Source: Bradyrhizobium sp.
Lineage (GTDB): Bacteria > Pseudomonadota > Alphaproteobacteria > Rhizobiales > Xanthobacteraceae
NCBI RefSeq assembly: GCF_016213215.1
Contig: NZ_JACRAW010000098.1
Location: 1-64,000 of the forward strand
Reading direction: 5' to 3'
DNA: 64,000 nt
Part shown: positions 1-64,000 of the stretch, one piece after another
How the letters are laid out: each line of letters opens with the position of its first letter
Position numbering within the stretch: the stretch's first letter is position 1
The notes under the pieces: model-generated
The model's input: only the letters and a program-made list of their open reading frames with translations
The model's database searches: none
Told to the model about the DNA's origin: nothing
Made by a program: the position numbers and the translations under genes

Positions 1-1379
1 AACACGCCGGCGTCGCCGATGCAGTAGAAACCTTCCTCGTCGAACGCAGCCTCGGTGAGATCGGGCCGGCCGAAATAGCCGGGCGTGACGTTGACGCCGC
101 GCAGGCGCAGTTCGTATTTCGATCCGCACGGCACCATCTTCAGCTCGACACCGGGGAATGGCAGGCCGATCAGGCCGACGCGCTCGGTGTCCCAATAGGT
201 GCCCGTCGAGGTCGGCGCGGTCTCGGTCGAGCCCCAGCCGGTGTAGAACACGATGCGCTGCCCGGTGGCGCGTACGGCCAGCGCCTGCATGCGCTCATAG
301 AGATCGTCGGGCAGGCGCGCGCCGCCATAGGCCATCAGGCCGAGATTCTTGAAGAAGCTGCGGCACAGCGCATCGTCCTTCTCCATGGCCGCGGCGAGCG
401 CCGCATAGCCGGCCGGCACGTTCGCGTAATAGGTCGGCGAAACCTCGCGCAGGTTGCGGATCGTCTCCTCGAACTGGCCCGGCATCGGCCGGCCGTCATC
501 GATATAGAGCGTGCCGCCCTCGATCAGCACCGGATTGAACAGCGCGTTGCCGCCCATGGTGTGATTCCACGGCATCCAGTCGAGGTAGGTCGCAACCGGT
601 CCGTTGGGATCGCGCGGCCGAACCTGCATCATCATCGCCGCGTTGGCGCACATCATGCGCTGAGTGTTGATGACGGCCTTGGGCATGCCGGTCGAGCCCG
701 AGGTGAACAGCAGCTTGCCGACAGTGTCCGGCGTGATCCTGGCATTCGACGCCTCAACACTCGCCGTGACCGGCGTTGCCGCGAGTTCGGCAAAGCTGAC
801 ACTCTTGATGCCGTCGCACGGGCGCGCGACGTGGATCACGGTGACGCCTTGAAGGTCGAGGGCCTTGAGCGCCTTCTCGAAGGTCGGCCCGTCCTGCACC
901 ATCACCACCGCCGGCCTGACCAGCTCGAACAGGTACTTCAGCTTGGCGTGGTCGTGACTCATCAAGGAATAGGCGGGGGATACCGGCGCGGCCGGCAGGC
1001 GCGCCTGCATCGCCGCCTGCGTCAACAGCGCGTGCTCGATCGAGTTGCCGGACAGGATCGTGACCGGACGTCCTTCGTCGAGGCCGAGATTGAGCAGCCC
1101 CTGCGTCAGCCCGTCCACGATGTGCTTGGCTTCGCCGTAGGACAGCAGTCGCCACTGCCGCTCGGGTCCGGTGCGCTGCGCCAGCCAGGTGCGCTCCGGC
1201 GCTTGTTTGGCCCATTTGGCGAGCGACGCCGGGATGTGCGTCTCGTAGGTTTGAAGCGGTATGCGCGACTTCAGGATGATCGTGCCATCCTCGCGCCGCT
1301 CGACCGCAATGTCGCGTTTCAACCAATCGATCTTCTTGAAAGCCGGCTTGGTGAGTACCGCCGCCGCACTGCCGTCCAT
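1..1379 (-). CDS. Feruloyl-CoA synthase-like AMP-forming ligase (partial)
   Basis: This gene runs off the left edge, so the C-terminus is missing; 459 codons are visible and the ORF track does not list it. Reading leftward from ATG at 1379 gives MDGSAAAVLTKPAFKKIDWL. The AMP-binding loop LLFTSGSTGMPKAVINTQR is followed by DWMPWNHTMGG and FYTGWGSTETAPTS, the usual order of an adenylate-forming enzyme. The family activates an aromatic or other carboxylate with ATP and CoA. The N-terminus and the WMPWNHTMGGN region resemble the feruloyl-CoA synthase subgroup; the true substrate is unknown. It is followed 41 bases downstream of its start by an enoyl-CoA hydratase gene on the same strand, which fits side-chain breakdown of a CoA thioester. 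Confidence 0.85.
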   Translation of the reverse strand, partial: MDGSAAAVLTKPAFKKIDWLKRDIAVERREDGTIILKSRIPLQTYETHIPASLAKWAKQAPERTWLAQRTGPERQWRLLSYGEAKHIVDGLTQGLLNLGLDEGRPVTILSGNSIEHALLTQAAMQARLPAAPVSPAYSLMSHDHAKLKYLFELVRPAVVMVQDGPTFEKALKALDLQGVTVIHVARPCDGIKSVSFAELAATPVTASVEASNARITPDTVGKLLFTSGSTGMPKAVINTQRMMCANAAMMMQVRPRDPNGPVATYLDWMPWNHTMGGNALFNPVLIEGGTLYIDDGRPMPGQFEETIRNLREVSPTYYANVPAGYAALAAAMEKDDALCRSFFKNLGLMAYGGARLPDDLYERMQALAVRATGQRIVFYTGWGSTETAPTSTGTYWDTERVGLIGLPFPGVELKMVPCGSKYELRLRGVNVTPGYFGRPDLTEAAFDEEGFYCIGDAGV

Positions 1380-1420
1380 TTTTGCGTCTCCCGGAATTTG
1401 TCCTTGGCGGATCTTTGTCG

Positions 1421-2227
1421 TTAGCGCCTGATATAGACAGGCTTTCGTTTCTCAAGAAAGGCCCTGATGCCTTCGTTGAAATCTTCCGACCGGCTGCACA
1501 GCACCTGGTTACGGTCCTCCATGGCGATGGCAGCTTCGAGCGAAGGCGCATCGACGCTCATGTTGAGACATTCCTTCGATAGCCTAAGGCCGATTGGTGA
1601 CGCCGTCATCATCGCTTCGACATAAGGCTCGGCAGCAAGCTCGAGCTTGTCCTCGTCGACCACTTCCGAGACGAGGCCGACGGCAAGCGCGCGCTCGGCG
1701 CCGATGAAGCGGCCGGTCAGGATCAGTTCGGAGGCGACCGAAACGCCGACCAGACGGGGCAGGAAATAGCTGGTGCCGATATCGCAGCCGCCGAGGCCGA
1801 GCTTGATGAAAGCGCAATTCATTCGCGCCGATCTGGTGACAATCCGAATGTCGGAGGCCAGTGCCAGCGCAAAGCCGCCGCCGGCCGCCGCTCCCTGCAC
1901 CAGGGCGATGACCGGCTGCGGGCAACGTCGCATCAGCATCACGATGTCGGCAATGCGGCGCTGCGAGTCCAAAGACTCTGTGACGCCGGGCGGCTCCTGC
2001 TGGCCGGCGCGGCGGGCCATCGCATGCTTGAGATCGAGGCCGGCGCAGAAATTCTTGCCGGCGCCTTTCAGCACGACGACGCGCGTGGTGCGGTTGCGTT
2101 GCAGGCCGTGGAAATAATCGTTAAGCGCATCGATCAGAGCTGGATCGAGCGCATTGAGATTCTCCGGACGATTGAGCGTCACCCGGTCAACGCCGTCGTC
2201 ATGCTCGATCACGAGCGGTTGGGTCAT
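1421..2227 (-). CDS. Enoyl-CoA hydratase/isomerase family protein
   Basis: A 268-residue crotonase-fold protein starting MTQPLVIEHDDG. The ORF track begins further upstream, but that extension lies in a palindromic repeat; ATG at 2227 has a GGAGG-type ribosome site just before it. Crotonase landmarks are visible: GAGKNFCAGLDL (first oxyanion-hole region), VQGAAAGGGFALALASDIRI (second oxyanion glycines) and the ending FLEKRKPVY typical of the family. It would hydrate an enoyl-CoA in the cytoplasm. It precedes the acyl-CoA ligase gene in the direction of transcription and follows an SDR gene, so the three probably form one catabolic operon. Substrate is not predictable from sequence. Confidence 0.9.
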   Translation of the reverse strand: MTQPLVIEHDDGVDRVTLNRPENLNALDPALIDALNDYFHGLQRNRTTRVVVLKGAGKNFCAGLDLKHAMARRAGQQEPPGVTESLDSQRRIADIVMLMRRCPQPVIALVQGAAAGGGFALALASDIRIVTRSARMNCAFIKLGLGGCDIGTSYFLPRLVGVSVASELILTGRFIGAERALAVGLVSEVVDEDKLELAAEPYVEAMMTASPIGLRLSKECLNMSVDAPSLEAAIAMEDRNQVLCSRSEDFNEGIRAFLEKRKPVYIRR

Positions 2228-2264
2228 GTTTCCTCCCTCCGGCATTCCGGAGCCGGTTATTGTG

Positions 2265-2415
2265 CCCTCTCCCCTTGTGGGAGAGGGCATGATCGCTGCG
2301 AGCCCAACATTCGGTTGGATGAGGGGTTGCCATCGGAGAGAACCCCTCATCCGGCGCGCTCAGGCGCGCAATGGCGCGCCCAAGCGCTCCACCTTCTCCC
2401 ACAACGGGAGAAGGG
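2265..2415. repeat. Palindromic intergenic repeat (CTCCCC-TTGTGGGAGA type)
   Basis: A dispersed repeat that opens with ccctctccccttgtgggag and closes with ccttctcccacaacgggag, two arms that can pair, with a gatgagggg/cccctcatcc pair inside. A second copy lies at 32855-33018. ORF track entries through it are shadows. Confidence 0.85.
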
Positions 2416-2429
2416 AAGAAGAGCATGCG

Positions 2430-3188
2430 TTACCGCGGCGCCATGCGGATCGCGCCGTCGAGGCGGATGGTCTCGCCGTTGAGCATCGGGTTCTCGACGA
2501 GATGGACCGCGAGCGCGCCGTACTCGGAGGCATCACCGAGCCGCGCCGGATGCGGCACCTGGGCGCCCAGGCTCTTGCGGGCTTCCTCGGACAGACCCAT
2601 CAGCAGCGGCGTGAAGAACAGGCCGGGCGCGATGGTGTTGACGCGGATCTTGTGCTGGGCGAGATCGCGCGCCGCCGGCAGGGTGAGGCCGACCACGCCG
2701 CCCTTCGAGGCCGAATAGGCGATCTGGCCGATCTGGCCTTCGAAAGCCGCGACGGAAGCGGTGTTGACGATGACGCCGCGCTCTTCGCCGATCGGCTCCG
2801 CGGTCACCAGGCGCTCGGCGAACAGCCGCAGGCAGTTGAAGGTGCCGATCAGGTTGACGTTGATGATGCGGGCGAACTTCGCCAGCGGATAGACGCCGTC
2901 CTTGCCGACGATGCGCTGCGAACCGCCGATGCCGGCGCAGTTCATCAGCACACGTGCAATGCCGTGGGCGGCTTCCGCCTTGGCGAGCGCCGCCTTGACC
3001 TGTTCCTCGTCGGTCACGTCGGCATGCAGGGCAACGCCCTTCACTTCGGCGGCGACCTTCTCGGCATTTTCCTTGCTCTGGTCGAGCACGCCGATCCTGG
3101 CGCCCTTGGCGGCCATGGCACGCGCGGTCGCGGCACCAAGGCCCGAACCACCGCCGGTGATGACAACAGCTACGTCTTTCAACTGCAT
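2430..3188 (-). CDS. SDR oxidoreductase, 3-hydroxyacyl-CoA dehydrogenase type
   Basis: A 252-residue classical short-chain dehydrogenase. It has the nucleotide-binding motif [10 protein letters not shown] near residue 11, the NCAG motif, the serine of [10 protein letters not shown] and the catalytic YSASKGG. The insert [26 protein letters not shown] and the end [17 protein letters not shown] match the HSD17B10-like 3-hydroxyacyl-CoA dehydrogenase group. It would oxidise the 3-hydroxyacyl-CoA made by the neighbouring hydratase, ahead of the thiolase encoded on the other side of the TetR gene. Substrate chain is inference. Confidence 0.88.
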
Positions 3189-3254
3189 CGCAAGAACCTT
3201 TCCTTACCTTCCTTGGCGTTTCTTCTCTGGACTTGAGAACTCAATGAGAGCGGA

Positions 3255-3923
3255 TCATCCGGCGGCGGCTCCGTCACGTTCTGTCAGGATGCCGCCGCAG
3301 ATCAGCGTTTCCATGTGCCGGACGTATTGCCTGCAGACTTCGTCGGTAACCGGGCCGACGCCGGTGGCGCGCGACATCGCATGCCTTCCGAAGAACAGGT
3401 GATCGCAGGCACCGATCAGGCTCGTATAGAACAGGACCGGATCGGTGTTGCGGAACTCGCCGGCCTCGACGCCCTCGGCCAGCAGGCGGCGATGGAAGTC
3501 GAGCAACGGCGCCACGAAGAACTTCGAAACCTCGTTGGCGGATTCGGCAGTCGACTCGTGCAGAAGGTAATGGATCAGCCGGTTCATGTAGGGGAACCGG
3601 TAATAGGCGCGAATGATGCCGCCGATATGAAGCTTCAGCTTCGCCGTCGGATTGATCGGCTGGGTCAGGAGATATTCGAGGTTGGTGACCTCGGTCGCGG
3701 CGTCGCGCGCGAGCAGCGCCAGCAACAGGCCGTCCTTGTTGCCGAAGTGATATTTCACCAGCGCGGCGTTGACGCCGGACTTCTGGGCGATGTCGCTCAG
3801 AGAGATCTCGATCGAGGAACGCTCGATCATCAACTCGCTGGCGGCGACCAGCAATTTCTCGGCAGTGGTGTTCTTGCCGTTGGCAACTCTGTTCGGTACG
3901 CCGGTATTCAACTGCGAGCCCAT
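3255..3923 (-). CDS. TetR/AcrR family transcriptional regulator
   Basis: A 222-residue TetR repressor when started at MGSQLNTGVPN (3923); the ORF track adds 28 residues that run into the putative operator. The helix-turn-helix spans TAEKLLVAASELMIERS to LSDIAQKSGVNAALVKYHFGNKDGLL. The rest is a ligand-binding domain. It is divergent from the thiolase gene and next to the SDR-hydratase-ligase group, so it most likely controls these degradation genes in response to a CoA thioester or acid. Confidence 0.88.
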   Translation of the reverse strand: MGSQLNTGVPNRVANGKNTTAEKLLVAASELMIERSSIEISLSDIAQKSGVNAALVKYHFGNKDGLLLALLARDAATEVTNLEYLLTQPINPTAKLKLHIGGIIRAYYRFPYMNRLIHYLLHESTAESANEVSKFFVAPLLDFHRRLLAEGVEAGEFRNTDPVLFYTSLIGACDHLFFGRHAMSRATGVGPVTDEVCRQYVRHMETLICGGILTERDGAAAG

Positions 3924-3975
3924 CCGCCTGTCGGAAGCGCTGCAGATAACCCGATGCAGCGCCTTACCACAAGAG

Positions 3976-3995
3976 TTAATTGATCGATTGACTAA
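3976..3995. promoter_or_regulatory. Candidate TetR operator (imperfect palindrome)
   Basis: The string ttaattgatcgattgactaa is an imperfect 20-base palindrome (14 of 20 positions symmetrical) in the AT-rich divergent spacer between the TetR and thiolase genes. Role is inferred only from position and symmetry. Confidence 0.35.
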
Positions 3996-4064
3996 ATGTC
4001 CAGCCACCCCTTTAATCCGCGCCCATCATTGAGCGCCATCGAGAACAATCAGGGAGATACCGAA

Positions 4065-5237
<1,173 letters not shown>

Positions 5238-5249
5238 AACGCGCGAATA

Positions 5250-5323
5250 GCGAATGGCGAGCAGGGAGTGGTGATAGGGCGCGGCAATCCTCCCTAATTC
5301 GCCATCCCCTGCTCGCCATTCGC
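5250..5323. repeat. Perfect 17-base inverted repeat between thiolase and ligase genes
   Basis: Left arm gcgaatggcgagcaggg (5250-5266) is exactly complementary to ccctgctcgccattcgc (5307-5323), with a 40-base loop. It lies between two co-directional genes and could act as an mRNA stem or a transcript end, but there is no T tract. It resembles a genus-type dispersed palindrome. Confidence 0.8.
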
Positions 5324-5339
5324 ATGTTTAGGAGATGCC

Positions 5340-6884
5340 ATGACCCACCCTTCCGTCCACGCCCGCACGCATCCCGACAAGATCGCCTATCAGATGGCCT
5401 CTACCGGCAAGGCCATCACCTACCGCGAGCTCGACGAACTCTCCAACCAGGGGGCGCACCTGTTTCGTTCGCTCGGTCTTAAGACCGGCGACCACATCGC
5501 CTTACTGATCGAGAACCGGCTCGCGTTCATGGAGATCTGCTGGGCGGCCCAGCGCAGCGGCCTCTATTACACTGCCATCAGCCGCTACCTGAAACAGGAC
5601 GAGATCGACTACATCGTCAAGGATTGCGGCGCCAAGGTGGTGATCACCTCGCCGAAATGCGCCGAGCAGATCGAGGGGCTGATCAAGGGCGAGGCGGGCG
5701 AGCCGCTGTTCTACATACTCGACGAACCGCTGCCGGGTTTCCGCTCCTGGGACAAGGAAGCGAGTGCGCAGCCGACGACGCCGATTGCCGACGAAGTGGC
5801 CGGATACGACATGCTGTATTCGTCGGGCACGACCGGCCGGCCGAAGGGCATCAAGCGCGAGCACGAGCACAAGCCGATCGATGAGCCGAACCAGTTCCTG
5901 AAGATCCTCTGCGCCGACATGTGCGGCATGGGCGAGAACAGCATCTATCTGTCGCCGGCGCCGCTCTATCATGCCGCGCCGCTGCGCTTCAACATGATGG
6001 CGATCATCCTTGGCGGCACCTCCATCATCATGGAATCGTTCGACGCCGAGGATTTCTTGAAGCTGGTCGAGAAATACAAGGTGACCCAGTCGCAGCTGGT
6101 GCCGACCATGTTCGTGCGCATGCTGAAATTGCCGGAGGAGGTGCGCAAGCACTATGACGTCTCATCGCTCAAGGGCGCGATCCACGCCGCGGCGCCCTGT
6201 CCGGTCGATGTCAAGGCGAAGATGATCGAATGGTGGGGACCGATCCTGATCGAGTACTACGCCGGTTCGGAAGGCAATGGCGTCACCGTCTGCACTTCGC
6301 AGCAATGGCTCGAGCATCGCGGCAGCGTCGGCCGCGCGGTGGTCGGCAAGATCAAGATCCTGGACGAGAACGATCAGGAGCTGCCGGCGGGCGAGATCGG
6401 CACCGTCTATTTCGCCGATGCGCCGGTGTTCTCCTATCACAACGATCCCGAGAAGACGCAACGCGCCTACAACTCGAAAGGCTGGTCGACGCTCGGCGAC
6501 GTCGGCTATCTCGATCACGACGGCTTTCTCTATCTCACCGACCGCAAGTCCTACATGATCATTTCCGGCGGGGTGAACATCTATCCGCAGGAGACCGAGG
6601 ACGTGCTGATCACTCATCCCAGGGTGGCCGACGTCGCCGTCTTCGGCGTGCCCAACGCGGACATGGGCGAAGAGGTCAAGGCGGTGGTGCAGCCGCACGA
6701 CATGAAAGAGGCCGGCAGTGAGCTCGAGGCCGAATTGATCGCCTTCTGCAAGGAACGCCTGTCGGCGATCAAATGCCCGCGCTCGATCGACTTCGCGGCC
6801 GAACTGCCGCGCACGCCCACCGGCAAGCTGGTCAAGCGCCATTTGCGCGACCGCTACTGGCCAAAGACGGCGGTGAAGATCTAG
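5340..6884 (+). CDS. AMP-dependent acyl-CoA synthetase
   Basis: A 514-residue adenylate-forming ligase. The ATP loop is LYSSGTTGRPKGIKREH (about residue 162), followed by YYAGSEGNG, the GDVGYLDHDGFLYLTDRKSYMIISGG hinge region and the PTGKLVKR lysine near the end. An AGGAGATGCC ribosome site precedes the ATG. It would activate a fatty or cyclic acid to its CoA ester in the cytoplasm. It follows the thiolase, so it probably belongs to the same TetR-controlled unit. Substrate unknown. Confidence 0.9.
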   Translation: MTHPSVHARTHPDKIAYQMASTGKAITYRELDELSNQGAHLFRSLGLKTGDHIALLIENRLAFMEICWAAQRSGLYYTAISRYLKQDEIDYIVKDCGAKVVITSPKCAEQIEGLIKGEAGEPLFYILDEPLPGFRSWDKEASAQPTTPIADEVAGYDMLYSSGTTGRPKGIKREHEHKPIDEPNQFLKILCADMCGMGENSIYLSPAPLYHAAPLRFNMMAIILGGTSIIMESFDAEDFLKLVEKYKVTQSQLVPTMFVRMLKLPEEVRKHYDVSSLKGAIHAAAPCPVDVKAKMIEWWGPILIEYYAGSEGNGVTVCTSQQWLEHRGSVGRAVVGKIKILDENDQELPAGEIGTVYFADAPVFSYHNDPEKTQRAYNSKGWSTLGDVGYLDHDGFLYLTDRKSYMIISGGVNIYPQETEDVLITHPRVADVAVFGVPNADMGEEVKAVVQPHDMKEAGSELEAELIAFCKERLSAIKCPRSIDFAAELPRTPTGKLVKRHLRDRYWPKTAVKI

Positions 6885-6891
6885 CGCACTC

Positions 6892-6936
6892 CCTCATCCT
6901 GGGGGTGCGCTCTTGCGCGCGTCTTGAAGGATGAGG
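6892..6936. repeat. Small palindrome (cctcatcct / aggatgagg)
   Basis: Nine-base complementary arms at 6892-6900 and 6928-6936 enclose a gcgc-rich loop in the 134-base gap between the ligase and hydrolase genes. It looks like another dispersed genus repeat; a transcript-end role is possible but unproven. Confidence 0.5.
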
Positions 6937-7018
6937 TTATCTTGGCCTCATGGCAATGCGCAGCGTCGTCCGGAGGACGGCGCTTGCGCGCCTCCCATCA
7001 TGAGGACGGAGTGCGCCC

Positions 7019-8188
7019 ATGACCACTACGACTTATCTCCCCGATATCTCCCTGCCCGCCGGCATTCGCTCGCGTTACGTCGAGGACATCAACGGCCTCT
7101 TCATGCATGTGTTGGAAGCCGGCTTCGAGACGCGCGGCCGGCCGTGCCTGCTCCTGTTGCACGGTTTTCCGGAACTCGCCTTCAGCTGGCGCAAGGTGAT
7201 GCCGGCGCTCGCGCAGGCGGGCTATCACGTGATCGCGCCGGATCAGCGCGGTTATGGCCGCACCACCGGCTGGAGTGCCGATTACGACGGCGATCTCGCA
7301 CCGTTCCGCTTTCTCAATCTCGTGCGCGACGCGCTCGGCCTCGTCTCGGCGTTTGGCTATCGCGCGGTCGATGCCGTGATCGGGCACGATTTCGGCAGCC
7401 CGGTCGCGGCGTGGTGCGCTCTGGTGCGGCCCGACGTATTCCGATCGGTGGTGATGATGAGCGCGCCGTTCGGCGGGCCGCCGCCGCTGCCGTTCGACAC
7501 CGCAGACAGTCCGAAGACGCCTCGCCCGGAAGATCCGGTGCACCGCGAACTCGCCGCGTTACCTCGGCCACGCAAGCACTATCAATGGTACTACTCGACG
7601 CGCGCGGCGAACGCGGACATGGTCGGCGCGCCGCAGGGCATCCACGGTTTCCTGCGCGCGTACTATCATCACAAGAGCGCGGACTGGAAGGAGAACAGGC
7701 CTTATCCGCTGCAATCGTGGTCAGCGGGCGAACTGGCCAAGCTGCCGACCTATTATGTGATGGACTTCGCCAGGACCATGCCGGACACGGTGGCGGAGGA
7801 AATGCCCTCGCCTGCCGAGGTCGCAGCGAACCGGTGGCTGCCCGAAAGCGAGCTTGCCTTCTACAGTACCGAATATGCGCGCACCGGATTCCAGGGCGGG
7901 CTGCAATGGTATCGCTGCGGCACCTCAGGCGCCTTCGACAGCGAGCTGCAGCTGTTTGCCGGTCGCACCATCGACATTCCATCCTGCTTCATCTCGGGCA
8001 GGCAGGACTGGGGCACGTATCAGCGTCCCGGCGTGTTCGAGACGATGCAGACGAGCGTCTGCACCAACATGCTGTCCTGTCACCTTGTCGAGGGTGCAGG
8101 ACATTGGGTTCAGCAGGAACAGCCCGGCGAGGTCGGCCGCTTGCTGCTTGATTTTCTGCGACAGGCCCAAGGCGGCCGCAGCAAGTAG
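7019..8188 (+). CDS. Alpha/beta hydrolase, epoxide-hydrolase-like
   Basis: A 389-residue alpha/beta hydrolase. It shows the oxyanion motif LLLHGFPELAFSW (about residue 43), DQRGYGRTTGW, the nucleophile elbow IGHDFGSPVAAW with aspartate as nucleophile, and the catalytic histidine in GAGHWVQQEQP near the C-terminus. HGFPE plus GHDxG with an Asp nucleophile is the pattern of epoxide hydrolases and haloalkane-dehalogenase relatives. A GAGGACGGAG ribosome site precedes the ATG. It sits downstream of the acyl-CoA ligase and may process an oxygenated intermediate of that pathway. Confidence 0.85.
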   Translation: MTTTTYLPDISLPAGIRSRYVEDINGLFMHVLEAGFETRGRPCLLLLHGFPELAFSWRKVMPALAQAGYHVIAPDQRGYGRTTGWSADYDGDLAPFRFLNLVRDALGLVSAFGYRAVDAVIGHDFGSPVAAWCALVRPDVFRSVVMMSAPFGGPPPLPFDTADSPKTPRPEDPVHRELAALPRPRKHYQWYYSTRAANADMVGAPQGIHGFLRAYYHHKSADWKENRPYPLQSWSAGELAKLPTYYVMDFARTMPDTVAEEMPSPAEVAANRWLPESELAFYSTEYARTGFQGGLQWYRCGTSGAFDSELQLFAGRTIDIPSCFISGRQDWGTYQRPGVFETMQTSVCTNMLSCHLVEGAGHWVQQEQPGEVGRLLLDFLRQAQGGRSK

Positions 8189-8550
8189 CCTCCTCGAATC
8201 GACATCGCCGGCAGCAGGGCCGAGCCCAACGGGAACCGACCCAATCGCCTAGTCGAGTTCGCTTTCATGGGGGCAAAGCAGCTCGATTGCCTTCCGAGGA
8301 CACACTCGGCAGCAGACCTGCTCATGCGAGCCGTCCGCACGAAGGTTGTCGCTTCCCGCTTATCTCTGAATTTCGAGCCTGCACCGCCTCGGATGCAAGC
8401 CGACGCTCGTTAACCCGTATTTGACCCCATCAGCGCTTCCGCACGCAGCAGAGACTCGAACCTTGCCATGCGGTAGGTTCCGATTCACGATTCGGCCGTC
8501 GGCATGACCTTGCGGCCGTGAATTTGACCACATCCAATTCCGCCAATATC
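8189..8550. other. Intergenic, no gene supported
   Basis: About 360 bases without a convincing gene. On the minus strand a short open stretch encodes a cysteine-containing string ending CPHESELD, but it has no start codon after its upstream stop and may be a remnant. The right end runs into the ICE palindrome of mbfA. Confidence 0.6.
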
Positions 8551-8569
8551 ATTTAGAACAGTTCTAAAT
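8551..8569 (+). promoter_or_regulatory. Iron control element (ICE/Irr box) upstream of mbfA
   Basis: The 19-base string atttagaacagttctaaat is a perfect palindrome (9 + 1 + 9) that ends 16 bases before the mbfA start codon. It matches the TTTAGAA...TTCTAAA form of the Irr-binding ICE known in Bradyrhizobium. Irr is expected to repress mbfA when iron is low; the close position to the start fits blocking of transcription. Confidence 0.85.
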
Positions 8570-8585
8570 TTTCCCGGACGCCTCG

Positions 8586-9557
8586 ATGAAGAACTTTTCC
8601 GAACTGACCGAGCGTGAAGTGCTCGCGGTGGCCATCGCTGCCGAGGAGCAGGACAGCCGCATCTACGCGACGTTCGCTGAGGATCTGAAAGAGCGTTATC
8701 CGGACTCGGCAAAACTGTTCGAGCAGATGGCCGAGGAGGAACGCGGTCATCGCCACATGCTGCTCAAGCTGTACGAAGAGCGCTTCGGACCGAACCTGCC
8801 GCCGATCCGACGCGAAGACGTCAAGGGCTTTCTGCGCCGGCGCCCAATCTGGCTCACCAAGAACCTGTCGCTCGACACCATCCGCAAGGAAGTCTCGACC
8901 ATGGAGTTCGAGGCCGAGCGCTTTTACGTCAAGGCCGCCGAACAGACGCAGGACGTCGGTGTGCGCCGGCTGCTGGGCGATCTCGCCGAAGCGGAGAAGG
9001 GCCACGAGAAGAAGGCGGTCAAGTTGACCGGCGAGATTCTCAGTCCCGGCGTGCGGGAGGCTGAAGAACAGACGCGCCGCCGCATGTTCGTGCTGCAATA
9101 TGTCCAGCCGGGCCTCGCCGGTCTGATGGACGGCTCGGTTTCGACCCTGGCGCCGTTGTTTGCCGCGGCTTTTGCCACCCACCAGAATTTCCAGACCTTC
9201 CTCGTCGGTCTTGCCGCCTCGATCGGCGCCGGCATCAGCATGGGCTTTGCCGAAGCACTGTCGGACGACGGCTCGCTCACCGGGCGCGGTTCGCCGTGGT
9301 TGCGCGGCCTGACCTGCGGACTGATGACGACGCTGGGCGGGCTCGGCCATACCGCGCCCTATCTCGTGCCGGACTCGTGGGCCAACGCGTTCTGGATCGC
9401 GACCGCGATCGCGTGCGTCGTCGTCTTTTTCGAGCTGTGGGCCATCGCCTACATCCGCGCGCGCTACATGGATACGCCGTTCCTGCAGGCGGTTTTCCAG
9501 ATCGTGCTCGGCGGCGTCATCGTGCTCGGCGTCGGAATTCTGATCGGAGCGGCGTAG
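8586..9557 (+). CDS. mbfA: Membrane-bound ferritin-like iron exporter MbfA
   Basis: A 323-residue two-domain protein. Residues 1-165 are a ferritin-like diiron domain with the metal-ligand pattern [29 protein letters not shown] and LAEAEKGHE. Residues 180-323 are a VIT/CCC1-type membrane domain ([19 protein letters not shown], then hydrophobic segments ending [12 protein letters not shown]). This architecture is that of MbfA, shown in Bradyrhizobium to export iron across the inner membrane and to be under Irr control. The ICE palindrome directly upstream supports the name. It stands alone between catabolic genes. Confidence 0.95.
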
Positions 9558-9741
9558 GCAGTTCAAGTTCCGGATGAGCCTGATCGGCACGGTGTGCGCA
9601 ATCTGCCACACAGGATTGTTTTTCGCGGTCGCGTGATGCAGCGGATCACGGATAGTGTCTCCTGACGGCAATTGCGGTCAAACTCGGCTTGCGGCCATCG
9701 GTTAGACTGAGCATCATCCGCAGGGAGATCAGGAGGATGCC

Positions 9742-11214
9742 TTGGCCAAGTCGCAATGGAGTTTTGAGAGCGCGATCGAGCTGTCGGCCGCGCTTGCCGC
9801 AAAGAAGGTTTCGTCGGTAGAACTCACCCGGGACGCTATCGACCGCATCGAGCGATACGACGGCAAGATCAATGCCGTTTGCGTGCGCGATTTTGATCGC
9901 GCGCTTGCCGCGGCGCGCGACGCCGACGATGCGCGTTCGCGCGGCGAGCGCAAGCGGCTGCTGGGCCTGCCGCTGACGGTGAAGGAATCCTTCAACGTCG
10001 CGGGCCTGCCCACGACGTGGGGCTACGTGCCCCAAAGGAATTTCCGCCCAGCGGAGGACGCTCTTGCCGTCACGCGCGTGAAGGACGCCGGCGCTGTTGT
10101 TGTCGGCAAGACCAACGTGCCGGTCGGCCTTGCCGACTGGCAGAGCTACAACGACATCTACGGCACGACCAATAATCCTTATCACCTCGGCCGCACGCCG
10201 GGCGGCTCGTCCGGCGGCTCGGGGGCGGCGCTCGCCGCCGGCTACGGTCCGCTGTCGCTCGGATCCGACATCGGCGGCTCGCTGCGCGTGCCGGCCTTCC
10301 ATTGCGGCGTCTACGCCCACAAGCCGACCTACGGCCTGTGCGCGCTGCGCGGCCACACGCCGCCGCCGCTTCCGTCCATTCCGATGGACCGCGACATGGC
10401 CGTGATCGGGCCGATGGCGCGATCGGCCGCCGATCTTTCGCTGTTGCTCGACGTCATCGCGGGTCCCGATCCGTTGGAAGCGGGCGTCGGCTACAGGCTC
10501 GTCTTGCCGGGAGCCCGCCATGAGTCATTGAAGGACTTCCGCATGCTGGTGGTCGACAGCCACCCACTGCTGCCGGCGAACGAGGAGATTCGCGGCGCGA
10601 TCGAGAAACTCGCGAACCAGTTGACCAAAGCCGGCGCGAGAATCGCGCGCGAGAGCCCGCTGTTTCCCGACTTCACCGGATCCTCGCGGCTCTACATGCG
10701 CATGCTGATGGCGTTTCTCGGCGCGTTCTTCTTGCCGGAGGTCCATGCCGGCGTGCAGGCCGAAGCGGCGAAGCTTTCGCCCGAGGACAGGAGTCTTCGC
10801 GCCGAACGCCTGCGCGGCATGACGATGAGCCACCGTGCCTGGGTGTTCGATGAGGGTGCGCGCGCAGGCCTGCGCGCGCAATGGCGGGAACTGTTCAAGA
10901 GTTTCGATGCCGTGATCTGCCCGATCATGCCGACACCGGCCTACCCGCACGATCATTCGGAGCCGCAGGAGCAGCGCCGCATCAATATCGACGGCACGGA
11001 TTATCCCTACACCGACCAGCTCGCCTGGCCCGGCATCGCAACCTTGCCCGGGCTGCCGGCCACGTCCATTCCGCTCGGGCTGTCGCGCGACGGCCTGCCC
11101 CTCGGCGTGCAGATCGTCGGCCCGTGGCTGGAGGATCGCACCCCGATAAAAGTGGCCGAACTGATCGAGCGCGAATTCGGCGGCTTCACGCCACCGCCGA
11201 TGTTTGACGATTAG
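9742..11214 (+). CDS. Amidase signature family hydrolase (TTG start)
   Basis: A 490-residue amidase. The Ser-cisSer-Lys triad is visible: lysine in GLPLTVKESFNVAGLP (about residue 80) and serines in GRTPGGSSGGSGAALAAG with SLGSDIGGSLRVPA. The only in-frame start that fits is TTG at 9742, with a strong AGGAGG at 9731-9736 five bases before it; the nearby ATG at 9737 is out of frame. It hydrolyses an amide in the cytoplasm; substrate unknown. It is not obviously in an operon with mbfA. Confidence 0.9.
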   Translation: MAKSQWSFESAIELSAALAAKKVSSVELTRDAIDRIERYDGKINAVCVRDFDRALAAARDADDARSRGERKRLLGLPLTVKESFNVAGLPTTWGYVPQRNFRPAEDALAVTRVKDAGAVVVGKTNVPVGLADWQSYNDIYGTTNNPYHLGRTPGGSSGGSGAALAAGYGPLSLGSDIGGSLRVPAFHCGVYAHKPTYGLCALRGHTPPPLPSIPMDRDMAVIGPMARSAADLSLLLDVIAGPDPLEAGVGYRLVLPGARHESLKDFRMLVVDSHPLLPANEEIRGAIEKLANQLTKAGARIARESPLFPDFTGSSRLYMRMLMAFLGAFFLPEVHAGVQAEAAKLSPEDRSLRAERLRGMTMSHRAWVFDEGARAGLRAQWRELFKSFDAVICPIMPTPAYPHDHSEPQEQRRINIDGTDYPYTDQLAWPGIATLPGLPATSIPLGLSRDGLPLGVQIVGPWLEDRTPIKVAELIEREFGGFTPPPMFDD

Positions 11215-11223
11215 CTTCTCCCG

Positions 11224-11303
11224 CGTCATTGCGAGGAGCGAAGCGACGAAGCAATCCAGTGTGTTGCCGCATTCTGGATTGCTTCGCTTCGCTCGCAATG
11301 ACG
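11224..11303. repeat. Dispersed palindromic repeat, cattgcgaggagcgaag family
   Basis: Inverted repeat: cgtcattgcgaggagcgaag opens and its near-complement closes as cttcgctcgcaatgacg. At least six copies occur in this window (11224, 16206, 22476, 23523, 46701, 54728), all between genes. It can form a long stem in RNA. Confidence 0.95.
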
Positions 11304-11358
11304 GTGCTTAACGTCAAGATCCTGCGTTCGGCACTGCGCCACCTCGGAACGACATCTA

Positions 11359-12447
11359 CTAGCTATCGAACATGATGACGCTGCGCAGCGTCTTGCCGGC
11401 CTTCATGGCGGCGAAGCCTTCGTTGATCTCGGAGAGCTTGAGCTTTGCCGAGATCCAGTCTTCCAGGTGCAGCCTGCCGCGCAGGTAGAAATCGATCAGG
11501 CGCGGCATGTCGACGCGGAAATGGTTCGACCCCATCGACGATCCCTGGATCCTGCGTTCGCGCAGAAAGTCGAAGCCGTGCAGTTCGATCTTCTGTCCGT
11601 AGGGAATCATGCCGACGATGGTCGCGGTGCCGCCCGACGCGAGCATGCCGAAGGCCTGCTCCGCGGTCTCCTTGCGGCCGAGCACCTCGAAGGCATGATG
11701 CACGCCGCCGCCGGTCAACTCGCGCACCTGCTGCACCACGTCGCCGTTCCTGGGATCGACGATGTCGGTGGCGCCGAGCTTCGTCGCCAGCTGCAGCTTG
11801 GCCGGGTTGGTATCGATGGCGATGATGCGGCCGGCACCGGCGATCTGGGCGCCGTTGATCGCGGCCATGCCGACGCCGCCGCAGCCGATCACCGCGACCG
11901 TCTCGCCGGCCCGGACCTGGGCGGTGTTCACGACGGCACCGTAACCGGTGATGACGCCGCAGCCGATCAGCGCGGCGAGATCGAGCGGCATATCCTTGCG
12001 AATCTTCACGATGGCGTTCTCGTGCACCAGCATCTGCTCGGCGAACGACGACAGATTAAGGAACTGGTGCAGCTTCTCCGGCCGCGACCATTGCAGGCGG
12101 TTGGACACCCCGGGCAGCATCTTCACCGTGGTGTCGGTGCACAGCACGGTGCGTCCGGTGGTACAATTCTCGCACGTGCCGCAGAAAACGGACAGGCACG
12201 TCACGACGTGGTCACCCGGCTTCACATAGGTGACGTCCGAGCCGACCTGCTCGACCACGCCGGCTGATTCATGGCCGAGCACCGCCGGCAGCGGATGCGG
12301 ATAGAGCCCTTCCATGAAATGCAGGTCGGAATGGCAGAGGCCGGCCACTGCCGTGCGGATCAACACTTCGCGCGGGCCGGGTTTCGGCAGGCTGACGTCC
12401 TCGATCACCAGCGGCTTGTTCACTTCATACAGGACGGCGGCCTTCAT
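11359..12447 (-). CDS. Zinc-dependent alcohol dehydrogenase (class III-like)
   Basis: A 362-residue medium-chain dehydrogenase. Started at MKAAVLYEVNKPL (12447); the track adds 59 unlikely residues. Catalytic zinc ligands lie in GLCHSDLH and GHESAG, the structural zinc cysteines in CGTCENCTTGRTVLC, and the NAD fold in VIGCGGVGMAAINGAQ. It oxidises an alcohol or reduces an aldehyde. The next gene on the same strand, upstream in transcription, is an AidB-like acyl-CoA dehydrogenase. Confidence 0.92.
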   Translation of the reverse strand: MKAAVLYEVNKPLVIEDVSLPKPGPREVLIRTAVAGLCHSDLHFMEGLYPHPLPAVLGHESAGVVEQVGSDVTYVKPGDHVVTCLSVFCGTCENCTTGRTVLCTDTTVKMLPGVSNRLQWSRPEKLHQFLNLSSFAEQMLVHENAIVKIRKDMPLDLAALIGCGVITGYGAVVNTAQVRAGETVAVIGCGGVGMAAINGAQIAGAGRIIAIDTNPAKLQLATKLGATDIVDPRNGDVVQQVRELTGGGVHHAFEVLGRKETAEQAFGMLASGGTATIVGMIPYGQKIELHGFDFLRERRIQGSSMGSNHFRVDMPRLIDFYLRGRLHLEDWISAKLKLSEINEGFAAMKAGKTLRSVIMFDS

Positions 12448-12535
12448 CAGCGTTTCCTCGTGTTGTCTTGTCATTGCAGCGCGATCTTCACCTCTCCCAT
12501 GGGAAAGGTGGAATGCGCTCGCGGCAGCAGAGAGG

Positions 12536-14320
12536 CTACGCTGCCGAAACCAGTTCGCCAACCTCGGCCATGCCGACGGCCCGCTCGCCGAGCAAGTGAC
12601 TTGCGATCGCCTGTTGCGCAGCATTTTCCGCGACCCGGAACGGATCGCTCGGCAGCACCCGGTGATCGATCACCAGGCGCGACAGCAGCAGCCTGCGGGC
12701 ATCGTCGCGCGCGTCGTGAATGCGTCCCGCCTCCCACGCCAGCATCACGGCGCTTGCGAGATGGTAAAGCAGGCTGGTGGCGCGTCGCGCCTCGGACTCG
12801 TTGTCGGCGCGGCTGGCGACCTCGCGCGCGAAGCCGATGGCGCGGTCGGTCAGCCCGCGCAGGCGGTCGCGCCAAGCCTGCGGGACGTTCGCGCTGTCGT
12901 CAAGCCGGGCGTGCAGGTCGGCGGCGAGCGCCGATTCCGCGCCATGGCGCCCGACCGCGCGCTTGAGCGCATCGAGCGCGACGATGTTGCCGGTGCCTTC
13001 CCAGATCGAGCCCAGATGCGCATCGCGCAACAGGCGTGCGGTGGCGAAGTCCTCGACATAACCGATGCCGCCGCGCATCTCCAGCGCATCGCCGCAGACC
13101 TTGCGCGCATCGCGCGTCGCGCGGAATTTCAGGGTCGGAGTCAGGATGCGGAGCAGCGCCGCGGCATTCTGGCTGCCGGCCTCGGCACGATCGAGCGCAT
13201 CGGCCGTGATGAAGCTCATCGAGAGCGCCTGCTCGGTCGGCAGCATGATCTTCATCAGTTGCCGTTGCCCGAGCGGCAGGTCGATGATGCGGCTGCCGAA
13301 CACGATGCGGTTCTTCGCCACGGTCATGGCATCGTGCCAGGCGCGGCGCATCAGGGCGGTGGATTTGACGCCGTTGGACAGGCGCGAGGAATTGACCATT
13401 TCCGCCATCTGTACGAAGCCGCGGTCGAGCCGGCCGACCGCATAGGCGATCGCGCCTTCCAGCTTGATCTCGCCCGACGCCATCGAGCGGGTGCCGAGCT
13501 TGTCCTTCAATCGCACGATCCGATAATGGTTCTGCGTGCCGTCATCGAGCCAGCGCGGCATCAGGAACAGGCCGACGCCGCGCGTGCCGGGGCCGGCGCC
13601 TTCCGGCCGCGCCAGGAGCATCACGATCTCGGCATCGGCGTTCGAGCAGAACCATTTTTCGCCGTAGAGACGCCAGTGCTCGCCTTCGGGCACCGCGACC
13701 GTGGTCAGCGTACCGACGTCGGAGCCGCCTTCCTTCTCCGTCATGAACTGACCGCCCTGGGTCAGCTTGCTCATGTCGGTCTGCGTCAATCCATCGAGAT
13801 ACTTTGCCTTCAGCGCCTCGCTGCCGAAATTCGCGAGCAATTTCGCGCAGCCGTCGGTGACGTTGATCGGGCATCCCATCCCGAATTCGGTCTGGTTGAA
13901 CAGGAAGGTGAAGGCGTGCTTGGCCACAACGGGATATTTGTTCGGCCAGCCCATAATGCCCTTGCGGATCGACAGCGCGTGAATGCCGAATTCGCCGAAC
14001 GCGGCCCGTTCGAGTTCGATATACGCGGGATGATATTCGACCCACTGCATGTCGCGGCCGAAACGGTCGCGCTGGTGGAGCACCGGCACGTGGCGATCGG
14101 CGAGACGGGCGCATTCGTCGAGATACCCGCCGGCGAGTTCGCCGAGCCGATCGAGATGCGGCTCGATATGGCGGAACAGCGCCTCCGGCAAATGGACGCG
14201 CAACAGATCGGCGAGTGACGGGTCGGCGCGGTAGAAATTCATGCCTGTCGTGTCGGGCGCGAGCAGTCCCGGCCGTGTGGCCTGCGCGGTGGCGTCATTC
14301 GGTCGCTTGAACTGGTGCAT
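12536..14320 (-). CDS. Acyl-CoA dehydrogenase, AidB-like
   Basis: A 594-residue flavoprotein, longer than ordinary acyl-CoA dehydrogenases (about 380) and in the AidB/large-ACAD size range. It contains FGMGCPINVTDGCAKLL, the FAD/substrate motif MTEKEGGSDVGTLTT, LGTRSMASGEIKLEGAIAY and the C-terminal MRGGIGYVEDFATARLLRD with SIWEGTGNI. It would remove hydrogens from an acyl-CoA at C2-C3, although AidB itself is better known in alkylation responses. Co-transcribed with the alcohol dehydrogenase downstream is likely (88-base gap). Confidence 0.9.
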   Translation of the reverse strand: MHQFKRPNDATAQATRPGLLAPDTTGMNFYRADPSLADLLRVHLPEALFRHIEPHLDRLGELAGGYLDECARLADRHVPVLHQRDRFGRDMQWVEYHPAYIELERAAFGEFGIHALSIRKGIMGWPNKYPVVAKHAFTFLFNQTEFGMGCPINVTDGCAKLLANFGSEALKAKYLDGLTQTDMSKLTQGGQFMTEKEGGSDVGTLTTVAVPEGEHWRLYGEKWFCSNADAEIVMLLARPEGAGPGTRGVGLFLMPRWLDDGTQNHYRIVRLKDKLGTRSMASGEIKLEGAIAYAVGRLDRGFVQMAEMVNSSRLSNGVKSTALMRRAWHDAMTVAKNRIVFGSRIIDLPLGQRQLMKIMLPTEQALSMSFITADALDRAEAGSQNAAALLRILTPTLKFRATRDARKVCGDALEMRGGIGYVEDFATARLLRDAHLGSIWEGTGNIVALDALKRAVGRHGAESALAADLHARLDDSANVPQAWRDRLRGLTDRAIGFAREVASRADNESEARRATSLLYHLASAVMLAWEAGRIHDARDDARRLLLSRLVIDHRVLPSDPFRVAENAAQQAIASHLLGERAVGMAEVGELVSAA

Positions 14321-14454
14321 GCTGGTTCTTTGTTTCCGTCCCGCGGATTATTTCCCGCAGCGGCTTTATCGCTTGCCGCATTCAATGATGTGGATCATGC
14401 TCGAAATGCGGCGGCGAATAAAGCCACCAGGCAATGCACCGGGAGAAGAGCCCC

Positions 14455-15450
14455 ATGGCGGAGCGCTATCGCATCTTCGGCGCCGAGATGTCGCCCTACT
14501 CGGTCAAAGTCCGCTCCTATTTCCGCTACAAAGCTCTTCCGCATCAATGGATCCTGAGGAACAGCGCCAGCCAGGCGGACTACGAGAAATACGCCAAGCT
14601 GCCGATCATTCCGCTGGTGGTGACGCCCGAAGGTAGTGGCATTCAGGATTCGACTCCGATCATCGACCATTTCGAAAAGCTCTACCCGGAGCCCTCGGTC
14701 CATCCCGGCGGTCCGCTCGGCTTCATCTCGGCCTTGATCGAGGAGTTCGGCGACGAGTGGGGGAACAAATGGATGTTTCATTACCGCTGGGCGCGCGAGG
14801 TCGACCAGAAGAGCTCGGCCGGACGCATCGCGCGGATGCGCGCGCCGACAGCCGGCGAGGCGCAGCACGACAAGCTTGCAGAGCAGATCCGCACCCGGAT
14901 GGTGGACCGGATCTGGTTCGTCGGCTCCAACGTCGTAACCACACCGCAGATCGAGACCGGCTTTGTCGAGATGCTCGAACTCCTCGAGAGACATCTGGAA
15001 GCCCGCCCGTATCTTTTCGGCGCCCGTCCGGCCTACGGCGATTTCGGCCTGTGGGGCCAGTTCTATGAGCTGTGGACCGATCCGACCGCCGGCGCGCTGA
15101 TCGAAGGCAATGCGCCACACGTGCTCGACTGGGTGCACCGCATGCTGTGGCCGCGCGCGGAAGGCGATTTCGAGACGTGGGACCGGCTGGCGCCGACCTT
15201 GATGCCGATCCTCAGCGAACAGATCGGCGAGCGCTTCATGCCCTGGACGCTGGCCAACGAAGAGGCGCTGGCCGACGGCCAGGAAGAATTCAGCGTGATC
15301 CTCGACGGCAAGATCTGGACCCAGAAGCCGCAGAAGTATCACGCGCGTTCGCTCGCCATGCTGCGCGCGAAATATGCCGCCGTTGCCGACAAGGCGGCGC
15401 TCGATCCGATCCTGCACGCCACGGGTTGCCTCGATGGCCTGGGTACCTAG
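14455..15450 (+). CDS. Glutathione S-transferase family protein
   Basis: A 331-residue protein, long for a GST, starting MAERYRIFGAEMSPYSVKVR with GGGAGAAG placed correctly before 14455; the track start seven codons earlier is weaker. The N-terminal thioredoxin-fold part carries MSPYSVKVRSYFRYK and GIQDSTPIIDHFEKLYP (glutathione-binding SxxI). The C-terminal helical part includes RPAYGDFGLWGQFYELWTDP. It may use glutathione to modify or isomerise an intermediate of the adjacent catabolic genes. Confidence 0.82.
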   Translation: MAERYRIFGAEMSPYSVKVRSYFRYKALPHQWILRNSASQADYEKYAKLPIIPLVVTPEGSGIQDSTPIIDHFEKLYPEPSVHPGGPLGFISALIEEFGDEWGNKWMFHYRWAREVDQKSSAGRIARMRAPTAGEAQHDKLAEQIRTRMVDRIWFVGSNVVTTPQIETGFVEMLELLERHLEARPYLFGARPAYGDFGLWGQFYELWTDPTAGALIEGNAPHVLDWVHRMLWPRAEGDFETWDRLAPTLMPILSEQIGERFMPWTLANEEALADGQEEFSVILDGKIWTQKPQKYHARSLAMLRAKYAAVADKAALDPILHATGCLDGLGT

Positions 15451-15480
15451 ATTCGCAGCTCACGCTCAGTGAGGACCCTT

Positions 15481-16182
15481 ATGGAACGTCCGAAGTACAA
15501 CATCGCACTGATCGTCGGCGCCGGCGAAGGATTGAGCGCCTCGCTGGCGCGATTGTTTGCGCGCCAGGGCCTTCGCGTCGCGCTCGCTGCGCGCAGGATC
15601 GAAAAGCTCGGCGCGTTGTGCAGTGAAACCGGCGCGCGGGCTTTTGCCTGCAATGCCACGCAAGCGGAGGAGGTCGAGCGCCTGTTCGGCCTCGTCGAGC
15701 GCGAGATCGGCACACCCGATCTGGTCGTCTATAATGCCAGCGGGCGGACGCGCGGGGCGTTCGTCGACCTGATCCCGGCGGAAGTTGAGCAATCGATCGC
15801 GGTCAGCGCCTTCGGCGGCTTCCTGGTGGCGCAACAGGCGGCACGGCGAATGCTGCCGAACAAGCACGGCGCGATCCTGTTCACCGGCGCTTCCGCCAGC
15901 GTCAAAGGCTATGCGCAATCGGCGCCGTTCGCGATGGGCAAGTTCGCGCTGCGTGGCCTCGCCCAGAGCATGGCGCGCGAGTTGTCCCCGCAAGGCATCC
16001 ATATCGCGCATTTCGTGATCGACGGGGGCATCCGCAGCGCGGCGCGCACCGAGGCGCTGGACCGGCCGGATTCGATGCTCGATCCCGATGCCATTGCGGA
16101 AAGCTATTGGAGCGTGCTGCAGCAGCCGCGCAGCGCCTGGACCTGGGAAATGGAATTGCGGCCCTGGGTGGAGAAGTTTTGA
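15481..16182 (+). CDS. SDR-fold protein lacking the catalytic tyrosine
   Basis: A 233-residue SDR starting MERPKYNIALIVGAGEG. The dinucleotide motif is atypical (VGAGEGLSASLA) and the active-site region reads SAPFAMGKFALRG, so the usual YxxxK is FxxxK: phenylalanine replaces tyrosine while the lysine stays. The usual serine region is GASASVKGY. This matches the SDR_c10-like subgroup described as having Phe in place of Tyr, so the change is probably ancestral and not a recent mutation. Activity may be lost or altered. It follows the GST gene by 30 bases. Confidence 0.85.
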   Translation: MERPKYNIALIVGAGEGLSASLARLFARQGLRVALAARRIEKLGALCSETGARAFACNATQAEEVERLFGLVEREIGTPDLVVYNASGRTRGAFVDLIPAEVEQSIAVSAFGGFLVAQQAARRMLPNKHGAILFTGASASVKGYAQSAPFAMGKFALRGLAQSMARELSPQGIHIAHFVIDGGIRSAARTEALDRPDSMLDPDAIAESYWSVLQQPRSAWTWEMELRPWVEKF

Positions 16183-16205
16183 GCGCATGACGGCATTAGT
16201 ACCGT

Positions 16206-16292
16206 CGTCTTTGCGAGGAGCGAAGCGACCGAAGCAATCCAGACTGTGTCCGCAGGACAGTTCTGGATTGCTTCGCTTCGCTCGCAAGGACG
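16206..16292. repeat. Dispersed palindromic repeat, second copy
   Basis: Same family as 11224-11303, with inner sequence agactgtgtccgcaggacag. The ORF track extends the following hydratase gene into this repeat; that extension is not real. Confidence 0.95.
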
Positions 16293-16308
16293 AGGTTGGG
16301 GGACATCA

Positions 16309-17139
16309 ATGGGCACCGAAACCATCATCGACACCGGCACGGACGAACTGCTGTGTGCCATCCGCGACGGCGTCGCGGTCATCACGTTGAACCGCCCGGA
16401 AGCGCGCAACGCGCTTTCCGACAATCTGACGCCGGCCTTGCGCAACATGATCAGGACCTGCGGCGAGGATCCGAACGTCGGCGCGCTGCTGATAACCGGC
16501 GCCGGCGAGGCCTTCTGCGCCGGCGGGAATGTGAAGGGCATGGGCGCGCATCGCGACAAGAGGAAGCTCGAAATGTCCTTTGAGGACAAGGTCGCCGACC
16601 TGCAGGAACGGCAGCGGCTCCTCACCGGCGCGCTGGCGTCGGTGCGCAAGCCGACCATTGCGGCGCTGCCCGGTCCGGCGGTAGGTGCCGGGCTTGCGAT
16701 CGCCATGGCCTGCGATATCCGCATCGCGGCCCAATCGGCCTTCGTCTCCACCGGCTACTTGCGCGTCGGCCTGAGCGGCGATTACGGCATCGCCTGGCTG
16801 CTGACGCGGCTGGTCGGCACGGCGCGGGCGCGCGAACTGATGTTCACCGGCGACAAGGTCGAGGCGGCAAGGTGTGAAGCCATCGGCCTTGTCAACCGCG
16901 TCGTCCCGGACGAGACGCTGCAGGCGGAAGCCTTTGCCCTAGCGAAATCCTTTGCCGAAGGACCCCGGCTTGCCTTGCGCTACATGAAGGACAATCTCGA
17001 CGAGGCCCTGCTGTTCGACTTCGCGACCGCCCGCGACCACGAAGCCGAACGCCTGACCCGGCTGACAACCACGGCGGACCACCGCGAGGCGGTGCAGGCC
17101 TTCATCGAAAAGCGCAAGCCGGTTTTCAAGGGAAACTGA
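16309..17139 (+). CDS. Enoyl-CoA hydratase/isomerase family protein
   Basis: A 276-residue crotonase starting MGTETIIDTGTDELL, with GGGGGAC just before the ATG. It shows ITGAGEAFCAGGNVKGMG (first oxyanion region), LPGPAVGAGLAIAMACDIRI (second) and ends FIEKRKPVFKGN. The GNVK form instead of GxDL is common in subgroups acting on branched or cyclic enoyl-CoA. It belongs with the GST-SDR group upstream, separated by the repeat. Confidence 0.9.
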   Translation: MGTETIIDTGTDELLCAIRDGVAVITLNRPEARNALSDNLTPALRNMIRTCGEDPNVGALLITGAGEAFCAGGNVKGMGAHRDKRKLEMSFEDKVADLQERQRLLTGALASVRKPTIAALPGPAVGAGLAIAMACDIRIAAQSAFVSTGYLRVGLSGDYGIAWLLTRLVGTARARELMFTGDKVEAARCEAIGLVNRVVPDETLQAEAFALAKSFAEGPRLALRYMKDNLDEALLFDFATARDHEAERLTRLTTTADHREAVQAFIEKRKPVFKGN

Positions 17140-17757
17140 TCAACTCACCGCTCCACTCAACGCCCGCGCCTCGGCGGCAAGACGCCAGCTCGCGCAGGGA
17201 ATTTCGCTGGGCTGGAAATCGATTTGTTTTTCGAATCTCACCAGCTTCCAGTCATCGGGATGCCCGGTGAATGAAAAGCCGCGGCCGCGCGCCAGAGACA
17301 TCATCGCCTCGTTCGAGCGCAGCGTGTCGCCGAACATGCGCTCCGCGCCGAGCGCGGCGGCCCGGCATTCCAGGTTCTTCAGCAGCGCCGCGCCGATGCC
17401 GTGTCCCTGCCAGCGGTCGTCGATCGAAAGGCCGAATTCGAAATTCGACGTGTCGGCGTGAAAGGCGTAGCGGGCCTCGCCGACCACCGTCTCGAAACCT
17501 TCGATCATCATGCTCGCGACCACGGTGAAGCGCCCGTTGTCGCCGACACGCACGAATTGATCGAGCAGGGACGGCGGCAATTCGCCGATCGCGCCGAAAA
17601 AGCGGTTGTAGCGCGAGAGGGCCGAGAGCGACCGGAAGTAATGCTGCAGCTCCTCGGCATCGTCAGGCCCGACGAGGCGAACCGTCACGACCTCACCGTC
17701 GCGCGTATGCAGCGTATCGGAATGCTGCTCCGGCTGATCCACCCACAGGCGCCCCAT
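17140..17757 (-). CDS. GNAT family N-acetyltransferase
   Basis: A 205-residue protein starting MGRLWVDQPEQHSD, with GGGAG six bases before ATG at 17757. The acetyl-CoA binding region is DDRWQGHGIGAALLKNLECRA, preceded by the beta strand FEFGLSIDD. It transfers an acetyl group to an unknown amine. It converges on the hydratase gene with no gap (17139/17140). Confidence 0.85.
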   Translation of the reverse strand: MGRLWVDQPEQHSDTLHTRDGEVVTVRLVGPDDAEELQHYFRSLSALSRYNRFFGAIGELPPSLLDQFVRVGDNGRFTVVASMMIEGFETVVGEARYAFHADTSNFEFGLSIDDRWQGHGIGAALLKNLECRAAALGAERMFGDTLRSNEAMMSLARGRGFSFTGHPDDWKLVRFEKQIDFQPSEIPCASWRLAAEARALSGAVS

Positions 17758-17819
17758 GACACGCTCCCTTTGAGGAAAAGACCGGCGCCCCATTGGCGGC
17801 GCCGGCACCTGGCCGCCGT

Positions 17820-18023
17820 TCAGGCCCGCCAGAAGGGTTTTTCGGTTTCAAAGGCGACATCGCTCCGGCTGACGCCGATGTCCTGGAGATCGCGGTCAGT
17901 CCATTGGGCAAGCTCACGCCGGGTCCGGTAACGCTCGCGCCACAGATGAATCGTTTCGGCGAGCTGGGAGAGCAGGCCTGGCGCATGATGATTTGTCATC
18001 GTTTGGTGGGCAAGGATGGACAT
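17820..18023 (-). CDS. DUF1127 domain small protein
   Basis: A 67-residue protein; the C-terminal half, with RRELAQWTDRDLQDIGVSRSDV, is a clear DUF1127 domain as in the many small arginine-rich alphaproteobacterial proteins that affect phosphate and carbon metabolism through RNA or protein binding. The ending EKPFWRA is also typical. It is 62 bases upstream of the GNAT gene on the same strand and may be co-transcribed with it. Confidence 0.88.
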   Translation of the reverse strand: MSILAHQTMTNHHAPGLLSQLAETIHLWRERYRTRRELAQWTDRDLQDIGVSRSDVAFETEKPFWRA

Positions 18024-18122
18024 TTTCCACTCCTGTATCTAACCTTCAGCGGTAATATCTGTCCGTTATTCGGCTTCCACAAACGACAATTTGTACCGTT
18101 TCGGATGAAATAAATTCATGAG

Positions 18123-19028
18123 ATGGAACCGGCCATGAGCGCCAGGCTGCCTTCCTTGAACGGACTACGGGCTTTCGAGGCCGCAGCCCGGCATTTGAGC
18201 TTCACCCAGGCCGCGGCCGAGCTGAACGTCACCCAGACCGCGATCAGCCATCAGATCCGCCGGCTCGAGGAAGAACTGGGGCTGCGCCTGTTCGTGCGGC
18301 AGAACCGCTCGCTGTCGCTGACGGCCGAAGCGCGCGAGTATCTTCCCGGGGTTCGCGCCGCCTTCAACGACCTCAAGCTTGCGACCGACCGGTTGCTTCG
18401 CCGCGACGACGGTCACGTGCTGACCGTCTCGACCCTCGCTTCGCTGGCCGCCAAGTGGCTGCTGCCGCGCCTTGCCGATTTCCAGGAGTCCCACCCCGGC
18501 ATCGACGTCCGCATTGCCACTTCGACCAGCCTGGTCGATTTCGAGCGCGACAAGGTCGATGCCGCGATCCGCTACGGCCGCGGCCAGTGGCCGGGCGTTC
18601 GCGCCGACTGGCTGATGGCGGATGAACTGTTTCCGGTCTGCAGCCCGGCGCTGCTGACCGGCGACAAGCCGCTGCGCTCTCCGGAAGACCTCAAGGATCA
18701 CGTGCTGCTTCATGCCATCAACGGCGACGACTGGCGGCTGTGGCTCACGGCCGCCGGCCTGCCGACCGACATCTCCAAGCAGCCGGGCGTCACCTTCGAT
18801 CTGATGTTCATGACTGTGCAGGCGGCGATCGACGGTCTCGGCATCGCCATGGGCCGCACCACCTACGTTCAGGACGACATCACCAAGGGCAGGCTGGTGG
18901 TCCCGTTCAGGATCGCGCTGCCGGCGAATGCCGGTTTCTATCTGGTCACGCCGCAGGCGCGCGCCGACGCGCCAAAGCTCGCCGCATTCCGGCAGTGGCT
19001 GACCGCCTCGGCGCAGAACAAGGCGTGA
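18123..19028 (+). CDS. LysR family regulator, GcvA-like
   Basis: A 301-residue LysR regulator. The winged HTH is near the N-terminus (LRAFEAAARHLSFTQAAAELNVTQTAISHQIRRLEEELG) and the effector domain follows with WLLPRLADFQESHPGIDVRI. The RFVRQNR/SLTAEAREYLPGVRAAF form is that of the GcvA subgroup. A second in-frame ATG at 18135 (MSARLPSLNG) is an equally good start. It is divergent from the DUF1127-GNAT pair and precedes the Rieske-amidohydrolase group on the opposite strand; its target cannot be read. Confidence 0.9.
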   Translation: MEPAMSARLPSLNGLRAFEAAARHLSFTQAAAELNVTQTAISHQIRRLEEELGLRLFVRQNRSLSLTAEAREYLPGVRAAFNDLKLATDRLLRRDDGHVLTVSTLASLAAKWLLPRLADFQESHPGIDVRIATSTSLVDFERDKVDAAIRYGRGQWPGVRADWLMADELFPVCSPALLTGDKPLRSPEDLKDHVLLHAINGDDWRLWLTAAGLPTDISKQPGVTFDLMFMTVQAAIDGLGIAMGRTTYVQDDITKGRLVVPFRIALPANAGFYLVTPQARADAPKLAAFRQWLTASAQNKA

Positions 19029-19074
19029 AACCGCTGCGGGAGGACGATGAAAGCGCGCGCCGGTCACGGCACGA

Positions 19075-19488
19075 TCAGAGATCGACCACCACATAGTCGC
19101 TCTCGACCCGGACCGCGACGATCTCCGCCACATAGGGCCCCTTCACCACATTCGCGCCCGGCTCGACGTGAGCCGGATAGGCCTTGGCGCGGAAGCGGCG
19201 GGGATCGCAGTAGGATTGCCCGGTGCGCACGTCGAACTCCCAGCCGTGCCACGGACACCGGATGATCTCGCCCAGCCGGGTGTATTCGATCTCGCCGGGA
19301 TTTTTGGATTGCGCGAGGCCGATCAGCGGACCTTCGCACAGCGCGGCGCCCTGGTGCGGGCAACGATTGAGAAGCCCGAAAAACTCGCCATTGATGTTGA
19401 ACACCGCGATCGGCCGGCCGTCGATTTCGAGGAATTTGCGCGTGCCTGGGGGCAGTTCATCCACCGGCGCGATGACGTGACGGGCCAT
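19075..19488 (-). CDS. Rieske [2Fe-2S] protein
   Basis: A 137-residue single-domain Rieske protein. The cluster ligands are Cys-His in NRCPHQGAALCEG and Cys-His in IIRCPWHGWEFDVRTG. Such proteins are ferredoxin components or accessory domains passing electrons to oxygenases. It lies 60 bases downstream of the two amidohydrolase genes on the same strand and probably works with them; no oxygenase alpha subunit is present in the window. Confidence 0.9.
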   Translation of the reverse strand: MARHVIAPVDELPPGTRKFLEIDGRPIAVFNINGEFFGLLNRCPHQGAALCEGPLIGLAQSKNPGEIEYTRLGEIIRCPWHGWEFDVRTGQSYCDPRRFRAKAYPAHVEPGANVVKGPYVAEIVAVRVESDYVVVDL

Positions 19489-19548
19489 ACTTATCTTTTT
19501 CGCATAATTTGTTCGAGAAACCGGTAGCCGCTCTTTCGGATCATGCGA

Positions 19549-20658
19549 TCAATTGATCCGGTACAGCTTGCGCGCATTGCCGAGATAGAACGCCTCGCGA
19601 TTGGCCTCGGAAACACCGGGCGGCAACACCCGCGACGGCTCGTCGAAATCCCAATGCGGATAATCGGTCGCGAACAGCAGCCTGTCCCAGCCGATCCACT
19701 TGATCACATCGAACAGATGATCGCGGTGCTCCGGATCCTCCATCGGCTGCGTCGTCCACCAGACATGCTCGCGAATATAGTCCGACGGCGGTCGCCGCAC
19801 GTGCGGCACCTCGCTGCGCAGCCGTCGCCATACCTTGTCCAGGCGCCAGCACAGCGACGGCGCCCAGCCGAACCCGGCCTCGATCATCACCATGTTCAGC
19901 CTGGGGAAGCGCTCGAACGCGCCTTCCAGCACGATGCTCGCCAGCGCCGACTGCTGGCACTGCGAATGGCCGACCATCTCCTCGATGTAGTAGCTGGGCC
20001 AGCCCGACGGCGTGATCGGATTGCCGCCGAAGCCGAAGGCATGAATGCCGACCGGAAGCCCGGCCTCTTCCGCCGCCTGGTAGATCGGCCAGTAGCGACG
20101 CTTGCCGAGCGGCTCCACGTTGCGGCTGAGCAGCAGCACCTGCACGAAATTCCTGTCTCCCGCGCGCTCGCGGATTTCAGCCGCCGCGCTCACCGCGTCC
20201 TCGTTGCCGACGACGATCGACGCCTTGAGGCGATGGTCCTTGCTCGTCCACTTCTCGATCTGCCAGTCGTTGATCGCCGAGCACAGCGCCGCGCTCAGCT
20301 CGGGATTGCGGATGCCCTGCCCGCTTGCGAGCGGGTTGAGGATGCCGAGCGTCACGTTGTTGGGATCGAGGTGCTGCTTCTGCATGAACGGCAGCGAGGA
20401 ACCCTGCGGGCCGCCTTCCGGCGGCCAGGCGTCGCGGCGCGAAGCATTGGGCTGGGCCTTGGGATAGGGCGGGCCGTCCATCATGCCCTGATAGGCATGC
20501 ACGCCGTAGGTTTCGAGATGCTCCTGCCAGCGTTTGGCGAGGTAGGGGTAGAGCTCGGTCCTGGTGGCGCGGGTCGGATGAATGTCACAGTCGGCGATCG
20601 CGGTCTTGATCGAGACGGGGGAAGCAGGCTCGGGTCGGTCGCGGTACTGGATATTCAT
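19549..20658 (-). CDS. Amidohydrolase family protein (PF04909-like), copy A
   Basis: A 369-residue TIM-barrel metal hydrolase or decarboxylase. Metal-ligand landmarks are ADCDIHPTRA near residue 23, PVGIHAFGFGG in the middle and FATDYPHWDFDEPSR near the end, typical of the ACMSD/LigJ-like group that acts on aromatic acids and their ring-opened products. It overlaps the upstream paralogue by four bases, which means translational coupling. The paralogous pair plus the Rieske gene form an operon for an aromatic-type substrate. Confidence 0.88.
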   Translation of the reverse strand: MNIQYRDRPEPASPVSIKTAIADCDIHPTRATRTELYPYLAKRWQEHLETYGVHAYQGMMDGPPYPKAQPNASRRDAWPPEGGPQGSSLPFMQKQHLDPNNVTLGILNPLASGQGIRNPELSAALCSAINDWQIEKWTSKDHRLKASIVVGNEDAVSAAAEIRERAGDRNFVQVLLLSRNVEPLGKRRYWPIYQAAEEAGLPVGIHAFGFGGNPITPSGWPSYYIEEMVGHSQCQQSALASIVLEGAFERFPRLNMVMIEAGFGWAPSLCWRLDKVWRRLRSEVPHVRRPPSDYIREHVWWTTQPMEDPEHRDHLFDVIKWIGWDRLLFATDYPHWDFDEPSRVLPPGVSEANREAFYLGNARKLYRIN

Positions 20659-21743
20659 GGCCTTGCCTCCTTTGGCGACGGCTCATTCAGGCGCGAGTAA
20701 GTCGCGAGCGGATTGTCGATCATGATCTTGCGCACGAGATCGGCGGAAAGTCCTGGCGGCAGTGCGTCGTCGCCGTCGAATTGCCAGTGCGGATAGTCAG
20801 TAGAGAATAGGAGCAATTCGTCGGACTGCATATGATCAAACAGGCGATTTAATGTCGTTCCGTCCGGCGGCGCATCGATCGGTTGCAGTGAGAAGCGGAT
20901 GTTGCTGCGCACAATCTCGAGCGGCGGCCGATCCACCCATGGCGTCTCCATGCGGACGCCGCGCCAGAACTTGTGCAGCCGCCAGAGATAGGGCGGCAGC
21001 CAGGTGAACCCGGACTCCAGCATCACCATCTTCAGCCGGGGATAGCGGGCGAACACGCCCTCGACGATCAGGCTGGTGAGCTGGGTCTGGAACGCCTGCG
21101 CCTGCGCGACATAGTCCTCGATGTGATAGGAACCCCAGCCCACCGAAGTCGGCGGGTTGTGATAGTTCGCGCCGGCATGGATGCCGACCGGAAGGCCATG
21201 CCGTTCGGCCGCCTCATAGATCGGCCACAGGCTGCGCTTTCCGAGCGGCACGTCGCCCATCACCAGCATCAGCACCTGGACGAAGCGAGGGTCGCTCGCG
21301 CAGCGCTCGATTTCCGCGACCGATTTCGCAACGCTCTGCACGGGGATCACGATCGAGCCGCGCAGCCGCGGCTCCTCGTCCAGCCACTCCCTCGCCAGCC
21401 AGTCGTTCAGCGCGCGGCAGAACGCGTCGGCCATGTCTTCGGAAAACACCATCTGCACGCCATAGAGCGGATTGCAGATCGCGTGGCTGACCTTGAAAGG
21501 ATCGAGCACATGGCGGCGCATGTCATGCAGGCTCGATCCCGGCTTGCCCGTGTCGGGACGCCAATCCGGCCGCGCCGAGATCGGCGAGTTGGCCGGATAG
21601 GATTGCGAGACGAGATCGGTCATGCCGCGCGTCGTCACCTGGTCGCGCCAGTAGTCGTTCAGATAGGGCAGCAGGCTGGTGAGATGCGGCACCGCCGGGT
21701 GCACGTCGCAATCCACGCCGCCGGCGATGAGTTGTGCCATCAC
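20655..21743 (-). CDS. Amidohydrolase family protein (PF04909-like), copy B
   Basis: A 362-residue paralogue of the next gene: GGVDCDVHPAVPHLTSLLPYL at the N-terminus, LPVGIHAGANYHNPP in the middle, STDYPHWQFDGDDALPPGLS at the end. The two share motif order and length throughout, so they come from a tandem duplication followed by divergence. ATG occurs at both 21743 and 21740; either is possible. It is the first gene of the three-gene operon with copy A and the Rieske protein. Confidence 0.88.
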   Translation of the reverse strand: MMAQLIAGGVDCDVHPAVPHLTSLLPYLNDYWRDQVTTRGMTDLVSQSYPANSPISARPDWRPDTGKPGSSLHDMRRHVLDPFKVSHAICNPLYGVQMVFSEDMADAFCRALNDWLAREWLDEEPRLRGSIVIPVQSVAKSVAEIERCASDPRFVQVLMLVMGDVPLGKRSLWPIYEAAERHGLPVGIHAGANYHNPPTSVGWGSYHIEDYVAQAQAFQTQLTSLIVEGVFARYPRLKMVMLESGFTWLPPYLWRLHKFWRGVRMETPWVDRPPLEIVRSNIRFSLQPIDAPPDGTTLNRLFDHMQSDELLLFSTDYPHWQFDGDDALPPGLSADLVRKIMIDNPLATYSRLNEPSPKEARP

Positions 21744-21887
21744 GTTTCCTCTTCGGCCGGCTTTTCAGTCAGTTTGGCCGCGCAGCCTTGTTGCGCTATT
21801 CAAGCAGGCCTCCGCCGCCGCCGCAACACGGCAGGGCGCGTGATCATGTGCTAGTGAAGACTGACGGATTTTTCAGGGAGGCCGGGG

Positions 21888-22370
21888 ATGAAAGAACTTG
21901 TCATCATTGCGGAACAGATCGCCGCGACACTGGTTGAGCGCAAACAGACCGTCGCGGTCGCGGAATCCTCGACCGGCGGGCTGATTTCGGCTGCGCTGCT
22001 CGCCGTGCCCGGCGCATCCGCCTACTTCCTCGGCTCCGCGGTGGTCTATACCCGCGATGCGCGGCGTATCCTCATGGACATTCCCGATGATGCGATGCGG
22101 GGCATCCGCTCGGCATCGGAGCCTTACGCCAAGCTGCTCTCCGAACAGATCCGACGCCGCTTTGGTGCCGACTGGGGCGTTTCGGAAACCGGTGCCGCGG
22201 GACCTGCCGGCAACCGTTATGGCGATGCCGCCGGCCACAGCTGCATGGCGGTCGCGGGCGCGGAGACGAAGGTCACGACGCTGGAGACCGGCCTCAGCGA
22301 CCGCCGCGCCAACATGCACGCCTTCGCCGCGACGGCGATGAATTTGCTGCTGAAGGAGTTGGGGCGGTGA
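21888..22370 (+). CDS. CinA-like C-terminal domain protein (NMN amidohydrolase fold)
   Basis: A 160-residue stand-alone CinA C-terminal domain. The landmarks are TVAVAESSTGGLISAALLAVPGAS, FLGSAVVYT and VSETGAAGPAGNRYGDAAG. The family (PncC) deamidates nicotinamide mononucleotide in NAD recycling. The canonical fragment usually has GIAGP where this has GAAGP; catalysis is therefore probable, not certain. It is a single gene, with repeats downstream. Confidence 0.85.
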   Translation: MKELVIIAEQIAATLVERKQTVAVAESSTGGLISAALLAVPGASAYFLGSAVVYTRDARRILMDIPDDAMRGIRSASEPYAKLLSEQIRRRFGADWGVSETGAAGPAGNRYGDAAGHSCMAVAGAETKVTTLETGLSDRRANMHAFAATAMNLLLKELGR

Positions 22371-22475
22371 GTCTCCCGCCGCCATTGGGGAGTTAGTGGT
22401 GAGCGCTTCGCCACCCCAATGATGGTCATCACCTAGCTTGACGACCCAGTGAATGGCGTTCTCATGCATCCACAT

Positions 22476-22562
22476 CGTCATCGCGAGGAGCGTCAGCGAC
22501 GAAACAATCCAGAATGTTTCTGCGGAGATATTCTGGATTGCTTCGCTTCGCTCGCAATGACG
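22476..22562. repeat. Dispersed palindromic repeat, third copy
   Basis: Copy of the cattgcgaggagcgaag family, with a slightly changed left arm (cgtcatcgcgaggagcgtc). It opens the repeat-rich stretch that continues to 23606. Confidence 0.95.
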
Positions 22563-22677
22563 AATCAAAACGGCCTCACCGATTCAACTTTCAAAGAAGC
22601 AGACACGACATCGCATTCTCGCGGCATGTTCTGCCCGAGTTTTGCTTCGTTCCTCACCCTCTTATCTGGCAGTCTTA

Positions 22678-23241
22678 TCTGGAAGAGGGCGCAGGGAAGA
22701 CCGGGTGCCCGCTGCACCCGCGGTCTCGTGTGCAAGTAGCGCAAGAAAGCCGCACACGAGCATACAGGTACAGCGACGACACCCGGCCTTCCCTGCGCAG
22801 TGGGTTGACGGCTTATGGCGCGCTCTCCCCGGAGACGAATTCGTCTTGCCTCCGTCGCTTCGCGAATTGACGGCACATCCAAGCCCGGTTGGGTCGATGC
22901 ACCTCCGCAAAGCTTGACACCAGCAACGGGTGCCGAGACCACACGGTTTTGCCGTAAGCGGAATTCGTTCTTCGCCACAGGGTCCGATGATTTCGTGCAC
23001 GAGTTCATCGAATTTGTTGACGAAGCGAACTTGCAGCGCCGTTCGTCTTTGCGCGCCGCGAACCACTCACGGAAACCGCCCTGTGGTTTGCACCTCGCGC
23101 CGGCGCTGCCGCGTCCACCGCATCCCACCGCGCAGTTCGTGACGACTCGCGATCCGCCCCTCGTGTCGGGTGCGATGCCCGGCAACATACGCCGTTTTCT
23201 GTTTCGGGAAAAGCGAAATATTTTTGATGCGGAGTCTTGAC
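22678..23241. repeat. Long dispersed intergenic repeat with spurious ORFs
   Basis: About 560 bases running from gaagagggcgcagggaag to gcggagtcttgac. Its six-frame translations (for example GRGRREDRVPAAPAVSCASS) are the kind of hypothetical protein repeatedly mis-annotated in Bradyrhizobium genomes; I recognise it as a multicopy genus repeat. All reading frames are open to some degree on both strands, with no ribosome site or codon bias, so I do not call the ORFs. Confidence 0.7.
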
Positions 23242-23290
23242 AGGATTTGCGGTGGTTTGCCCGTCGGGCAGACCGGTTTCCCACATAACC

Positions 23291-23397
23291 CGTCATTCCG
23301 GGTCGCGCGAAGCGCGAGCCCGGAATCCATCGGGCCGCGCAACGAGCCGCCGAATGGATTCCGGGCCTGCGTGCTCCGCACGCATCCCGGAATGACG
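23291..23397. repeat. Inverted repeat, cgtcattccggg family
   Basis: Opens cgtcattccgggtcgcgcg and closes gcatcccggaatgacg, forming a long imperfect hairpin; a separate repeat family from the cattgcgag type. Confidence 0.9.
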
Positions 23398-23417
23398 GCT
23401 CTGTGGCGCGAGAGACC

Positions 23418-23498
23418 GTAGGGCGGATTAGCCGAAGGCGTAATCCGCCTCCTTGTTCGACGCTGAGCGGCGGATTACGCCGCGCTGATCCGCCCTAC
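23418..23498. repeat. Inverted repeat, gtagggcggatta family
   Basis: Opens gtagggcggattagccgaag and closes ctgatccgccctac with inner arms gtaatccgcc and ggcggattac. This is a third repeat family, typical of Bradyrhizobium intergenic DNA. Confidence 0.9.
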
Positions 23499-23522
23499 GA
23501 TACTACGATACTGAATCCATAT

Positions 23523-23606
23523 CGTCTTTGCGAGCGAAGCGAAGCAATCCAGAATGTTCCCGCGGAGACACTCTCGATTGCTTCGTCGCCTTGCTCCTAG
23601 GAATGA
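23523..23606. repeat. Dispersed palindromic repeat, fourth (decayed) copy
   Basis: Shortened copy of the cattgcgaggagcgaag family (cgtctttgcgagcgaagcga ... ctcgattgcttcgtcgcc); the right arm is eroded. Confidence 0.8.
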
Positions 23607-23631
23607 AAGTCCAGCGGAAGGGCGCTACGTC

Positions 23632-24972
23632 TCACCGCTCCCGGAACGCGCGCATGAGCTGGTCGCTGAGCGGCTTCATCAGGTAGGAGAACATGGTCCG
23701 GTCGCCGGTCTGGACGAAGGCTTCGACCGGCATGCCGGGGATCAGCTTGACATCGCCGAGGCGCCTGACCTCCTCCGCCGGCATCGAGACGCGGATGGTG
23801 TAGTAGCTCTGACCGGTGCGCTGGTCCGTGGTGACATCGGGCGAGACGCGGGTGACGACGCCGCTCAGCTCGGGGGTGGTGTGCTGGTTGAAGGCGGACA
23901 GGCGCAGCAGCGTCTTCTGGCCGACCTGCAGCTTGTCGATGTCTGCCGGATTGACCTTGGCCTCGACCTGGAGGTCGTCGGCCTGCGGCACGATCAACAT
24001 GAGTGCGTCGCCGGCGGTGACGACGCCGCCGACGGTGTGGACCGTCGACTGCAGCACCATGCCGTCCTGCGGGGCGCGGATGTCGACCCGGCGGAGCTGG
24101 TCCTCGGCGGTGACCTTGCGCTCGATCAGCTCGCCGATCCTGTCGTTGGTCTCGCGCAGGTCCTTGGAGACCTCGCTCACCATGTCCCTGTCGATCTGGA
24201 TGATCTGCAGCTCGATCTCGGTGATCTTGCCCTTGGCCTGGGCGCGCGAGGCGATGTATTGCGCCCGCTCGCCGGTAAGCCGCGCGGCGTCGCGCTCGAG
24301 CGTCGTCAGGCGCGAAATCTGCACCAGGTGCTTCTCGTAGAGCTCGCGCACGCCGTCGAGCTCCTTCTGCACCAGCACAATCTCCCGGTCCTTGGCTGTC
24401 TCCTGGGCGGCGAGGCCGGCGATCTCGTTGTTCAGCTGGGTGACGCGCTCGCGCAGCTGCGCCTTCTGCCCGGCCCGGCCGGTGACGCGGACCTCGAACA
24501 GTTTGCTTTCGCTCGCCATCAGCGACTTCACCTCGGGATCGCCCGCGCGCTCGAGCAGCTGCGCCGGGAATTCGAGTGCGTCGAGGCCGCGCTGCTCGGC
24601 CTGCAGACGCGCGGCGCGAGCGAGCGCGGCGTCGAGGTTCTTGGTGACAATGGCAAGGTTGGCCCTGGTGATCGTGTCGTCGAGGCGCACCAGGATGTCG
24701 CCCGTCTTGACCACATCGCCGTCGCGGGCGCGCAGTTCGCCGACCACGCCGCCGGTCGGATGCTGGACCTTCTTCACGTTGGATTCGACGACGATCTGGC
24801 CCGGCGCGATCAGCGCGCCCGAGATCGCGACCGTCGAGGCCCACCCGCCGAGCCCGCCCGCAAGGACGATCATGACCGCAAGGCCCAGGATCAGGTGCAG
24901 CCGGATCGACTCCCGCACGCCCTTGGCGGCTTCCTCGGCTTTAGCGGCCGTGGTCTTCGGAAGCGCCTTCAT
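23632..24972 (-). CDS. HlyD-family periplasmic adaptor of a type I secretion system
   Basis: A 446-residue membrane fusion protein starting MKALPKTTAAKAEEAAKG; the track start far upstream lies inside the ABC gene. A single membrane helix (HLILGLAVMIVLAGGLGGWAS) is followed by a lipoyl-like segment (GGVVGELRARDGDVVKTGDIL), a long coiled coil rich in E/Q/L (residues about 120-290) and a beta-barrel region ending in the family-typical GMPVEAFVQTGDRTMFSYL. It links an inner-membrane ABC exporter to an outer-membrane channel. It overlaps the upstream ABC gene by four bases (ATGA). Confidence 0.92.
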   Translation of the reverse strand: MKALPKTTAAKAEEAAKGVRESIRLHLILGLAVMIVLAGGLGGWASTVAISGALIAPGQIVVESNVKKVQHPTGGVVGELRARDGDVVKTGDILVRLDDTITRANLAIVTKNLDAALARAARLQAEQRGLDALEFPAQLLERAGDPEVKSLMASESKLFEVRVTGRAGQKAQLRERVTQLNNEIAGLAAQETAKDREIVLVQKELDGVRELYEKHLVQISRLTTLERDAARLTGERAQYIASRAQAKGKITEIELQIIQIDRDMVSEVSKDLRETNDRIGELIERKVTAEDQLRRVDIRAPQDGMVLQSTVHTVGGVVTAGDALMLIVPQADDLQVEAKVNPADIDKLQVGQKTLLRLSAFNQHTTPELSGVVTRVSPDVTTDQRTGQSYYTIRVSMPAEEVRRLGDVKLIPGMPVEAFVQTGDRTMFSYLMKPLSDQLMRAFRER

Positions 24973-26717
24973 GGTTTGGCCGCTCCTGAATCGGAGACGA
25001 TCTTGATCGGCGAAGGCGCCGCCACGCGCGGCTGCAGCACCTGGGCCAGCACCTGCTCCTTCGGCCCGAACGCCTGCATGCGGCCGTCGCGCAGCACGAG
25101 GATCTGGTCGACCGCCTCGATGCCGATCGGCCGGTGCGCGACCACGATCACGATCGCACCACGCTCGCGCGCCGCGCGCACCGCGCGCGTCAGCGCCTCG
25201 TCGCCCTCCGTGTCGAGATTGGAGTTCGGCTCGTCGAGCACGATCAGGAACGGATTGCCATAAAGCGCGCGCGCCAGCGCCACCCGCTGAGCCTGTCCGG
25301 CGGAGAGCGAGGTGCCCTGCTCGCCGACCTGGGTGTTGTAGCCGTCGCGCATCTTGATGATCATCTCGTGCACGCCGGCCTCCTTGGCGGCCGCGATGAT
25401 CTGTTCCGAGCTCGCCTCGGGATCGAAGCGGCAGATGTTCTGCGCGATGGTTCCGGCGAATAATTCGACGTCCTGCGGCAGATAGCCGATGTGGCGGCCG
25501 AGCACGTCCGACGACCACTGGTCGAGCGCCGCGCCGTCGAGCCGCACCTTGCCGCGCACCGGCTGCCAGACCCCGACCAGCGCCCGGATCAGCGATGACT
25601 TGCCCGAGCCGCTCGGGCCGATGACCCCAAGCCCGTTGCCGGCGTTGAGCACGAAGTTCGCGTCCTGCACGATGACTTTCTGGTCGCCCGGCGCGACGAT
25701 GCTGACGCCCTCGACCGACAGCCGGTTCGACGGAGGCTGCAGCAGGGTCGGCGCCTCGTGCGGCGGCAACTGTTCGAGCAGAATGTTGAGCCGGTGCCAG
25801 CTCTGGCGGGCGGCGACGAAGGCCTTCCAGTGCGCGATCGCAAGATCGACCGGCGCGAGCGCCCGGGCGCTCAGGATAGAGCCAGCGATGATGATGCCGG
25901 CGGTCGCCTCCTGGTGAATGACGAGATAGGCCCCGACCGCGAGCACGGCCGATTGCAGCATCATGCGCAGGACCTTGGCGACGGCACCCAGCCCGCCGGT
26001 GACGTCGCTGGCGCGCTGATTGCCCTCAAGGTACTTCTCGTTGACTTCGCCCCACCGCCGCGACATGCGGCCGGACATTCCCATCGCCACCAGCACTTCG
26101 GCGTTGCGACGGCTCGCCGCGGCGAGATCGTTGCGTCGCGCGGCAAGCCCAATCGCTTCGCGCGCCGGCTGCCGCGCCATGAATTCGGTGATCAGCGTCA
26201 GGCCGACCAGGATGATCGCGCCGATCAGCGCGGTGACGCCGATCAGGACGTGAAACGCAAAGCAGATGGCGAGATAGAGCGGCAGCCACGGCAGGTCGAA
26301 GAACGCACCCGGGCCCATGCTGCCGAGGAAGGAACGCACGTTGTCGAGGTCGCGCAGCGGCTGCAGGCCCTCGTTGCGGTTACCGATCATCAGCGGCAGG
26401 CGGATGACGCTGTCGAACACCCGATTGTTGAGGGTTTCGTCGAGCGCGGTTCCGACCCGGCCCAGGATGCGGCCGCGGATCGTGTCGAGCACACCCTGGG
26501 CGATGTACAGGCCGCACGCCAGAATGATCAGGCCGACCAGCGTCGGCACGCTGCGGCTGGGAAGCACCCGGTCGTAGATCTCGAGCATGAAGATCGACCC
26601 GGTCAGATAGAGCAGGTTGATCATGCAGCTCATCACGCCGACGCCGATGAACGCGCTGCGGCAGGCGCGCAGCGCGTCGCCGAGTTCGGAACGCCGGACG
26701 CCGGGAACGGCTGCCAT
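24969..26717 (-). CDS. Type I secretion ABC transporter (PrtD-like permease/ATPase)
   Basis: A 582-residue half-transporter. Residues 1-300 carry the membrane domain (MSCMINLLYLTGSIFMLEIYDRVLPSRS is the PrtD signature region). Residues 330-560 carry the ATPase with Walker A GVIGPSGSGKSSLIRAL, signature LSAGQAQRVALARALYG (A in place of the usual G) and Walker B FLIVLDEPNSNLD. It has no N-terminal C39 peptidase, so it should export a leaderless, C-terminally signalled protein. Gene order ABC-HlyD is standard; no outer-membrane partner or RTX substrate gene is in the window. Confidence 0.93.
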   Translation of the reverse strand: MAAVPGVRRSELGDALRACRSAFIGVGVMSCMINLLYLTGSIFMLEIYDRVLPSRSVPTLVGLIILACGLYIAQGVLDTIRGRILGRVGTALDETLNNRVFDSVIRLPLMIGNRNEGLQPLRDLDNVRSFLGSMGPGAFFDLPWLPLYLAICFAFHVLIGVTALIGAIILVGLTLITEFMARQPAREAIGLAARRNDLAAASRRNAEVLVAMGMSGRMSRRWGEVNEKYLEGNQRASDVTGGLGAVAKVLRMMLQSAVLAVGAYLVIHQEATAGIIIAGSILSARALAPVDLAIAHWKAFVAARQSWHRLNILLEQLPPHEAPTLLQPPSNRLSVEGVSIVAPGDQKVIVQDANFVLNAGNGLGVIGPSGSGKSSLIRALVGVWQPVRGKVRLDGAALDQWSSDVLGRHIGYLPQDVELFAGTIAQNICRFDPEASSEQIIAAAKEAGVHEMIIKMRDGYNTQVGEQGTSLSAGQAQRVALARALYGNPFLIVLDEPNSNLDTEGDEALTRAVRAARERGAIVIVVAHRPIGIEAVDQILVLRDGRMQAFGPKEQVLAQVLQPRVAAPSPIKIVSDSGAAKP

Positions 26718-26967
26718 CAGTCCTGATCTCTTCGGGTGTGGGGTCGTCGGACCCCTGATTCACAAAGCAAATTGGAAGTGCACGCAGCGCCTATTAATAC
26801 CGGTTTTTGCCGGCAGCGTCCAATGGTGTGGCGTTAACCGTAAAGCTGGGCCGAAGGGGCGTGCGCAGGAAAGGGCGCCTTGCCGCCAAGGCTTCCCTTT
26901 CACCTCTCTCCGTACGCGGCGAATAGACCGTGCGAGCAGTCTGGCTTCGCGGCTGCCAATGTCGCCG

Positions 26968-27237
26968 CTACAGCCGGCCGCCGGTGCGGACCAGGCGCAC
27001 CACCACAAGCAGGATGACGGCGCCGATGGCGGAATAGATGATCTCCGAGACGAGACCGGTACCGAGACGAATGCCGAGCCGCGGGAACAGGAAGCTCGCG
27101 ATCAGCGCACCGAGGATGCCGATCACGATATCGCCGACGATGCCGAAGCCGGTCCCGTGCACGATCTTGCCCGCCAGCCAGCCGGCCACCAGACCGACGA
27201 ACAGGATGACCAGAATGCCTTCGTTGGAAATGTACAT
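26968..27237 (-). CDS. GlsB/YeaQ/YmgE family stress-response membrane protein
   Basis: An 89-residue hydrophobic protein of the transglycosylase-associated family: three membrane helices with VGLVAGWLAGKIVHGTGFGIVGDIVIGILGALI, where the GLxAGWLAGxI and GDIxxGIxGA motifs are diagnostic. Members are small inner-membrane proteins induced by stress; molecular role unknown. GGGGGATCGC precedes the ATG. It is a single gene. Confidence 0.92.
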   Translation of the reverse strand: MYISNEGILVILFVGLVAGWLAGKIVHGTGFGIVGDIVIGILGALIASFLFPRLGIRLGTGLVSEIIYSAIGAVILLVVVRLVRTGGRL

Positions 27238-27335
27238 ATGCGATCCCCCTCGATTGTCCGCATCGGCCGCCGCCGGAACCTAGCGGCAATCGCCGGACAA
27301 GACGATCGAATTTTCCGGATTTTCAACCGGTCAGG

Positions 27336-28313
27336 TCAGGTCGTTGACAGGGCCGGCTCTGCCAGTACGCAGCGCGCGGTGCGGCCGGGCGAAATCGCCA
27401 CGTTGGGCGGCAATTGTTCGTGGCAGCGCGGCTGCGCGAAGGCGCAGCGCGGCGCGAAGGAGCAGCTGTGCGGCACCTTGTCGAGCGAGGGCGGCGTCCC
27501 GGGTATCGTCTCCAGCCGCTGGCCGCGGCTTGTGCCATGGACCGTGGAAGCGAGCAGCCCCCTGGCATAGGGGTGAGCCGGCGAGCGCACGATGTCGCGC
27601 AGCGTGCCCTGCTCGACGATCTGGCCCGCATACATCACCGCGACCCGGTCGCAGATCTCGATCGCGACGCCGATGTCGTGGGTGACGAAGATGACCGACA
27701 TGCCGAACTCGCGCTGCAGCTCCCGAAGCAGTAGCAGGATCTGGATCTGGACGGTGGCATCGAGCGCCGTGGTCGGCTCGTCCGCGAGCAGGATTTTCGG
27801 CCGGCAGGCGAGCGCCAGCGCGATCATGGCACGCTGGCGCATGCCGCCGGACATTTCATGCGGGTAGGAATCGAGCCGGCGCCTGGCGGAGGGAATGCGC
27901 ACCACCTCCAGCATCTGGAGCGCGCGGGCCCTTGCTTCCGCGTGGCTCCTGCCTTCGTGACGCACCACGGTCTCGGCGATCTGCCGGCCGATGGTGTAGA
28001 CGGGATCGAGCGCCAGCGCCGGCTCCTGGAAGATCATCGAGACCGTCTGGCCTCGGAACGCGCTCAGTTCCTCCTCCCCCAGCGCCAGCACTTCGCGCCC
28101 GAGCACCTTGACGCTGCCCGAGATCTGCGTCCGCTTCTTCGGCAACAGCCGCATCAAGGCGCGCAGCGTGACGCTCTTGCCCGAGCCGGACTCGCCGAGA
28201 AGGCCGAGCACCTCGCCATCGCCGAGCGACAGACTGAGATCGTTCACGGCATGGACCGTGCGCTCGCCGGTGAAGCGAATGTTGAGGCCGTTGATCTCGA
28301 CGAGCCGGGTCAT
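27336..28313 (-). CDS. Peptide/opine ABC importer ATPase (DppD/OppD-like)
   Basis: A 325-residue ATPase with Walker [18 protein letters not shown], signature [20 protein letters not shown], Walker [15 protein letters not shown] and the C-terminal oligopeptide-importer tail with [14 protein letters not shown] (cysteines typical of the OppD/F iron-sulfur-type tail). It is the last gene of the operon and overlaps the amidase gene by four bases (ATGA), so the import and amidase functions are translationally coupled. Confidence 0.93.
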
Positions 28314-29722
28314 GGCAGCTTCGGCACTTTCGTGTGGAAGTCGGTGGCGCGCTGGAACGCGGCCCCGATGGTGAGCAGCGTCGCTTCGTCGAAGGAGCGG
28401 CCGATGAGCTGCATGCCGACGGGAAGACCGCTCCTGGTGAAGCCGCTCGGTACGACCAGCGACGGCAGGCCGAGATAGTTGATCGGCCGGGTGAACAGCG
28501 TGACGCGCTGGATCATCGCCGCCGCGTCCGGGCCGGCGCCGACGTCGCTGTCTTCGATGGTGGGAGCCGGCACCGGAGACGCCGGCGCCAGAACGGCATC
28601 GACGGCGAAGGTGGCGGCCATCTGCGCGGCGAGCGCGGAAGCGCGCCAGCGCATGGCTTCCAGATAGGTGACGGCGGGAATGGCGAGGCCGTATTGCAGG
28701 CGCATCAACACCTGCGGGCTGTAATCCTGCGGCCGCTCGATCATCCAGCGCTTGTGGAACGCCGCCGATTCCGCCGCGAGCACGATCATGCTCGCAGCCG
28801 ACATTTGCCGCTGGTCGGGCAGCTCGACCTTGACGATGTCGGCCCCCTCCCGCTTCAGCACGGCAATGGTCTCGTCGAGCACGCGGGCGACCTCGCTATC
28901 GAGATCGTCGACATAGAAGGCGGTCGGCACGCCGATCTTCAGGCCCTTGAGCGAACTCCTGGTCGCGGCGACATAGTCCTGGACGGGCGCGGTGCTCGCG
29001 GTGGGATCCTCCGGATCAGGTCCGGCGATGAGGGCGAGCAACAGCGCGCAGTCCTCCGCGGTGCGCGCCAGCGGCCCCACGGTGTCGAGCGACTGCGACA
29101 GCGGCATGGCGCCGGCGCGGCTGACGCGGCCATAGGTCGTCTTCAAGCCGGTGACGCCGCAGAAATGCGCGGGCAGACGGATCGAACCGCCGGTGTCGGA
29201 GCCGAGCGCGCCGAAGGTCAGCCGCGCCGCCACCGCCGCGCCCGAGCCGGACGACGAGCCGCCGGTGATGTGCGCGGGCGCGAAAGGATTATGCACCGCG
29301 CCGTAATGGCTGTTGTGGCCGGTCGCGCCGTAGGCGAATTCCGCCATTTGCAGCGAGCCGAGGCGGATGGAGCCTGCATCCTTCAGGCGCTGCAAGGCAG
29401 TCGACGTAGTGGCGGCCACGAAGTCGCGGCGGATCAGCGAGCCGCACGTCACGACCTTGCCGGCGTCGTAATACATGTCCTTGTGCGCGAGCGGCACGCC
29501 GTGCAGCGGCCCGCGCAACTCGCCACCGGCCAGCGCCGCGTCGGCCTCATGGGCGGCCTTCAGCGCCGCTTCCGCCTCGATCGCCATGAAGGCGTTCAGG
29601 CGCGGGTGCCATTCCGCAATGCGGTGCAGGCAGGCGCGGGTCGCCTCGTGCGAGGACAGTTGCTTCATCGCGATCGCACGCGCGACCTCGACGAGGCTCA
29701 TCAGGGCCGGATCGAGGCTCAT
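28310..29722 (-). CDS. Amidase signature hydrolase within the ABC operon
   Basis: A 470-residue amidase starting MSLDPALMSLVEVARAIAMK (29722); the longer track ORF is frame read-through. The lysine of GVPLAHKDMYYDAGK and the serines of HITGGSSSGSGAAVAARL and SDTGGSIRLPA form the Ser-cisSer-Lys triad. It follows an AtzG-like small gene by a four-base overlap and is followed by the DppD-like ATPase. This layout suggests that it hydrolyses the amide or carbamoyl group of the compound imported by this transporter. Confidence 0.92.
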   Translation of the reverse strand: MSLDPALMSLVEVARAIAMKQLSSHEATRACLHRIAEWHPRLNAFMAIEAEAALKAAHEADAALAGGELRGPLHGVPLAHKDMYYDAGKVVTCGSLIRRDFVAATTSTALQRLKDAGSIRLGSLQMAEFAYGATGHNSHYGAVHNPFAPAHITGGSSSGSGAAVAARLTFGALGSDTGGSIRLPAHFCGVTGLKTTYGRVSRAGAMPLSQSLDTVGPLARTAEDCALLLALIAGPDPEDPTASTAPVQDYVAATRSSLKGLKIGVPTAFYVDDLDSEVARVLDETIAVLKREGADIVKVELPDQRQMSAASMIVLAAESAAFHKRWMIERPQDYSPQVLMRLQYGLAIPAVTYLEAMRWRASALAAQMAATFAVDAVLAPASPVPAPTIEDSDVGAGPDAAAMIQRVTLFTRPINYLGLPSLVVPSGFTRSGLPVGMQLIGRSFDEATLLTIGAAFQRATDFHTKVPKLP

Positions 29723-29916
29723 TTCGACACCTTCGTCATCTGCGCGAGCACATACATCGCCGGCTCGAGGTCGAACGGCAGGCTGCCGGCGATCGGCGCG
29801 AAGGCGTCGAACGCGGGGCAGATCGAATTCGCAACGCGCGTTGCGGCCTCGTCGTCGACGGGCAGATCGGCGACGCGAGCCATCATCCTGATTTCTTTTG
29901 CGGTCGGTTTGGTCAT
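29719..29916 (-). CDS. AtzG/GatC-like small amidase partner
   Basis: A 65-residue protein, [19 protein letters not shown] at the start, helical, ending EPAMYVLAQMTKVSK. Size, helix pattern (around VADLPVDDEAATRVANSICPAFDAFAPI) and position directly before an amidase gene recall AtzG, the small partner of AtzE in cyanuric acid degradation, itself GatC-like. It overlaps its neighbours on both sides by four bases. Family assignment is by resemblance and context; a search would settle it. Confidence 0.7.
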   Translation of the reverse strand: MTKPTAKEIRMMARVADLPVDDEAATRVANSICPAFDAFAPIAGSLPFDLEPAMYVLAQMTKVSK

Positions 29917-30974
29917 GATGCTTCCTTTGCCGGCGCGCGGCTATGGCCGGATCCCGGAATGGCCATATAGCACGCCGCCTGATGACCCATTGTATCGAGC
30001 GGGAATAGCGGTGGTGTCGCATTCGCGCAGAGCGGCTCCGCAAACGGACAACGGGTATGAAAGCGGCAGCCGGGCGGCGGATCGATCGGATTTGGCGGAT
30101 CGCCCGAGATCGGCGGAGTTTCGGTGCGCCGGTCCGGATCGGACGACGGCATCGCCGCGAGCAGCGCCTTGGTATAGGGATGGGCGGGCGCGTCCCACAC
30201 CTGATCCACCGGGCCGAGTTCGACCACCTCGCCGAGGTACATCACCAGCACGCGGTCGGAGATGTAGCGGACCACGTTGAGATCGTGGCTGATGAAAAGA
30301 TAGGTCAGGCCGAATTCGCGCTTGAGATCCACCAGCAGGTTGAGCACCTGGGCCTCGACCGATTTGTCGAGCGCGGAGACCGCCTCGTCGAGGATCACGA
30401 GCCGCGGCGACAGCGCCAGCGCGCGCGCGATGTTGACGCGCTGGCGCTGGCCGCCCGAGATCTCGTGCGGATAGCGGTTGGCAAAGGTTTCCGGCCGCAA
30501 GCCGACCTTGCCGAGCAGTTCGCGCGCCAGCGTCCGCGCCGCGCCATCGGCCATGCCGTGGACCTTGGGGCCGAAGGCGATCGAATCCTCGATCGTCAGG
30601 CGCGGATTGAGCGAGGCGTAGCTGTCCTGGAACACCATCTGCATGCCGCGCCGCAGTTCGCGCAAGGACAGCGCCTGGCCGACCTGCATGCCGTCATAAA
30701 TGATCTCGCCGGTATCGCGCGTCATCAGATGCATCAAGAGCCGGGCGGTGGTCGACTTGCCGCAGCCGGACTCGCCGACGATGCCGACCGTCTCGCCCTT
30801 CATGACCGAGAAGGAGACGTTGTCGACCGCGCGCACGGTCTTGCGCGCGCCGAACAGGTCGCCGCGCACCGGGAAGTGCTTGGTCAGGCCCTCGACCTGG
30901 AGCAGCGGCTGCGCCGCGCCGCCGCGGTCCTCGACCGGCTCGAGCATCTCGATGGTGGGAGGCGTCTCACTCAT
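29913..30974 (-). CDS. Peptide/opine ABC importer ATPase (DppF/OppF-like)
   Basis: A 353-residue ATPase starting [13 protein letters not shown]. Walker A is [17 protein letters not shown], signature [20 protein letters not shown], Walker [15 protein letters not shown] (an AVSA variant in place of the more usual PTSA). The tail [14 protein letters not shown] matches the OppF C-terminal motif. It pairs with the DppD-like ATPase but is separated from it by the AtzG-like and amidase genes. Confidence 0.93.
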
Positions 30975-30978
30975 TGCG

Positions 30979-31881
30979 CTAGTTCCGGATGTCCATGGCG
31001 CTGCGCATGCCATCGCTGAGCAGGTTAAAGCAGATCGAGACCATAAAGATCATCGCGCCCGGCAGGGCCGCGACCCACGGATTGACATAGATCGCGGTGC
31101 GCAGCGTGTTCAGCATCAGGCCCCATTCGGGCTCCGGCGGCTTTGTCCCCAAACCGAGGAAGGAGAGGCCGGCAGCGAGAATCATCGACACCGAGACCAG
31201 GCTGGTGGCGTAGACGAAGATCGGACCGAGCACGTTGCCGAGCATGTGCACGCGCATGATGGTGAAGGGTCCGGCGCCGGAAGCGCGCGCCGCCTCGACG
31301 AAGTCCATGTGGCGCACGCCGGTGGTGACGCTTTCGGCGACGCGGCTGATCTGCGGCACGAACACGATGGTCAGCGCGACGATGGAGTTGGTGATGCCGG
31401 CGCCCAGCGCGCCTGATATCGCGATCGCCAGCAGCACGGAGGGAAAGGCGTAGAACACGTCGACCGTGCGCATGATCGCGGTGTTGACCCTGCCGCCGAC
31501 GTAGCCGGCGACGAGGCCGAGCGAGGTGCCGACGCAGAACGCCAAGATCACCGGCAGGATGCCGATGACGAGCGACAGCCGGCCGCCATAGACGAGGCGC
31601 GCCAGCATGTCGCGGCCAAGCTCGTCGGTGCCGAGCGGATAGCCGGGCGTGCCGATATGACGGAGCCTGCGGATCATCGAGCCCTGATAGGGATCGGCCA
31701 GCCCCAGCCACGGCGCGATCAGCGCGGAGATGAAGATGATGAGCAGCACGACGGCGCAGACCACGCTGACCTTGTCGCGCAGAATGCGCCGGCCGACCGT
31801 CGCCCAGTAGCCGCGCGCCTTGGTGGCGGGCGCCGCCTGGAGCGCCGTGTCCGACATGGCGGGAATCGGGAGCTCGCTCAC
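30979..31881 (-). CDS. Peptide/opine ABC importer permease (DppC-like)
   Basis: A 300-residue inner-membrane permease. The N-terminal helix [22 protein letters not shown] is followed by [21 protein letters not shown], the classic DppC/OppC signature, and the EAA loop [21 protein letters not shown]. Two bases separate it from the DppB-like gene upstream. Confidence 0.93.
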
Positions 31882-31882
31882 G

Positions 31883-32836
31883 TCAGCCCCGCTTGATGCG
31901 CGGGTCGATCGCGGCCTGCGCGATATCGACCAGAAGATTGAGGAAGACGAAGAACAGCGCCAGCACCAGGATCGTGCCCTGCAGCAGCGGCAGGTCGCGC
32001 TGGAAGATCGCCGAGTTGAGCAGGAAGCCGGAGCCCGGCCACGAGAACACGGTCTCGATCAGGATCGAGCCGCCGAGCATGTAGCCGAGCTGCAACCCCA
32101 TCACCGCAAGCGCGGTAGGCGCGGCGTTCTTGACGACGTGGCGGAACACCCCTCGTTCGCGCAGGCCCTTGGCGCGCAGCGCCTCGACGAAATCCTGGCT
32201 CAGAATGTCGCCGGTCAGCGCGCGCACGGTGCGGGTGACGATCCCCATCGGGATCACCGAAGTGGTGATGGCGGGCAGGACGAGGTAGCGCAAATGCTCC
32301 CAATCCCATCCCCAAGCCCCGGAACCGCCGGGGCCGGCACCGACCGCCGGCAGCCAGTTGAGCTCGACGGAAAAGATGATGACCAGCAGCATGCCGAGCC
32401 AGTAATGCGGCACCGAGACCCCGGCGATTGCAAAGGAGGTCGCGACCTTGTCGACCCAGCTTTCGCGGAAGTAGCCGGCGATCAGGCCGAACAACAGGCC
32501 GAGGGTGAAGCCGATCATCGCCGCGGCAACGGCGAGCGTCACCGTGTTGCCGACCGCGCGCATCACTTCTGACAGCACGGGCCGGCCGGTCGCAATCGAA
32601 TTGCCGAGATCGCCATGGATCGCCCGCCACAGCCACAGGCCGAACTGCACCGGCAACGGCCGGTCGAAGCCGTAGGCTGCGCGCAACTGTGCCGCGAGCT
32701 CCTCCGAGGCGTCCGCCGGCAGCACCGCTACAAGCGGATCGCCGGGCGTGATGTGCACGAGCAGGAAGCACACCAGCGCCACGCTGGCCACGATCGGGAT
32801 CACATAAACGATGCGTCGGGCGATATAGGCGAGCAC
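31883..32836 (-). CDS. Peptide/opine ABC importer permease (DppB-like)
   Basis: A 317-residue permease if started at GTG 32836 (MLAYIARRIVYVIPIVASVAL), which gives the family's standard N-terminus; AAGG lies eight bases before it. The track start at 32971 and an ATG at 32889 lie in a dispersed repeat and would add unlike residues. Typical features are FLLVHITPGDPLVAVLP and the EAA loop VEALRAKGLRERGVFRHVVKN. Start choice is uncertain, because the repeat may have displaced the original one. Confidence 0.88.
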   Translation of the reverse strand: MLAYIARRIVYVIPIVASVALVCFLLVHITPGDPLVAVLPADASEELAAQLRAAYGFDRPLPVQFGLWLWRAIHGDLGNSIATGRPVLSEVMRAVGNTVTLAVAAAMIGFTLGLLFGLIAGYFRESWVDKVATSFAIAGVSVPHYWLGMLLVIIFSVELNWLPAVGAGPGGSGAWGWDWEHLRYLVLPAITTSVIPMGIVTRTVRALTGDILSQDFVEALRAKGLRERGVFRHVVKNAAPTALAVMGLQLGYMLGGSILIETVFSWPGSGFLLNSAIFQRDLPLLQGTILVLALFFVFLNLLVDIAQAAIDPRIKRG

Positions 32837-32854
32837 CAGGGATACCTTGATCTT

Positions 32855-33018
32855 CCTTCTCCCCTTGTGGGAGAAGGTGGCGCGCATGAAATGCGCGCCG
32901 GATGAGGGGTTGTGTCGGCGGATACAGGTCTTCTGATGAGAGACGTTCGTCCGCGGAAACAGACCCCTCACCCGGCTTCGCGTTCCGCGAAGCCACCCTC
33001 TCCCACAAGGGGAGAGGG
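32855..33018. repeat. Palindromic intergenic repeat, second copy of the CTCCCC type
   Basis: Same family as 2265-2415: opens ccttctccccttgtgggag and closes ctctcccacaaggggag. It lies inside the transporter operon between the substrate-binding gene and the first permease gene, where it may act as an RNA stem that sets different transcript levels. Confidence 0.9.
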
Positions 33019-33035
33019 CAACGACTATGCCCGTC

Positions 33036-34703
33036 TTACTGCGCCATCGAGACCGGCGAGAAGTCGACGAACCAGCTCTTCGGCTGCACGAAGCCCTTGA
33101 CCTTCGGGCTCATGGCGCGCGGCGCGACATCGTGCGCGACATAGAGGAACGCCGCGTCGTCGACCGAGGCCGCATGCAGTTCGGCGAGCGCTGCATCGCG
33201 CGCGACCGGATCGAAGGTCTGCCGCGCCTTGGTGACCAGCTCGTCGAACTTGGGATTGTGGATGTAACCCCAGTTGTTCGAGACCGGCGGAGCCATCGAC
33301 GACTGCTGGAAGCGCACCAGTGCGAAGAACGGGTCCATCGCCGCATAGGTGACGTTGATGGCATTGGCGCCGTTCGCGGTCGGATCCTTGGCGCCACGAC
33401 GCCAGTTGGTGAACAGCGTATTCCATTCGATGACGTCAAGCTTCACATCGAAGTAGCACTCGCCCAATGCCTGCTGCAGATACTCGTTCATCGGCAGCGG
33501 CAGCATCTGGCCCGAGCCCGATGCCGAGGTCTGGATCTTCACCGTCAGCTTCTTGTTCGGACCGAAGCCGGCCTCCTGCATCAGCTTCTGCGCCGCGGTC
33601 TTATCGAACTTGATCTGGAACGTCGGGTTGCCGCGCCAGGGATGGCCGGGCTCGAAGGTACCGGTCGCCGACACCATCAGGCCGGCGAGCAGGCCCTCCT
33701 TGAGGCCTTCGCGATCGATGCAGAGATTGGCGGCCTTGCGGACGCGGATGTCGTTCCAGGGCGAGCCTTCGACACGGGAGAACTGCCACGGCCAGACATG
33801 CGGGGATTCGTTGGCCTTGAGCTGGAAGCCGCGCTGCTTGATTTCCTTGATCGCATCCGGTGCCGGCGCTTCGACCCAGTCGACCTGACCGGAGAGTAGC
33901 GCCGCGGTGCGGGCATTGGCCTCCGGCATCGGCAGCAGCACCATCCTGTCGGTCTTGGGCACGCGCGCCTTGTCCCAATAGTTCGCGTTCTTGACGAGTT
34001 CGAGCCGCTCGCGCGGTGTGAATTTCGCCATCTTCCACGGGCCGGTACCCGAGGCATCCTTGGCAAACGCCGCCCAGGCCGCCTGCGACTTCGCCTTGGC
34101 ATCGGCGCCTTCGGCGCTGTCGAAGAACTTCTGCCACTTGGCCGGGCTCGCCATGAAGAGGTTGGTGAGGTTGATCGGCAGGAAGCTGTCCGGCTCCTTG
34201 GTGGAGAGCTCCACCGTCATGTCGTCGATCTTGCGCGCGGAGGCCAGCGTCGGCATGCGCGAGGCGGTCACGCCGACCTGGCTGGCGTCGAATTGCGGCG
34301 CATCCTGCTTCAGGACCTTTTCGACGTTCCAGACCACCGCGTCCGCGTTGAAAGGCGAGCCATCATGGAAGGTGACGCCGGGGCGCAGCTTAAACACCCA
34401 TTTCTTCTTGTCGGTGTCATCCACCTTCCATTCGGTGGCAAGGCCCGGAATGACGACGCTCGCCTTGTCCGCCGAGGACAAGTCCCACATCGTCAGCCCG
34501 TCGTACATGGTGAGGCCGGTGAAGCGATTGCCCTCGAAGCCTTGATCGGGCTGGCCGAGGGTGCGCGGAATATCGGCAGCCGTCATCCCGATGCGCAGCA
34601 CCGTTTCCGCGCCGGCACTACGCGGCAGCCCGGCTGCTGCAGCCAGCACCAGCGCAGCAGTCGCCAGAACCGCATGATTTCTTCGCCATCTCTCAACACG
34701 CAT
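33036..34703 (-). CDS. ABC importer substrate-binding protein (family 5), copy 1
   Basis: A 555-residue periplasmic solute-binding protein with a Sec signal peptide (AVLATAALVLAAAAGLPRSAGAE). The SBP_bac_5 landmarks are VIPGLATEWKVDDTDKKKWVFKLRPGVTFHDG near residue 85 and GTGPWKMAKFTPRERLELVKN. It is the first gene of the importer operon. A paralogue of nearly the same length lies divergently at 34907, sharing GLATEWKVDD and FHDGS-FNADAV blocks. Confidence 0.93.
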   Translation of the reverse strand: MRVERWRRNHAVLATAALVLAAAAGLPRSAGAETVLRIGMTAADIPRTLGQPDQGFEGNRFTGLTMYDGLTMWDLSSADKASVVIPGLATEWKVDDTDKKKWVFKLRPGVTFHDGSPFNADAVVWNVEKVLKQDAPQFDASQVGVTASRMPTLASARKIDDMTVELSTKEPDSFLPINLTNLFMASPAKWQKFFDSAEGADAKAKSQAAWAAFAKDASGTGPWKMAKFTPRERLELVKNANYWDKARVPKTDRMVLLPMPEANARTAALLSGQVDWVEAPAPDAIKEIKQRGFQLKANESPHVWPWQFSRVEGSPWNDIRVRKAANLCIDREGLKEGLLAGLMVSATGTFEPGHPWRGNPTFQIKFDKTAAQKLMQEAGFGPNKKLTVKIQTSASGSGQMLPLPMNEYLQQALGECYFDVKLDVIEWNTLFTNWRRGAKDPTANGANAINVTYAAMDPFFALVRFQQSSMAPPVSNNWGYIHNPKFDELVTKARQTFDPVARDAALAELHAASVDDAAFLYVAHDVAPRAMSPKVKGFVQPKSWFVDFSPVSMAQ

Positions 34704-34731
34704 TGCCTCAGTCCTCTGCTTGACGGATTAA

Positions 34732-34743
34732 TTTGTATACAAA
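34732..34743. promoter_or_regulatory. Perfect palindrome tttgtatacaaa, candidate GntR-type operator
   Basis: Twelve-base perfect palindrome in the divergent spacer between the two substrate-binding genes, 29 bases before the start of copy 1. The TTGTATACAA core is the usual form of sites bound by GntR-family (FadR/VanR-type) repressors. No gntR gene is in the window, so a regulator encoded elsewhere is assumed. Confidence 0.55.
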
Positions 34744-34906
34744 CGTTGCAAACCCCGTGCCAAAGCCGCCCCCCGGCACGGTCCGAATTCCGGGACTTCC
34801 GCTTGTTTCACAACTGATTGTGCAGGCGCGCCCTCCCTATTTCCACTGCCCAATGTGGCATCAAGCTTGCTTGCTAAGCTGCAAATGACAATTAGGAGCT
34901 TACTTC

Positions 34907-36508
34907 ATGCGCATTCGAATTTCGATGGCTAACGCGATCCTCGCGCTCGCCTTGTCAGTGATTTCTCCGCTATCCGCACGCGCCGAACAGGTCGTACGCT
35001 ACGGAATATCGATGGCGGACATACCGCTGACGACAGGCCAGCCCGATCGCGGCGCCGGCGCCTATCAATTCACAGGTTACACCATCTACGACCCGCTCGT
35101 TGCCTGGGAAATGGACGTCGCCGAGCGGCCCGGAAAGCTGGTGCCGGGGCTGGCGACCGAATGGAAGGTCGACGACAACGACAAGACCAAGTGGCGCTTC
35201 ACCCTGCGCAAGGGCGTCAAATTCCATGACGGCAGCGACTTCAATGCCGACGCGGTAATCTGGAATCTGGACAAAGTGCTCAATGACAAGGCACCACAGT
35301 TCGACAAGCGGCAGAGCGCACAGGTCAAGACCCGGCTGCCTTCGGTCGCGAGCTACGCCAAGATCGACGACTACAAGGTGGAGATCAAGACCAAGACGAT
35401 CGACTCCTTCTTTCCCTACCAGATGCTCTGGTTCCTGGTTTCGAGCCCGGCGCAATACGAGAAGCTGGGCAAGGATTGGGACAAGTTCGCCACCCAGCCC
35501 TCGGGCACCGGCCCGTTCAAACTGATGAAACTCGTGCCGCGCGAGCTCGCCGAGCTCTCCAGGAACCCGGACTACTGGAACAAGAAGCGCATCCCGAAGG
35601 CCGACAAGATGATCCTGGTGCCGATGCCGGAGGCGCTGACGCGCACCAACGCGCTGCTCGCCGGCCAGGTCGACCTGATCGAAACGCCGGCGCCCGATGC
35701 GGTGCCGCAGCTGAAAGGCGCCGGCATGAAGATCGTCGACAACATCACCCCGCACGTCTGGAATTATCACTTAAGCGTGCTGCCCGGCTCGCCCTGGACC
35801 GATATCCGCCTGCGCAAGGCGCTCAATCTTGCCATCGACCGCGAGGCGGTGGTGGGGTTGATGAACGGTCTGGCCAAGCCCGCCAAGGGCCAGGTCGACC
35901 CGTCGAGCCCGTGGTTCGGCAAGCCGACCTTCGACCTCAAATACGATCCCTCCGCCGCCAGGAAACTGGTCGAGGAAGCCGGCTACTCCAGGAACAAGCC
36001 GCTGAAGGCCACGTTCATCATCGCGCAGGGCGGCACTGGACAGATGCTGTCGCTGCCGATGAATGAGTTCGTTCAGCAGAGCTTCAAGGAGATCGGCATC
36101 GATATCGACTTCAAGGTGGTCGAGCTCGAGACCCTGTACACGCATTGGCGCAAGGGTGCCGCCGACGAGATGAACGCCGGCATCACCTCCAACAACATCG
36201 CCTATGTGACCTCGGACCCGCTCTACGCCATCGTGCGCTTCTTCCATTCGGGACAGATCGCGCCGGTCGGCGTCAACTGGGGCGGCTACAAGAACCCCAA
36301 GGTCGATGCGCTGATCGACGAGGCCAAGCAGACCTTCGATCCGGCCAAGCAGGATGAACTACTGGCGCAGGCCCATGCGCAGGTCGTCGATGACGCGGTA
36401 CTGGTCTGGGTGGTGCACGACACCAACCCGCACGCGCTATCGCCGAAAATCAAGCAGTTCGTGCAGGCGCAGCACTGGTTCCAGGACCTGACCACGATCG
36501 GGCAGTAG
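34907..36508 (+). CDS. ABC importer substrate-binding protein (family 5), copy 2
   Basis: A 533-residue periplasmic binding protein with signal peptide (ILALALSVISPLSARAEQ). It matches copy 1 motif for motif: ADIPLTTGQPDRG, LVPGLATEWKVDDNDKTKWRF, KFHDGSDFNADAVIWNL, GTGPFKLMKLVPRELAELS. It has no permease genes of its own nearby, so it probably feeds the same transporter with a different substrate range. AGGAG precedes the ATG. Confidence 0.93.
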   Translation: MRIRISMANAILALALSVISPLSARAEQVVRYGISMADIPLTTGQPDRGAGAYQFTGYTIYDPLVAWEMDVAERPGKLVPGLATEWKVDDNDKTKWRFTLRKGVKFHDGSDFNADAVIWNLDKVLNDKAPQFDKRQSAQVKTRLPSVASYAKIDDYKVEIKTKTIDSFFPYQMLWFLVSSPAQYEKLGKDWDKFATQPSGTGPFKLMKLVPRELAELSRNPDYWNKKRIPKADKMILVPMPEALTRTNALLAGQVDLIETPAPDAVPQLKGAGMKIVDNITPHVWNYHLSVLPGSPWTDIRLRKALNLAIDREAVVGLMNGLAKPAKGQVDPSSPWFGKPTFDLKYDPSAARKLVEEAGYSRNKPLKATFIIAQGGTGQMLSLPMNEFVQQSFKEIGIDIDFKVVELETLYTHWRKGAADEMNAGITSNNIAYVTSDPLYAIVRFFHSGQIAPVGVNWGGYKNPKVDALIDEAKQTFDPAKQDELLAQAHAQVVDDAVLVWVVHDTNPHALSPKIKQFVQAQHWFQDLTTIGQ

Positions 36509-36628
36509 GTCGGCGTCGGAAGCACGGGCGCAAAGGGACGAGGTCGATCGGGTCAGTTGCCGCTGGCTGTGTTGACACCTCGTCCCGCCTGTTGAGAGGG
36601 GCCAGATCGCCCCGGGGCGATCCGGCGT
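36509..36628. other. Intergenic, no gene supported
   Basis: Spacer after the second substrate-binding gene. Nothing recognisable; the nrtS remnant follows directly. Confidence 0.5.
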
Positions 36629-36849
36629 TCATTTCTCGGGACGCGACAATCGATACGAAACGGCGCCATAGGTACTTACGACATAGGGCACGAAGTAGGT
36701 CAAAACGATCTTTGTCCGGCTGAGGGATATGGTCGCGTCACCCTGATTATAAGATTGAGGACGGTGTCAACCATGAGCGCAACGCAGGTGGGCCGAAAAG
36801 GTATCCCGTCAGAAAGCGAATACTGAACGGCTAGTCTCAGGCGCAACAT
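36629..36849 (-). pseudogene. Broken copy of the nrtS gene at 42869
   Basis: This 221-base stretch matches the intact 231-base gene at 42869-43099 along its length (shared strings such as gggcacgaagtaggtcaaaacgatct and ggtatcccgtc-gaaagcgaatactga; start and stop triplets at corresponding places). The net loss of 10 bases cannot keep the frame, so it is frameshifted: one deletion near 36745 and a single-base loss in attataagatt. Identity by eye is about 80-85%. Similarity continues about 80 bases upstream of the start codon (to about 36933). Confidence 0.85.
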
Positions 36850-37013
36850 GACGCTCTCGTTGAAACGGTTATTCTAGTAGGCATCGAACAAAGAGGGAAG
36901 CTGGCGACTCCATCTCGTGATCAAGCATCTCGACAACCGTCCGCAACGCCGGCCGGCACACAACGAACCGTCTCGCTGGCCCCCTCGACGAATCGATTTC
37001 GTCGCGCGGCCCT
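36850..37013. repeat. Upstream flank of the nrtS duplicate
   Basis: From 36850 to about 36933 the sequence (tctcgttgaaacggttattctagtaggc) parallels 43100-43180 upstream of intact nrtS. Together with the pseudogene it forms one half of a degenerate direct repeat of about 300 bases. The remainder to 37013 shows nothing further. Confidence 0.6.
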
Positions 37014-37619
37014 TCATCCGGCGGCGAAGAAGTTGAGGAAGGTGCGTCCCTGGTCGGACAACCAGTCCACCTCACCGGTAATATATCCAGCGAGCCGCCC
37101 CCGCCGATCGATGATGTAGGAAATCGGCATTCCCCAAAGCACGAAGGGCGTGGGCGCCTCGCTTTCGGCCCGCCTGGCGATGCGTCCGAGCGGATCAAGA
37201 AACGGTCGAAGCCGGGTCACATTGAGCTGCTTCAGGAACGAGGCAACCACCGGATGCCCGGCCTGGTCGATCGAGACGGCCACGATCTCCAGCTCTGTTT
37301 CACCAGCCCTTCGCTGCAGCCCATCCAGCAGCGGCAATTCGCGGCGGCAGGGCGGGCACCAGGTCGCCCAGAAGTTCACCAAGATCGCCTTCCCGCGCAA
37401 CGAATTCAACGCAACAAGCTTGCCATCAATACGCTCCAGGACCAGGGTCGGGACCTCGTTCAAAGGCCGGAGTTCGACGAATTGCGAGCGTGCTGTTCGA
37501 AGCGGCGGCGGTCCGCTGTCCGTCGTGTTTGCCTGCGCTCGCGCTACGGCGGATAGAACTGATCCACCCACGCCCGCCAGGAACGCCCGGCGCGATCGCG
37601 ACAAACCTTCAGCGTCCAT
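37014..37619 (-). CDS. TlpA-like thioredoxin-fold protein with Tat-type signal
   Basis: A 201-residue exported redox protein. The N-terminus SRSRRAFLAGVGGSVLSAVARAQA is a twin-arginine-type signal. The mature domain carries VNFWATWCPPCRRELPLLDGLQ (catalytic WCPPC) and the cis-proline region WGMPISYIIDRRGRLAGY. It would reduce or oxidise thiols in the periplasm, possibly those of the nearby cysteine-rich BufA peptide. It overlaps the upstream sigma factor gene by 11 bases and is the last gene of the DUF2892-ECF-TlpA operon. Confidence 0.9.
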   Translation of the reverse strand: MDAEGLSRSRRAFLAGVGGSVLSAVARAQANTTDSGPPPLRTARSQFVELRPLNEVPTLVLERIDGKLVALNSLRGKAILVNFWATWCPPCRRELPLLDGLQRRAGETELEIVAVSIDQAGHPVVASFLKQLNVTRLRPFLDPLGRIARRAESEAPTPFVLWGMPISYIIDRRGRLAGYITGEVDWLSDQGRTFLNFFAAG

Positions 37620-38160
37620 GGGCGGCGGACCCGTCGCCTTCCGGCCCGATCAGATATTCACGAACCAGAAGCCGCGCCCGGTGCAAGCGGGCCTTTGCTG
37701 TCGCGACAGTCAAGCCGAGGCGCTCGCATATTTCCGCGATGGTCAACTCCTCGAAGTCGCGCAGCAGGATCATTTCGAGATAGTGAGGTGGCAACGACTC
37801 GAGAGCGGAGGCGAGTTCCACCCGCAGCTCGTCGCTCGACCGCTGCGCGAGATCCGCCGCAACCCGATCATCATCGAGCGCCTCCTGCCCGAACATCCTG
37901 CGGGAGAGCCGCGCGCATTCCCGGCGCACGATGGTAAAGAGCCATCCCGCAAAAGACGCGGCGCTCTCAAGCGAGCGGACGTGCCGCGTCACGATCAGCA
38001 GCGCCTCCTGCACCGCATCATCGATTTCACTCATCACACAGTGGCGCATGGCGTAGCGGCGCGCATCAGATTGACACTCGGCCAACAATTGGTCGAGTGC
38101 CGCCGGGTCACCGCCCTGTGCGCGGACGATCAGATGATGCCGATTCACCGCTATCGCCAT
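37609..38160 (-). CDS. ECF sigma factor
   Basis: A 183-residue sigma-70 family protein starting MAIAVNRHHLIVRAQGGDP. Region 2 spans DARRYAMRHCVMSEIDDAVQEALLIVTRHV and SFAGWLFTIVRRECAR; region 4 spans LESLPPHYLEMILLRDFEELTIAEICERLGLTVATAKARLHRAR. No anti-sigma gene is adjacent, unlike the sigF-nrsF pair at 52-53.7 kb. It lies between DUF2892 and TlpA genes behind a SigF-type promoter, which would make it a second-tier regulator under SigF. Confidence 0.9.
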   Translation of the reverse strand: MAIAVNRHHLIVRAQGGDPAALDQLLAECQSDARRYAMRHCVMSEIDDAVQEALLIVTRHVRSLESAASFAGWLFTIVRRECARLSRRMFGQEALDDDRVAADLAQRSSDELRVELASALESLPPHYLEMILLRDFEELTIAEICERLGLTVATAKARLHRARLLVREYLIGPEGDGSAAHGR

Positions 38161-38170
38161 GCCGAGCGCC

Positions 38171-38374
38171 TTAGCCTTCAAGCTTCCGGCCGACCATGGC
38201 GCAGGCGGGGCAGAAGCCGAACAGGCCCGACAACGCCGCCATGGCACCCATGAGACCCACGGCCCAGCCGGTCATCGTTGGACCGAAGTAGGCCAGGGAC
38301 GCCCCAATGAGACCGACGCCCATGACCACCCTGACTGCGCGCTCCCAACCGGGAACATTCTTGACGTAGAACAT
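38171..38374 (-). CDS. DUF2892 (YgaP-like) small membrane protein
   Basis: A 67-residue protein with two membrane helices and the ends FYVKNVPGWERAVRVVMGVGL and GLFGFCPACAMVGRKL. The first ATG (38380) touches the AGGAGG, while ATG at 38374 has it six bases upstream, so the ribosome site decides for 38374. The CPAC motif at the membrane edge is shared by this family near sulfur and metal stress genes. It is the first gene of the operon with ECF sigma (10-base gap) and TlpA. Confidence 0.88.
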   Translation of the reverse strand: MFYVKNVPGWERAVRVVMGVGLIGASLAYFGPTMTGWAVGLMGAMAALSGLFGFCPACAMVGRKLEG

Positions 38375-38638
38375 CTTCATCCTCCTTTTCGGACCGAGGA
38401 GAGCTTCCTCACCCCGCAAGAGGCTGAAAATGCCGAAAAGGATTCGCGTGCCCGAAACAATTTCTTACCGCCTCGTAGGACGAGGCGACGATCAACCATC
38501 CGCCTTGTGGCCATGATGATTTGACCTGCAGGTTGAACGCTTGACGTCGCGACACGACGGTCCTGATCCCAGCCGTCAACGCAGGGAGAACCGTCTCGCT
38601 TGGCCTTGATGACGACATGCACGACCATCCGAGGCTAG
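38375..38638 (-). other. Long 5' leader of the DUF2892 operon, with a doubtful 83-codon ORF
   Basis: About 265 bases lie between the SigF-type promoter and the DUF2892 start. An open frame from ATG 38628 (MVVHVVIKAKRDGSPCVDGW) ends at 38377, touching the next gene's ribosome site. Its first third has plausible codon use, the rest does not. It may be a decayed small gene, a leader peptide or untranslated RNA. Confidence 0.4.
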
Positions 38639-38664
38639 TTCGCCCGTTTCCCGCAAAAGGTTAC
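38639..38664 (-). promoter_or_regulatory. SigF-type promoter for DUF2892-ECF-tlpA
   Basis: On the minus strand the sequence reads GTAACC, 16 bases, CGAA. It is one of four sites in the window with the same elements and exact spacing; the others precede bufA, sigF and the thioredoxin-CcdA-NPCAPK operon. It points toward the DUF2892 operon. Confidence 0.75.
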
Positions 38665-38867
38665 CGGCTGCTGAAGATAATCGAGCCGAGCGGGCATTCG
38701 GTGATGATTTCTCCGCTGGCTCGATCCGATGTGCGGATCGCGTGCGCTCGCACCCCGCCTCAGTGGGGACCGAGATAGCCAACCACGAACATCACGATAT
38801 ACGTCGTCCAAGCGACAATGCATTCGCGCAAGAAATGGGTCTCACGGACTCGTGACAAGCCCGGAGG

Positions 38868-38893
38868 GTAACTGCGGCTGACCTCGGAACGAA
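38868..38893 (+). promoter_or_regulatory. SigF-type promoter for bufABCD
   Basis: GTAACT, 16 bases, CGAA on the plus strand, ending 55 bases before the bufA start codon. Same elements and spacing as the other three sites. The form resembles the promoters I recall for Caulobacter SigF targets, which include bufferin operons. Confidence 0.8.
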
Positions 38894-38948
38894 TCAATCG
38901 ATGCACCTTCGCCGAGCCTGGCGAAGCACTCTCGAGAGGAAAAGATCA

Positions 38949-39254
38949 ATGTCTGCGAAGAATGTTGTGAGTTCGCTCATCCTCGCCGGTGCCGTTACCA
39001 CCGCGCTTGCGACCATTGCCGCCGCCGGCCCGCTGACGAAAGCCGAGGGGGAAGCCGCCATGGCTGCCCAAAAGGAGAAGTGTTACGGCGTCGCCCTGAA
39101 GGGTCAGAACGATTGCGCCGCGGGCCCCGGCACGACCTGCCAAGGCACCTCGACCGTCGACTTCCAGGGCAACGCGTGGAAGTTCGTTCAGGGCGGGACC
39201 TGCGCCAGCATTAAGCTGCCGAACGGCAAGCATGGTTCTCTGAAGCCGATCTGA
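38949..39254 (+). CDS. bufA1: BufA1-type bufferin precursor (DUF2282)
   Basis: A 101-residue precursor starting [20 protein letters not shown] with GAGAGGAAAAG before 38949. Residues 1-26 are a signal peptide; the mature part holds exactly four cysteines (45, 56, 64, 85) in [36 protein letters not shown] and GGTC. This is the BufA1/DUF2282 pattern. In characterised bufferins some cysteines are turned into sulfur heterocycles by the BufB-BufC pair, producing a periplasmic copper-binding peptide. The maturation genes follow directly. Confidence 0.93.
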
Positions 39255-39298
39255 CGCGGCAAGAACGCACGATTATCGCAGGAAGGCGGAGAAACAAC

Positions 39299-40222
39299 AT
39301 GAGCGAAGCGCTGAGCCCAAATGCGTCTGTGGCAACGCCTCTTCGCCTTCCGGCGTTTCCGATCGGCGGCCGCGCAGGAACGAGCTTCAAGCATGAGCAC
39401 CTCCGCGCGATTCTTGCCGAAGGTGGACAGCGAGGCTTCTTTGAAGTCCATGCCGAGAATTACATGGGGGCTGGAGGACCGCCGCATCGAGCTCTGGAAG
39501 CCGTGCGTCGCGATTATCCGGTGTCACTGCACGGAGTATGCATGTCGATCGGTGGTCGACAACCGCTCGATCAAGCGCACTTGGCACGCTTCCGCAATCT
39601 GGTCCACCGCTATGAGCCGGCTCTGGTTTCCGAGCACCTGGCCTGGTCGACGCACGAGACCACCTATTTCAACGATCTCCTGCCCTTGCCATATACCGAG
39701 GCGACCCTTGGCCGGGTATGCGATCACATCGACGAGGTTCAGGAAGCGATCCACTGCCCCCTCCTTCTGGAAAACCCGTCGACCTATGTCCTGTTTCGCG
39801 AATCGACGATGAGCGAGACGGAGTTCATCCGGCGTGTCGCACAGCGCACAGGTTGCCGCTTGCTGCTCGACATCAACAACGTTTTCGTGTCGGCAACCAA
39901 TCACGGCTTCTCCGCGCTGGACTATCTTTCCGACTTCCCGCTCTCGAGCATTGGCGAAATCCACCTCGCGGGTCATGCCGAACAGGCGGACGACGAGGGA
40001 GATCCCCTTCTGATCGACAGTCACGATTGTCCGGTCGCGGACGCCGTGTGGCGGCTGTTCGAGAACGTCATCGGACGGGCCGGCCCCATCCCGACGCTCA
40101 TCGAGTGGGACAGCAAGATTCCAGAATGGCCGATTCTGAGGGCCGAGGCGGCCGCAGCGCAGGAGATCCTTGACCGTTATCGGACCGCCACTTTGCCGGG
40201 AGACTGCGATGCCGCTGCTTGA
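39299..40222 (+). CDS. bufB1: MNIO family bufferin maturase (DUF692)
   Basis: A 307-residue TIM-barrel oxidase with bound iron ions. The metal and active-site motifs are in order: [11 protein letters not shown] (about 47-57), [12 protein letters not shown] (about 75), SEHLAWS (111), [10 protein letters not shown] (154), [12 protein letters not shown] (188), [10 protein letters not shown] (219), IDSHDCPV (239) and LIEWDSKIP (267). Such enzymes oxidise peptide cysteines during RiPP maturation. Gene order A-B-C-D and a 14-base overlap with bufC are those of known bufferin operons. Confidence 0.94.
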
Positions 40223-40994
40223 GGTCGCCTCACACTCCTATGCGCCGGCGTTTGCGGCAGCGCTGCTCCGCCCGGACCGGGAGCCGCCGTCCATCGTCAT
40301 GGGCCCCCGCGGAAAGGCTGCGGCCAAGCGCTACAACGTCTACCGCAACAACGTCATGGTCAGCCTGATCGACGCCCTTGCCGCGATTTACCCCGGCGTG
40401 CAGCGCGTCACCGGCGTCGACTTCTTCCGCGCCATGGCGCGCTTCCATATCCGCGCCACTCCACCCACCTCGCCGCTGCTGTTCGACTATGGCCGCGATC
40501 TTCCCGCCTTTATCGAGCGATATGAGTATGCCCGGTCGATGCCGTGGCTTGCCGACACGGCGCGAATGGAGAGGGCATGGCTCGATGCTTATCATGCCGC
40601 TGATGCCGAGCCGCTGTCGGCAGCATCCTTGGCCGCGGTCCCGTCATGCCAACTCGCCGAGCTCGTTTTCACGGCACATCCGGCCACAAGAATTGTCCGG
40701 TCGCGGTTCTCCGCCCTGACGATCTTCGTAGCCAATCGCAGCAATGACCCGGTGGGCTCGATCAACGCAGCTTCACCGGAGGACGCCCTCATTACGCGGC
40801 CGGACTATGATGTCGTTGTCCGGCATCTTCCGCCGGGAGGAGCCGTATTCCTTACGCATTTGATCTCGGGGCGACCGCTCGGCGAGGCCGCCGCATCGAC
40901 GCTGGAGATTTCGCCTGCCTTTGATGTTGCAGCGGGCATCGCCGGCCTGATCCAGGCGGGCGCATTCACCGCGGTCACATTCGGAGAACCCTGA
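40209..40994 (+). CDS. bufC1: BufC/HvfC family peptide modification chaperone (DUF2063)
   Basis: A 261-residue protein starting [20 protein letters not shown] with GGGAG before ATG 40209. The N-terminal DUF2063 helical domain carries [55 protein letters not shown]. This family presents the precursor to the MNIO enzyme. The gene starts inside bufB and its stop overlaps the doxX start, so B, C and D are translationally coupled. Confidence 0.92.
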
Positions 40995-41530
40995 TGAGAG
41001 CCGATCGATGGGGCATGGCCGGTCAGGGCCTTCAGCAGATCGGTATCCTGACCGACAAGGCGAACCGCCTGGTGCAGGCGGTGGCGGTGCCCTCCGTGGT
41101 TCAGCTTGTGTTACGAGTGGCGCTGGCGGTGCCGTTCTGGCGCTCCGGCATCCTCAAATGGGATGGCTTTTTGAAGCTGAGTGATATTGCCGTCACTCTG
41201 TTCACTGACGAGTTCATGCTGCACCTGCCGGGCGGCCCCTACCCATTTCCGGCGCCGGCCGTGATGGCGTTCCTCTCCGGATCGGCCGAGATCATTTTCC
41301 CGGTTCTGCTCGTCCTCGGACTTGCCACCCGCTTTGCGGCGCTCGGTTTGCTGTTCATGACCGCCATCGTCGAACTCACCGTACCCGACGGCTGGCCCGT
41401 CCATATCACCTGGGCGGCAATGGCTCTGAGCATCATGGCTTTTGGACCCGGGCGAATATCGATCGACCACTTGATGTCTCGGCTTCAGCGCGCGCCGGAG
41501 AATGGCCGACATTCCCATAATGCAGGGTGA
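40994..41530 (+). CDS. bufD1: DoxX family membrane protein of the bufferin operon
   Basis: A 178-residue membrane protein with about four helices. LVLRVALAVPFWRSGILKWDGFLKLSD and FLSGSAEIIFPVLLVLGLATRFAALGLL are DoxX signatures. In bufferin operons the fourth gene is commonly a DoxX protein of unknown role, perhaps linked to quinone or thiol redox chemistry. TGATG overlap with bufC. The gene name follows operon position only. Confidence 0.85.
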   Translation: MRADRWGMAGQGLQQIGILTDKANRLVQAVAVPSVVQLVLRVALAVPFWRSGILKWDGFLKLSDIAVTLFTDEFMLHLPGGPYPFPAPAVMAFLSGSAEIIFPVLLVLGLATRFAALGLLFMTAIVELTVPDGWPVHITWAAMALSIMAFGPGRISIDHLMSRLQRAPENGRHSHNAG

Positions 41531-41984
41531 ATTGACGAGCTCGCCAGCCCTCAAAGACTTCTCCAGAGCTGACGCGGCGCAACCCATGCTCGGTCGCTAA
41601 TCTCCACTGCGTCTCTGAGGGTTTGTCAGTCATCCCGAGCACTACGGTGTTCGCCATTGTCGCAGCAACCACGGGGCATTGCATTTGTAAGGCTTGGTTG
41701 CATTAAATGGGGTCCTGCCCTGGTGGCAGGCGCTTTTCATTCCGAGACTGTTTGCAGCGCCATTGCCCCTCGACAATGAGGTCCATCCTTGTGATGAATC
41801 GTATCACCGCCGCCTTCTTGCTTGTCACTTCGCTCTTCATGAGCGCTGAGGGCAAAGCTACAACAGGCAGCGCGTAGGACACGTTGCAACGCAGTGAAAC
41901 CAATCATCTGGAAAGGATGATTTACAGACAGCGTGTCGCTCACGCTCAACCAATCCTTATAGCCGAGTTCACCCGGCGAGACCG
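41531..41984. other. Intergenic with possible remnants
   Basis: About 450 bases after doxX. ORF track entries here (41433-41684 and 41737-42048, minus) lack ribosome sites and recognisable motifs and the codon use is mixed. A small exported-peptide-like frame at 41776-41877 is listed separately. Confidence 0.5.
41776..41877 (+). CDS. Possible small exported peptide (33 aa)
   Basis: A short frame, MRSILVMNRITAAFLLVTSL then FMSAEGKATTGSA, that reads like a signal peptide followed by a few residues. A start at 41794 (MNRITAA) is also possible. No good ribosome site is seen and the peptide ends just after the signal, so it may be the remnant of a longer exported protein. Too short for the ORF track. 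Confidence 0.3.
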   Translation: MRSILVMNRITAAFLLVTSLFMSAEGKATTGSA

Positions 41985-42173
41985 TCAAGCGAGCCTGATT
42001 CGGCGCCAGCCGGTCGCGTTGTCCTTGCTGCAGTCGAATATCACCCAAAGCCCATCAAGCGACGGCGGAACGGGAATACTCCGCCAACCGCAAATGAAGT
42101 CAGGATCATTTGCGTCCAAGGGCACTTGAATGTCGCGCGTGTACACGCGTTCGATGACAATTGCGCCGTCCAT
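41985..42173 (-). CDS. Hypothetical protein, 62 aa
   Basis: A 62-residue protein when started at MDGAIVIERVYTRDIQVPLD (42173); the track version adds 54 unlikely residues. The sequence WVIFDCSKDNATGWRRIRLA at the C-terminus and the balanced composition look like a real folded small protein rather than a shadow frame. GAGGCGAG lies upstream of the ATG. I do not recognise a family. A one-mismatch SigF-type site lies 44 bases upstream. Confidence 0.55.
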   Translation of the reverse strand: MDGAIVIERVYTRDIQVPLDANDPDFICGWRSIPVPPSLDGLWVIFDCSKDNATGWRRIRLA

Positions 42174-42216
42174 GGAAAAGTCTCGCCTCTTTCCGGGGAA
42201 ACGATGTGTTCGCCCT

Positions 42217-42242
42217 GTCGCTGCAGGACAGCGCGCAGTTAC
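42217..42242 (-). promoter_or_regulatory. Weak SigF-type promoter candidate
   Basis: On the minus strand GTAACT, 16 bases, CGAC: one mismatch from the four strong sites, correct spacing, pointing at the 62-residue hypothetical gene. Could be chance. Confidence 0.3.
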
Positions 42243-42350
42243 ACCGGAGCATTGAAACGGCAGGGCTTCCGCCGCCGCGGAAGGGATGCCTTGGTCGCGA
42301 ACCTCTTCTTTGGGCGGAGGTCTCTTGTTCGACACCAGCCTCCTGCCCGT

Positions 42351-42449
42351 TCACACGCCGTAGAAAATCTTGATTTCCCACAGCAAGACGACGATAGCCA
42401 ATAACAGCGTGGCTGCCGCCAATACACTCTCCAGGGAAGCAACTCTCAT
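42351..42449 (-). CDS. Single-helix membrane peptide, 32 aa
   Basis: Starts MRVASLESVLAAATLLLAIV and ends WEIKIFYGV: one membrane helix with a short polar tail. GGAGAG stands four bases before the ATG, a proper ribosome site. Too short for the ORF track. It lies in the accessory region between the 62-residue hypothetical and nrtS. Function unknown; size and shape fit a membrane-complex accessory peptide or toxin-like peptide. Confidence 0.6.
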   Translation of the reverse strand: MRVASLESVLAAATLLLAIVVLLWEIKIFYGV

Positions 42450-42868
42450 CGTACTCTCCGCTTCCCAGCCCCGTTTACGGGTCTAGTTGATTCGTTGATT
42501 CTCGTTCAATTGCGCGGTCATTCTGCTGGAAAACTGAGTGGCAGCTTGTGGTTTGCGGGCCACACCATTTCCGTAATATCCCGGATCAGGCGCGGGGTTT
42601 GCCGACCTCTCGTCTGCTGCTGCGGGAGATGGAAAGGAACAAACGCGCAAGTGCCGGCGGCGAAAGACTCGTCCTGCCGCCGCTACACGCAACTGCGCGG
42701 CACGGTTCCCAAAATGGAACCCCGGCGCACCGCCCACGCTGACAGAAGCTGGCGGAGCGCCCGAGGATGGAAACGAGCCACAAGCCGTCTCTCTCCAAGG
42801 CTGTCCGCCGCGGCCTGCCTCAGCAACAGCAGTTGCCCGACCGTCGCGGCGCTTGCGGCTGCTCGCGC
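42450..42868. other. Intergenic, no gene supported
   Basis: About 420 bases. Long frames on both strands overlap here (42483-42872 minus, 42495-42896 plus) with low-complexity Arg/Ala/Ser translations and no motif; I take them as shadows of GC-rich DNA. Confidence 0.5.
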
Positions 42869-43099
42869 TCATTCCTGCGGACGCGCCAATCGATAGGAAA
42901 CGGCGCCGTAGGTGCTTACGGCATAGGGCACGAAGTAGGTCAAAACGATCTTCGTCCAGTTGATCGACATGGCGCCGAAAAGGGCATCGCCCTGATTGAT
43001 GAGATTAAGGATAGTGCCGACGACGAGCGCCACGTAGGTGGACCGAACGGGTATCCCGTCGGAAAGCGAATACTGAATGGCGAGTTTCAGGCGTGACAT
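42869..43099 (-). CDS. nrtS: NrtS-type nitrate/nitrite transporter family small protein
   Basis: A 76-residue protein with two membrane segments. ALVVGTILNLINQGDALFGAMSINWTKIVLTYFVPYAVSTYGAV is the diagnostic NrtS block. The family is linked to nitrate or nitrite transport in marine and soil bacteria. A frameshifted copy lies at 36629-36849 in the same orientation. No other nitrate genes are nearby, so the physiological role here is open. Confidence 0.85.
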   Translation of the reverse strand: MSRLKLAIQYSLSDGIPVRSTYVALVVGTILNLINQGDALFGAMSINWTKIVLTYFVPYAVSTYGAVSYRLARPQE

Positions 43100-43235
43100 G
43101 ACGTCCTCGTTAAAACGGACGTTCTAGTACGCCTTCAACCAAGACGGAAGTTGGAGCCTTCTCTCGCGGTCAAGCATGTCCAAGGCCGGCACGAAGCGGC
43201 ACGGCCGCATCTGGCGAGCAGGAGGCGAAAAAGGG

Positions 43236-43649
43236 TCAATCCCTGAAGCCGCGCCCGCTTTGTCTCCGCCACAGCTGGCCGACGCTATTTATCACTTCAG
43301 CGAGTTCCCAGGGCTTCTCCCATCGCATGATATTCCAGAATCGCCGGGGGATCGCCTCCACGCCATAACCGGTGGCGAGTGCAAACGGGATCTGTCGACG
43401 CATCAATTCGTCCGCAACCGGCCACGCGAACTCGTTGCGAAGGTTGACGTCGAGTATCGCCACGTCGAATTCGCCGACAGCAATCTGGTCCTGCGCCTCG
43501 CGAACATCACCCACCGGGCCAACGATCTTCGCGCCGTGGGACTTCAACTCCTTGTCCAGCTCGTCAGCCAGAAAGTATTCGTCCTCGATGATGAGAACGC
43601 GACATCCATACACGTTAACCAACGAATCGCTTCTGTTTCCCACGACCAT
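43236..43649 (-). CDS. Single-domain response regulator
   Basis: A 137-residue receiver domain without output domain. VLIIEDEYFLADELDKELKS holds the acidic pair, FDVAILDVNLRN the phospho-accepting aspartate and the conserved lysine is in MRWEKPWE. A threonine/alanine position is in ALATGYG. Related proteins act as phosphate sinks in general stress signalling of alphaproteobacteria. No kinase gene is next to it. Confidence 0.88.
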   Translation of the reverse strand: MVVGNRSDSLVNVYGCRVLIIEDEYFLADELDKELKSHGAKIVGPVGDVREAQDQIAVGEFDVAILDVNLRNEFAWPVADELMRRQIPFALATGYGVEAIPRRFWNIMRWEKPWELAEVINSVGQLWRRQSGRGFRD

Positions 43650-43972
43650 TGCCCTCTCGGGCGCATGTCACGCCCTTGATTTGTAGCTTGGAAATCTCAG
43701 CAATCGCGTCGTTGCGATCGTTGCGGCCAAGCGTTTGCAACGCTTGCTCATCATCCGCCGCGGCATCCACTGCGGGAGTCGGGGTAACCAATCGACGATG
43801 ACTCTCGCCACCCCAGCTACAACCAGTGATACTAGTATGCTTACGTTACAGCCATTTGGCCAGAGGTTCCAAGAAATAAATTGGCACTGAGCCAAGATAT
43901 TTGCCGAGAGTTCCCTGGCCTCACGACCGTGCCGGCAGGGGCATTCCAGCTAATGCAACCGCTCGACCGGGA
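43650..43972. other. Intergenic, no gene supported
   Basis: About 320 bases, less GC-rich than the surroundings. The 75-codon frame at 43668-43895 (minus) has no ribosome site or recognisable motif and is not called. Confidence 0.5.
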
Positions 43973-44164
43973 TCAAGGTCTGGCGAAAACAGTAGACCCG
44001 CACGGCTCATCCTCCCAGATGAGTTCTCCGCAGTGACACTCGTAAACGCGGACCGTTTTGCCGCTCCGGGGATCAGCGGCTTTGAGGACCAAAGGGGCCC
44101 GACCGCCGCAGCGCTTGCATTCAGGGCCGCTCGCGGCGTCCGCGCGGGTTAAGCTAACGGTCAT
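43973..44164 (-). CDS. Small zinc-ribbon-like protein
   Basis: A 63-residue protein with CKRCGG near residue 16 and YECHCGELIW near residue 42, a CxxC plus CxC arrangement suited to binding one zinc. It begins MTVSLTRADAASGPECKRC. Such small ribbons are common hypothetical proteins in Bradyrhizobium. No operon partner is evident. Confidence 0.65.
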   Translation of the reverse strand: MTVSLTRADAASGPECKRCGGRAPLVLKAADPRSGKTVRVYECHCGELIWEDEPCGSTVFARP

Positions 44165-44319
44165 GCAGTGGGGTCTCGGGCGTGTCGGCCGATCCTACGG
44201 CGCGAACGCGGGTGCGAATTGATCTGGAACAAGAGAGCTCAACGCCGCGGCACTTGTCGCTCACTTAGGCGCCCGGTAAGCGCGGCAGGCGCGGGCGCAG
44301 GTCCGTCCAAATCTGCGCG

Positions 44320-45516
44320 CTAGAACGCCAACGCCAGTTCCTTCGCGCCGGGCTGGTTGCTGTTGGAGTCCATCCTGGCGTCGGTGACCGCGAGCAGCTT
44401 CGCCACCGTGTTGTGGCGGATGGCGACCGGGTTGCGCTCATAACCGCCGCGCTGGAAGAAGTTCGAGGTCGGCACCTGCTCGCGCAGCGCCTGTGGCATC
44501 GTCACCATGTCCAGACCAGTGCCGTCGCCGGTGAGATTCATCATCTCGAGCTCGGCCGCGCTGAGCGGGCGGGTGTAGCCCTTGGCCCGCGCGAAGATCA
44601 CCGACGTCAACAGCTTGTGGGTTTGCAGCATCGGGCCGACGTCGACGTCGAGCACCATCGCGTGCATGGCCCAGCCCTGCGCCGTGTCGCCGATCTTCTC
44701 GTGCTGCGACCACTCGTCCGGCACCGAACGCGCATGGGCGACCATGCGCCTGACCACCGCGATCTTGTGGTCCATCGCCTTGCGCGCGGCACCGGTCATA
44801 TGCGCGGCCTTGTCGTTCAGCGCGCGAAGGAGTTCGTGGCCCTGCTCGGCGAGCAGCTCGACGCTGTTGGTGGTCAGGAGTTGGTTGTAGCCGACCGCGG
44901 TCGACGCCGGGCGCGAGCCGTTGCGCACGCCAGACTGCATGTCGTGATTGCCGTTGCCGCCGGTTTCGAAGGAATAGACCCGCACCAGCTGCTCGCGCGT
45001 CAGGCCGGCGTGCATGGCATAACGCGCATAGGCGCGCTTGAACTCGACCTCGGCCGCCGGCCGCTGGGGGACGAACTGGTACTGCTCGATCGCGGCTTTC
45101 AGGAAATCCGCGATTACGGGAATGTATTTGCGCGGCCGGCGCGGCTCCTCCGGCTCTTCGGAGGGATCCGGGTTTATCGGCCGCTTCGGCCCGGTATAGA
45201 CCGGCGGGTGGGTCAGAACGTAGTCATCCAGCGTGATCGGCTGACGCTCGCGCCGCTTGGCGTTGCGGCCGCGCCGCCTCTCGGAAATCAGGCTCCAATA
45301 GGCGCCCGCTTCCTGCTCGAAGGCTTCCCGAGCCGCCAGATATTCCTTCAGCTTGCGGCGATACTCCGCGATCGCCTGTGGCGAAGCCGCCTGCGCCAGC
45401 GCGTCGGCGGTGGAGGGCGGCAACGCGCCGGCGTCCTGCGCCAACGCCTGCTGCGCGATCAGGGCAAGCCCCAGCACGAGGACATTGAGGGAAGCGCGAA
45501 TCGGTAGGTCGAGCAT
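44320..45516 (-). CDS. Exported hypothetical protein, possible lysozyme-like fold
   Basis: A 398-residue protein with a signal peptide (NVLVLGLALIAQQALAQ). After a helical segment and a proline-rich linker (TGPKRPINPDPSEEPEEPRR), the second half reads LVRVYSFETGGNGNHDMQSG and STAVGYNQLLTTNSVELL. The glutamate in ETGGxG with the downstream GYNQLL recalls lytic transglycosylase active sites, but this is weak. It may act on the cell wall in the periplasm. Single gene. Confidence 0.7.
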   Translation of the reverse strand: MLDLPIRASLNVLVLGLALIAQQALAQDAGALPPSTADALAQAASPQAIAEYRRKLKEYLAAREAFEQEAGAYWSLISERRRGRNAKRRERQPITLDDYVLTHPPVYTGPKRPINPDPSEEPEEPRRPRKYIPVIADFLKAAIEQYQFVPQRPAAEVEFKRAYARYAMHAGLTREQLVRVYSFETGGNGNHDMQSGVRNGSRPASTAVGYNQLLTTNSVELLAEQGHELLRALNDKAAHMTGAARKAMDHKIAVVRRMVAHARSVPDEWSQHEKIGDTAQGWAMHAMVLDVDVGPMLQTHKLLTSVIFARAKGYTRPLSAAELEMMNLTGDGTGLDMVTMPQALREQVPTSNFFQRGGYERNPVAIRHNTVAKLLAVTDARMDSNSNQPGAKELALAF

Positions 45517-45562
45517 GACGCCGTTGTAGCAAGCATCGCGCGCAAGTCAGCTTAAAAGCCGC

Positions 45563-46192
45563 TCACTTCCACGCGAAAACCGGCTGCTCCAGCTCGACGA
45601 CGCGGGTGTCTCGCCCGGCCAGCACCTCGCGAAACTGGTAAATCAACGCCGCGGTCGGCGCGTGGATCATTTCGTCCGGACCATGAAAGCGGATCACGCG
45701 CCGCGTGCTCTCGGGGATGGTGTCGAAGTCGAAAGCGTGTTCGCGTTCGATGGTTTGAAGCGCGATGCGGTGAACGGAGGCGACCTCATGCGGGTTGGGA
45801 GTGATCGTGGTCTCGCTGGGGGTCCAGACCACGACCGGCGTGATCAGGTAGCCGGAGCGCGTCGGATAATCGTCGAGCAGGCCGAGCACGGCATCGGGCT
45901 CGAGTCGGACGCCGAGCTCCTCGTCGAGTTCGCGCAGCGCCGCATCGACGACCGTCTCGCCGTCATCGCAGCGTCCGCCGGGCAGCGCCCACTGGCCACC
46001 ATGGGAGCGCAGATGAGACGCGCGCCTGGTCAAAAGCAGCGCGGTCTCGCTCTGCCCTGCTCCGGCGGACGTCAGCGCAATTGCCACCGCCGCGCGTTTG
46101 AGCGGCAGTGCCGGACCATCCTCCGACAGGCGCGTGAAGGCCGCGCACAGTGAGGCGATATTCCGCCTGGTGGCATCGCTGAAAGGTCTCAT
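45563..46192 (-). CDS. NUDIX hydrolase, CoA-pyrophosphatase type
   Basis: A 209-residue NUDIX enzyme. The box reads GGRCDDGETVVDAALRELDEELG, with all consensus glutamates in place, followed by LLDDYPTRSGYLITPVVVW as in CoA diphosphatases. It would cleave CoA or related nucleotide diphosphates using Mg2+. It is divergent from the thioesterase gene at 46252. Confidence 0.88.
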   Translation of the reverse strand: MRPFSDATRRNIASLCAAFTRLSEDGPALPLKRAAVAIALTSAGAGQSETALLLTRRASHLRSHGGQWALPGGRCDDGETVVDAALRELDEELGVRLEPDAVLGLLDDYPTRSGYLITPVVVWTPSETTITPNPHEVASVHRIALQTIEREHAFDFDTIPESTRRVIRFHGPDEMIHAPTAALIYQFREVLAGRDTRVVELEQPVFAWK

Positions 46193-46251
46193 GGCGCTTG
46201 ACTACACCACGACCGCGCCCGATGAAATGACGCTGATACGCCTTCCCTTCA

Positions 46252-46686
46252 ATGGACGCGGAAATGCCGACCAAGACCACCGCAAAGCTCAAATCCGAGG
46301 GTTGGAGGATCGTCGAAACCACGGGCTTCCTGAGCCTGATCGGTCCGCTGTGGGAGCGCGAGGTCGACGGCCGCTACGAGTTCGCGCTGCCTACCGAGGA
46401 CAAGCACCACAACCGGCGCGGCCGGGTCCAGGGCGGCGTGCTGATGACCTTCGCCGACCGTACCTGCGGCATGACGGCGCGCCACGTCTCGGGCCGGCAG
46501 TTCATGGCGACCGTGCAGCTGGACACGCATTTCCTCGAAGCCGGCAATATCGGCGAGATCCTGATCTCGCGGCCACGGGTGGTGCGTGCAACGCGCAGTC
46601 TCATCTTCATGAGCACCGAAGTCTTTGTCGCCGACCGCTGCATCGCGATGGCCAACGGCGTGTTCAAGTTCTTGAAGGGCGAGTGA
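46252..46686 (+). CDS. PaaI-type acyl-CoA thioesterase
   Basis: A 144-residue hotdog-fold protein. HHNRRGRVQGGVLMTFADRTCGM is the PaaI-like active-site region (HxxGxxxGG...D), then TVQLDTHFLEAGNIGE and the final strand IAMANGVFKFLKG. It removes CoA from acyl-CoA. Starts at 46252 (MDAEMPT) or 46264 (MPTKTT) are both possible; the second has GGACGCGGA upstream. Confidence 0.88.
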   Translation: MDAEMPTKTTAKLKSEGWRIVETTGFLSLIGPLWEREVDGRYEFALPTEDKHHNRRGRVQGGVLMTFADRTCGMTARHVSGRQFMATVQLDTHFLEAGNIGEILISRPRVVRATRSLIFMSTEVFVADRCIAMANGVFKFLKGE

Positions 46687-46700
46687 CTTTGCAGTCCTTT

Positions 46701-46787
46701 GTCATTGCGAGGAGCGATAACGACGAAGCAATCTAGACTATCTCCGCGGAGACATTCCTGGATTGCTTCGCTTCGCTCGCAATGACG
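46701..46787. repeat. Dispersed palindromic repeat, fifth copy
   Basis: Copy of the cattgcgaggagcg family with an inner tctccgcggagac; an insertion (ataac) breaks the left arm. Confidence 0.95.
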
Positions 46788-46832
46788 GAGCATAGTGGAT
46801 AAGCTCGCCCTCAGACCGCTCGTGAGGAACCC

Positions 46833-47843
46833 ATGCAGTATCGCCAGCTCGGCCGCAGCGGCCTCAAGGTCTCGCCGATCTGCCTCGGCACCATGATGTT
46901 CGGCGGACCGACCGACGAGGCAACATCGGTGCGCATCATCGCCAGGGCACGCGAGGCCGGCGTCAACTTCATCGACACCGCGGATGCCTACGCCAAGGGC
47001 GCATCGGAAGAGGTCATCGGCCACGCCATCGCCAACCACCGCGATGCGTGGGTACTTGCCACGAAGCTCGCCAATCCCATGGGCGATGATCCCAACCGCA
47101 GCGGTCTGTCGCGGCGCTGGGTGCTGCAAGCCGCCGAAGAAAGCCTGAGGCGCCTCGGCACCGACTTCATCGACATCTATTATCTGCACAAGGAAGATCA
47201 TGCGACGCCGATGGAGGAAACGGTGCGCGCGATCGGCGATCTGATCCGACAGGGCAAGGTGCGCTATTTCGGCCTGTCGAACTACCGCGCCTGGCGCGTG
47301 GCGGAGATCTGCAACATCTGCGACCGGCTCGGCATCGACCGTCCCGTGGTGAGCCAGCCCTATTACAACGCTATGAACCGGATGCCGGAGGTCGAGCACT
47401 TTCCGGCCTGCGCCTATTACGGCCTGGGCATCGTGCCCTACAGCCCGCTGGCGCGCGGCGTCTTGACCGGCAAGTACCAAGCCGACGCGCCGCCGGACAA
47501 GGACACGCGCGCGGGGCGCAACGATACCCGCATGATGCAGACCGAGTGGCGCCCGGAGTCACTGAAGCTCGCGCAGGAGATCAAGCAGCATGCCGAGAAG
47601 AAGGGTATCACCGCCGGCCAGTTCGCGGTGGCGTGGGTCCTGAACTCATCCTTCGTCAGCGCCGTCATCGCGGGCCCCCGCACCGAAGAACAGTGGGACG
47701 ATTACATCCGCGCGCTCGATTATCGCTTCACCGCCGAGGACGAGGCGCTGATCGACCGCCTCGTTGCGCCGGGGCATCCTTCCACGCCGGGCTACAACGA
47801 TCCGGCCTATCCGATCGAAGGCCGGCGGCCGCGGACGGGCTGA
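46833..47843 (+). CDS. Aldo/keto reductase
   Basis: A 336-residue NADPH-dependent reductase. It begins MQYRQLGRSGLKVSPICLGT and holds the catalytic DTADAY (Asp/Tyr), the lysine of LATKLANP and the histidine of IYYLHKEDH. The C-terminal SAVIAGPRTEEQWDDY binds NADP. This is the YajO/Tas-like branch. Substrate unknown; it precedes the CoA-transferase pair but with a 160-base gap. Confidence 0.92.
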   Translation: MQYRQLGRSGLKVSPICLGTMMFGGPTDEATSVRIIARAREAGVNFIDTADAYAKGASEEVIGHAIANHRDAWVLATKLANPMGDDPNRSGLSRRWVLQAAEESLRRLGTDFIDIYYLHKEDHATPMEETVRAIGDLIRQGKVRYFGLSNYRAWRVAEICNICDRLGIDRPVVSQPYYNAMNRMPEVEHFPACAYYGLGIVPYSPLARGVLTGKYQADAPPDKDTRAGRNDTRMMQTEWRPESLKLAQEIKQHAEKKGITAGQFAVAWVLNSSFVSAVIAGPRTEEQWDDYIRALDYRFTAEDEALIDRLVAPGHPSTPGYNDPAYPIEGRRPRTG

Positions 47844-48005
47844 TCGAACCATCCTTGTCGACTTGCGTCGAAGCGACGCGCCGGCACGTCGGCGAGCGGT
47901 ATCGAATGGCCGCAGAACCGTCGTTTCTCGATCTATGAGGCGCGCGGCCGTTGTCGCCTTTGTGAAAATCGCGCTACAAGCAGACAAAGGCTGGGGGGAA
48001 ATTCC

Positions 48006-48818
48006 ATGACCGACATCGTTTCGCTGGACGCGCTGGTTGCGCGCATCCAGCCGGGCCAATCGCTTGCCATTCCCGTCGAGGGCGTGGCGATGGCAGCCAC
48101 CGCCGCCCTGCTCGAAGCCGGTATCCGCGACCTAAAGGTCGTGTGCGTGCCGATCAGCGGCATGCAGGCGGACCTTCTCATCGGCGCCGGCGCGGTGTCG
48201 GCACTCGAGACCAGCGCCGTTTCTCTTGGTGAGGCCGGTGGCGCTCCGCGCTTCACCGCAGGCGTGCGCAGCGGCGCGTTCGCTTTGCACGATTCCACCT
48301 GCCCCGCGATCCTCGCCGGCCTGCTCGCCGGACAGAAGGGCGTGCCCTTCATGCCGATCGCCGGCATCATCGGCAGCGATCTCCTGCGGGTGCGGCCCGA
48401 CTGGAAGGTGATCGACAGTCCGGTCGGGGAGCTGCGCAAGGTGGTGGTCGTGCCGGCGATCACGCCGGACGTGACACTGTTTCACGCCCCCGAAGCCGAC
48501 CGCGCCGGCAACATCCGCATCGGCCGCCGACGCGAACTCGCCGAGATGGCCTATGCCGCCAAACGCGCGCTGGTCACCGTCGAGCGCATCGTCGATCGCA
48601 ACCTGCTCGAGACCGAGGATGCGGCAGCGGCCGTGTTGCCCTCGCTCTATGTCGACGCGGTCGCCGTCGCCCCGCGCGGCGCCTGGCCGATGTCATTGTG
48701 GGACGAATATCCCGGCGATGATGCGGAAGTCGCGCGCTATGCCGCGATGGCACGCACCGAGGAAGGTTTCCGCGCCTATCTGTCCGGCTTTCTCACCCGG
48801 CGCAAGCAGGTGGCGTAA
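48006..48818 (+). CDS. CoA-transferase, alpha subunit (glutaconate/IpdA type)
   Basis: A 270-residue CoA-transferase subunit starting MTDIVSLDALVARIQPGQSL, with GGGGGAAATTCC upstream. The glycine-rich loop is VCVPISGMQADLLIGAGAV, and the AGVRSGAFALHDSTCPAI and PFMPIAGIIGSDLLRV segments match the glutaconate CoA-transferase alpha family. It acts as a complex with the next gene product, moving CoA between an acid and an acyl-CoA. Confidence 0.88.
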   Translation: MTDIVSLDALVARIQPGQSLAIPVEGVAMAATAALLEAGIRDLKVVCVPISGMQADLLIGAGAVSALETSAVSLGEAGGAPRFTAGVRSGAFALHDSTCPAILAGLLAGQKGVPFMPIAGIIGSDLLRVRPDWKVIDSPVGELRKVVVVPAITPDVTLFHAPEADRAGNIRIGRRRELAEMAYAAKRALVTVERIVDRNLLETEDAAAAVLPSLYVDAVAVAPRGAWPMSLWDEYPGDDAEVARYAAMARTEEGFRAYLSGFLTRRKQVA

Positions 48819-48824
48819 ACGCAG

Positions 48825-49568
48825 ATGGCAAGCGAGCTCGAGAGAAAAGAGATCCTCATCACCGCCATCGCCGACCTGCTCGACGGCATCCGCCATGTCG
48901 CGGTCGGCGCCTCTTCGCCGATTCCGGCGGCCGGCGCCATGCTGCTGCGCGCGCGCAACGAGGCGGCGGGCAAGCCGCCGGTCCGCATCTCGGTGCTGGG
49001 ATCGCAGAAGCACAACTTCTTCACCAATGGCGCGGTCGAGATCTTCGACTGCGCCGCGCAGGGCCGCATCGACGCCTTCTTTCTCGGCGGCGGTCAGATC
49101 GACGGCGCGGGCAACATCAACCTGGTCGGCATCGGCGAATATCCGAGGACGGACGTGCGTTGGCCGGGCTCGTTCGGCTCGGCCTATCTCTATCACCTCG
49201 TTCCGCGCGTCATCCTGTTCCGCGAGGAGCACTCCTCGCGCGTGTTCGTTCCCAAGGTCGATTTCGTCAGCGCCAAGGCGACGACGCCGGAAGTCGCCCG
49301 CCGCGGCGGGCCGCATGCGCTCTTGACCAACATGGCGCTTTTCGATTTCGACCGCGAAGCTGGCTGCTTCCGCTTGCGCTCGGTGCACCCCGGCTTCAGC
49401 TCCGCCGACATCAGGGCCAATACCGGCTTCGACTATGAACAGCCCGCGACGGTGCCGACCACGCCTGGCCCGGACGCCGCGACGCAGTCCCTGATCCGCG
49501 GGCGAATCCTGGACGAGCTCGCCGAGTCGTACCCGGCCTTTGCCCGGACGATGAAGCAGGCCGCCTGA
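48825..49568 (+). CDS. CoA-transferase, beta subunit (glutaconate/IpdB type)
   Basis: A 247-residue partner subunit, starting MASELERKEILITAIADLLD seven bases after the alpha gene stop. VGASSPIPAAGAMLLRAR, GAVEIFDCAAQGRIDAFFLGGGQIDGAGN and GGPHALLTNMALFDFD follow the GctB/IpdB pattern. The catalytic glutamate region is not certain from reading alone. The pair may serve ring-cleavage products or dicarboxylates. Confidence 0.88.
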   Translation: MASELERKEILITAIADLLDGIRHVAVGASSPIPAAGAMLLRARNEAAGKPPVRISVLGSQKHNFFTNGAVEIFDCAAQGRIDAFFLGGGQIDGAGNINLVGIGEYPRTDVRWPGSFGSAYLYHLVPRVILFREEHSSRVFVPKVDFVSAKATTPEVARRGGPHALLTNMALFDFDREAGCFRLRSVHPGFSSADIRANTGFDYEQPATVPTTPGPDAATQSLIRGRILDELAESYPAFARTMKQAA

Positions 49569-49765
49569 TCAACAGCGCAGCCCGCCCTCTGCCACGAAAA
49601 AAACATCGCGATCCGGCTACTGGGGAACCTATAAAGGCGCTGCGGGTTTCCCGCTGGGGCAGGCCGGGCGAATCCGGAAGGGCGGGCTATGTGCTTCGCA
49701 CAAACAGCGGATCCCAGCCAGTTCATGATGCGAAACGCCGGCCCGTGCCCGGTGGCCCGAGCCCA
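49569..49765. other. Intergenic spacer before exported hypothetical
   Basis: About 200 bases with an A-run and a hairpin-like gcgggtttcccgc (palindrome) near 49648. No recognised element. Confidence 0.4.
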
Positions 49766-50371
49766 ATGATGCGCATCTATTGGCAAGTCCTGCCCCTTGC
49801 CTTCATTGCCCTGGCAGTGCCGGCGCTGGCCGGGCCATCCTCCCCGGCACCGGCCGGACTCGACCCGGCCCTGCCCGTCGCCGCGCAGGCCGAGCGGCAG
49901 GAGCTCTATATCGACCTCCTCGCGCTGATGTCGGGCAAGTGCCCGACGCTGAAGGTCGCGGGGCGCGAGTTCGGCTGCAAGGCGGTGGCCTATGCCCATA
50001 GCGGGAAAGGCCGGGTCAATTTCGCCGTCGCGATCGACGACCCCGGCGACGACAGCCACGTCGTCTCCTTCTCGGGGGAGAACGGCAAGCGGTCGGACGA
50101 CAATTCCTACGAGCTGCCGATCGACCGGATGCTGCCGTACTCCAAGCACCGTCCCAGGGTGGACGGCCTGCCGGTGCCTTCCGAGGAAACGTCGACCGGC
50201 GTGTGCCGGCAGTTCGGGAATTTCGCCGCCCGGCAGGTCTCGAGCATCACCTGCTCGGCAACCGACAGCAACGGCCACAAGTACGAGCTCCTGTTCGAGT
50301 CCGACGGCTCGCCGGTCAGCGTCCGACGCGTGCGGCAATCGGCGCCGACGATTTCGGATCCGTTCAAGTGA
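49766..50371 (+). CDS. Exported hypothetical protein
   Basis: A 201-residue protein beginning MMRIYWQVLPLAFIALAVPA, a signal peptide with likely cleavage after ALAGP. The mature part has four cysteines (SGKCPTL, FGCKAV, GVCRQFG, ITCSAT), which could form two disulfides. ATG at 49766 and 49769 are both possible. I do not recognise a family. It is convergent with the chemoreceptor gene. Confidence 0.7.
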   Translation: MMRIYWQVLPLAFIALAVPALAGPSSPAPAGLDPALPVAAQAERQELYIDLLALMSGKCPTLKVAGREFGCKAVAYAHSGKGRVNFAVAIDDPGDDSHVVSFSGENGKRSDDNSYELPIDRMLPYSKHRPRVDGLPVPSEETSTGVCRQFGNFAARQVSSITCSATDSNGHKYELLFESDGSPVSVRRVRQSAPTISDPFK

Positions 50372-50404
50372 GGCGCAGCCGCCTTCAGGCAAGCGCCTTT
50401 TCGA

Positions 50405-52093
50405 TCACGCAGCTCTTACCGAGGTCAGGAATTTGTCGACCTCGATCTTGAGACGGTTGCTGTCCGCCGCGAGCGACTTCGCCGAAGCAAGCACTCGCGC
50501 CGAGGCAGAGCCCGTCTCCGTCGCGCCACGCTGAACGTCAACGATGTTCGAGGATACCTCCTGCGTGCCGACCGCCGCATGCTGCACGTTGCGGGCGATC
50601 TCCTGGGTGGCCGCGCCCTGTTCTTCGACGGCTGCCGCAATGGTCGACGAAATCTCGGACAGTTTCTCGATGACGTCGCTGATTTCCTTGATGGCGCCGA
50701 CGGACTCCTTGGTGGCGGCCTGAATGCCGGTAATCTGCTGTCCGATCTCGGTCGTCGCCTTGCCGGTCTGCTCGGCCAACGCCTTGACTTCGGAAGCAAC
50801 CACCGCGAATCCGCGCCCGGCCTCTCCGGCGCGGGCCGCCTCGATCGTCGCATTGAGGGCCAGCAAATTGGTCTCTTCGGCAATGTTGTCGATCAGCTCA
50901 ATGACGTCACCTATGCGGGCGGCCGACCTGGAGAGCTCTGCGACCTTATCGTTGGTCTTGCGGGCCTGCCCGACCGCATCTGCCGCAATGCGCGCGGATT
51001 CCTGCACCTGGCGGCTGATCTCGCCGACGGACGACGAAAGCTCCTCCGTGGCGCCGGCCACGGACTGAACGTTGGTGGTTGCCTCTTCCGAGGCCTCCGC
51101 CACAGCCGTAGAGCGCTTCTGCGCCTGTTCGGCGGTCGTCGCGAGCGTGCTCGCGGCGGTTTCCAGCTCGGTCGATGCAGAAGAGACCGTTTTGACGATT
51201 TCCCCGATCATCGTCTCGAAACTGCGCGTGATCGCATCGACACGACGGCCGCGCTCGATCTTCGCTTCGGCGTCGCGGGTAGCCGCCTCATTGGCCTCCT
51301 TCTTCGCGATGAGCTCCTCCTTGAAGATCTGCAGCGCGTCGGCCATCGTCCCGATCTCGGTCTTGTCTCCCCGGTGCGGAACTTCAACGTCAAGATCGCC
51401 CCTGCCAAGCGCCTGCATCGGCATCACGATCGAGCTGATTCCGCGCGAGACATCCCTGACGATGAAGAGACCGGCAATGAATCCGCAAACCAGCGCCAGG
51501 AGCACAACGCCGGCCATGAGCGCGATCCCAAGCGTAAATCCGTTCGCCGCCTTCTTCGTCTCGGTATCGGATCCGGCGTTGCTGAGGTCGATACCCTTCT
51601 GGAGGACCTCGTCCAGCGCGCTCGCCGCCGGACCGGCTGCGACCAGATAGTCCCTGGCTTCAGTGGCCGCCCCGCCGGCAGCCTTGCGCGACAGGTCGAG
51701 GGCGTCCGTCGCAACGCGGACGTAGTCGCCCCACTGATCCGACCACTCTTTGTAGATATCTTTCTCTTCCGGCGAGGATAACAGGGCCTCGTAGACCTTG
51801 CGACGGCCGTCGATCTTCTCGATCGCCGCCTTCACCGCCTCGTCGGCGGCCGCCTTGTCCTCCGCGCTCTCAGCCAGCAAGTGATCGCGCAACGCTACAC
51901 GGTAAGTTGCCATCTCGGCTCTAATTTCGCCGAGAACACGCACGCGCGGCAGCCACTCCTGGGCTATCTCCACCGTATGCGCATTGGTTATCTGGATGCC
52001 CCTGATCGCAAGCCCGCCCATGCCGGCCACGACAAACAGCAGCAACGCGATGGCGCTCGTGATTTTCGCGCGGATCGACCATTTGGACAGCAT
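50405..52093 (-). CDS. Methyl-accepting chemotaxis protein
   Basis: A 562-residue chemoreceptor starting [20 protein letters not shown]. It has a first membrane helix, a periplasmic four-helix-bundle sensor (residues about 35-185), a second helix ([27 protein letters not shown]), a HAMP domain ([24 protein letters not shown]) and a long signalling domain whose hairpin tip is [30 protein letters not shown]. It has no CheR-tethering pentapeptide at the end (FLTSVRAA). Ligand unknown. Confidence 0.94.
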
Positions 52094-52420
52094 CGAAGCC
52101 TCTCGTTCCTCGGCGGGCAACAGCGGATCTCTGGTCCGGATCAATCAGCTAAATCAGAAACGCATTTCCACGCCACGCAGCACGTCGACCGAGCCGTCGG
52201 CGGGCAAGGCCCGACCACGCTGAAATCATCCCTAACGAGACAGGCTCAATTTCACGGATTTGGCTTAACAAGACCTTTCGCCGCCGAATGCCGCTGCAGA
52301 CAAATCGATTTAAACGGGCAGCATTTGCAAATCAGTATCAACGCGCGAGTCGGATCCGGTCTCGGCAGGCACCGGAAAGACCCGTCCCGGGAGGCGGAGA
52401 CCGCTGCCATCAGGGGGGCG
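52094..52420. other. Intergenic, no gene supported
   Basis: About 330 bases between the chemoreceptor start and the nrsF stop. The plus-strand frame crossing it (51881-53140) is a shadow of genes on the other strand. It presumably holds the chemoreceptor promoter; no clear motif seen. Confidence 0.5.
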
Positions 52421-53089
52421 TCAATTCCGCCGGCAGGATCGCAAGGCAACCCATTCGAACATTCGGCGGCCGAAGGTGCCTGCGAGGCCAACGAACATGG
52501 CTGCCGTCCCGACATTCCACATCAGGATCATCAGCGAGGCATCGATGGTGTGAAACAGCGACAGCGCCGTCGCGGTGATCGCGGCAATAGCGAGGCTGCC
52601 CATCAAGGCAACGGCGGTCGGACGGAGGGAAGCGGAGTAGCGCAGCATCACCAGCATCGTGAGCGACAATGGCAGGCTGGTCAGCACCAGCGTCGCAAAG
52701 CAACGCGCCGCCTCCCCCGGGCTCATTCCCTCGGGGCCGATGGCGATCCAGTCGGTGAGGCACTGGTAACCGATGTTCAAGAGCCAGATGGCAAGTGCCG
52801 GCGCCGGCAGAAGCAGCCACAACCGCGACCGGTCGGGGAGGCTGACCATGAAGGCGGCGATGGCTGCCAGGATGGCGGTAAGGACCGCGCCCAGCATGCG
52901 CAGGGCAAACGCCGGCTCGCGCAACCGCTCGACAAGGTCCGGGCGAATCCCCTGATTGACGGCCAGCAGCGCCAGAATGATGGCTGCAAGCAGCAGCCAG
53001 CCTGCGGCCCGAAACGCCGGAGGCCGCAGCCGCCGCACCGGCGTCATGCGCGTGGCCAGCGATGCAATGAGGTCGGGTGTCGTGATCAT
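52421..53089 (-). CDS. nrsF: NrsF-like anti-sigma factor (DUF1109), six-helix membrane protein
   Basis: A 222-residue membrane protein: a short N-terminal segment with LATRMTPVRRLRPPAFRAAG, then six hydrophobic helices (for example WLLLAAIILALLAVNQG and LSLTMLVMLRYSASLRP). This is the DUF1109/NrsF family, the membrane anti-sigma of SigF in Caulobacter. Cysteines at about 110 and 130 lie around the periplasmic loop; in Caulobacter two NrsF cysteines are, as I recall, needed for sensing. It overlaps the sigma gene by four bases (ATGA). Confidence 0.9.
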   Translation of the reverse strand: MITTPDLIASLATRMTPVRRLRPPAFRAAGWLLLAAIILALLAVNQGIRPDLVERLREPAFALRMLGAVLTAILAAIAAFMVSLPDRSRLWLLLPAPALAIWLLNIGYQCLTDWIAIGPEGMSPGEAARCFATLVLTSLPLSLTMLVMLRYSASLRPTAVALMGSLAIAAITATALSLFHTIDASLMILMWNVGTAAMFVGLAGTFGRRMFEWVALRSCRRN

Positions 53090-53721
53090 GGCTCGCTCCG
53101 GTCGAGCAGCATCTTGCGAAGGCTCTTCATGGCTCGGTGAACGTTGACCTTGAGAGATGCGATCGAAACCCCGCTCACGGCCGCGGCCTCCTTCAATGAC
53201 ATCTCCTTGATCTTGAGCAGGCGCAGCGCCTGCTGCTGCATCGGAGGAAGATCGTTGATCGCTTTCGCCAATTCGTGGCGGTCCGGACTGTGGTCGAGGT
53301 GTGCTTCCGGCGCGGAAACGGCCTCATGATCTAGCGTCAGGGTGATCTCGCGGTTTTTCCTGCGGCCCTGGCGACGCAATCGGTCGATGAGGCGGCGATT
53401 GGCGATCGTTGCCAGCCACGGGCCGAAGGGGCGGGCCGGATCGTAGGTCTGCCGGATGGAATGGATGGTCAGCAATATGTCCTGCACGGCGTCTTCGATG
53501 TCATGCGGATCGCGGTGTCGACGCGCCGCGAGCGAACGCAGATAGGGTGTGACCTCCTGCAACACCCGGAGGTAGGCGGCACGGTCACCATCCTGAGCGC
53601 GGGCCATGAGAATGGTCCAGTCGAGGTCGCGCGCTGAAGGCGCCACCTCGTGCGCCCCTGGCCTCTCGTCGCTATCCACGAGTCTCAAGGGCGTCGCGCG
53701 GCGATTACGATCGCGGATCAT
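53086..53721 (-). CDS. sigF: SigF-like ECF sigma factor
   Basis: A 211-residue ECF sigma starting MIRDRNRRATPLRLVDSDER (53721), with GGAGG nine bases before it. Region 2 is YLRSLAARRHRDPHDIEDAVQDILLTIHSI and PFGPWLATIANRRLIDRLRRQGRR; region 4 is INDLPPMQQQALRLLKIKEMSLKEAAAVSGVSIASLKVNVHRAMKSL, the form found with DUF1109 partners. A 158-base leader separates it from a strong SigF-type promoter, so it probably activates itself. Confidence 0.9.
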   Translation of the reverse strand: MIRDRNRRATPLRLVDSDERPGAHEVAPSARDLDWTILMARAQDGDRAAYLRVLQEVTPYLRSLAARRHRDPHDIEDAVQDILLTIHSIRQTYDPARPFGPWLATIANRRLIDRLRRQGRRKNREITLTLDHEAVSAPEAHLDHSPDRHELAKAINDLPPMQQQALRLLKIKEMSLKEAAAVSGVSIASLKVNVHRAMKSLRKMLLDRSEP

Positions 53722-53878
53722 CGACCACAGCCTCCGCCCCCGGCTCGCGCCCGAGCAGCCATGCCCGTGCCGGGCCATTTCACCATCTCGCCACCCTCAA
53801 ATACCGTTATGCGCCCGGTTCGCCTGTGCTTCATCAGGGACGCCCTCGCGTCTCACGCGGCCGGCCTCTGACAGTTAA

Positions 53879-53904
53879 TTCGTCGGAGGGGGCACGAAAG
53901 TTAC
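53879..53904 (-). promoter_or_regulatory. SigF-type autoregulatory promoter of sigF-nrsF
   Basis: On the minus strand GTAACT, 16 bases, CGAA. The -35 and -10 elements and spacing equal those before bufA. It lies upstream of sigF in the correct orientation, as expected for autoregulation. Confidence 0.8.
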
Positions 53905-53941
53905 GCCTAAGCTGCAAAATTCGACGGCATCGGCACTCCGC

Positions 53942-54682
53942 TCACGAACAGGCCTCGAGCCGGCTGTCGAGCCAGGCGACGTGCTGGTGAAGTGAAATAT
54001 CGAGCGAGGACGTGATGTCCAGGCGCCGGTCCTCGAACACGTCTACCCCCGGATGCAATCTCCGCCAGCGCTCGACGGCGGCATCGCGCTCGATGAGCAG
54101 GTGTTCGATGTGCGGCCTGAACAGCACGAGCATGGCGGTGAGCCAGCGGTTCAGGAGGGGGGATGGCTCGTCGAGTTCAAGGACAAAGCCATCGAGCATG
54201 GCGATGACGTCCGGCGCCCGGTACCAGGTTTCCGCGGTCACCCAGCGGTTGGTCGTGAACAGCCGCTCCGGCATGCCCGACGGCGTCATTGAAATCGCAA
54301 CGAGATGCGACATCGGCTCGCCGCCGGCTTCGCCTGTTTGCGCGCCGACATCGACGGGCCGAATTCCCGGCGGCATGCCCTTCACCCGCATGAAAGTGTG
54401 AAAATGAGCGTAGTCCGGCCGATCACGACCTTCCGGCGAATGCGCGTGAAGGAAGTAGTGCGCATGGGACAGCGGATCCCGCGCGTCATTTGCCGGATAA
54501 TGATCCCACTCGGTGAAACTATCGCTGCCGCGCAAGGCTTCCATGACGAGATTGCTCTTCTGCTCGTGAAGCGCGTGGATGCAATCGACCGCAATGACCG
54601 CGGCATCCGCCATGCGCGCAAGCACTTCGCGCGAGAGCCGCGCGCTTCCCGGGAGTGTCTCCCCAGCGGTTGTTTTTGTCAT
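53942..54682 (-). CDS. Hypothetical protein, DUF6969-like
   Basis: A 246-residue soluble protein starting MTKTTAGETLPGSARLSREV. The block EWDHYPANDARDPLSHAHYF, HAHSPEGRDRPDYAHFHTFM is strikingly histidine-rich and conserved-looking; I associate it loosely with DUF6969 but cannot confirm. The histidines could bind metal. It lies upstream of sigF on the same strand and ends 37 bases before the SigF-type promoter; a repeat precedes it. Confidence 0.65.
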   Translation of the reverse strand: MTKTTAGETLPGSARLSREVLARMADAAVIAVDCIHALHEQKSNLVMEALRGSDSFTEWDHYPANDARDPLSHAHYFLHAHSPEGRDRPDYAHFHTFMRVKGMPPGIRPVDVGAQTGEAGGEPMSHLVAISMTPSGMPERLFTTNRWVTAETWYRAPDVIAMLDGFVLELDEPSPLLNRWLTAMLVLFRPHIEHLLIERDAAVERWRRLHPGVDVFEDRRLDITSSLDISLHQHVAWLDSRLEACS

Positions 54683-54727
54683 GGCGCCTCCGTCGAATGA
54701 GCTCACTCTTCAAAACGATCAGCATTT

Positions 54728-54806
54728 GTCGGCGCGAAGCGACGAAGCAATCCAGCATCTCTACGCGAGAAACAGTCTGGATTGCTTCGCTTCGCTCGCA
54801 ATGACG
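54728..54806. repeat. Dispersed palindromic repeat, sixth copy
   Basis: Copy of the cattgcgaggagcgaag family with a truncated left arm (tcggcgcgaagcgacgaagc) and intact right arm (cttcgctcgcaatgacg). It separates the NPCAPK gene from the DUF6969-like gene. Confidence 0.9.
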
Positions 54807-54820
54807 AAATCGGCCGCGTG

Positions 54821-55030
54821 CTATTTCTTCGGCGCGCAGGGATTGCCGGCCTTGGGCGCGCAGGGATTGGACGCCTTCGTGGTCTTCGGCGCGCACGGGT
54901 TGGCGGCACCGGCCTTGGGCGCACAGGGATTCGTTTTCTGCGCTGCCGCCGGAAGCGGAGCCGCGGCGATCATGCCGCCGATCGCGGCAATCGAGCCGAG
55001 CGTCTTGAGTGATTGCTTGAGCGTAGCCAT
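54821..55030 (-). CDS. Secreted small protein with four NPCAPK repeats
   Basis: A 69-residue precursor. Residues 1-31 form a signal peptide (IAAIGGMIAAAPLPAAAQ). The mature 38 residues consist of four NPCAPK units separated by AGAA, TTKAS and AG, ending in a lysine. Each unit offers one cysteine in an identical frame, a plausible soft-metal (copper) binding or modified-peptide design. It is the last gene of an operon with CcdA-like and thioredoxin-like genes behind a SigF-type promoter. I know no characterised protein of this kind; function is inference. Confidence 0.85.
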   Translation of the reverse strand: MATLKQSLKTLGSIAAIGGMIAAAPLPAAAQKTNPCAPKAGAANPCAPKTTKASNPCAPKAGNPCAPKK

Positions 55031-55064
55031 CCAGGTCTCCTTTGGTTTGGAAAAATCGACGAGG

Positions 55065-55790
55065 TCACAACCGCGTCGTCACGGTCGCCAGCCAGTCCGG
55101 CATGGCGCGTGTCAGGGAAGCCTCGACGATCTTGTCGATGCCGGTGAGCACAATGGCTCCGATGAAGATGAAGGCCGCGCCGACCAGCGGCTTGCCGATC
55201 TGTGAAAGACGAGCCATGCCGTCGCGCCGCGCCAAAATGGCATGTCTCGAGCCGTAGGCCAGCGCGAGCATCGGCGTTGCGGCGCCAAGGCCAAAGCTGA
55301 CCATGGTCGTAGTCGCACTCGCGATGTTGCTGCCCTGCGCGGCGAGCCCAACCGCGGCTCCCAGCGTCGGACCCGAGCACGGCGACCAGATCACTCCGAG
55401 CAGCGCGCCGGTGACGAACTGGCCGGCCAGTCCCGACGGCTGCAAGCGGTCGAGCAGAAGCTGCCCCCTCGTTGCAACCGGCGCCGCGAGCGTTGCCAGG
55501 CCGCCCTGATAGGCCGGCACCAGCAGGACGATCCCCATCGCCACCATCAGAGCCGCGATTGCGAGGCGCAGCACCGAAGCATCGATGCCGATGTTGAAGC
55601 CGACCGTCGCGAGCACGATTCCGACGACTGCGAAGGAACTCGACAATCCCGCGGCCAGCGCCAAGGGTCCCCACCGATGGCGCTCGATCGCGCCAAACAG
55701 CACGATGGGCAGGATCGGCAGCACGCAAGGCGACAGCGTCGACAATGCGCCCGCGGCGTAGCCGAGGCCCAGGCTGGGAAGACCGGCCAT
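55065..55790 (-). CDS. CcdA/DsbD-like thiol transmembrane transporter
   Basis: A 241-residue membrane protein with six helices. The paired cysteines lie in LSTLSPCVLPILPIVL (helix 1) and GVIWSPCSGPTLGAAVGLA (helix 4), exactly as in CcdA, which moves reducing power from the cytoplasm to the periplasm. It starts two bases after the thioredoxin-like gene and ends 34 bases before the NPCAPK gene. It would keep the exported cysteines reduced through the thioredoxin-like protein. Confidence 0.9.
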   Translation of the reverse strand: MAGLPSLGLGYAAGALSTLSPCVLPILPIVLFGAIERHRWGPLALAAGLSSSFAVVGIVLATVGFNIGIDASVLRLAIAALMVAMGIVLLVPAYQGGLATLAAPVATRGQLLLDRLQPSGLAGQFVTGALLGVIWSPCSGPTLGAAVGLAAQGSNIASATTTMVSFGLGAATPMLALAYGSRHAILARRDGMARLSQIGKPLVGAAFIFIGAIVLTGIDKIVEASLTRAMPDWLATVTTRL

Positions 55791-55792
55791 GC

Positions 55793-56170
55793 TCAGAACG
55801 CCCTGGCGATCAAGGCGCGAATGGCTGAAGGATCGGTGTCGCCCGTGGAGCGCGCGACTTCCTTGGCACCACGGAAGACGATCAAAGTGCTCTGGTACTG
55901 GACACGGAAGCGCTTCAACACGTCCTTCGCCGTGTCGAAGTCGACTTCGTAGACGACGAGACTCGGCTTCTCCTGGCCGATCTGCTCAATGACGGGCCGC
56001 TGCTGCCTGCAGGTCGGGCACCAGGATGCGGTTATGTCCACGAGGATCGCCTTGTCCGCGGCCTGAGCAGATTGAAATGCCTTGGCGTCGAACGGCTGGC
56101 CCGCCCGCGCAAATGGAGACAGCAACAAGGCCGCGGCAACCGCCATGGCGAGGTAGATCCGGGGAATCAT
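55793..56170 (-). CDS. Periplasmic thioredoxin-like protein
   Basis: A 125-residue exported thioredoxin fold: signal peptide (YLAMAVAAALLLSPFARAG), catalytic DITASWCPTCRQQRPVIEQI and the C-terminal YQSTLIVFRGAKEVARSTG. The CPTC motif and the region resemble the DsbD gamma-domain or TlpA type. It is the first gene of the three-gene operon, 53 bases after a SigF-type promoter. Confidence 0.9.
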   Translation of the reverse strand: MIPRIYLAMAVAAALLLSPFARAGQPFDAKAFQSAQAADKAILVDITASWCPTCRQQRPVIEQIGQEKPSLVVYEVDFDTAKDVLKRFRVQYQSTLIVFRGAKEVARSTGDTDPSAIRALIARAF

Positions 56171-56222
56171 GTTTCATCTCTCCGTCGATGCTGCACAGGC
56201 TCGAAGGCCTCACCGCAAACAG

Positions 56223-56248
56223 TTCGTTCGGAGAATGGGAAAGGTTAC
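56223..56248 (-). promoter_or_regulatory. SigF-type promoter for trx-ccdA-NPCAPK
   Basis: On the minus strand GTAACC, 16 bases, CGAA, with the CGAA 53 bases before the thioredoxin-like start codon. It is identical in elements and spacing to the DUF2892 operon site and differs by one base from those of bufA and sigF. Confidence 0.8.
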
Positions 56249-56435
56249 AGGGGATGCCACGGAGAACAACAAAAGCTTCGATCGGCCGCCGCCAGCTGTC
56301 CTTCCGGAATATACTTCCGGGTAACGCGCATTGACATAGGTCAGCGCGTTCGGCCCTTTGTCGGAGCATGTTCCTGGTCTCGCCCGCCACGACGACCGAT
56401 CCATCCTCTTGCCAATCGCACATTCAAGCGGGGAT

Positions 56436-56864
56436 ATGCAGCGACACCGAAAGCCCGCCTTGTCAGCTCTGCGCCGCAGTCTCGCCGCGGCGTGCCTGGC
56501 GTTGCTGGCGCTGGTCATGCAGGTCGCCGCCACAGCCAGCCATCTGGCGATGCAGGCGGCAACCGTTGGCGAGCCCACCCTCGCTCTCGACCAGATCGGC
56601 CTGCTCTCTCTCTGTATTCAGGGCGACGAGGCGTTGCCGCCTCATGATGAAGGGGGATTGCCGAAGAAGACGGTGTCGCCCTGCGTCGTCTGTCAGGCCG
56701 TCAAGGTCGCGGCACACGGGATGGCACCTTTGCCGCCCGTCCATATCCCGCCGGTCGAGCCGACCCGAGCGCCGACCTTGGCCGAAGTCGATAGGGGCAT
56801 CATATCCAGGCTTCTCCTGCGCTACGGCGTCACGCGCGGGCCGCCATCTTCCTTCTTCGCCTGA
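56436..56864 (+). CDS. Exported hypothetical protein, DUF2946-like
   Basis: A 142-residue protein starting MQRHRKPALSALRRSLAAAC, a positively charged signal followed by a hydrophobic core. The centre carries SPCVVCQAVKVAAHG, a CxxC followed by histidine, as in DUF2946 proteins found near copper genes. It is the first gene of the NosL/ABC cluster (73 bases to the first nosL-like gene). Family assignment is tentative. Confidence 0.6.
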   Translation: MQRHRKPALSALRRSLAAACLALLALVMQVAATASHLAMQAATVGEPTLALDQIGLLSLCIQGDEALPPHDEGGLPKKTVSPCVVCQAVKVAAHGMAPLPPVHIPPVEPTRAPTLAEVDRGIISRLLLRYGVTRGPPSSFFA

Positions 56865-56936
56865 CATCGCGCACCGACCCGTCGCTCCGGCGGTGGGGTC
56901 GACCTATCTTGTCATTCAGAAGACGGAAGCTAACCC

Positions 56937-57545
56937 ATGACCGACATCATCAACCGCCGCGCCTTAATGGCGGCCGGCGCCATGACCGCGCTGTTCGCGA
57001 CTTCGCCCGCCCGGAGCGAAGACAAGCCGCTGTCTCCCGTGCAGTGGACCGATCAATTCGGCCTCATCAAGGATCTGCCCAAGGACAAGGATCCCCTGAC
57101 GGACGAACTGAAGAAATATCCGCGCTGCCGCTATTGCGGCATGGAACGGGCAAAGTTCACCCATTCCCGCCATCTGATCGTCTATGAGGACGATGCGATC
57201 GACGGTACCTGCTCGCTGCACTGCGCCGCCATCGGGCTTTCCATCAACATGGATCGCGGCCCCAAGGCCATCTATGCCGGCGATGCCGGCACCGAGGCGC
57301 AGTTGAAGCCGCTCGTCAACGTGGACAAGGCGACCTATGTAGTCGATCCCTCCAAGCCCGGCGTCATGACCAAGGTCTCCGTCCTCGCCTACGCCGACAA
57401 GGCCAAAGCCGAGGCGGTCGCCAAGGCAAGTCCCCAAGCGGAGGCGATCGCCTTCGACGCTGCGCTACGCAAGGCCTACCTGTTGATGGCCGATGACACG
57501 ATCATGCTGCGTCAGCGTCGCAGCGAAATCCGCAAAAAGATGTAA
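56937..57545 (+). CDS. NosL-like copper chaperone, copy 1
   Basis: A 202-residue exported protein with a twin-arginine-like start (TDIINRRALMAAGAM). The NosL core is YPRCRYCGMERAKFTHSRHLIVYEDD and GTCSLHCAAIGLSINMD, with CxxCGM and a second CxxxC. NosL delivers copper (Cu(I)) to the nitrous oxide reductase NosZ; here no nosZ is present. Unlike classical NosL it has no lipobox and is longer at the C-terminus. Confidence 0.88.
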   Translation: MTDIINRRALMAAGAMTALFATSPARSEDKPLSPVQWTDQFGLIKDLPKDKDPLTDELKKYPRCRYCGMERAKFTHSRHLIVYEDDAIDGTCSLHCAAIGLSINMDRGPKAIYAGDAGTEAQLKPLVNVDKATYVVDPSKPGVMTKVSVLAYADKAKAEAVAKASPQAEAIAFDAALRKAYLLMADDTIMLRQRRSEIRKKM

Positions 57546-57649
57546 GGCAAACGCCGAACGAACGCACCGCCCTCTCTCCCTGAGAAGCGCCGTTGCGCCG
57601 CGCAGGGCGAGGGGGCGAAGCTCCAGGCTTCCGCCGGGAAGGACCTTCG

Positions 57650-58156
57650 ATGAAGAGGACCACTCGTCCAAGTCGCCGTGCGATGCTCGCAGGGCTTGCC
57701 GCATTCGCTTGCACGGGCGCCGAAGCTACGCCCGTCAAGCTGCCGGCACCGGGACCGCGCGATACTTGCCCGGTCTGTGGCATGTTCGTCGCCCCCTATC
57801 GCTACTGGATCGCTACCGTACTCTTCAAGGACGGCCAATCGGTGCACTTCGACGGCGCCAAGGATCTCTACAAATACCTGACCGACATGGCGAGATGGGC
57901 GGGTGGGCGCAAAGCGCCCGAGATCGCAACGATCGGTGTCACCTCCTACTACGACACGGCGATGATTGATGCTGCGAACGCAGTCTACGTCATCGGATCC
58001 GACGTGCTGGGCCCGATGGGCCACGAACTTGTGCCTCACGAGACGACAGAGGATGCCGAAGAATTCCTGCGCGACCACAAGGGCAAGCGCATGGTGAAGG
58101 CTTCCGACATAACGGCGACGCTGCTCGCCGCCCTGGATGATGGTCGATTCGAATGA
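57650..58156 (+). CDS. NosL-like copper chaperone, copy 2
   Basis: A 168-residue exported protein starting MKRTTRPSRRAMLAGLAAFA (twin-arginine type), with GAAGGA before ATG 57650. The NosL core is DTCPVCGMFVAPYRYWIATVLF and the later FDGAKDLYKYLTDM, as in the short NosL form. The methionine next to the CxxC (CGM) is a likely copper ligand. It overlaps the following small gene by four bases. Confidence 0.88.
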   Translation: MKRTTRPSRRAMLAGLAAFACTGAEATPVKLPAPGPRDTCPVCGMFVAPYRYWIATVLFKDGQSVHFDGAKDLYKYLTDMARWAGGRKAPEIATIGVTSYYDTAMIDAANAVYVIGSDVLGPMGHELVPHETTEDAEEFLRDHKGKRMVKASDITATLLAALDDGRFE

Positions 58157-58461
58157 AACCGCGCGGCTCGACTTTGGCCTTGGTGGTTTGGGGCGGACTT
58201 GCGCTTGCATTCGCCGGATGCCTCGCGGGAGCCGCGTGCGGCCAATGCAACGATGCTACCACCCGCGAACTCGCCTCGCATCTCGCACTGACGGATATCA
58301 CGCTTCTGAACGAGGCCCGCTATACCCGCAATCCGGCCCTTGCTGATCTCCATTCCGCCTTCCAGGACGGACCGGGAAGTCTCGACCACTTCCCCGCGGG
58401 ATCCATCCTGGCTCCGTCACGTACCGGTCCCGGCTGCAGGCTGGAGGTGATTGATCCGTGA
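58153..58461 (+). CDS. Small exported hypothetical protein
   Basis: A 102-residue protein. The N-terminus LALVVWGGLALAFAGCLAGAACGQC is a signal peptide, perhaps a weak lipobox (AFAGC); the mature part has LTDITLLNEARYTRNPALADLHSAFQDGPGSLDHFP. The latter resembles conserved small proteins found in NosL/ABC clusters, but I cannot name a family. Overlaps both neighbours (ATGA before, GTGA after). Confidence 0.7.
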   Translation: MKPRGSTLALVVWGGLALAFAGCLAGAACGQCNDATTRELASHLALTDITLLNEARYTRNPALADLHSAFQDGPGSLDHFPAGSILAPSRTGPGCRLEVIDP

Positions 58462-59582
58462 CTGCGCTTTCCCGAACCCGGTACTTCCTCGACTTCGCCG
58501 TTTCCTCGCTGTTGCGCCGCAGGTGGCGAACCCTCAGCCTCATCCTCGTCTATTCGTGCATCGTCGCCCTTCTCGGCTCGGTCCTTCTCTTCGGGACCGC
58601 GCTTCGCCGCGAAGCGGCGACCCAGCTTTCAACCGGCCCGGATATCGTGGTTCAGTCAATGATCATGGGCCGCCACGACATGCTCCGCGCAGCCGATCTA
58701 GACGCCTTGAGGGGGCTTCGCGGGCTGAGGCGGGGCGAAGCTCGCCTCTGGGGCTATCTCTACGACAGCTCCGCCGCAGCCAACTACACGCTGATGGCAA
58801 ATGCCGACACCGCACCTGGCGAGGCGCTAGTAGGTGAAGGCGTTGCGAGGGCGAGAAAGCTCGAGCCCGGCAAGCTCCTCTTCCTCGTATCCCCGGCGGG
58901 CAAGTTCCTGAAAGTCAGGGTCAAGTCGGTCATCGCCCCAAAGTCCGCCCTGATCTCTTCCGATCTGGTACTCCTGAATGAAGCCGACCTGCGTGCGTTC
59001 TTCTCCGTTGCTCCCGACCTCTACACTGATCTGGCGCTCTTCGTGGCGAACCCGCGCGAGGTGGCGACGATCGCCCAAAAGGGCGCCATCCGTCTGCCGG
59101 GCCGCCGCTTCGTCACGCGCGAGGACCTCACCCGATCGTACGAGTCCCTCTTCAGTTGGCGCGAGGGGCTGGTTTTGGTGATCCTCGCTGGCGCGGTGAT
59201 TGCCTTCGCGATCTTCGCCTTCGACAAGGCGTCCGGCCTTTCCAGCGAAGAGCGGCGCGAGATCGGCATCCTGAAGGCCGTCGGATGGGACACCTCGCAC
59301 ATCATTGCCCAGAAGCTGATCGAAGGCGGACTTGTCTCGGGCACGTCCTTTCTCATCGGCTTCATCCTTGCCTATGCCCACGTCTTCCTGTTCCGCGCGG
59401 TCCTCTTCGAGCCGGTGCTAACAGGCTGGTCCACACTCTATCCCCGCTTCCGCCTCACTCAGGAAATCGACGGGTTGCAGGTCACCTCGCTCGCGCTGCT
59501 CACGATCCTGCCCTACGTCGCGGCCATCCTGGTGCCCGTCTGGCGCACCGCTTCAGCCGACCCGGACGAGGTGATGCGATGA
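58458..59582 (+). CDS. FtsX-like ABC transporter permease
   Basis: A 374-residue permease with a GTG start overlapping the previous stop (GTGA). An N-terminal helix (LSLILVYSCIVALLGSVLLFG), a long periplasmic domain (residues about 60-225) and three C-terminal helices (GLVLVILAGAVIAFAIFAFD, GLVSGTSFLIGFILAYAHV, SLALLTILPYVAAILVPV). SEERREIGILKAVGWDTSHI is the MacB/LolC coupling loop. It forms a transporter with the ATPase that follows. Confidence 0.9.
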   Translation: MTALSRTRYFLDFAVSSLLRRRWRTLSLILVYSCIVALLGSVLLFGTALRREAATQLSTGPDIVVQSMIMGRHDMLRAADLDALRGLRGLRRGEARLWGYLYDSSAAANYTLMANADTAPGEALVGEGVARARKLEPGKLLFLVSPAGKFLKVRVKSVIAPKSALISSDLVLLNEADLRAFFSVAPDLYTDLALFVANPREVATIAQKGAIRLPGRRFVTREDLTRSYESLFSWREGLVLVILAGAVIAFAIFAFDKASGLSSEERREIGILKAVGWDTSHIIAQKLIEGGLVSGTSFLIGFILAYAHVFLFRAVLFEPVLTGWSTLYPRFRLTQEIDGLQVTSLALLTILPYVAAILVPVWRTASADPDEVMR

Positions 59583-60259
59583 TCGAGCTTTGCGCCGTCA
59601 CCAAGACCTACAACGCTGGCAGGCCGAACGAGGTGGTCGCCCTGGGGGCGACCGACCTTACGATTTCCGACAAAGCCCTGACCGTGTTCGCCGGCCCGAG
59701 CGGATCGGGCAAGACGACGCTCATCACGATCGTCGGCTGCCTGGCCCGTCCCACCTCGGGACGGGTCGTCCTGAACGGCGAAGCGGTCTCCGGCCTCCCG
59801 CAACGGTTCCTGACCGAGGTGCGTCGTCGCACCTTCGGATTCGTATTCCAGCGCTTCAATCTGGTGCGGGGAATTTCTGCGATCGAGAACGTGATGCTGC
59901 CCGCTTATCCGATCGGCACGCCGCATGCTCGTCTCAAGACCCGCGCGATGGAGCTGCTATCGAGCTTCGGCATGGCTCATCGGGCTCACTTCAATGTCGA
60001 GATCCTGTCGGGAGGCGAGGTGCAGCGCGTCGCCATCGCCCGCGCCCTCGTCAACGACCCGGAGGTCATCATTGCCGACGAGCCGACCGCCAGCCTCGAT
60101 GGTGAAAGAGTGGCGCATTTCCTGGCCATCGCAGCCGATCTCAAGGCGCGGGGAAAGACCGTTATCGTCACCAGCCACGACCCGCGTGTCACCGGTGCGG
60201 CCACTGTCGACCGCCTGGTGACGCTCGCCGACGGGCGGCCCGCGGATGCAACACCATGA
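59579..60259 (+). CDS. ABC transporter ATPase (MacB/LolD-like)
   Basis: A 226-residue ATPase starting MIELCAVTKTYNAGRPNEVV; the long track ORF is not real. Walker A GPSGSGKTTLITIVG, Q-loop FVFQRFNLVRGISAIENVMLP, signature ILSGGEVQRVAIARALVNDP (E in place of Q), Walker B IIADEPTASLDGE and H-loop VTSHDPRV are all there. It overlaps the permease and the following membrane gene by four bases each. The transporter may extract or move a lipoprotein or metal-binding factor. Confidence 0.93.
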   Translation: MIELCAVTKTYNAGRPNEVVALGATDLTISDKALTVFAGPSGSGKTTLITIVGCLARPTSGRVVLNGEAVSGLPQRFLTEVRRRTFGFVFQRFNLVRGISAIENVMLPAYPIGTPHARLKTRAMELLSSFGMAHRAHFNVEILSGGEVQRVAIARALVNDPEVIIADEPTASLDGERVAHFLAIAADLKARGKTVIVTSHDPRVTGAATVDRLVTLADGRPADATP

Positions 60260-61251
60260 TCGCGCATCCGCCCGTTCTTGCGCTGGTTCTGGCATCTACT
60301 CTCTCCGCGCTGGTGATGGTGCCGACCTTCGTTTTCGCGCTGAGACTGCTCGCGCGCTGGGACCCTTCCTCCGGAAACGAGGAGCAGCTCAAGCTCGAAA
60401 AGACGACCTATCTCGTCTCGACGCTCGTCGCCTTCGTTGCTGTCGTCGAACTGGCCTCGCTTGCCGCCTTCGCATTCAATGCCGACCGCATGGCGGTGCT
60501 TTTCGTCGGAGCGATGTGTGCCGTCGGCACGCTGAACGCCAGTTCCTACGGTTTCCCGACGCTCGTTGCCAAGATCGCAGTCTTTTTCGCCGCCTTCGTC
60601 TGGCTTGTCCTGGACCGGACCGACAACAAGGGCCGCGACTACCCCTTCATCTTGCAGAAGTACTGGGGAATCCTCCTCCTCGCCCTGCTGGTCGTGCTCG
60701 ATGCCGCCCTGCAGCTCGCCTATTTCCTCGATCTGAAGGCCTCCACCATCACCTCCTGCTGCGGCAAGCTGTTCGGCGATGCTGGATTGGGAGCGGGGGC
60801 CGAGCTTGCCGGCATCGAGCCCAGGCTCGCGCTCGTCCTCCTCTTCGGCGGATTGGCGATCACCATCGCATTGTCCTTCGGCACCGCCCGGTCCAGACTC
60901 ATGGGCCGTCTCCTTGGCCTTGCCAGTCCGGCCATGTTCGCGATCGCAATTGCCGGCGTGATATCGGTCATCTCGGTTCATGTTTACGAGCAGCCGCACC
61001 ACCATTGCCCCTTCTGCCTCCTGAAGAGGGAGTACGGATTTTTCGGCTTCCTGCTCTACATCCCGCTGTTTGCCGCCACCGGGTCGGGCATGGCCGCGGG
61101 CCTGCTGTCAGCACTACCTGCAAGACAGAGCCTGTCCGACGTCCTGCCACCGCTGCTGGGCAGGCTGAGCATCCTGACGATCTCCGGCTTCGCACTGTTC
61201 GGCGGCCTGTCGCTGTGGAAGATCATGGCGTCGCGGCTGACCTTGATGTGA
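60256..61251 (+). CDS. Multi-helix membrane protein with CPFC motif
   Basis: A 331-residue protein with about eight membrane helices. Notable cysteine pairs are STITSCCGKLFGDAG (about residue 155) and QPHHHCPFCLLKREYGFFGF (about residue 250), the second a histidine-flanked CxxC that suggests heavy-metal or disulfide chemistry at the membrane face. I do not recognise the family. It ends the operon and is translationally coupled to the ATPase. Confidence 0.8.
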   Translation: MIAHPPVLALVLASTLSALVMVPTFVFALRLLARWDPSSGNEEQLKLEKTTYLVSTLVAFVAVVELASLAAFAFNADRMAVLFVGAMCAVGTLNASSYGFPTLVAKIAVFFAAFVWLVLDRTDNKGRDYPFILQKYWGILLLALLVVLDAALQLAYFLDLKASTITSCCGKLFGDAGLGAGAELAGIEPRLALVLLFGGLAITIALSFGTARSRLMGRLLGLASPAMFAIAIAGVISVISVHVYEQPHHHCPFCLLKREYGFFGFLLYIPLFAATGSGMAAGLLSALPARQSLSDVLPPLLGRLSILTISGFALFGGLSLWKIMASRLTLM

Positions 61252-61326
61252 CGGCAGGGGCCACGGCCTCGACACCCACCGGTGCGGCCCAAACGGTTCG
61301 CGGCCGATCTCGGTCGCGACCGATGC

Positions 61327-61740
61327 TTACGGTAGCCGCCCGCCTTCGAGGCGAAATTGCCAGCCGGCGCCGGTTGTCGACTTCTCGAGACGGTCCCGCA
61401 CCCGCGCGTAGTCGATCTCGCCGCCACCACCCGGCGAGATGTCCTTGCGCGCGCCCGACCGTTTCCAGCCGCTCACCGTCTCCACCTCTACCGTCAAGGT
61501 CGGCGGCGGCAGCCCCCAGGATGTTTCCGTCGCCGCTTCGCGAAACACGACGGCATGTTCTGCTTCGACCAGACGCAACGACATCCGATAGACGAGTTTG
61601 CGCCCGCCGAGAAACCACTTGGCCTTGATGGCCTCGTTCTCGCCCTCGAGGCCGTCCTCGCCGTCCTCGGTGAGGCCCAAGCCAATTTCGGCAGCGCTGG
61701 TTTGAAGCTGTGCCTTCAGTTGCGACTTGTTCAATGCCAT
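61327..61740 (-). CDS. Conserved hypothetical protein
   Basis: A 137-residue soluble protein starting MALNKSQLKAQLQTSAAEIG (61740); the track version adds 28 residues. WFLGGRKLVYRMSLRLVEAE, SSWGLPPPTLTVEVET and ISPGGGGEIDYARVRD look conserved, without a known function. It is convergent with the membrane gene and divergent from amn. Confidence 0.7.
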   Translation of the reverse strand: MALNKSQLKAQLQTSAAEIGLGLTEDGEDGLEGENEAIKAKWFLGGRKLVYRMSLRLVEAEHAVVFREAATETSWGLPPPTLTVEVETVSGWKRSGARKDISPGGGGEIDYARVRDRLEKSTTGAGWQFRLEGGRLP

Positions 61741-61923
61741 GGCGTGACCCTCACTGCCCGGCCTGCTCAAGGGGTTAGGCCCATCAATACCTATTCCGGC
61801 GCCCCCCGCATTGCGAGGGATCAACCGTGGTGGCGCACCGGCGTCTCATTCGAAGCCGCCGCTTTTCTTCTTGTGATGGCAGGCCCATAATCGCACGACG
61901 TTTCGACAGGATGCCCTGCACAC

Positions 61924-63420
61924 ATGTGTCCCGCGCTGACAACCCTCACACCACCGCACGTCGCGACTGAAGCCTTCACGGACGCGGGTGCGGCGGTCGA
62001 TCGCCTCGAAGAGATCTACGAGCGCAACACCCAATTCCTGCGCGACCGCTTCGAGGCCTATGCCAACGGCGAGGCGTTCACGACGCGCGTGCGCGCCACC
62101 TATCCGGTCGTACGTATCACGACCTCGAACTACGTCCGGCTCGATTCGCGCCTTTCCTACGGTTTTGTCGCAAGGCCCGGCGTGCATGAGACCAGCATCA
62201 CCCGGCCGGATCTTTTCCGGACCTATCTTACCGAGCAGATCGGGCTGTTGATCCAAAATCACGGCGTTGCGGTTGAAGTCGGCTTGTCGAACGAGCCGAT
62301 CCCCATTCATTTCGCCTATCGTCGGGACATCAACGTTGAATCGGCCGTCTCCGCCGGCTCCAGCCCGATCCTCAGGCGATCATTGCGGGATGTGTTCGAC
62401 ACGCCCGATCCCGCCATGATGGACGATGCGATCGCCGACGGCACGCTCGAGCTGCCGCCTGGAACGCCCGAGCCGCTCTCCCTGTTCCGTGCGACGCGCA
62501 TCGATTACTCGCTGCGCCGGCTCTATCACTACACCGGCACCGATCCGGAGCACTTCCAGAATTTCGTGATTTTCACGAACTACCAGTTCTACGTCGATGC
62601 ATTTGTGCAGTTGTGTCAGGAGCGGCTCGCCTCGGGTCAAATCGGTCCCGAAGCTTTCGTCGGCCCCGGCAATGTCGTGGTGCGCAGCGCCCGTCTTGGA
62701 GGCGGCACGCGTGGGGTTGGCCCCGAGCGCACTCCGCAGATGCCGGCTTTTCATCTCGTCCAGCCGGGCTATCGAGGCACTACCCTGATCAACATCGGGA
62801 CCGGTCCGTCGAATGCCCGCAACATCACCGACCATGTCGCCGTGCTGCGGCCGCATGCCTGGCTGATGCTGGGGCATTGCGCGGGCCTGAGAAGCACGCA
62901 GCGGCTTGGCGATTACGTCCTCGCCCATGGTTACGTACGCGAGGACCACGTGCTCGACCGCGAGCTGCCGCTCTGGGTGCCGATACCGGCACTGGCCGAG
63001 ATGCAGGTCGCACTCGAGGAGGCGGTCGGCGAAATCACCGGGCTCACGGGTTTCGAACTGAAGCACCTGATGCGCACCGGAACCGTTGCGAGCGTCGACA
63101 ACCGCAATTGGGAGATCGGGGGCCCCGCAATCATCCAACGCCTGTCGCAGTCGCGCGCCATCGCCCTCGACATGGAGTCGGCGGCGATCGCCGCCAACGG
63201 CTTTCGCTTCCGCGTTCCCTACGGCACCCTGCTGTGCGTATCGGACAAGCCTCTTCATGGCGAAATCAAGCTCGCCGGCATGGCCAGCGAATTCTATCGG
63301 CAGCGCGTCGGCCAGCATCTCCAGATCGGCCTGAACGCGCTCGAAAAGCTCAAGGACCAGGAATCCGAACGCCTGCATTCGCGCAAGCTGCGAAGTTTCG
63401 CCGAAGTGGCGTTTCAGTAG
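61924..63420 (+). CDS. amn: AMP nucleosidase
   Basis: A 498-residue enzyme that splits AMP into adenine and ribose 5-phosphate. Its N-terminal Amn-specific domain includes TYPVVRITTSNYVRLDSRLSYGFVA and SLFRATRIDYSLRRLYHYTGT. The C-terminal phosphorylase-fold domain carries LINIGTGPSNARNITDHVAVLRPHAWLMLGHCAGLR and ALDMESAAIAANGFRFRVPYGTLLCVSDKPLHGE. Length matches the family. Single gene. Confidence 0.94.
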   Translation: MCPALTTLTPPHVATEAFTDAGAAVDRLEEIYERNTQFLRDRFEAYANGEAFTTRVRATYPVVRITTSNYVRLDSRLSYGFVARPGVHETSITRPDLFRTYLTEQIGLLIQNHGVAVEVGLSNEPIPIHFAYRRDINVESAVSAGSSPILRRSLRDVFDTPDPAMMDDAIADGTLELPPGTPEPLSLFRATRIDYSLRRLYHYTGTDPEHFQNFVIFTNYQFYVDAFVQLCQERLASGQIGPEAFVGPGNVVVRSARLGGGTRGVGPERTPQMPAFHLVQPGYRGTTLINIGTGPSNARNITDHVAVLRPHAWLMLGHCAGLRSTQRLGDYVLAHGYVREDHVLDRELPLWVPIPALAEMQVALEEAVGEITGLTGFELKHLMRTGTVASVDNRNWEIGGPAIIQRLSQSRAIALDMESAAIAANGFRFRVPYGTLLCVSDKPLHGEIKLAGMASEFYRQRVGQHLQIGLNALEKLKDQESERLHSRKLRSFAEVAFQ

Positions 63421-63649
63421 ACCGGCCGCCGCGCCGTGATGGTCTCCCTGCGTCATCTTCCCCCTGTAAAGAGCGTCGATAATTGCGGATCCGATGACCG
63501 CCGACGAAAACCACCGCCGAAATGATCACCGCTTCTGCCGCGCGGTTCGCGAGTTCCACTTCACAAATCTCAACACATCACCGCCGCGCGATGGACAAGC
63601 CGCAACCGCGATTTCAGCGCAAAGGTGAACGAGGTTTGCAGTTCGATTC

Positions 63650-64000
63650 ATGTTCAAAGGCACGGGGTTATCGATCATGTTGAGTGCAGACGGCGACAAA
63701 CCGACCGGAAAGTCCGGGCAGCGGAACCGCAAGACCGGACAGCGGAGCCGCAAATCCGGCCAGCAGCAGAGCCCCAGTCCGGATGCATCGCAGGGCGCCA
63801 GCGCGGACCAACTGCAGAGCATCACCCCGGAGCCATCGCAGGGCGACCAGGCGCAGATCAGCGAACCGATGAGCGAGCAGATCAGCGCACCGACGGCCTC
63901 GGGTGAAAATACCCCGGCTGAGACGACGAACACCGAGGGCGCTCCAGTCGCCTTGGCCGCGCCGCCGGAAACCGTCCCGGTCAGCCTGCAGACCATCGCG
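63650..64000 (+). CDS. N-terminus of a possible phasin-family protein (partial)
   Basis: An open frame from ATG 63650 (MFKGTGLSIMLSADGDKPTG; a second ATG at 63677) runs off the right edge after 117 codons. The visible part is a low-complexity, disordered region rich in Q, S, E, K and R, with repeated GKSGQ/KTGQR/KSGQQ strings. The last residues (PVSLQTIA) resemble the opening of Bradyrhizobium phasins, which coat PHB granules, but the domain itself lies outside the window. Confidence 0.55.
   Translation, partial: MFKGTGLSIMLSADGDKPTGKSGQRNRKTGQRSRKSGQQQSPSPDASQGASADQLQSITPEPSQGDQAQISEPMSEQISAPTASGENTPAETTNTEGAPVALAAPPETVPVSLQTIA

Follow-up and report, generated by a model that had tools for sequence, protein, structure and literature searches.

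An Asn-Pro-Cys (NPC) repeat precursor and a DUF6969 protein form a concrete and testable pair, which recurs in many bacteria and for which no description was found. In the window, the whole 64,000-nucleotide stretch of Bradyrhizobium sp. DNA that was analysed, the pair consists of a small secreted peptide with four NPCAPK units and a DUF6969 gene that lies 115 bp downstream of it. The reading that we favour, with a probability of about 0.5 for the whole, is that DUF6969 is the dedicated cytosolic partner of NPC chains and that the exported chain is a periplasmic thiol buffer or sink made under the control of SigF. The peptide gene (npc) lies on the minus strand in a series of genes with the transcription order trx (56170-55793), ccdA (55790-55065), npc (55030-54821), DUF6969 (54706-53942), sigF (53778-53086) and nrsF (53089-52421), and the first four are:

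55793..56170, minus strand: trx, secreted thioredoxin with a CPTC active site (Pfam E 1.9e-15)
55065..55790, minus strand: ccdA, DsbD_TM electron carrier (Pfam E 1.5e-12)
54821..55030, minus strand: npc, signal peptide followed by four NPCAPK units, 69 aa (from the sequence, homologues and a shuffle test)
53942..54706, probable start ATG 54682, minus strand: DUF6969 (PF22308), candidate maturase or loader of NPC cysteines (Pfam E 3e-72)

The product of npc is MATLKQSLKTLGSIAAIGGMIAAAPLPAAAQKTNPCAPKAGAANPCAPKTTKASNPCAPKAGNPCAPKK. It starts with a Sec signal peptide, which was recognized by eye from its sequence and conservation, as were all signal peptides reported here, and the cleavage region ..LPAAA/Q is followed by the four NPCAPK units. 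Three spaced sets of NPCA codons occur once in the window and in none of 100 shuffles. AlphaFold2 with nine homologues gives npc a pLDDT of 52, and the mature chain has no predicted fold. In Pfam the peptide has just a sub-threshold, low-complexity match to Cornifin (18 bits; cut-off 34.8), and it has no match in NCBIfam, no match in a sequence comparison with the PDB and no homologue in the plasmid collection; the open-access literature returned unrelated matches only and no relevant paper on NPC-repeat peptides. The first-pass annotation had described npc as a secreted repeat peptide of no described family, in an operon with a CcdA-like carrier and a thioredoxin. All of this holds, with homologues in nine other family genomes and with ccdA and the CPTC thioredoxin directly upstream. 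Its coordinates were also correct, but they left out DUF6969, the most informative neighbour. The intergenic segment between npc and DUF6969 (54715-54810) contains inverted GCTTCG-type segments, which by eye are REP-like.

In the family of the host, the NPCAPK peptide is found in 10 of 300 genomes, the one of the window counted. It has 4-6 units, whose N-P-C core is invariant; the nine other homologues conserve the signal peptide and have invariant cysteines. Two further matches (genomes G024 and G009, E about 1e-4) have no NPC repeat ORF and were dropped. DUF6969 is nearby in all ten loci, which usually also contain trx-ccdA or a TlpA-like gene and sigF-nrsF, and six of the ten neighbourhoods contain bufferin genes. 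At the level of genomes, DUF6969 is present in 10/10 with the NPCAPK peptide versus 4/290 without it. A conserved secreted protein of ~165 aa (FADGSKHFFLLVHREGKS..) adjoins NPCAPK and DUF6969 in several family loci (L019:7523-8098, L022:5963-6460 and L024:8753-9259), and its copy in L024 has no Pfam match.

More widely, three spaced NPCA units were sought as a DNA pattern in 85,462 species. This gave at least 119 loci, and in 114 of them an ORF has three or more NPC units; neighbour genes in these loci are ab initio ORF calls and not curated annotation. NPC(A)xK arrays are spread across Pseudomonadota and a few other phyla among the matches listed, and the peptide of the window belongs to this large group of Sec-exported NPC-repeat chains, a family that is widespread and apparently undescribed. 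Sorted by motif-based rules, the arrays comprise stand-alone peptides (at least 65 ORFs) and arms on SoxA/TsdA-type cytochromes c (at least 37), on P460-type cytochromes (at least 27) and on a BLH/TIGR01244 sulfur-transferase domain (at least 4-5), while in cyanobacteria arrays are fused to thioredoxin (at least 5), often beside a CcdA-like gene. Among the matches listed, 1592 NPC units have N before PC in 92% and A after it in 70%. An NPC cytochrome compared by sequence with the PDB gave no match.

DUF6969, which was not searched for beforehand, is the second most frequent gene cluster in NPC loci among the matches listed. A DUF6969 profile match is present in 49 of the 114 loci listed, in 41 of them on the same strand and within 300 bp of the NPC gene (median gap 63 bp), and 35/65 of the remaining NPC genomes (24/50 and 11/15) have DUF6969 elsewhere in the genome. 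In total, DUF6969 is found in 84/114 NPC genomes among the matches listed versus 11/299 in the phylum sample; since genomes are not independent, the Fisher value of about 1e-49 reads as a large effect and not as an exact probability. Among the matches listed, DUF6969 adjoins stand-alone peptides (19) and arrays of the SoxA (16), P460 (4) and BLH (2) types, so the array, and not the attached domain, is the common factor. The converse comparison agrees: 15 further DUF6969 loci were inspected, three were cut by contig ends, and 10 of the 12 evaluable ones have a secreted Cys-repeat ORF near DUF6969. Some of these repeats are not NPC but IPC (L175), SPCGP (L177) or GCCAAE (L186), while no Cys-repeat neighbour was found at DUF6969 in L180 and L185. 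In L186 the secreted GCCAAE-repeat ORF (8681-9020, minus strand) lies directly beside a divergent DUF6969.

The linkage of NPC arrays with DUF6969 is therefore firm, and it extends across lineages, as for the precursor and the gene of a new maturase in a RiPP system. DUF6969 went undetected in roughly one NPC genome in four, chiefly draft MAGs or non-Pseudomonadota, as well as in those with cyanobacterial NPC-thioredoxins, hence not every NPC array strictly requires it. The search for NPC-DUF6969 fusions among the listed loci found none, and no paper on DUF6969 was found in the open-access literature. A gene similar to FGE-sulfatase (PF03781) lies near NPC genes of Rhodospirillales and relatives in L099, L102, L103, L117, L125 and L129. 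An FGE-type Cys-oxidising enzyme was considered as partner of the NPC chains and rejected: it occurs in only 12 loci among the matches listed and was not recognised in the window.

An alignment of 65 DUF6969 sequences has nine invariant residues, of which five are histidines: His79 and His81 (HAH), His93 and His95 (HFH), and His126. In the predicted structure (pLDDT 92.8, pTM 0.91) these histidines are on or beside three strands, an arrangement that suggests a metal site, and DUF6969 likely binds a metal. The fold search of the PDB with this model returned no chain at E <= 0.001 (best E 1.5, TM below 0.3), the DUF6969 sequence has no match in the PDB, and the viral fold library gave no match. 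Since no signal peptide is apparent in DUF6969, its expected place of action is the cytosol, ahead of export. Most likely, DUF6969 would be a metal-dependent cytosolic protein that modifies, protects or loads with metal the repeat cysteines before the chain is exported. Modification of the cysteines by DUF6969 is itself plausible but tentative, at somewhat less than even odds.

The regulation of the operon belongs to the SigF type, and the elements involved, with those of a bufferin operon in the window, are:

56223..56249, minus strand: SigF/EcfF-type promoter of trx-ccdA-npc, TGTAACC-N16-CGAA, 78 bp before trx (0.01 expected by chance)
53879..53904, minus strand: SigF-type promoter before sigF (similar site)
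53086..53778, minus strand: sigF, SigF-type ECF sigma factor (profile matches)
52421..53089, minus strand: nrsF, NrsF anti-sigma factor (PF06532; E 2.1e-28)
38868..38893, plus strand: SigF-type promoter of the bufferin operon (similar site)
38901..39254, plus strand: bufferin 1 precursor, DUF2282 homologue (by homology)
39299..40222, plus strand: BufB, an MNIO, PF05114 homologue (by homology)
40170..40994, plus strand: BufC, DUF2063 homologue (by homology)
40994..41530, plus strand: DoxX homologue (by homology)

A GTAAC-spacer-CGAA element accompanied by sigF-nrsF, as in a SigF (ECF16) regulon, is present here, and SigF-like sites precede trx in most of the homologous loci that were checked. 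The window site matches both the ECF16 consensus and the B. japonicum EcfF promoter (PMC3420878). A SigF-type promoter common to npc and the bufferin genes had been proposed, and the sites at 56249-56223 (minus strand) and 38868 (plus strand) bear it out. In Caulobacter, Cr and Cd elicit a response of the SigF regulon (PMC3511200), Cu induces it and a sigF mutant is Cu-sensitive (PMC8224329); EcfF of B. japonicum responds to H2O2 (PMC3420878). In the host, SigF would switch the set on once NrsF perceives envelope stress caused by metal or oxidants. A SigF-type site at 38664 also precedes a group of genes at 37014-38664 (minus strand) that diverge from the bufferin operon: they encode another ECF sigma factor, a TlpA/redoxin-like protein and a short membrane protein. 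Divergent from the trx operon, the segment 56358-61251 (plus strand) encodes a small secreted CxxC protein, which has no Pfam match and by eye resembles DUF2946, two NosL-like proteins, a permease of the FtsX type with an ATPase, and a multi-TM protein that contains the motif HHHCPFC; this cluster looks like one of copper-related export or assembly.

The promoter, the co-regulated bufferin operon, the copper response of the SigF regulon and the presence of ccdA and trx beside npc are what would be expected of an unmodified copper buffer, in which plain reduced cysteines bind Cu(I), CcdA and thioredoxin keep them reduced and DUF6969 is a chaperone or export helper. We consider this rather unlikely, because the five invariant histidines of DUF6969 look like a metal or active site and not like a simple holdase, because NPC arrays elsewhere are seldom beside recognised copper genes and often beside sulfur genes among the matches listed, and because trx-ccdA also occurs without the peptide. 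This last point comes from a survey of the genus, in which close trx homologues adjoining ccdA were located in 11 other genomes and 1.5 kb was inspected for an NPC ORF: the pair stands behind SigF-like sites in all 11, with no NPC ORF within that distance. The first-pass annotation had assigned to the peptide a thiol-reducing pathway of its own; trx-ccdA as a dedicated pathway of npc was rejected on these grounds, which show a reducing pathway of broader occurrence than the peptide. CcdA and the thioredoxin would send electrons to the periplasm both for the NPC chain and for other clients.

The same kind of gene pair, with the same type of promoter, is known from B. japonicum as bll1027-bll1026, a CcdA-like protein and a periplasmic thioredoxin, which is controlled by EcfF/OsrA and induced by H2O2, and for which a role in feeding a methionine sulfoxide reductase of the periplasm was proposed (PMC3420878). 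Unlike the npc operon, the equivalent pairs of the 11 genus genomes have no NPC peptide alongside and, in one genome, at most a fragment of DUF6969. This DUF6969-like fragment (L197:2577-2812, plus strand) and a leftover SigF-like site are at the expected position of the NPC gene, which looks like a joint loss of the NPC-DUF6969 pair. Cyanobacterial fusions of NPC arrays with a WCPAC thioredoxin are tandem genes beside a CcdA-like gene in L047, L095 and L146, in genomes without DUF6969, and independently tie NPC thiols to the Ccd/Trx pathway.

The neighbours of NPC loci include Sulf_transp, rhodanese and sulfur transferases among the matches listed, and in the wider family they indicate sulfur chemistry at least as much as copper. 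Sulf_transp, rhodanese, BLH and SoxA-like neighbours outside the window are in fact more easily reconciled with sulfur than with copper, which weighs against the favoured reading. The SoxY arm holds sulfane sulfur or persulfide, and the NPC cysteines might do likewise, exchanging with the attached cytochromes, sulfur transferases and thioredoxins and being reset by Trx/CcdA in the role of SoxW/SoxV. Fusions to SoxA/TsdA-type cytochrome c, to the BLH/TIGR01244 sulfur transferase and to thioredoxin fit such a sulfur carrier, together with the Sulf_transp and rhodanese neighbours, whereas the P460 fusions fit poorly, no sulfur-oxidation gene was recognised beside the copy in the window and the SigF and bufferin context speaks against it. 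We judge a sulfur carrier unlikely. In the favoured reading, an exported and unstructured chain with many thiols would be a periplasmic buffer or sink for a soft metal such as Cu(I), for oxidants or for sulfane sulfur.

Bufferins and oxazolins are Sec-exported RiPPs modified by MNIO enzymes (PMC12452194), and the bufferin MNIO (BufB/BufC) of the shared regulon could act on the NPCAPK peptide as an additional substrate: several family loci have bufferin genes clustered with it, and in the window these genes are at a distance of 13-16 kb (38901-41530). This reading was downgraded and is now very improbable: among the matches listed, a BufB homologue is present in 0/119 NPC loci from other genomes, where DUF6969 is the constant partner, and profile comparison of DUF6969 by hhalign finds it unrelated to MNIO (probability 0.5%, with no fold match) and to DUF2063. 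An MNIO (PF05114) gene with the precursor is thus not a feature of NPC loci, and is near some family loci only. Within the profiles of Pfam and NCBIfam, no DUF2282 or other bufferin signature was found in npc. RiPP-like modification of the peptide, as suggested from the sequence of the window, loses the bufferin-type MNIO as its general rule and is kept with DUF6969 as the candidate maturase.

The pair suggests a new kind of cysteine-peptide system against metal, oxidant or sulfur stress. Should DUF6969 prove to modify cysteines, it would found a new family of peptide-modifying metalloenzymes without a PDB fold match, parallel to the MNIO enzymes of bufferins, and the odd Cys-repeat arms that are attached to cytochromes, sulfur transferases and thioredoxins of the periplasm would be one shared maturable module. 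NPC-repeat proteins with DUF6969 could then be a new class of Sec-exported modified Cys peptides and arms, with DUF6969 as a metalloenzyme of new fold acting on the NPC cysteines, in a metal, redox or sulfur ligand module carried by peptides, cytochromes and sulfur enzymes and extending over Pseudomonadota; we hold this wider view only tentatively, as possible though short of an even chance.

Bacterial metallothioneins and periplasmic copper storage proteins also have many thiols in a small protein and a possible role as metal buffer, and the NPC peptide shares both. Unlike them, it consists of tandem repeats that are secreted, its cysteines stand singly and spaced apart, and it has neither a predicted fold nor a PDB match. 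In the SoxYZ and SoxV-SoxW system, periplasmic carrier thiols are recharged by a CcdA-like protein and a thioredoxin. The NPC peptide resembles it by the combination of these two proteins with carrier thiols, and NPC arms are found on SoxA-like cytochromes; in contrast with SoxYZ, the peptide lacks the GGCGG arm, has four or more cysteines and is under stress control. Bufferins and oxazolins have in common with the NPC peptide a signal peptide in place of a leader, motifs with Cys, SigF control and a dedicated gene for a cytosolic partner; like NPC arrays, their EGKCG repeats may be fused to other domains (PMC12452194). The NPC loci differ in that they generally lack the MNIO/DUF2063 pair, have a partner, DUF6969, unrelated to both proteins, and encode an NPC(A)xK repeat. 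The NPC peptide is thus not a bufferin by membership, on the evidence of its sequence, its partner protein and its generally MNIO-free loci, but by its probable way of working the nearest known system is the bufferin.
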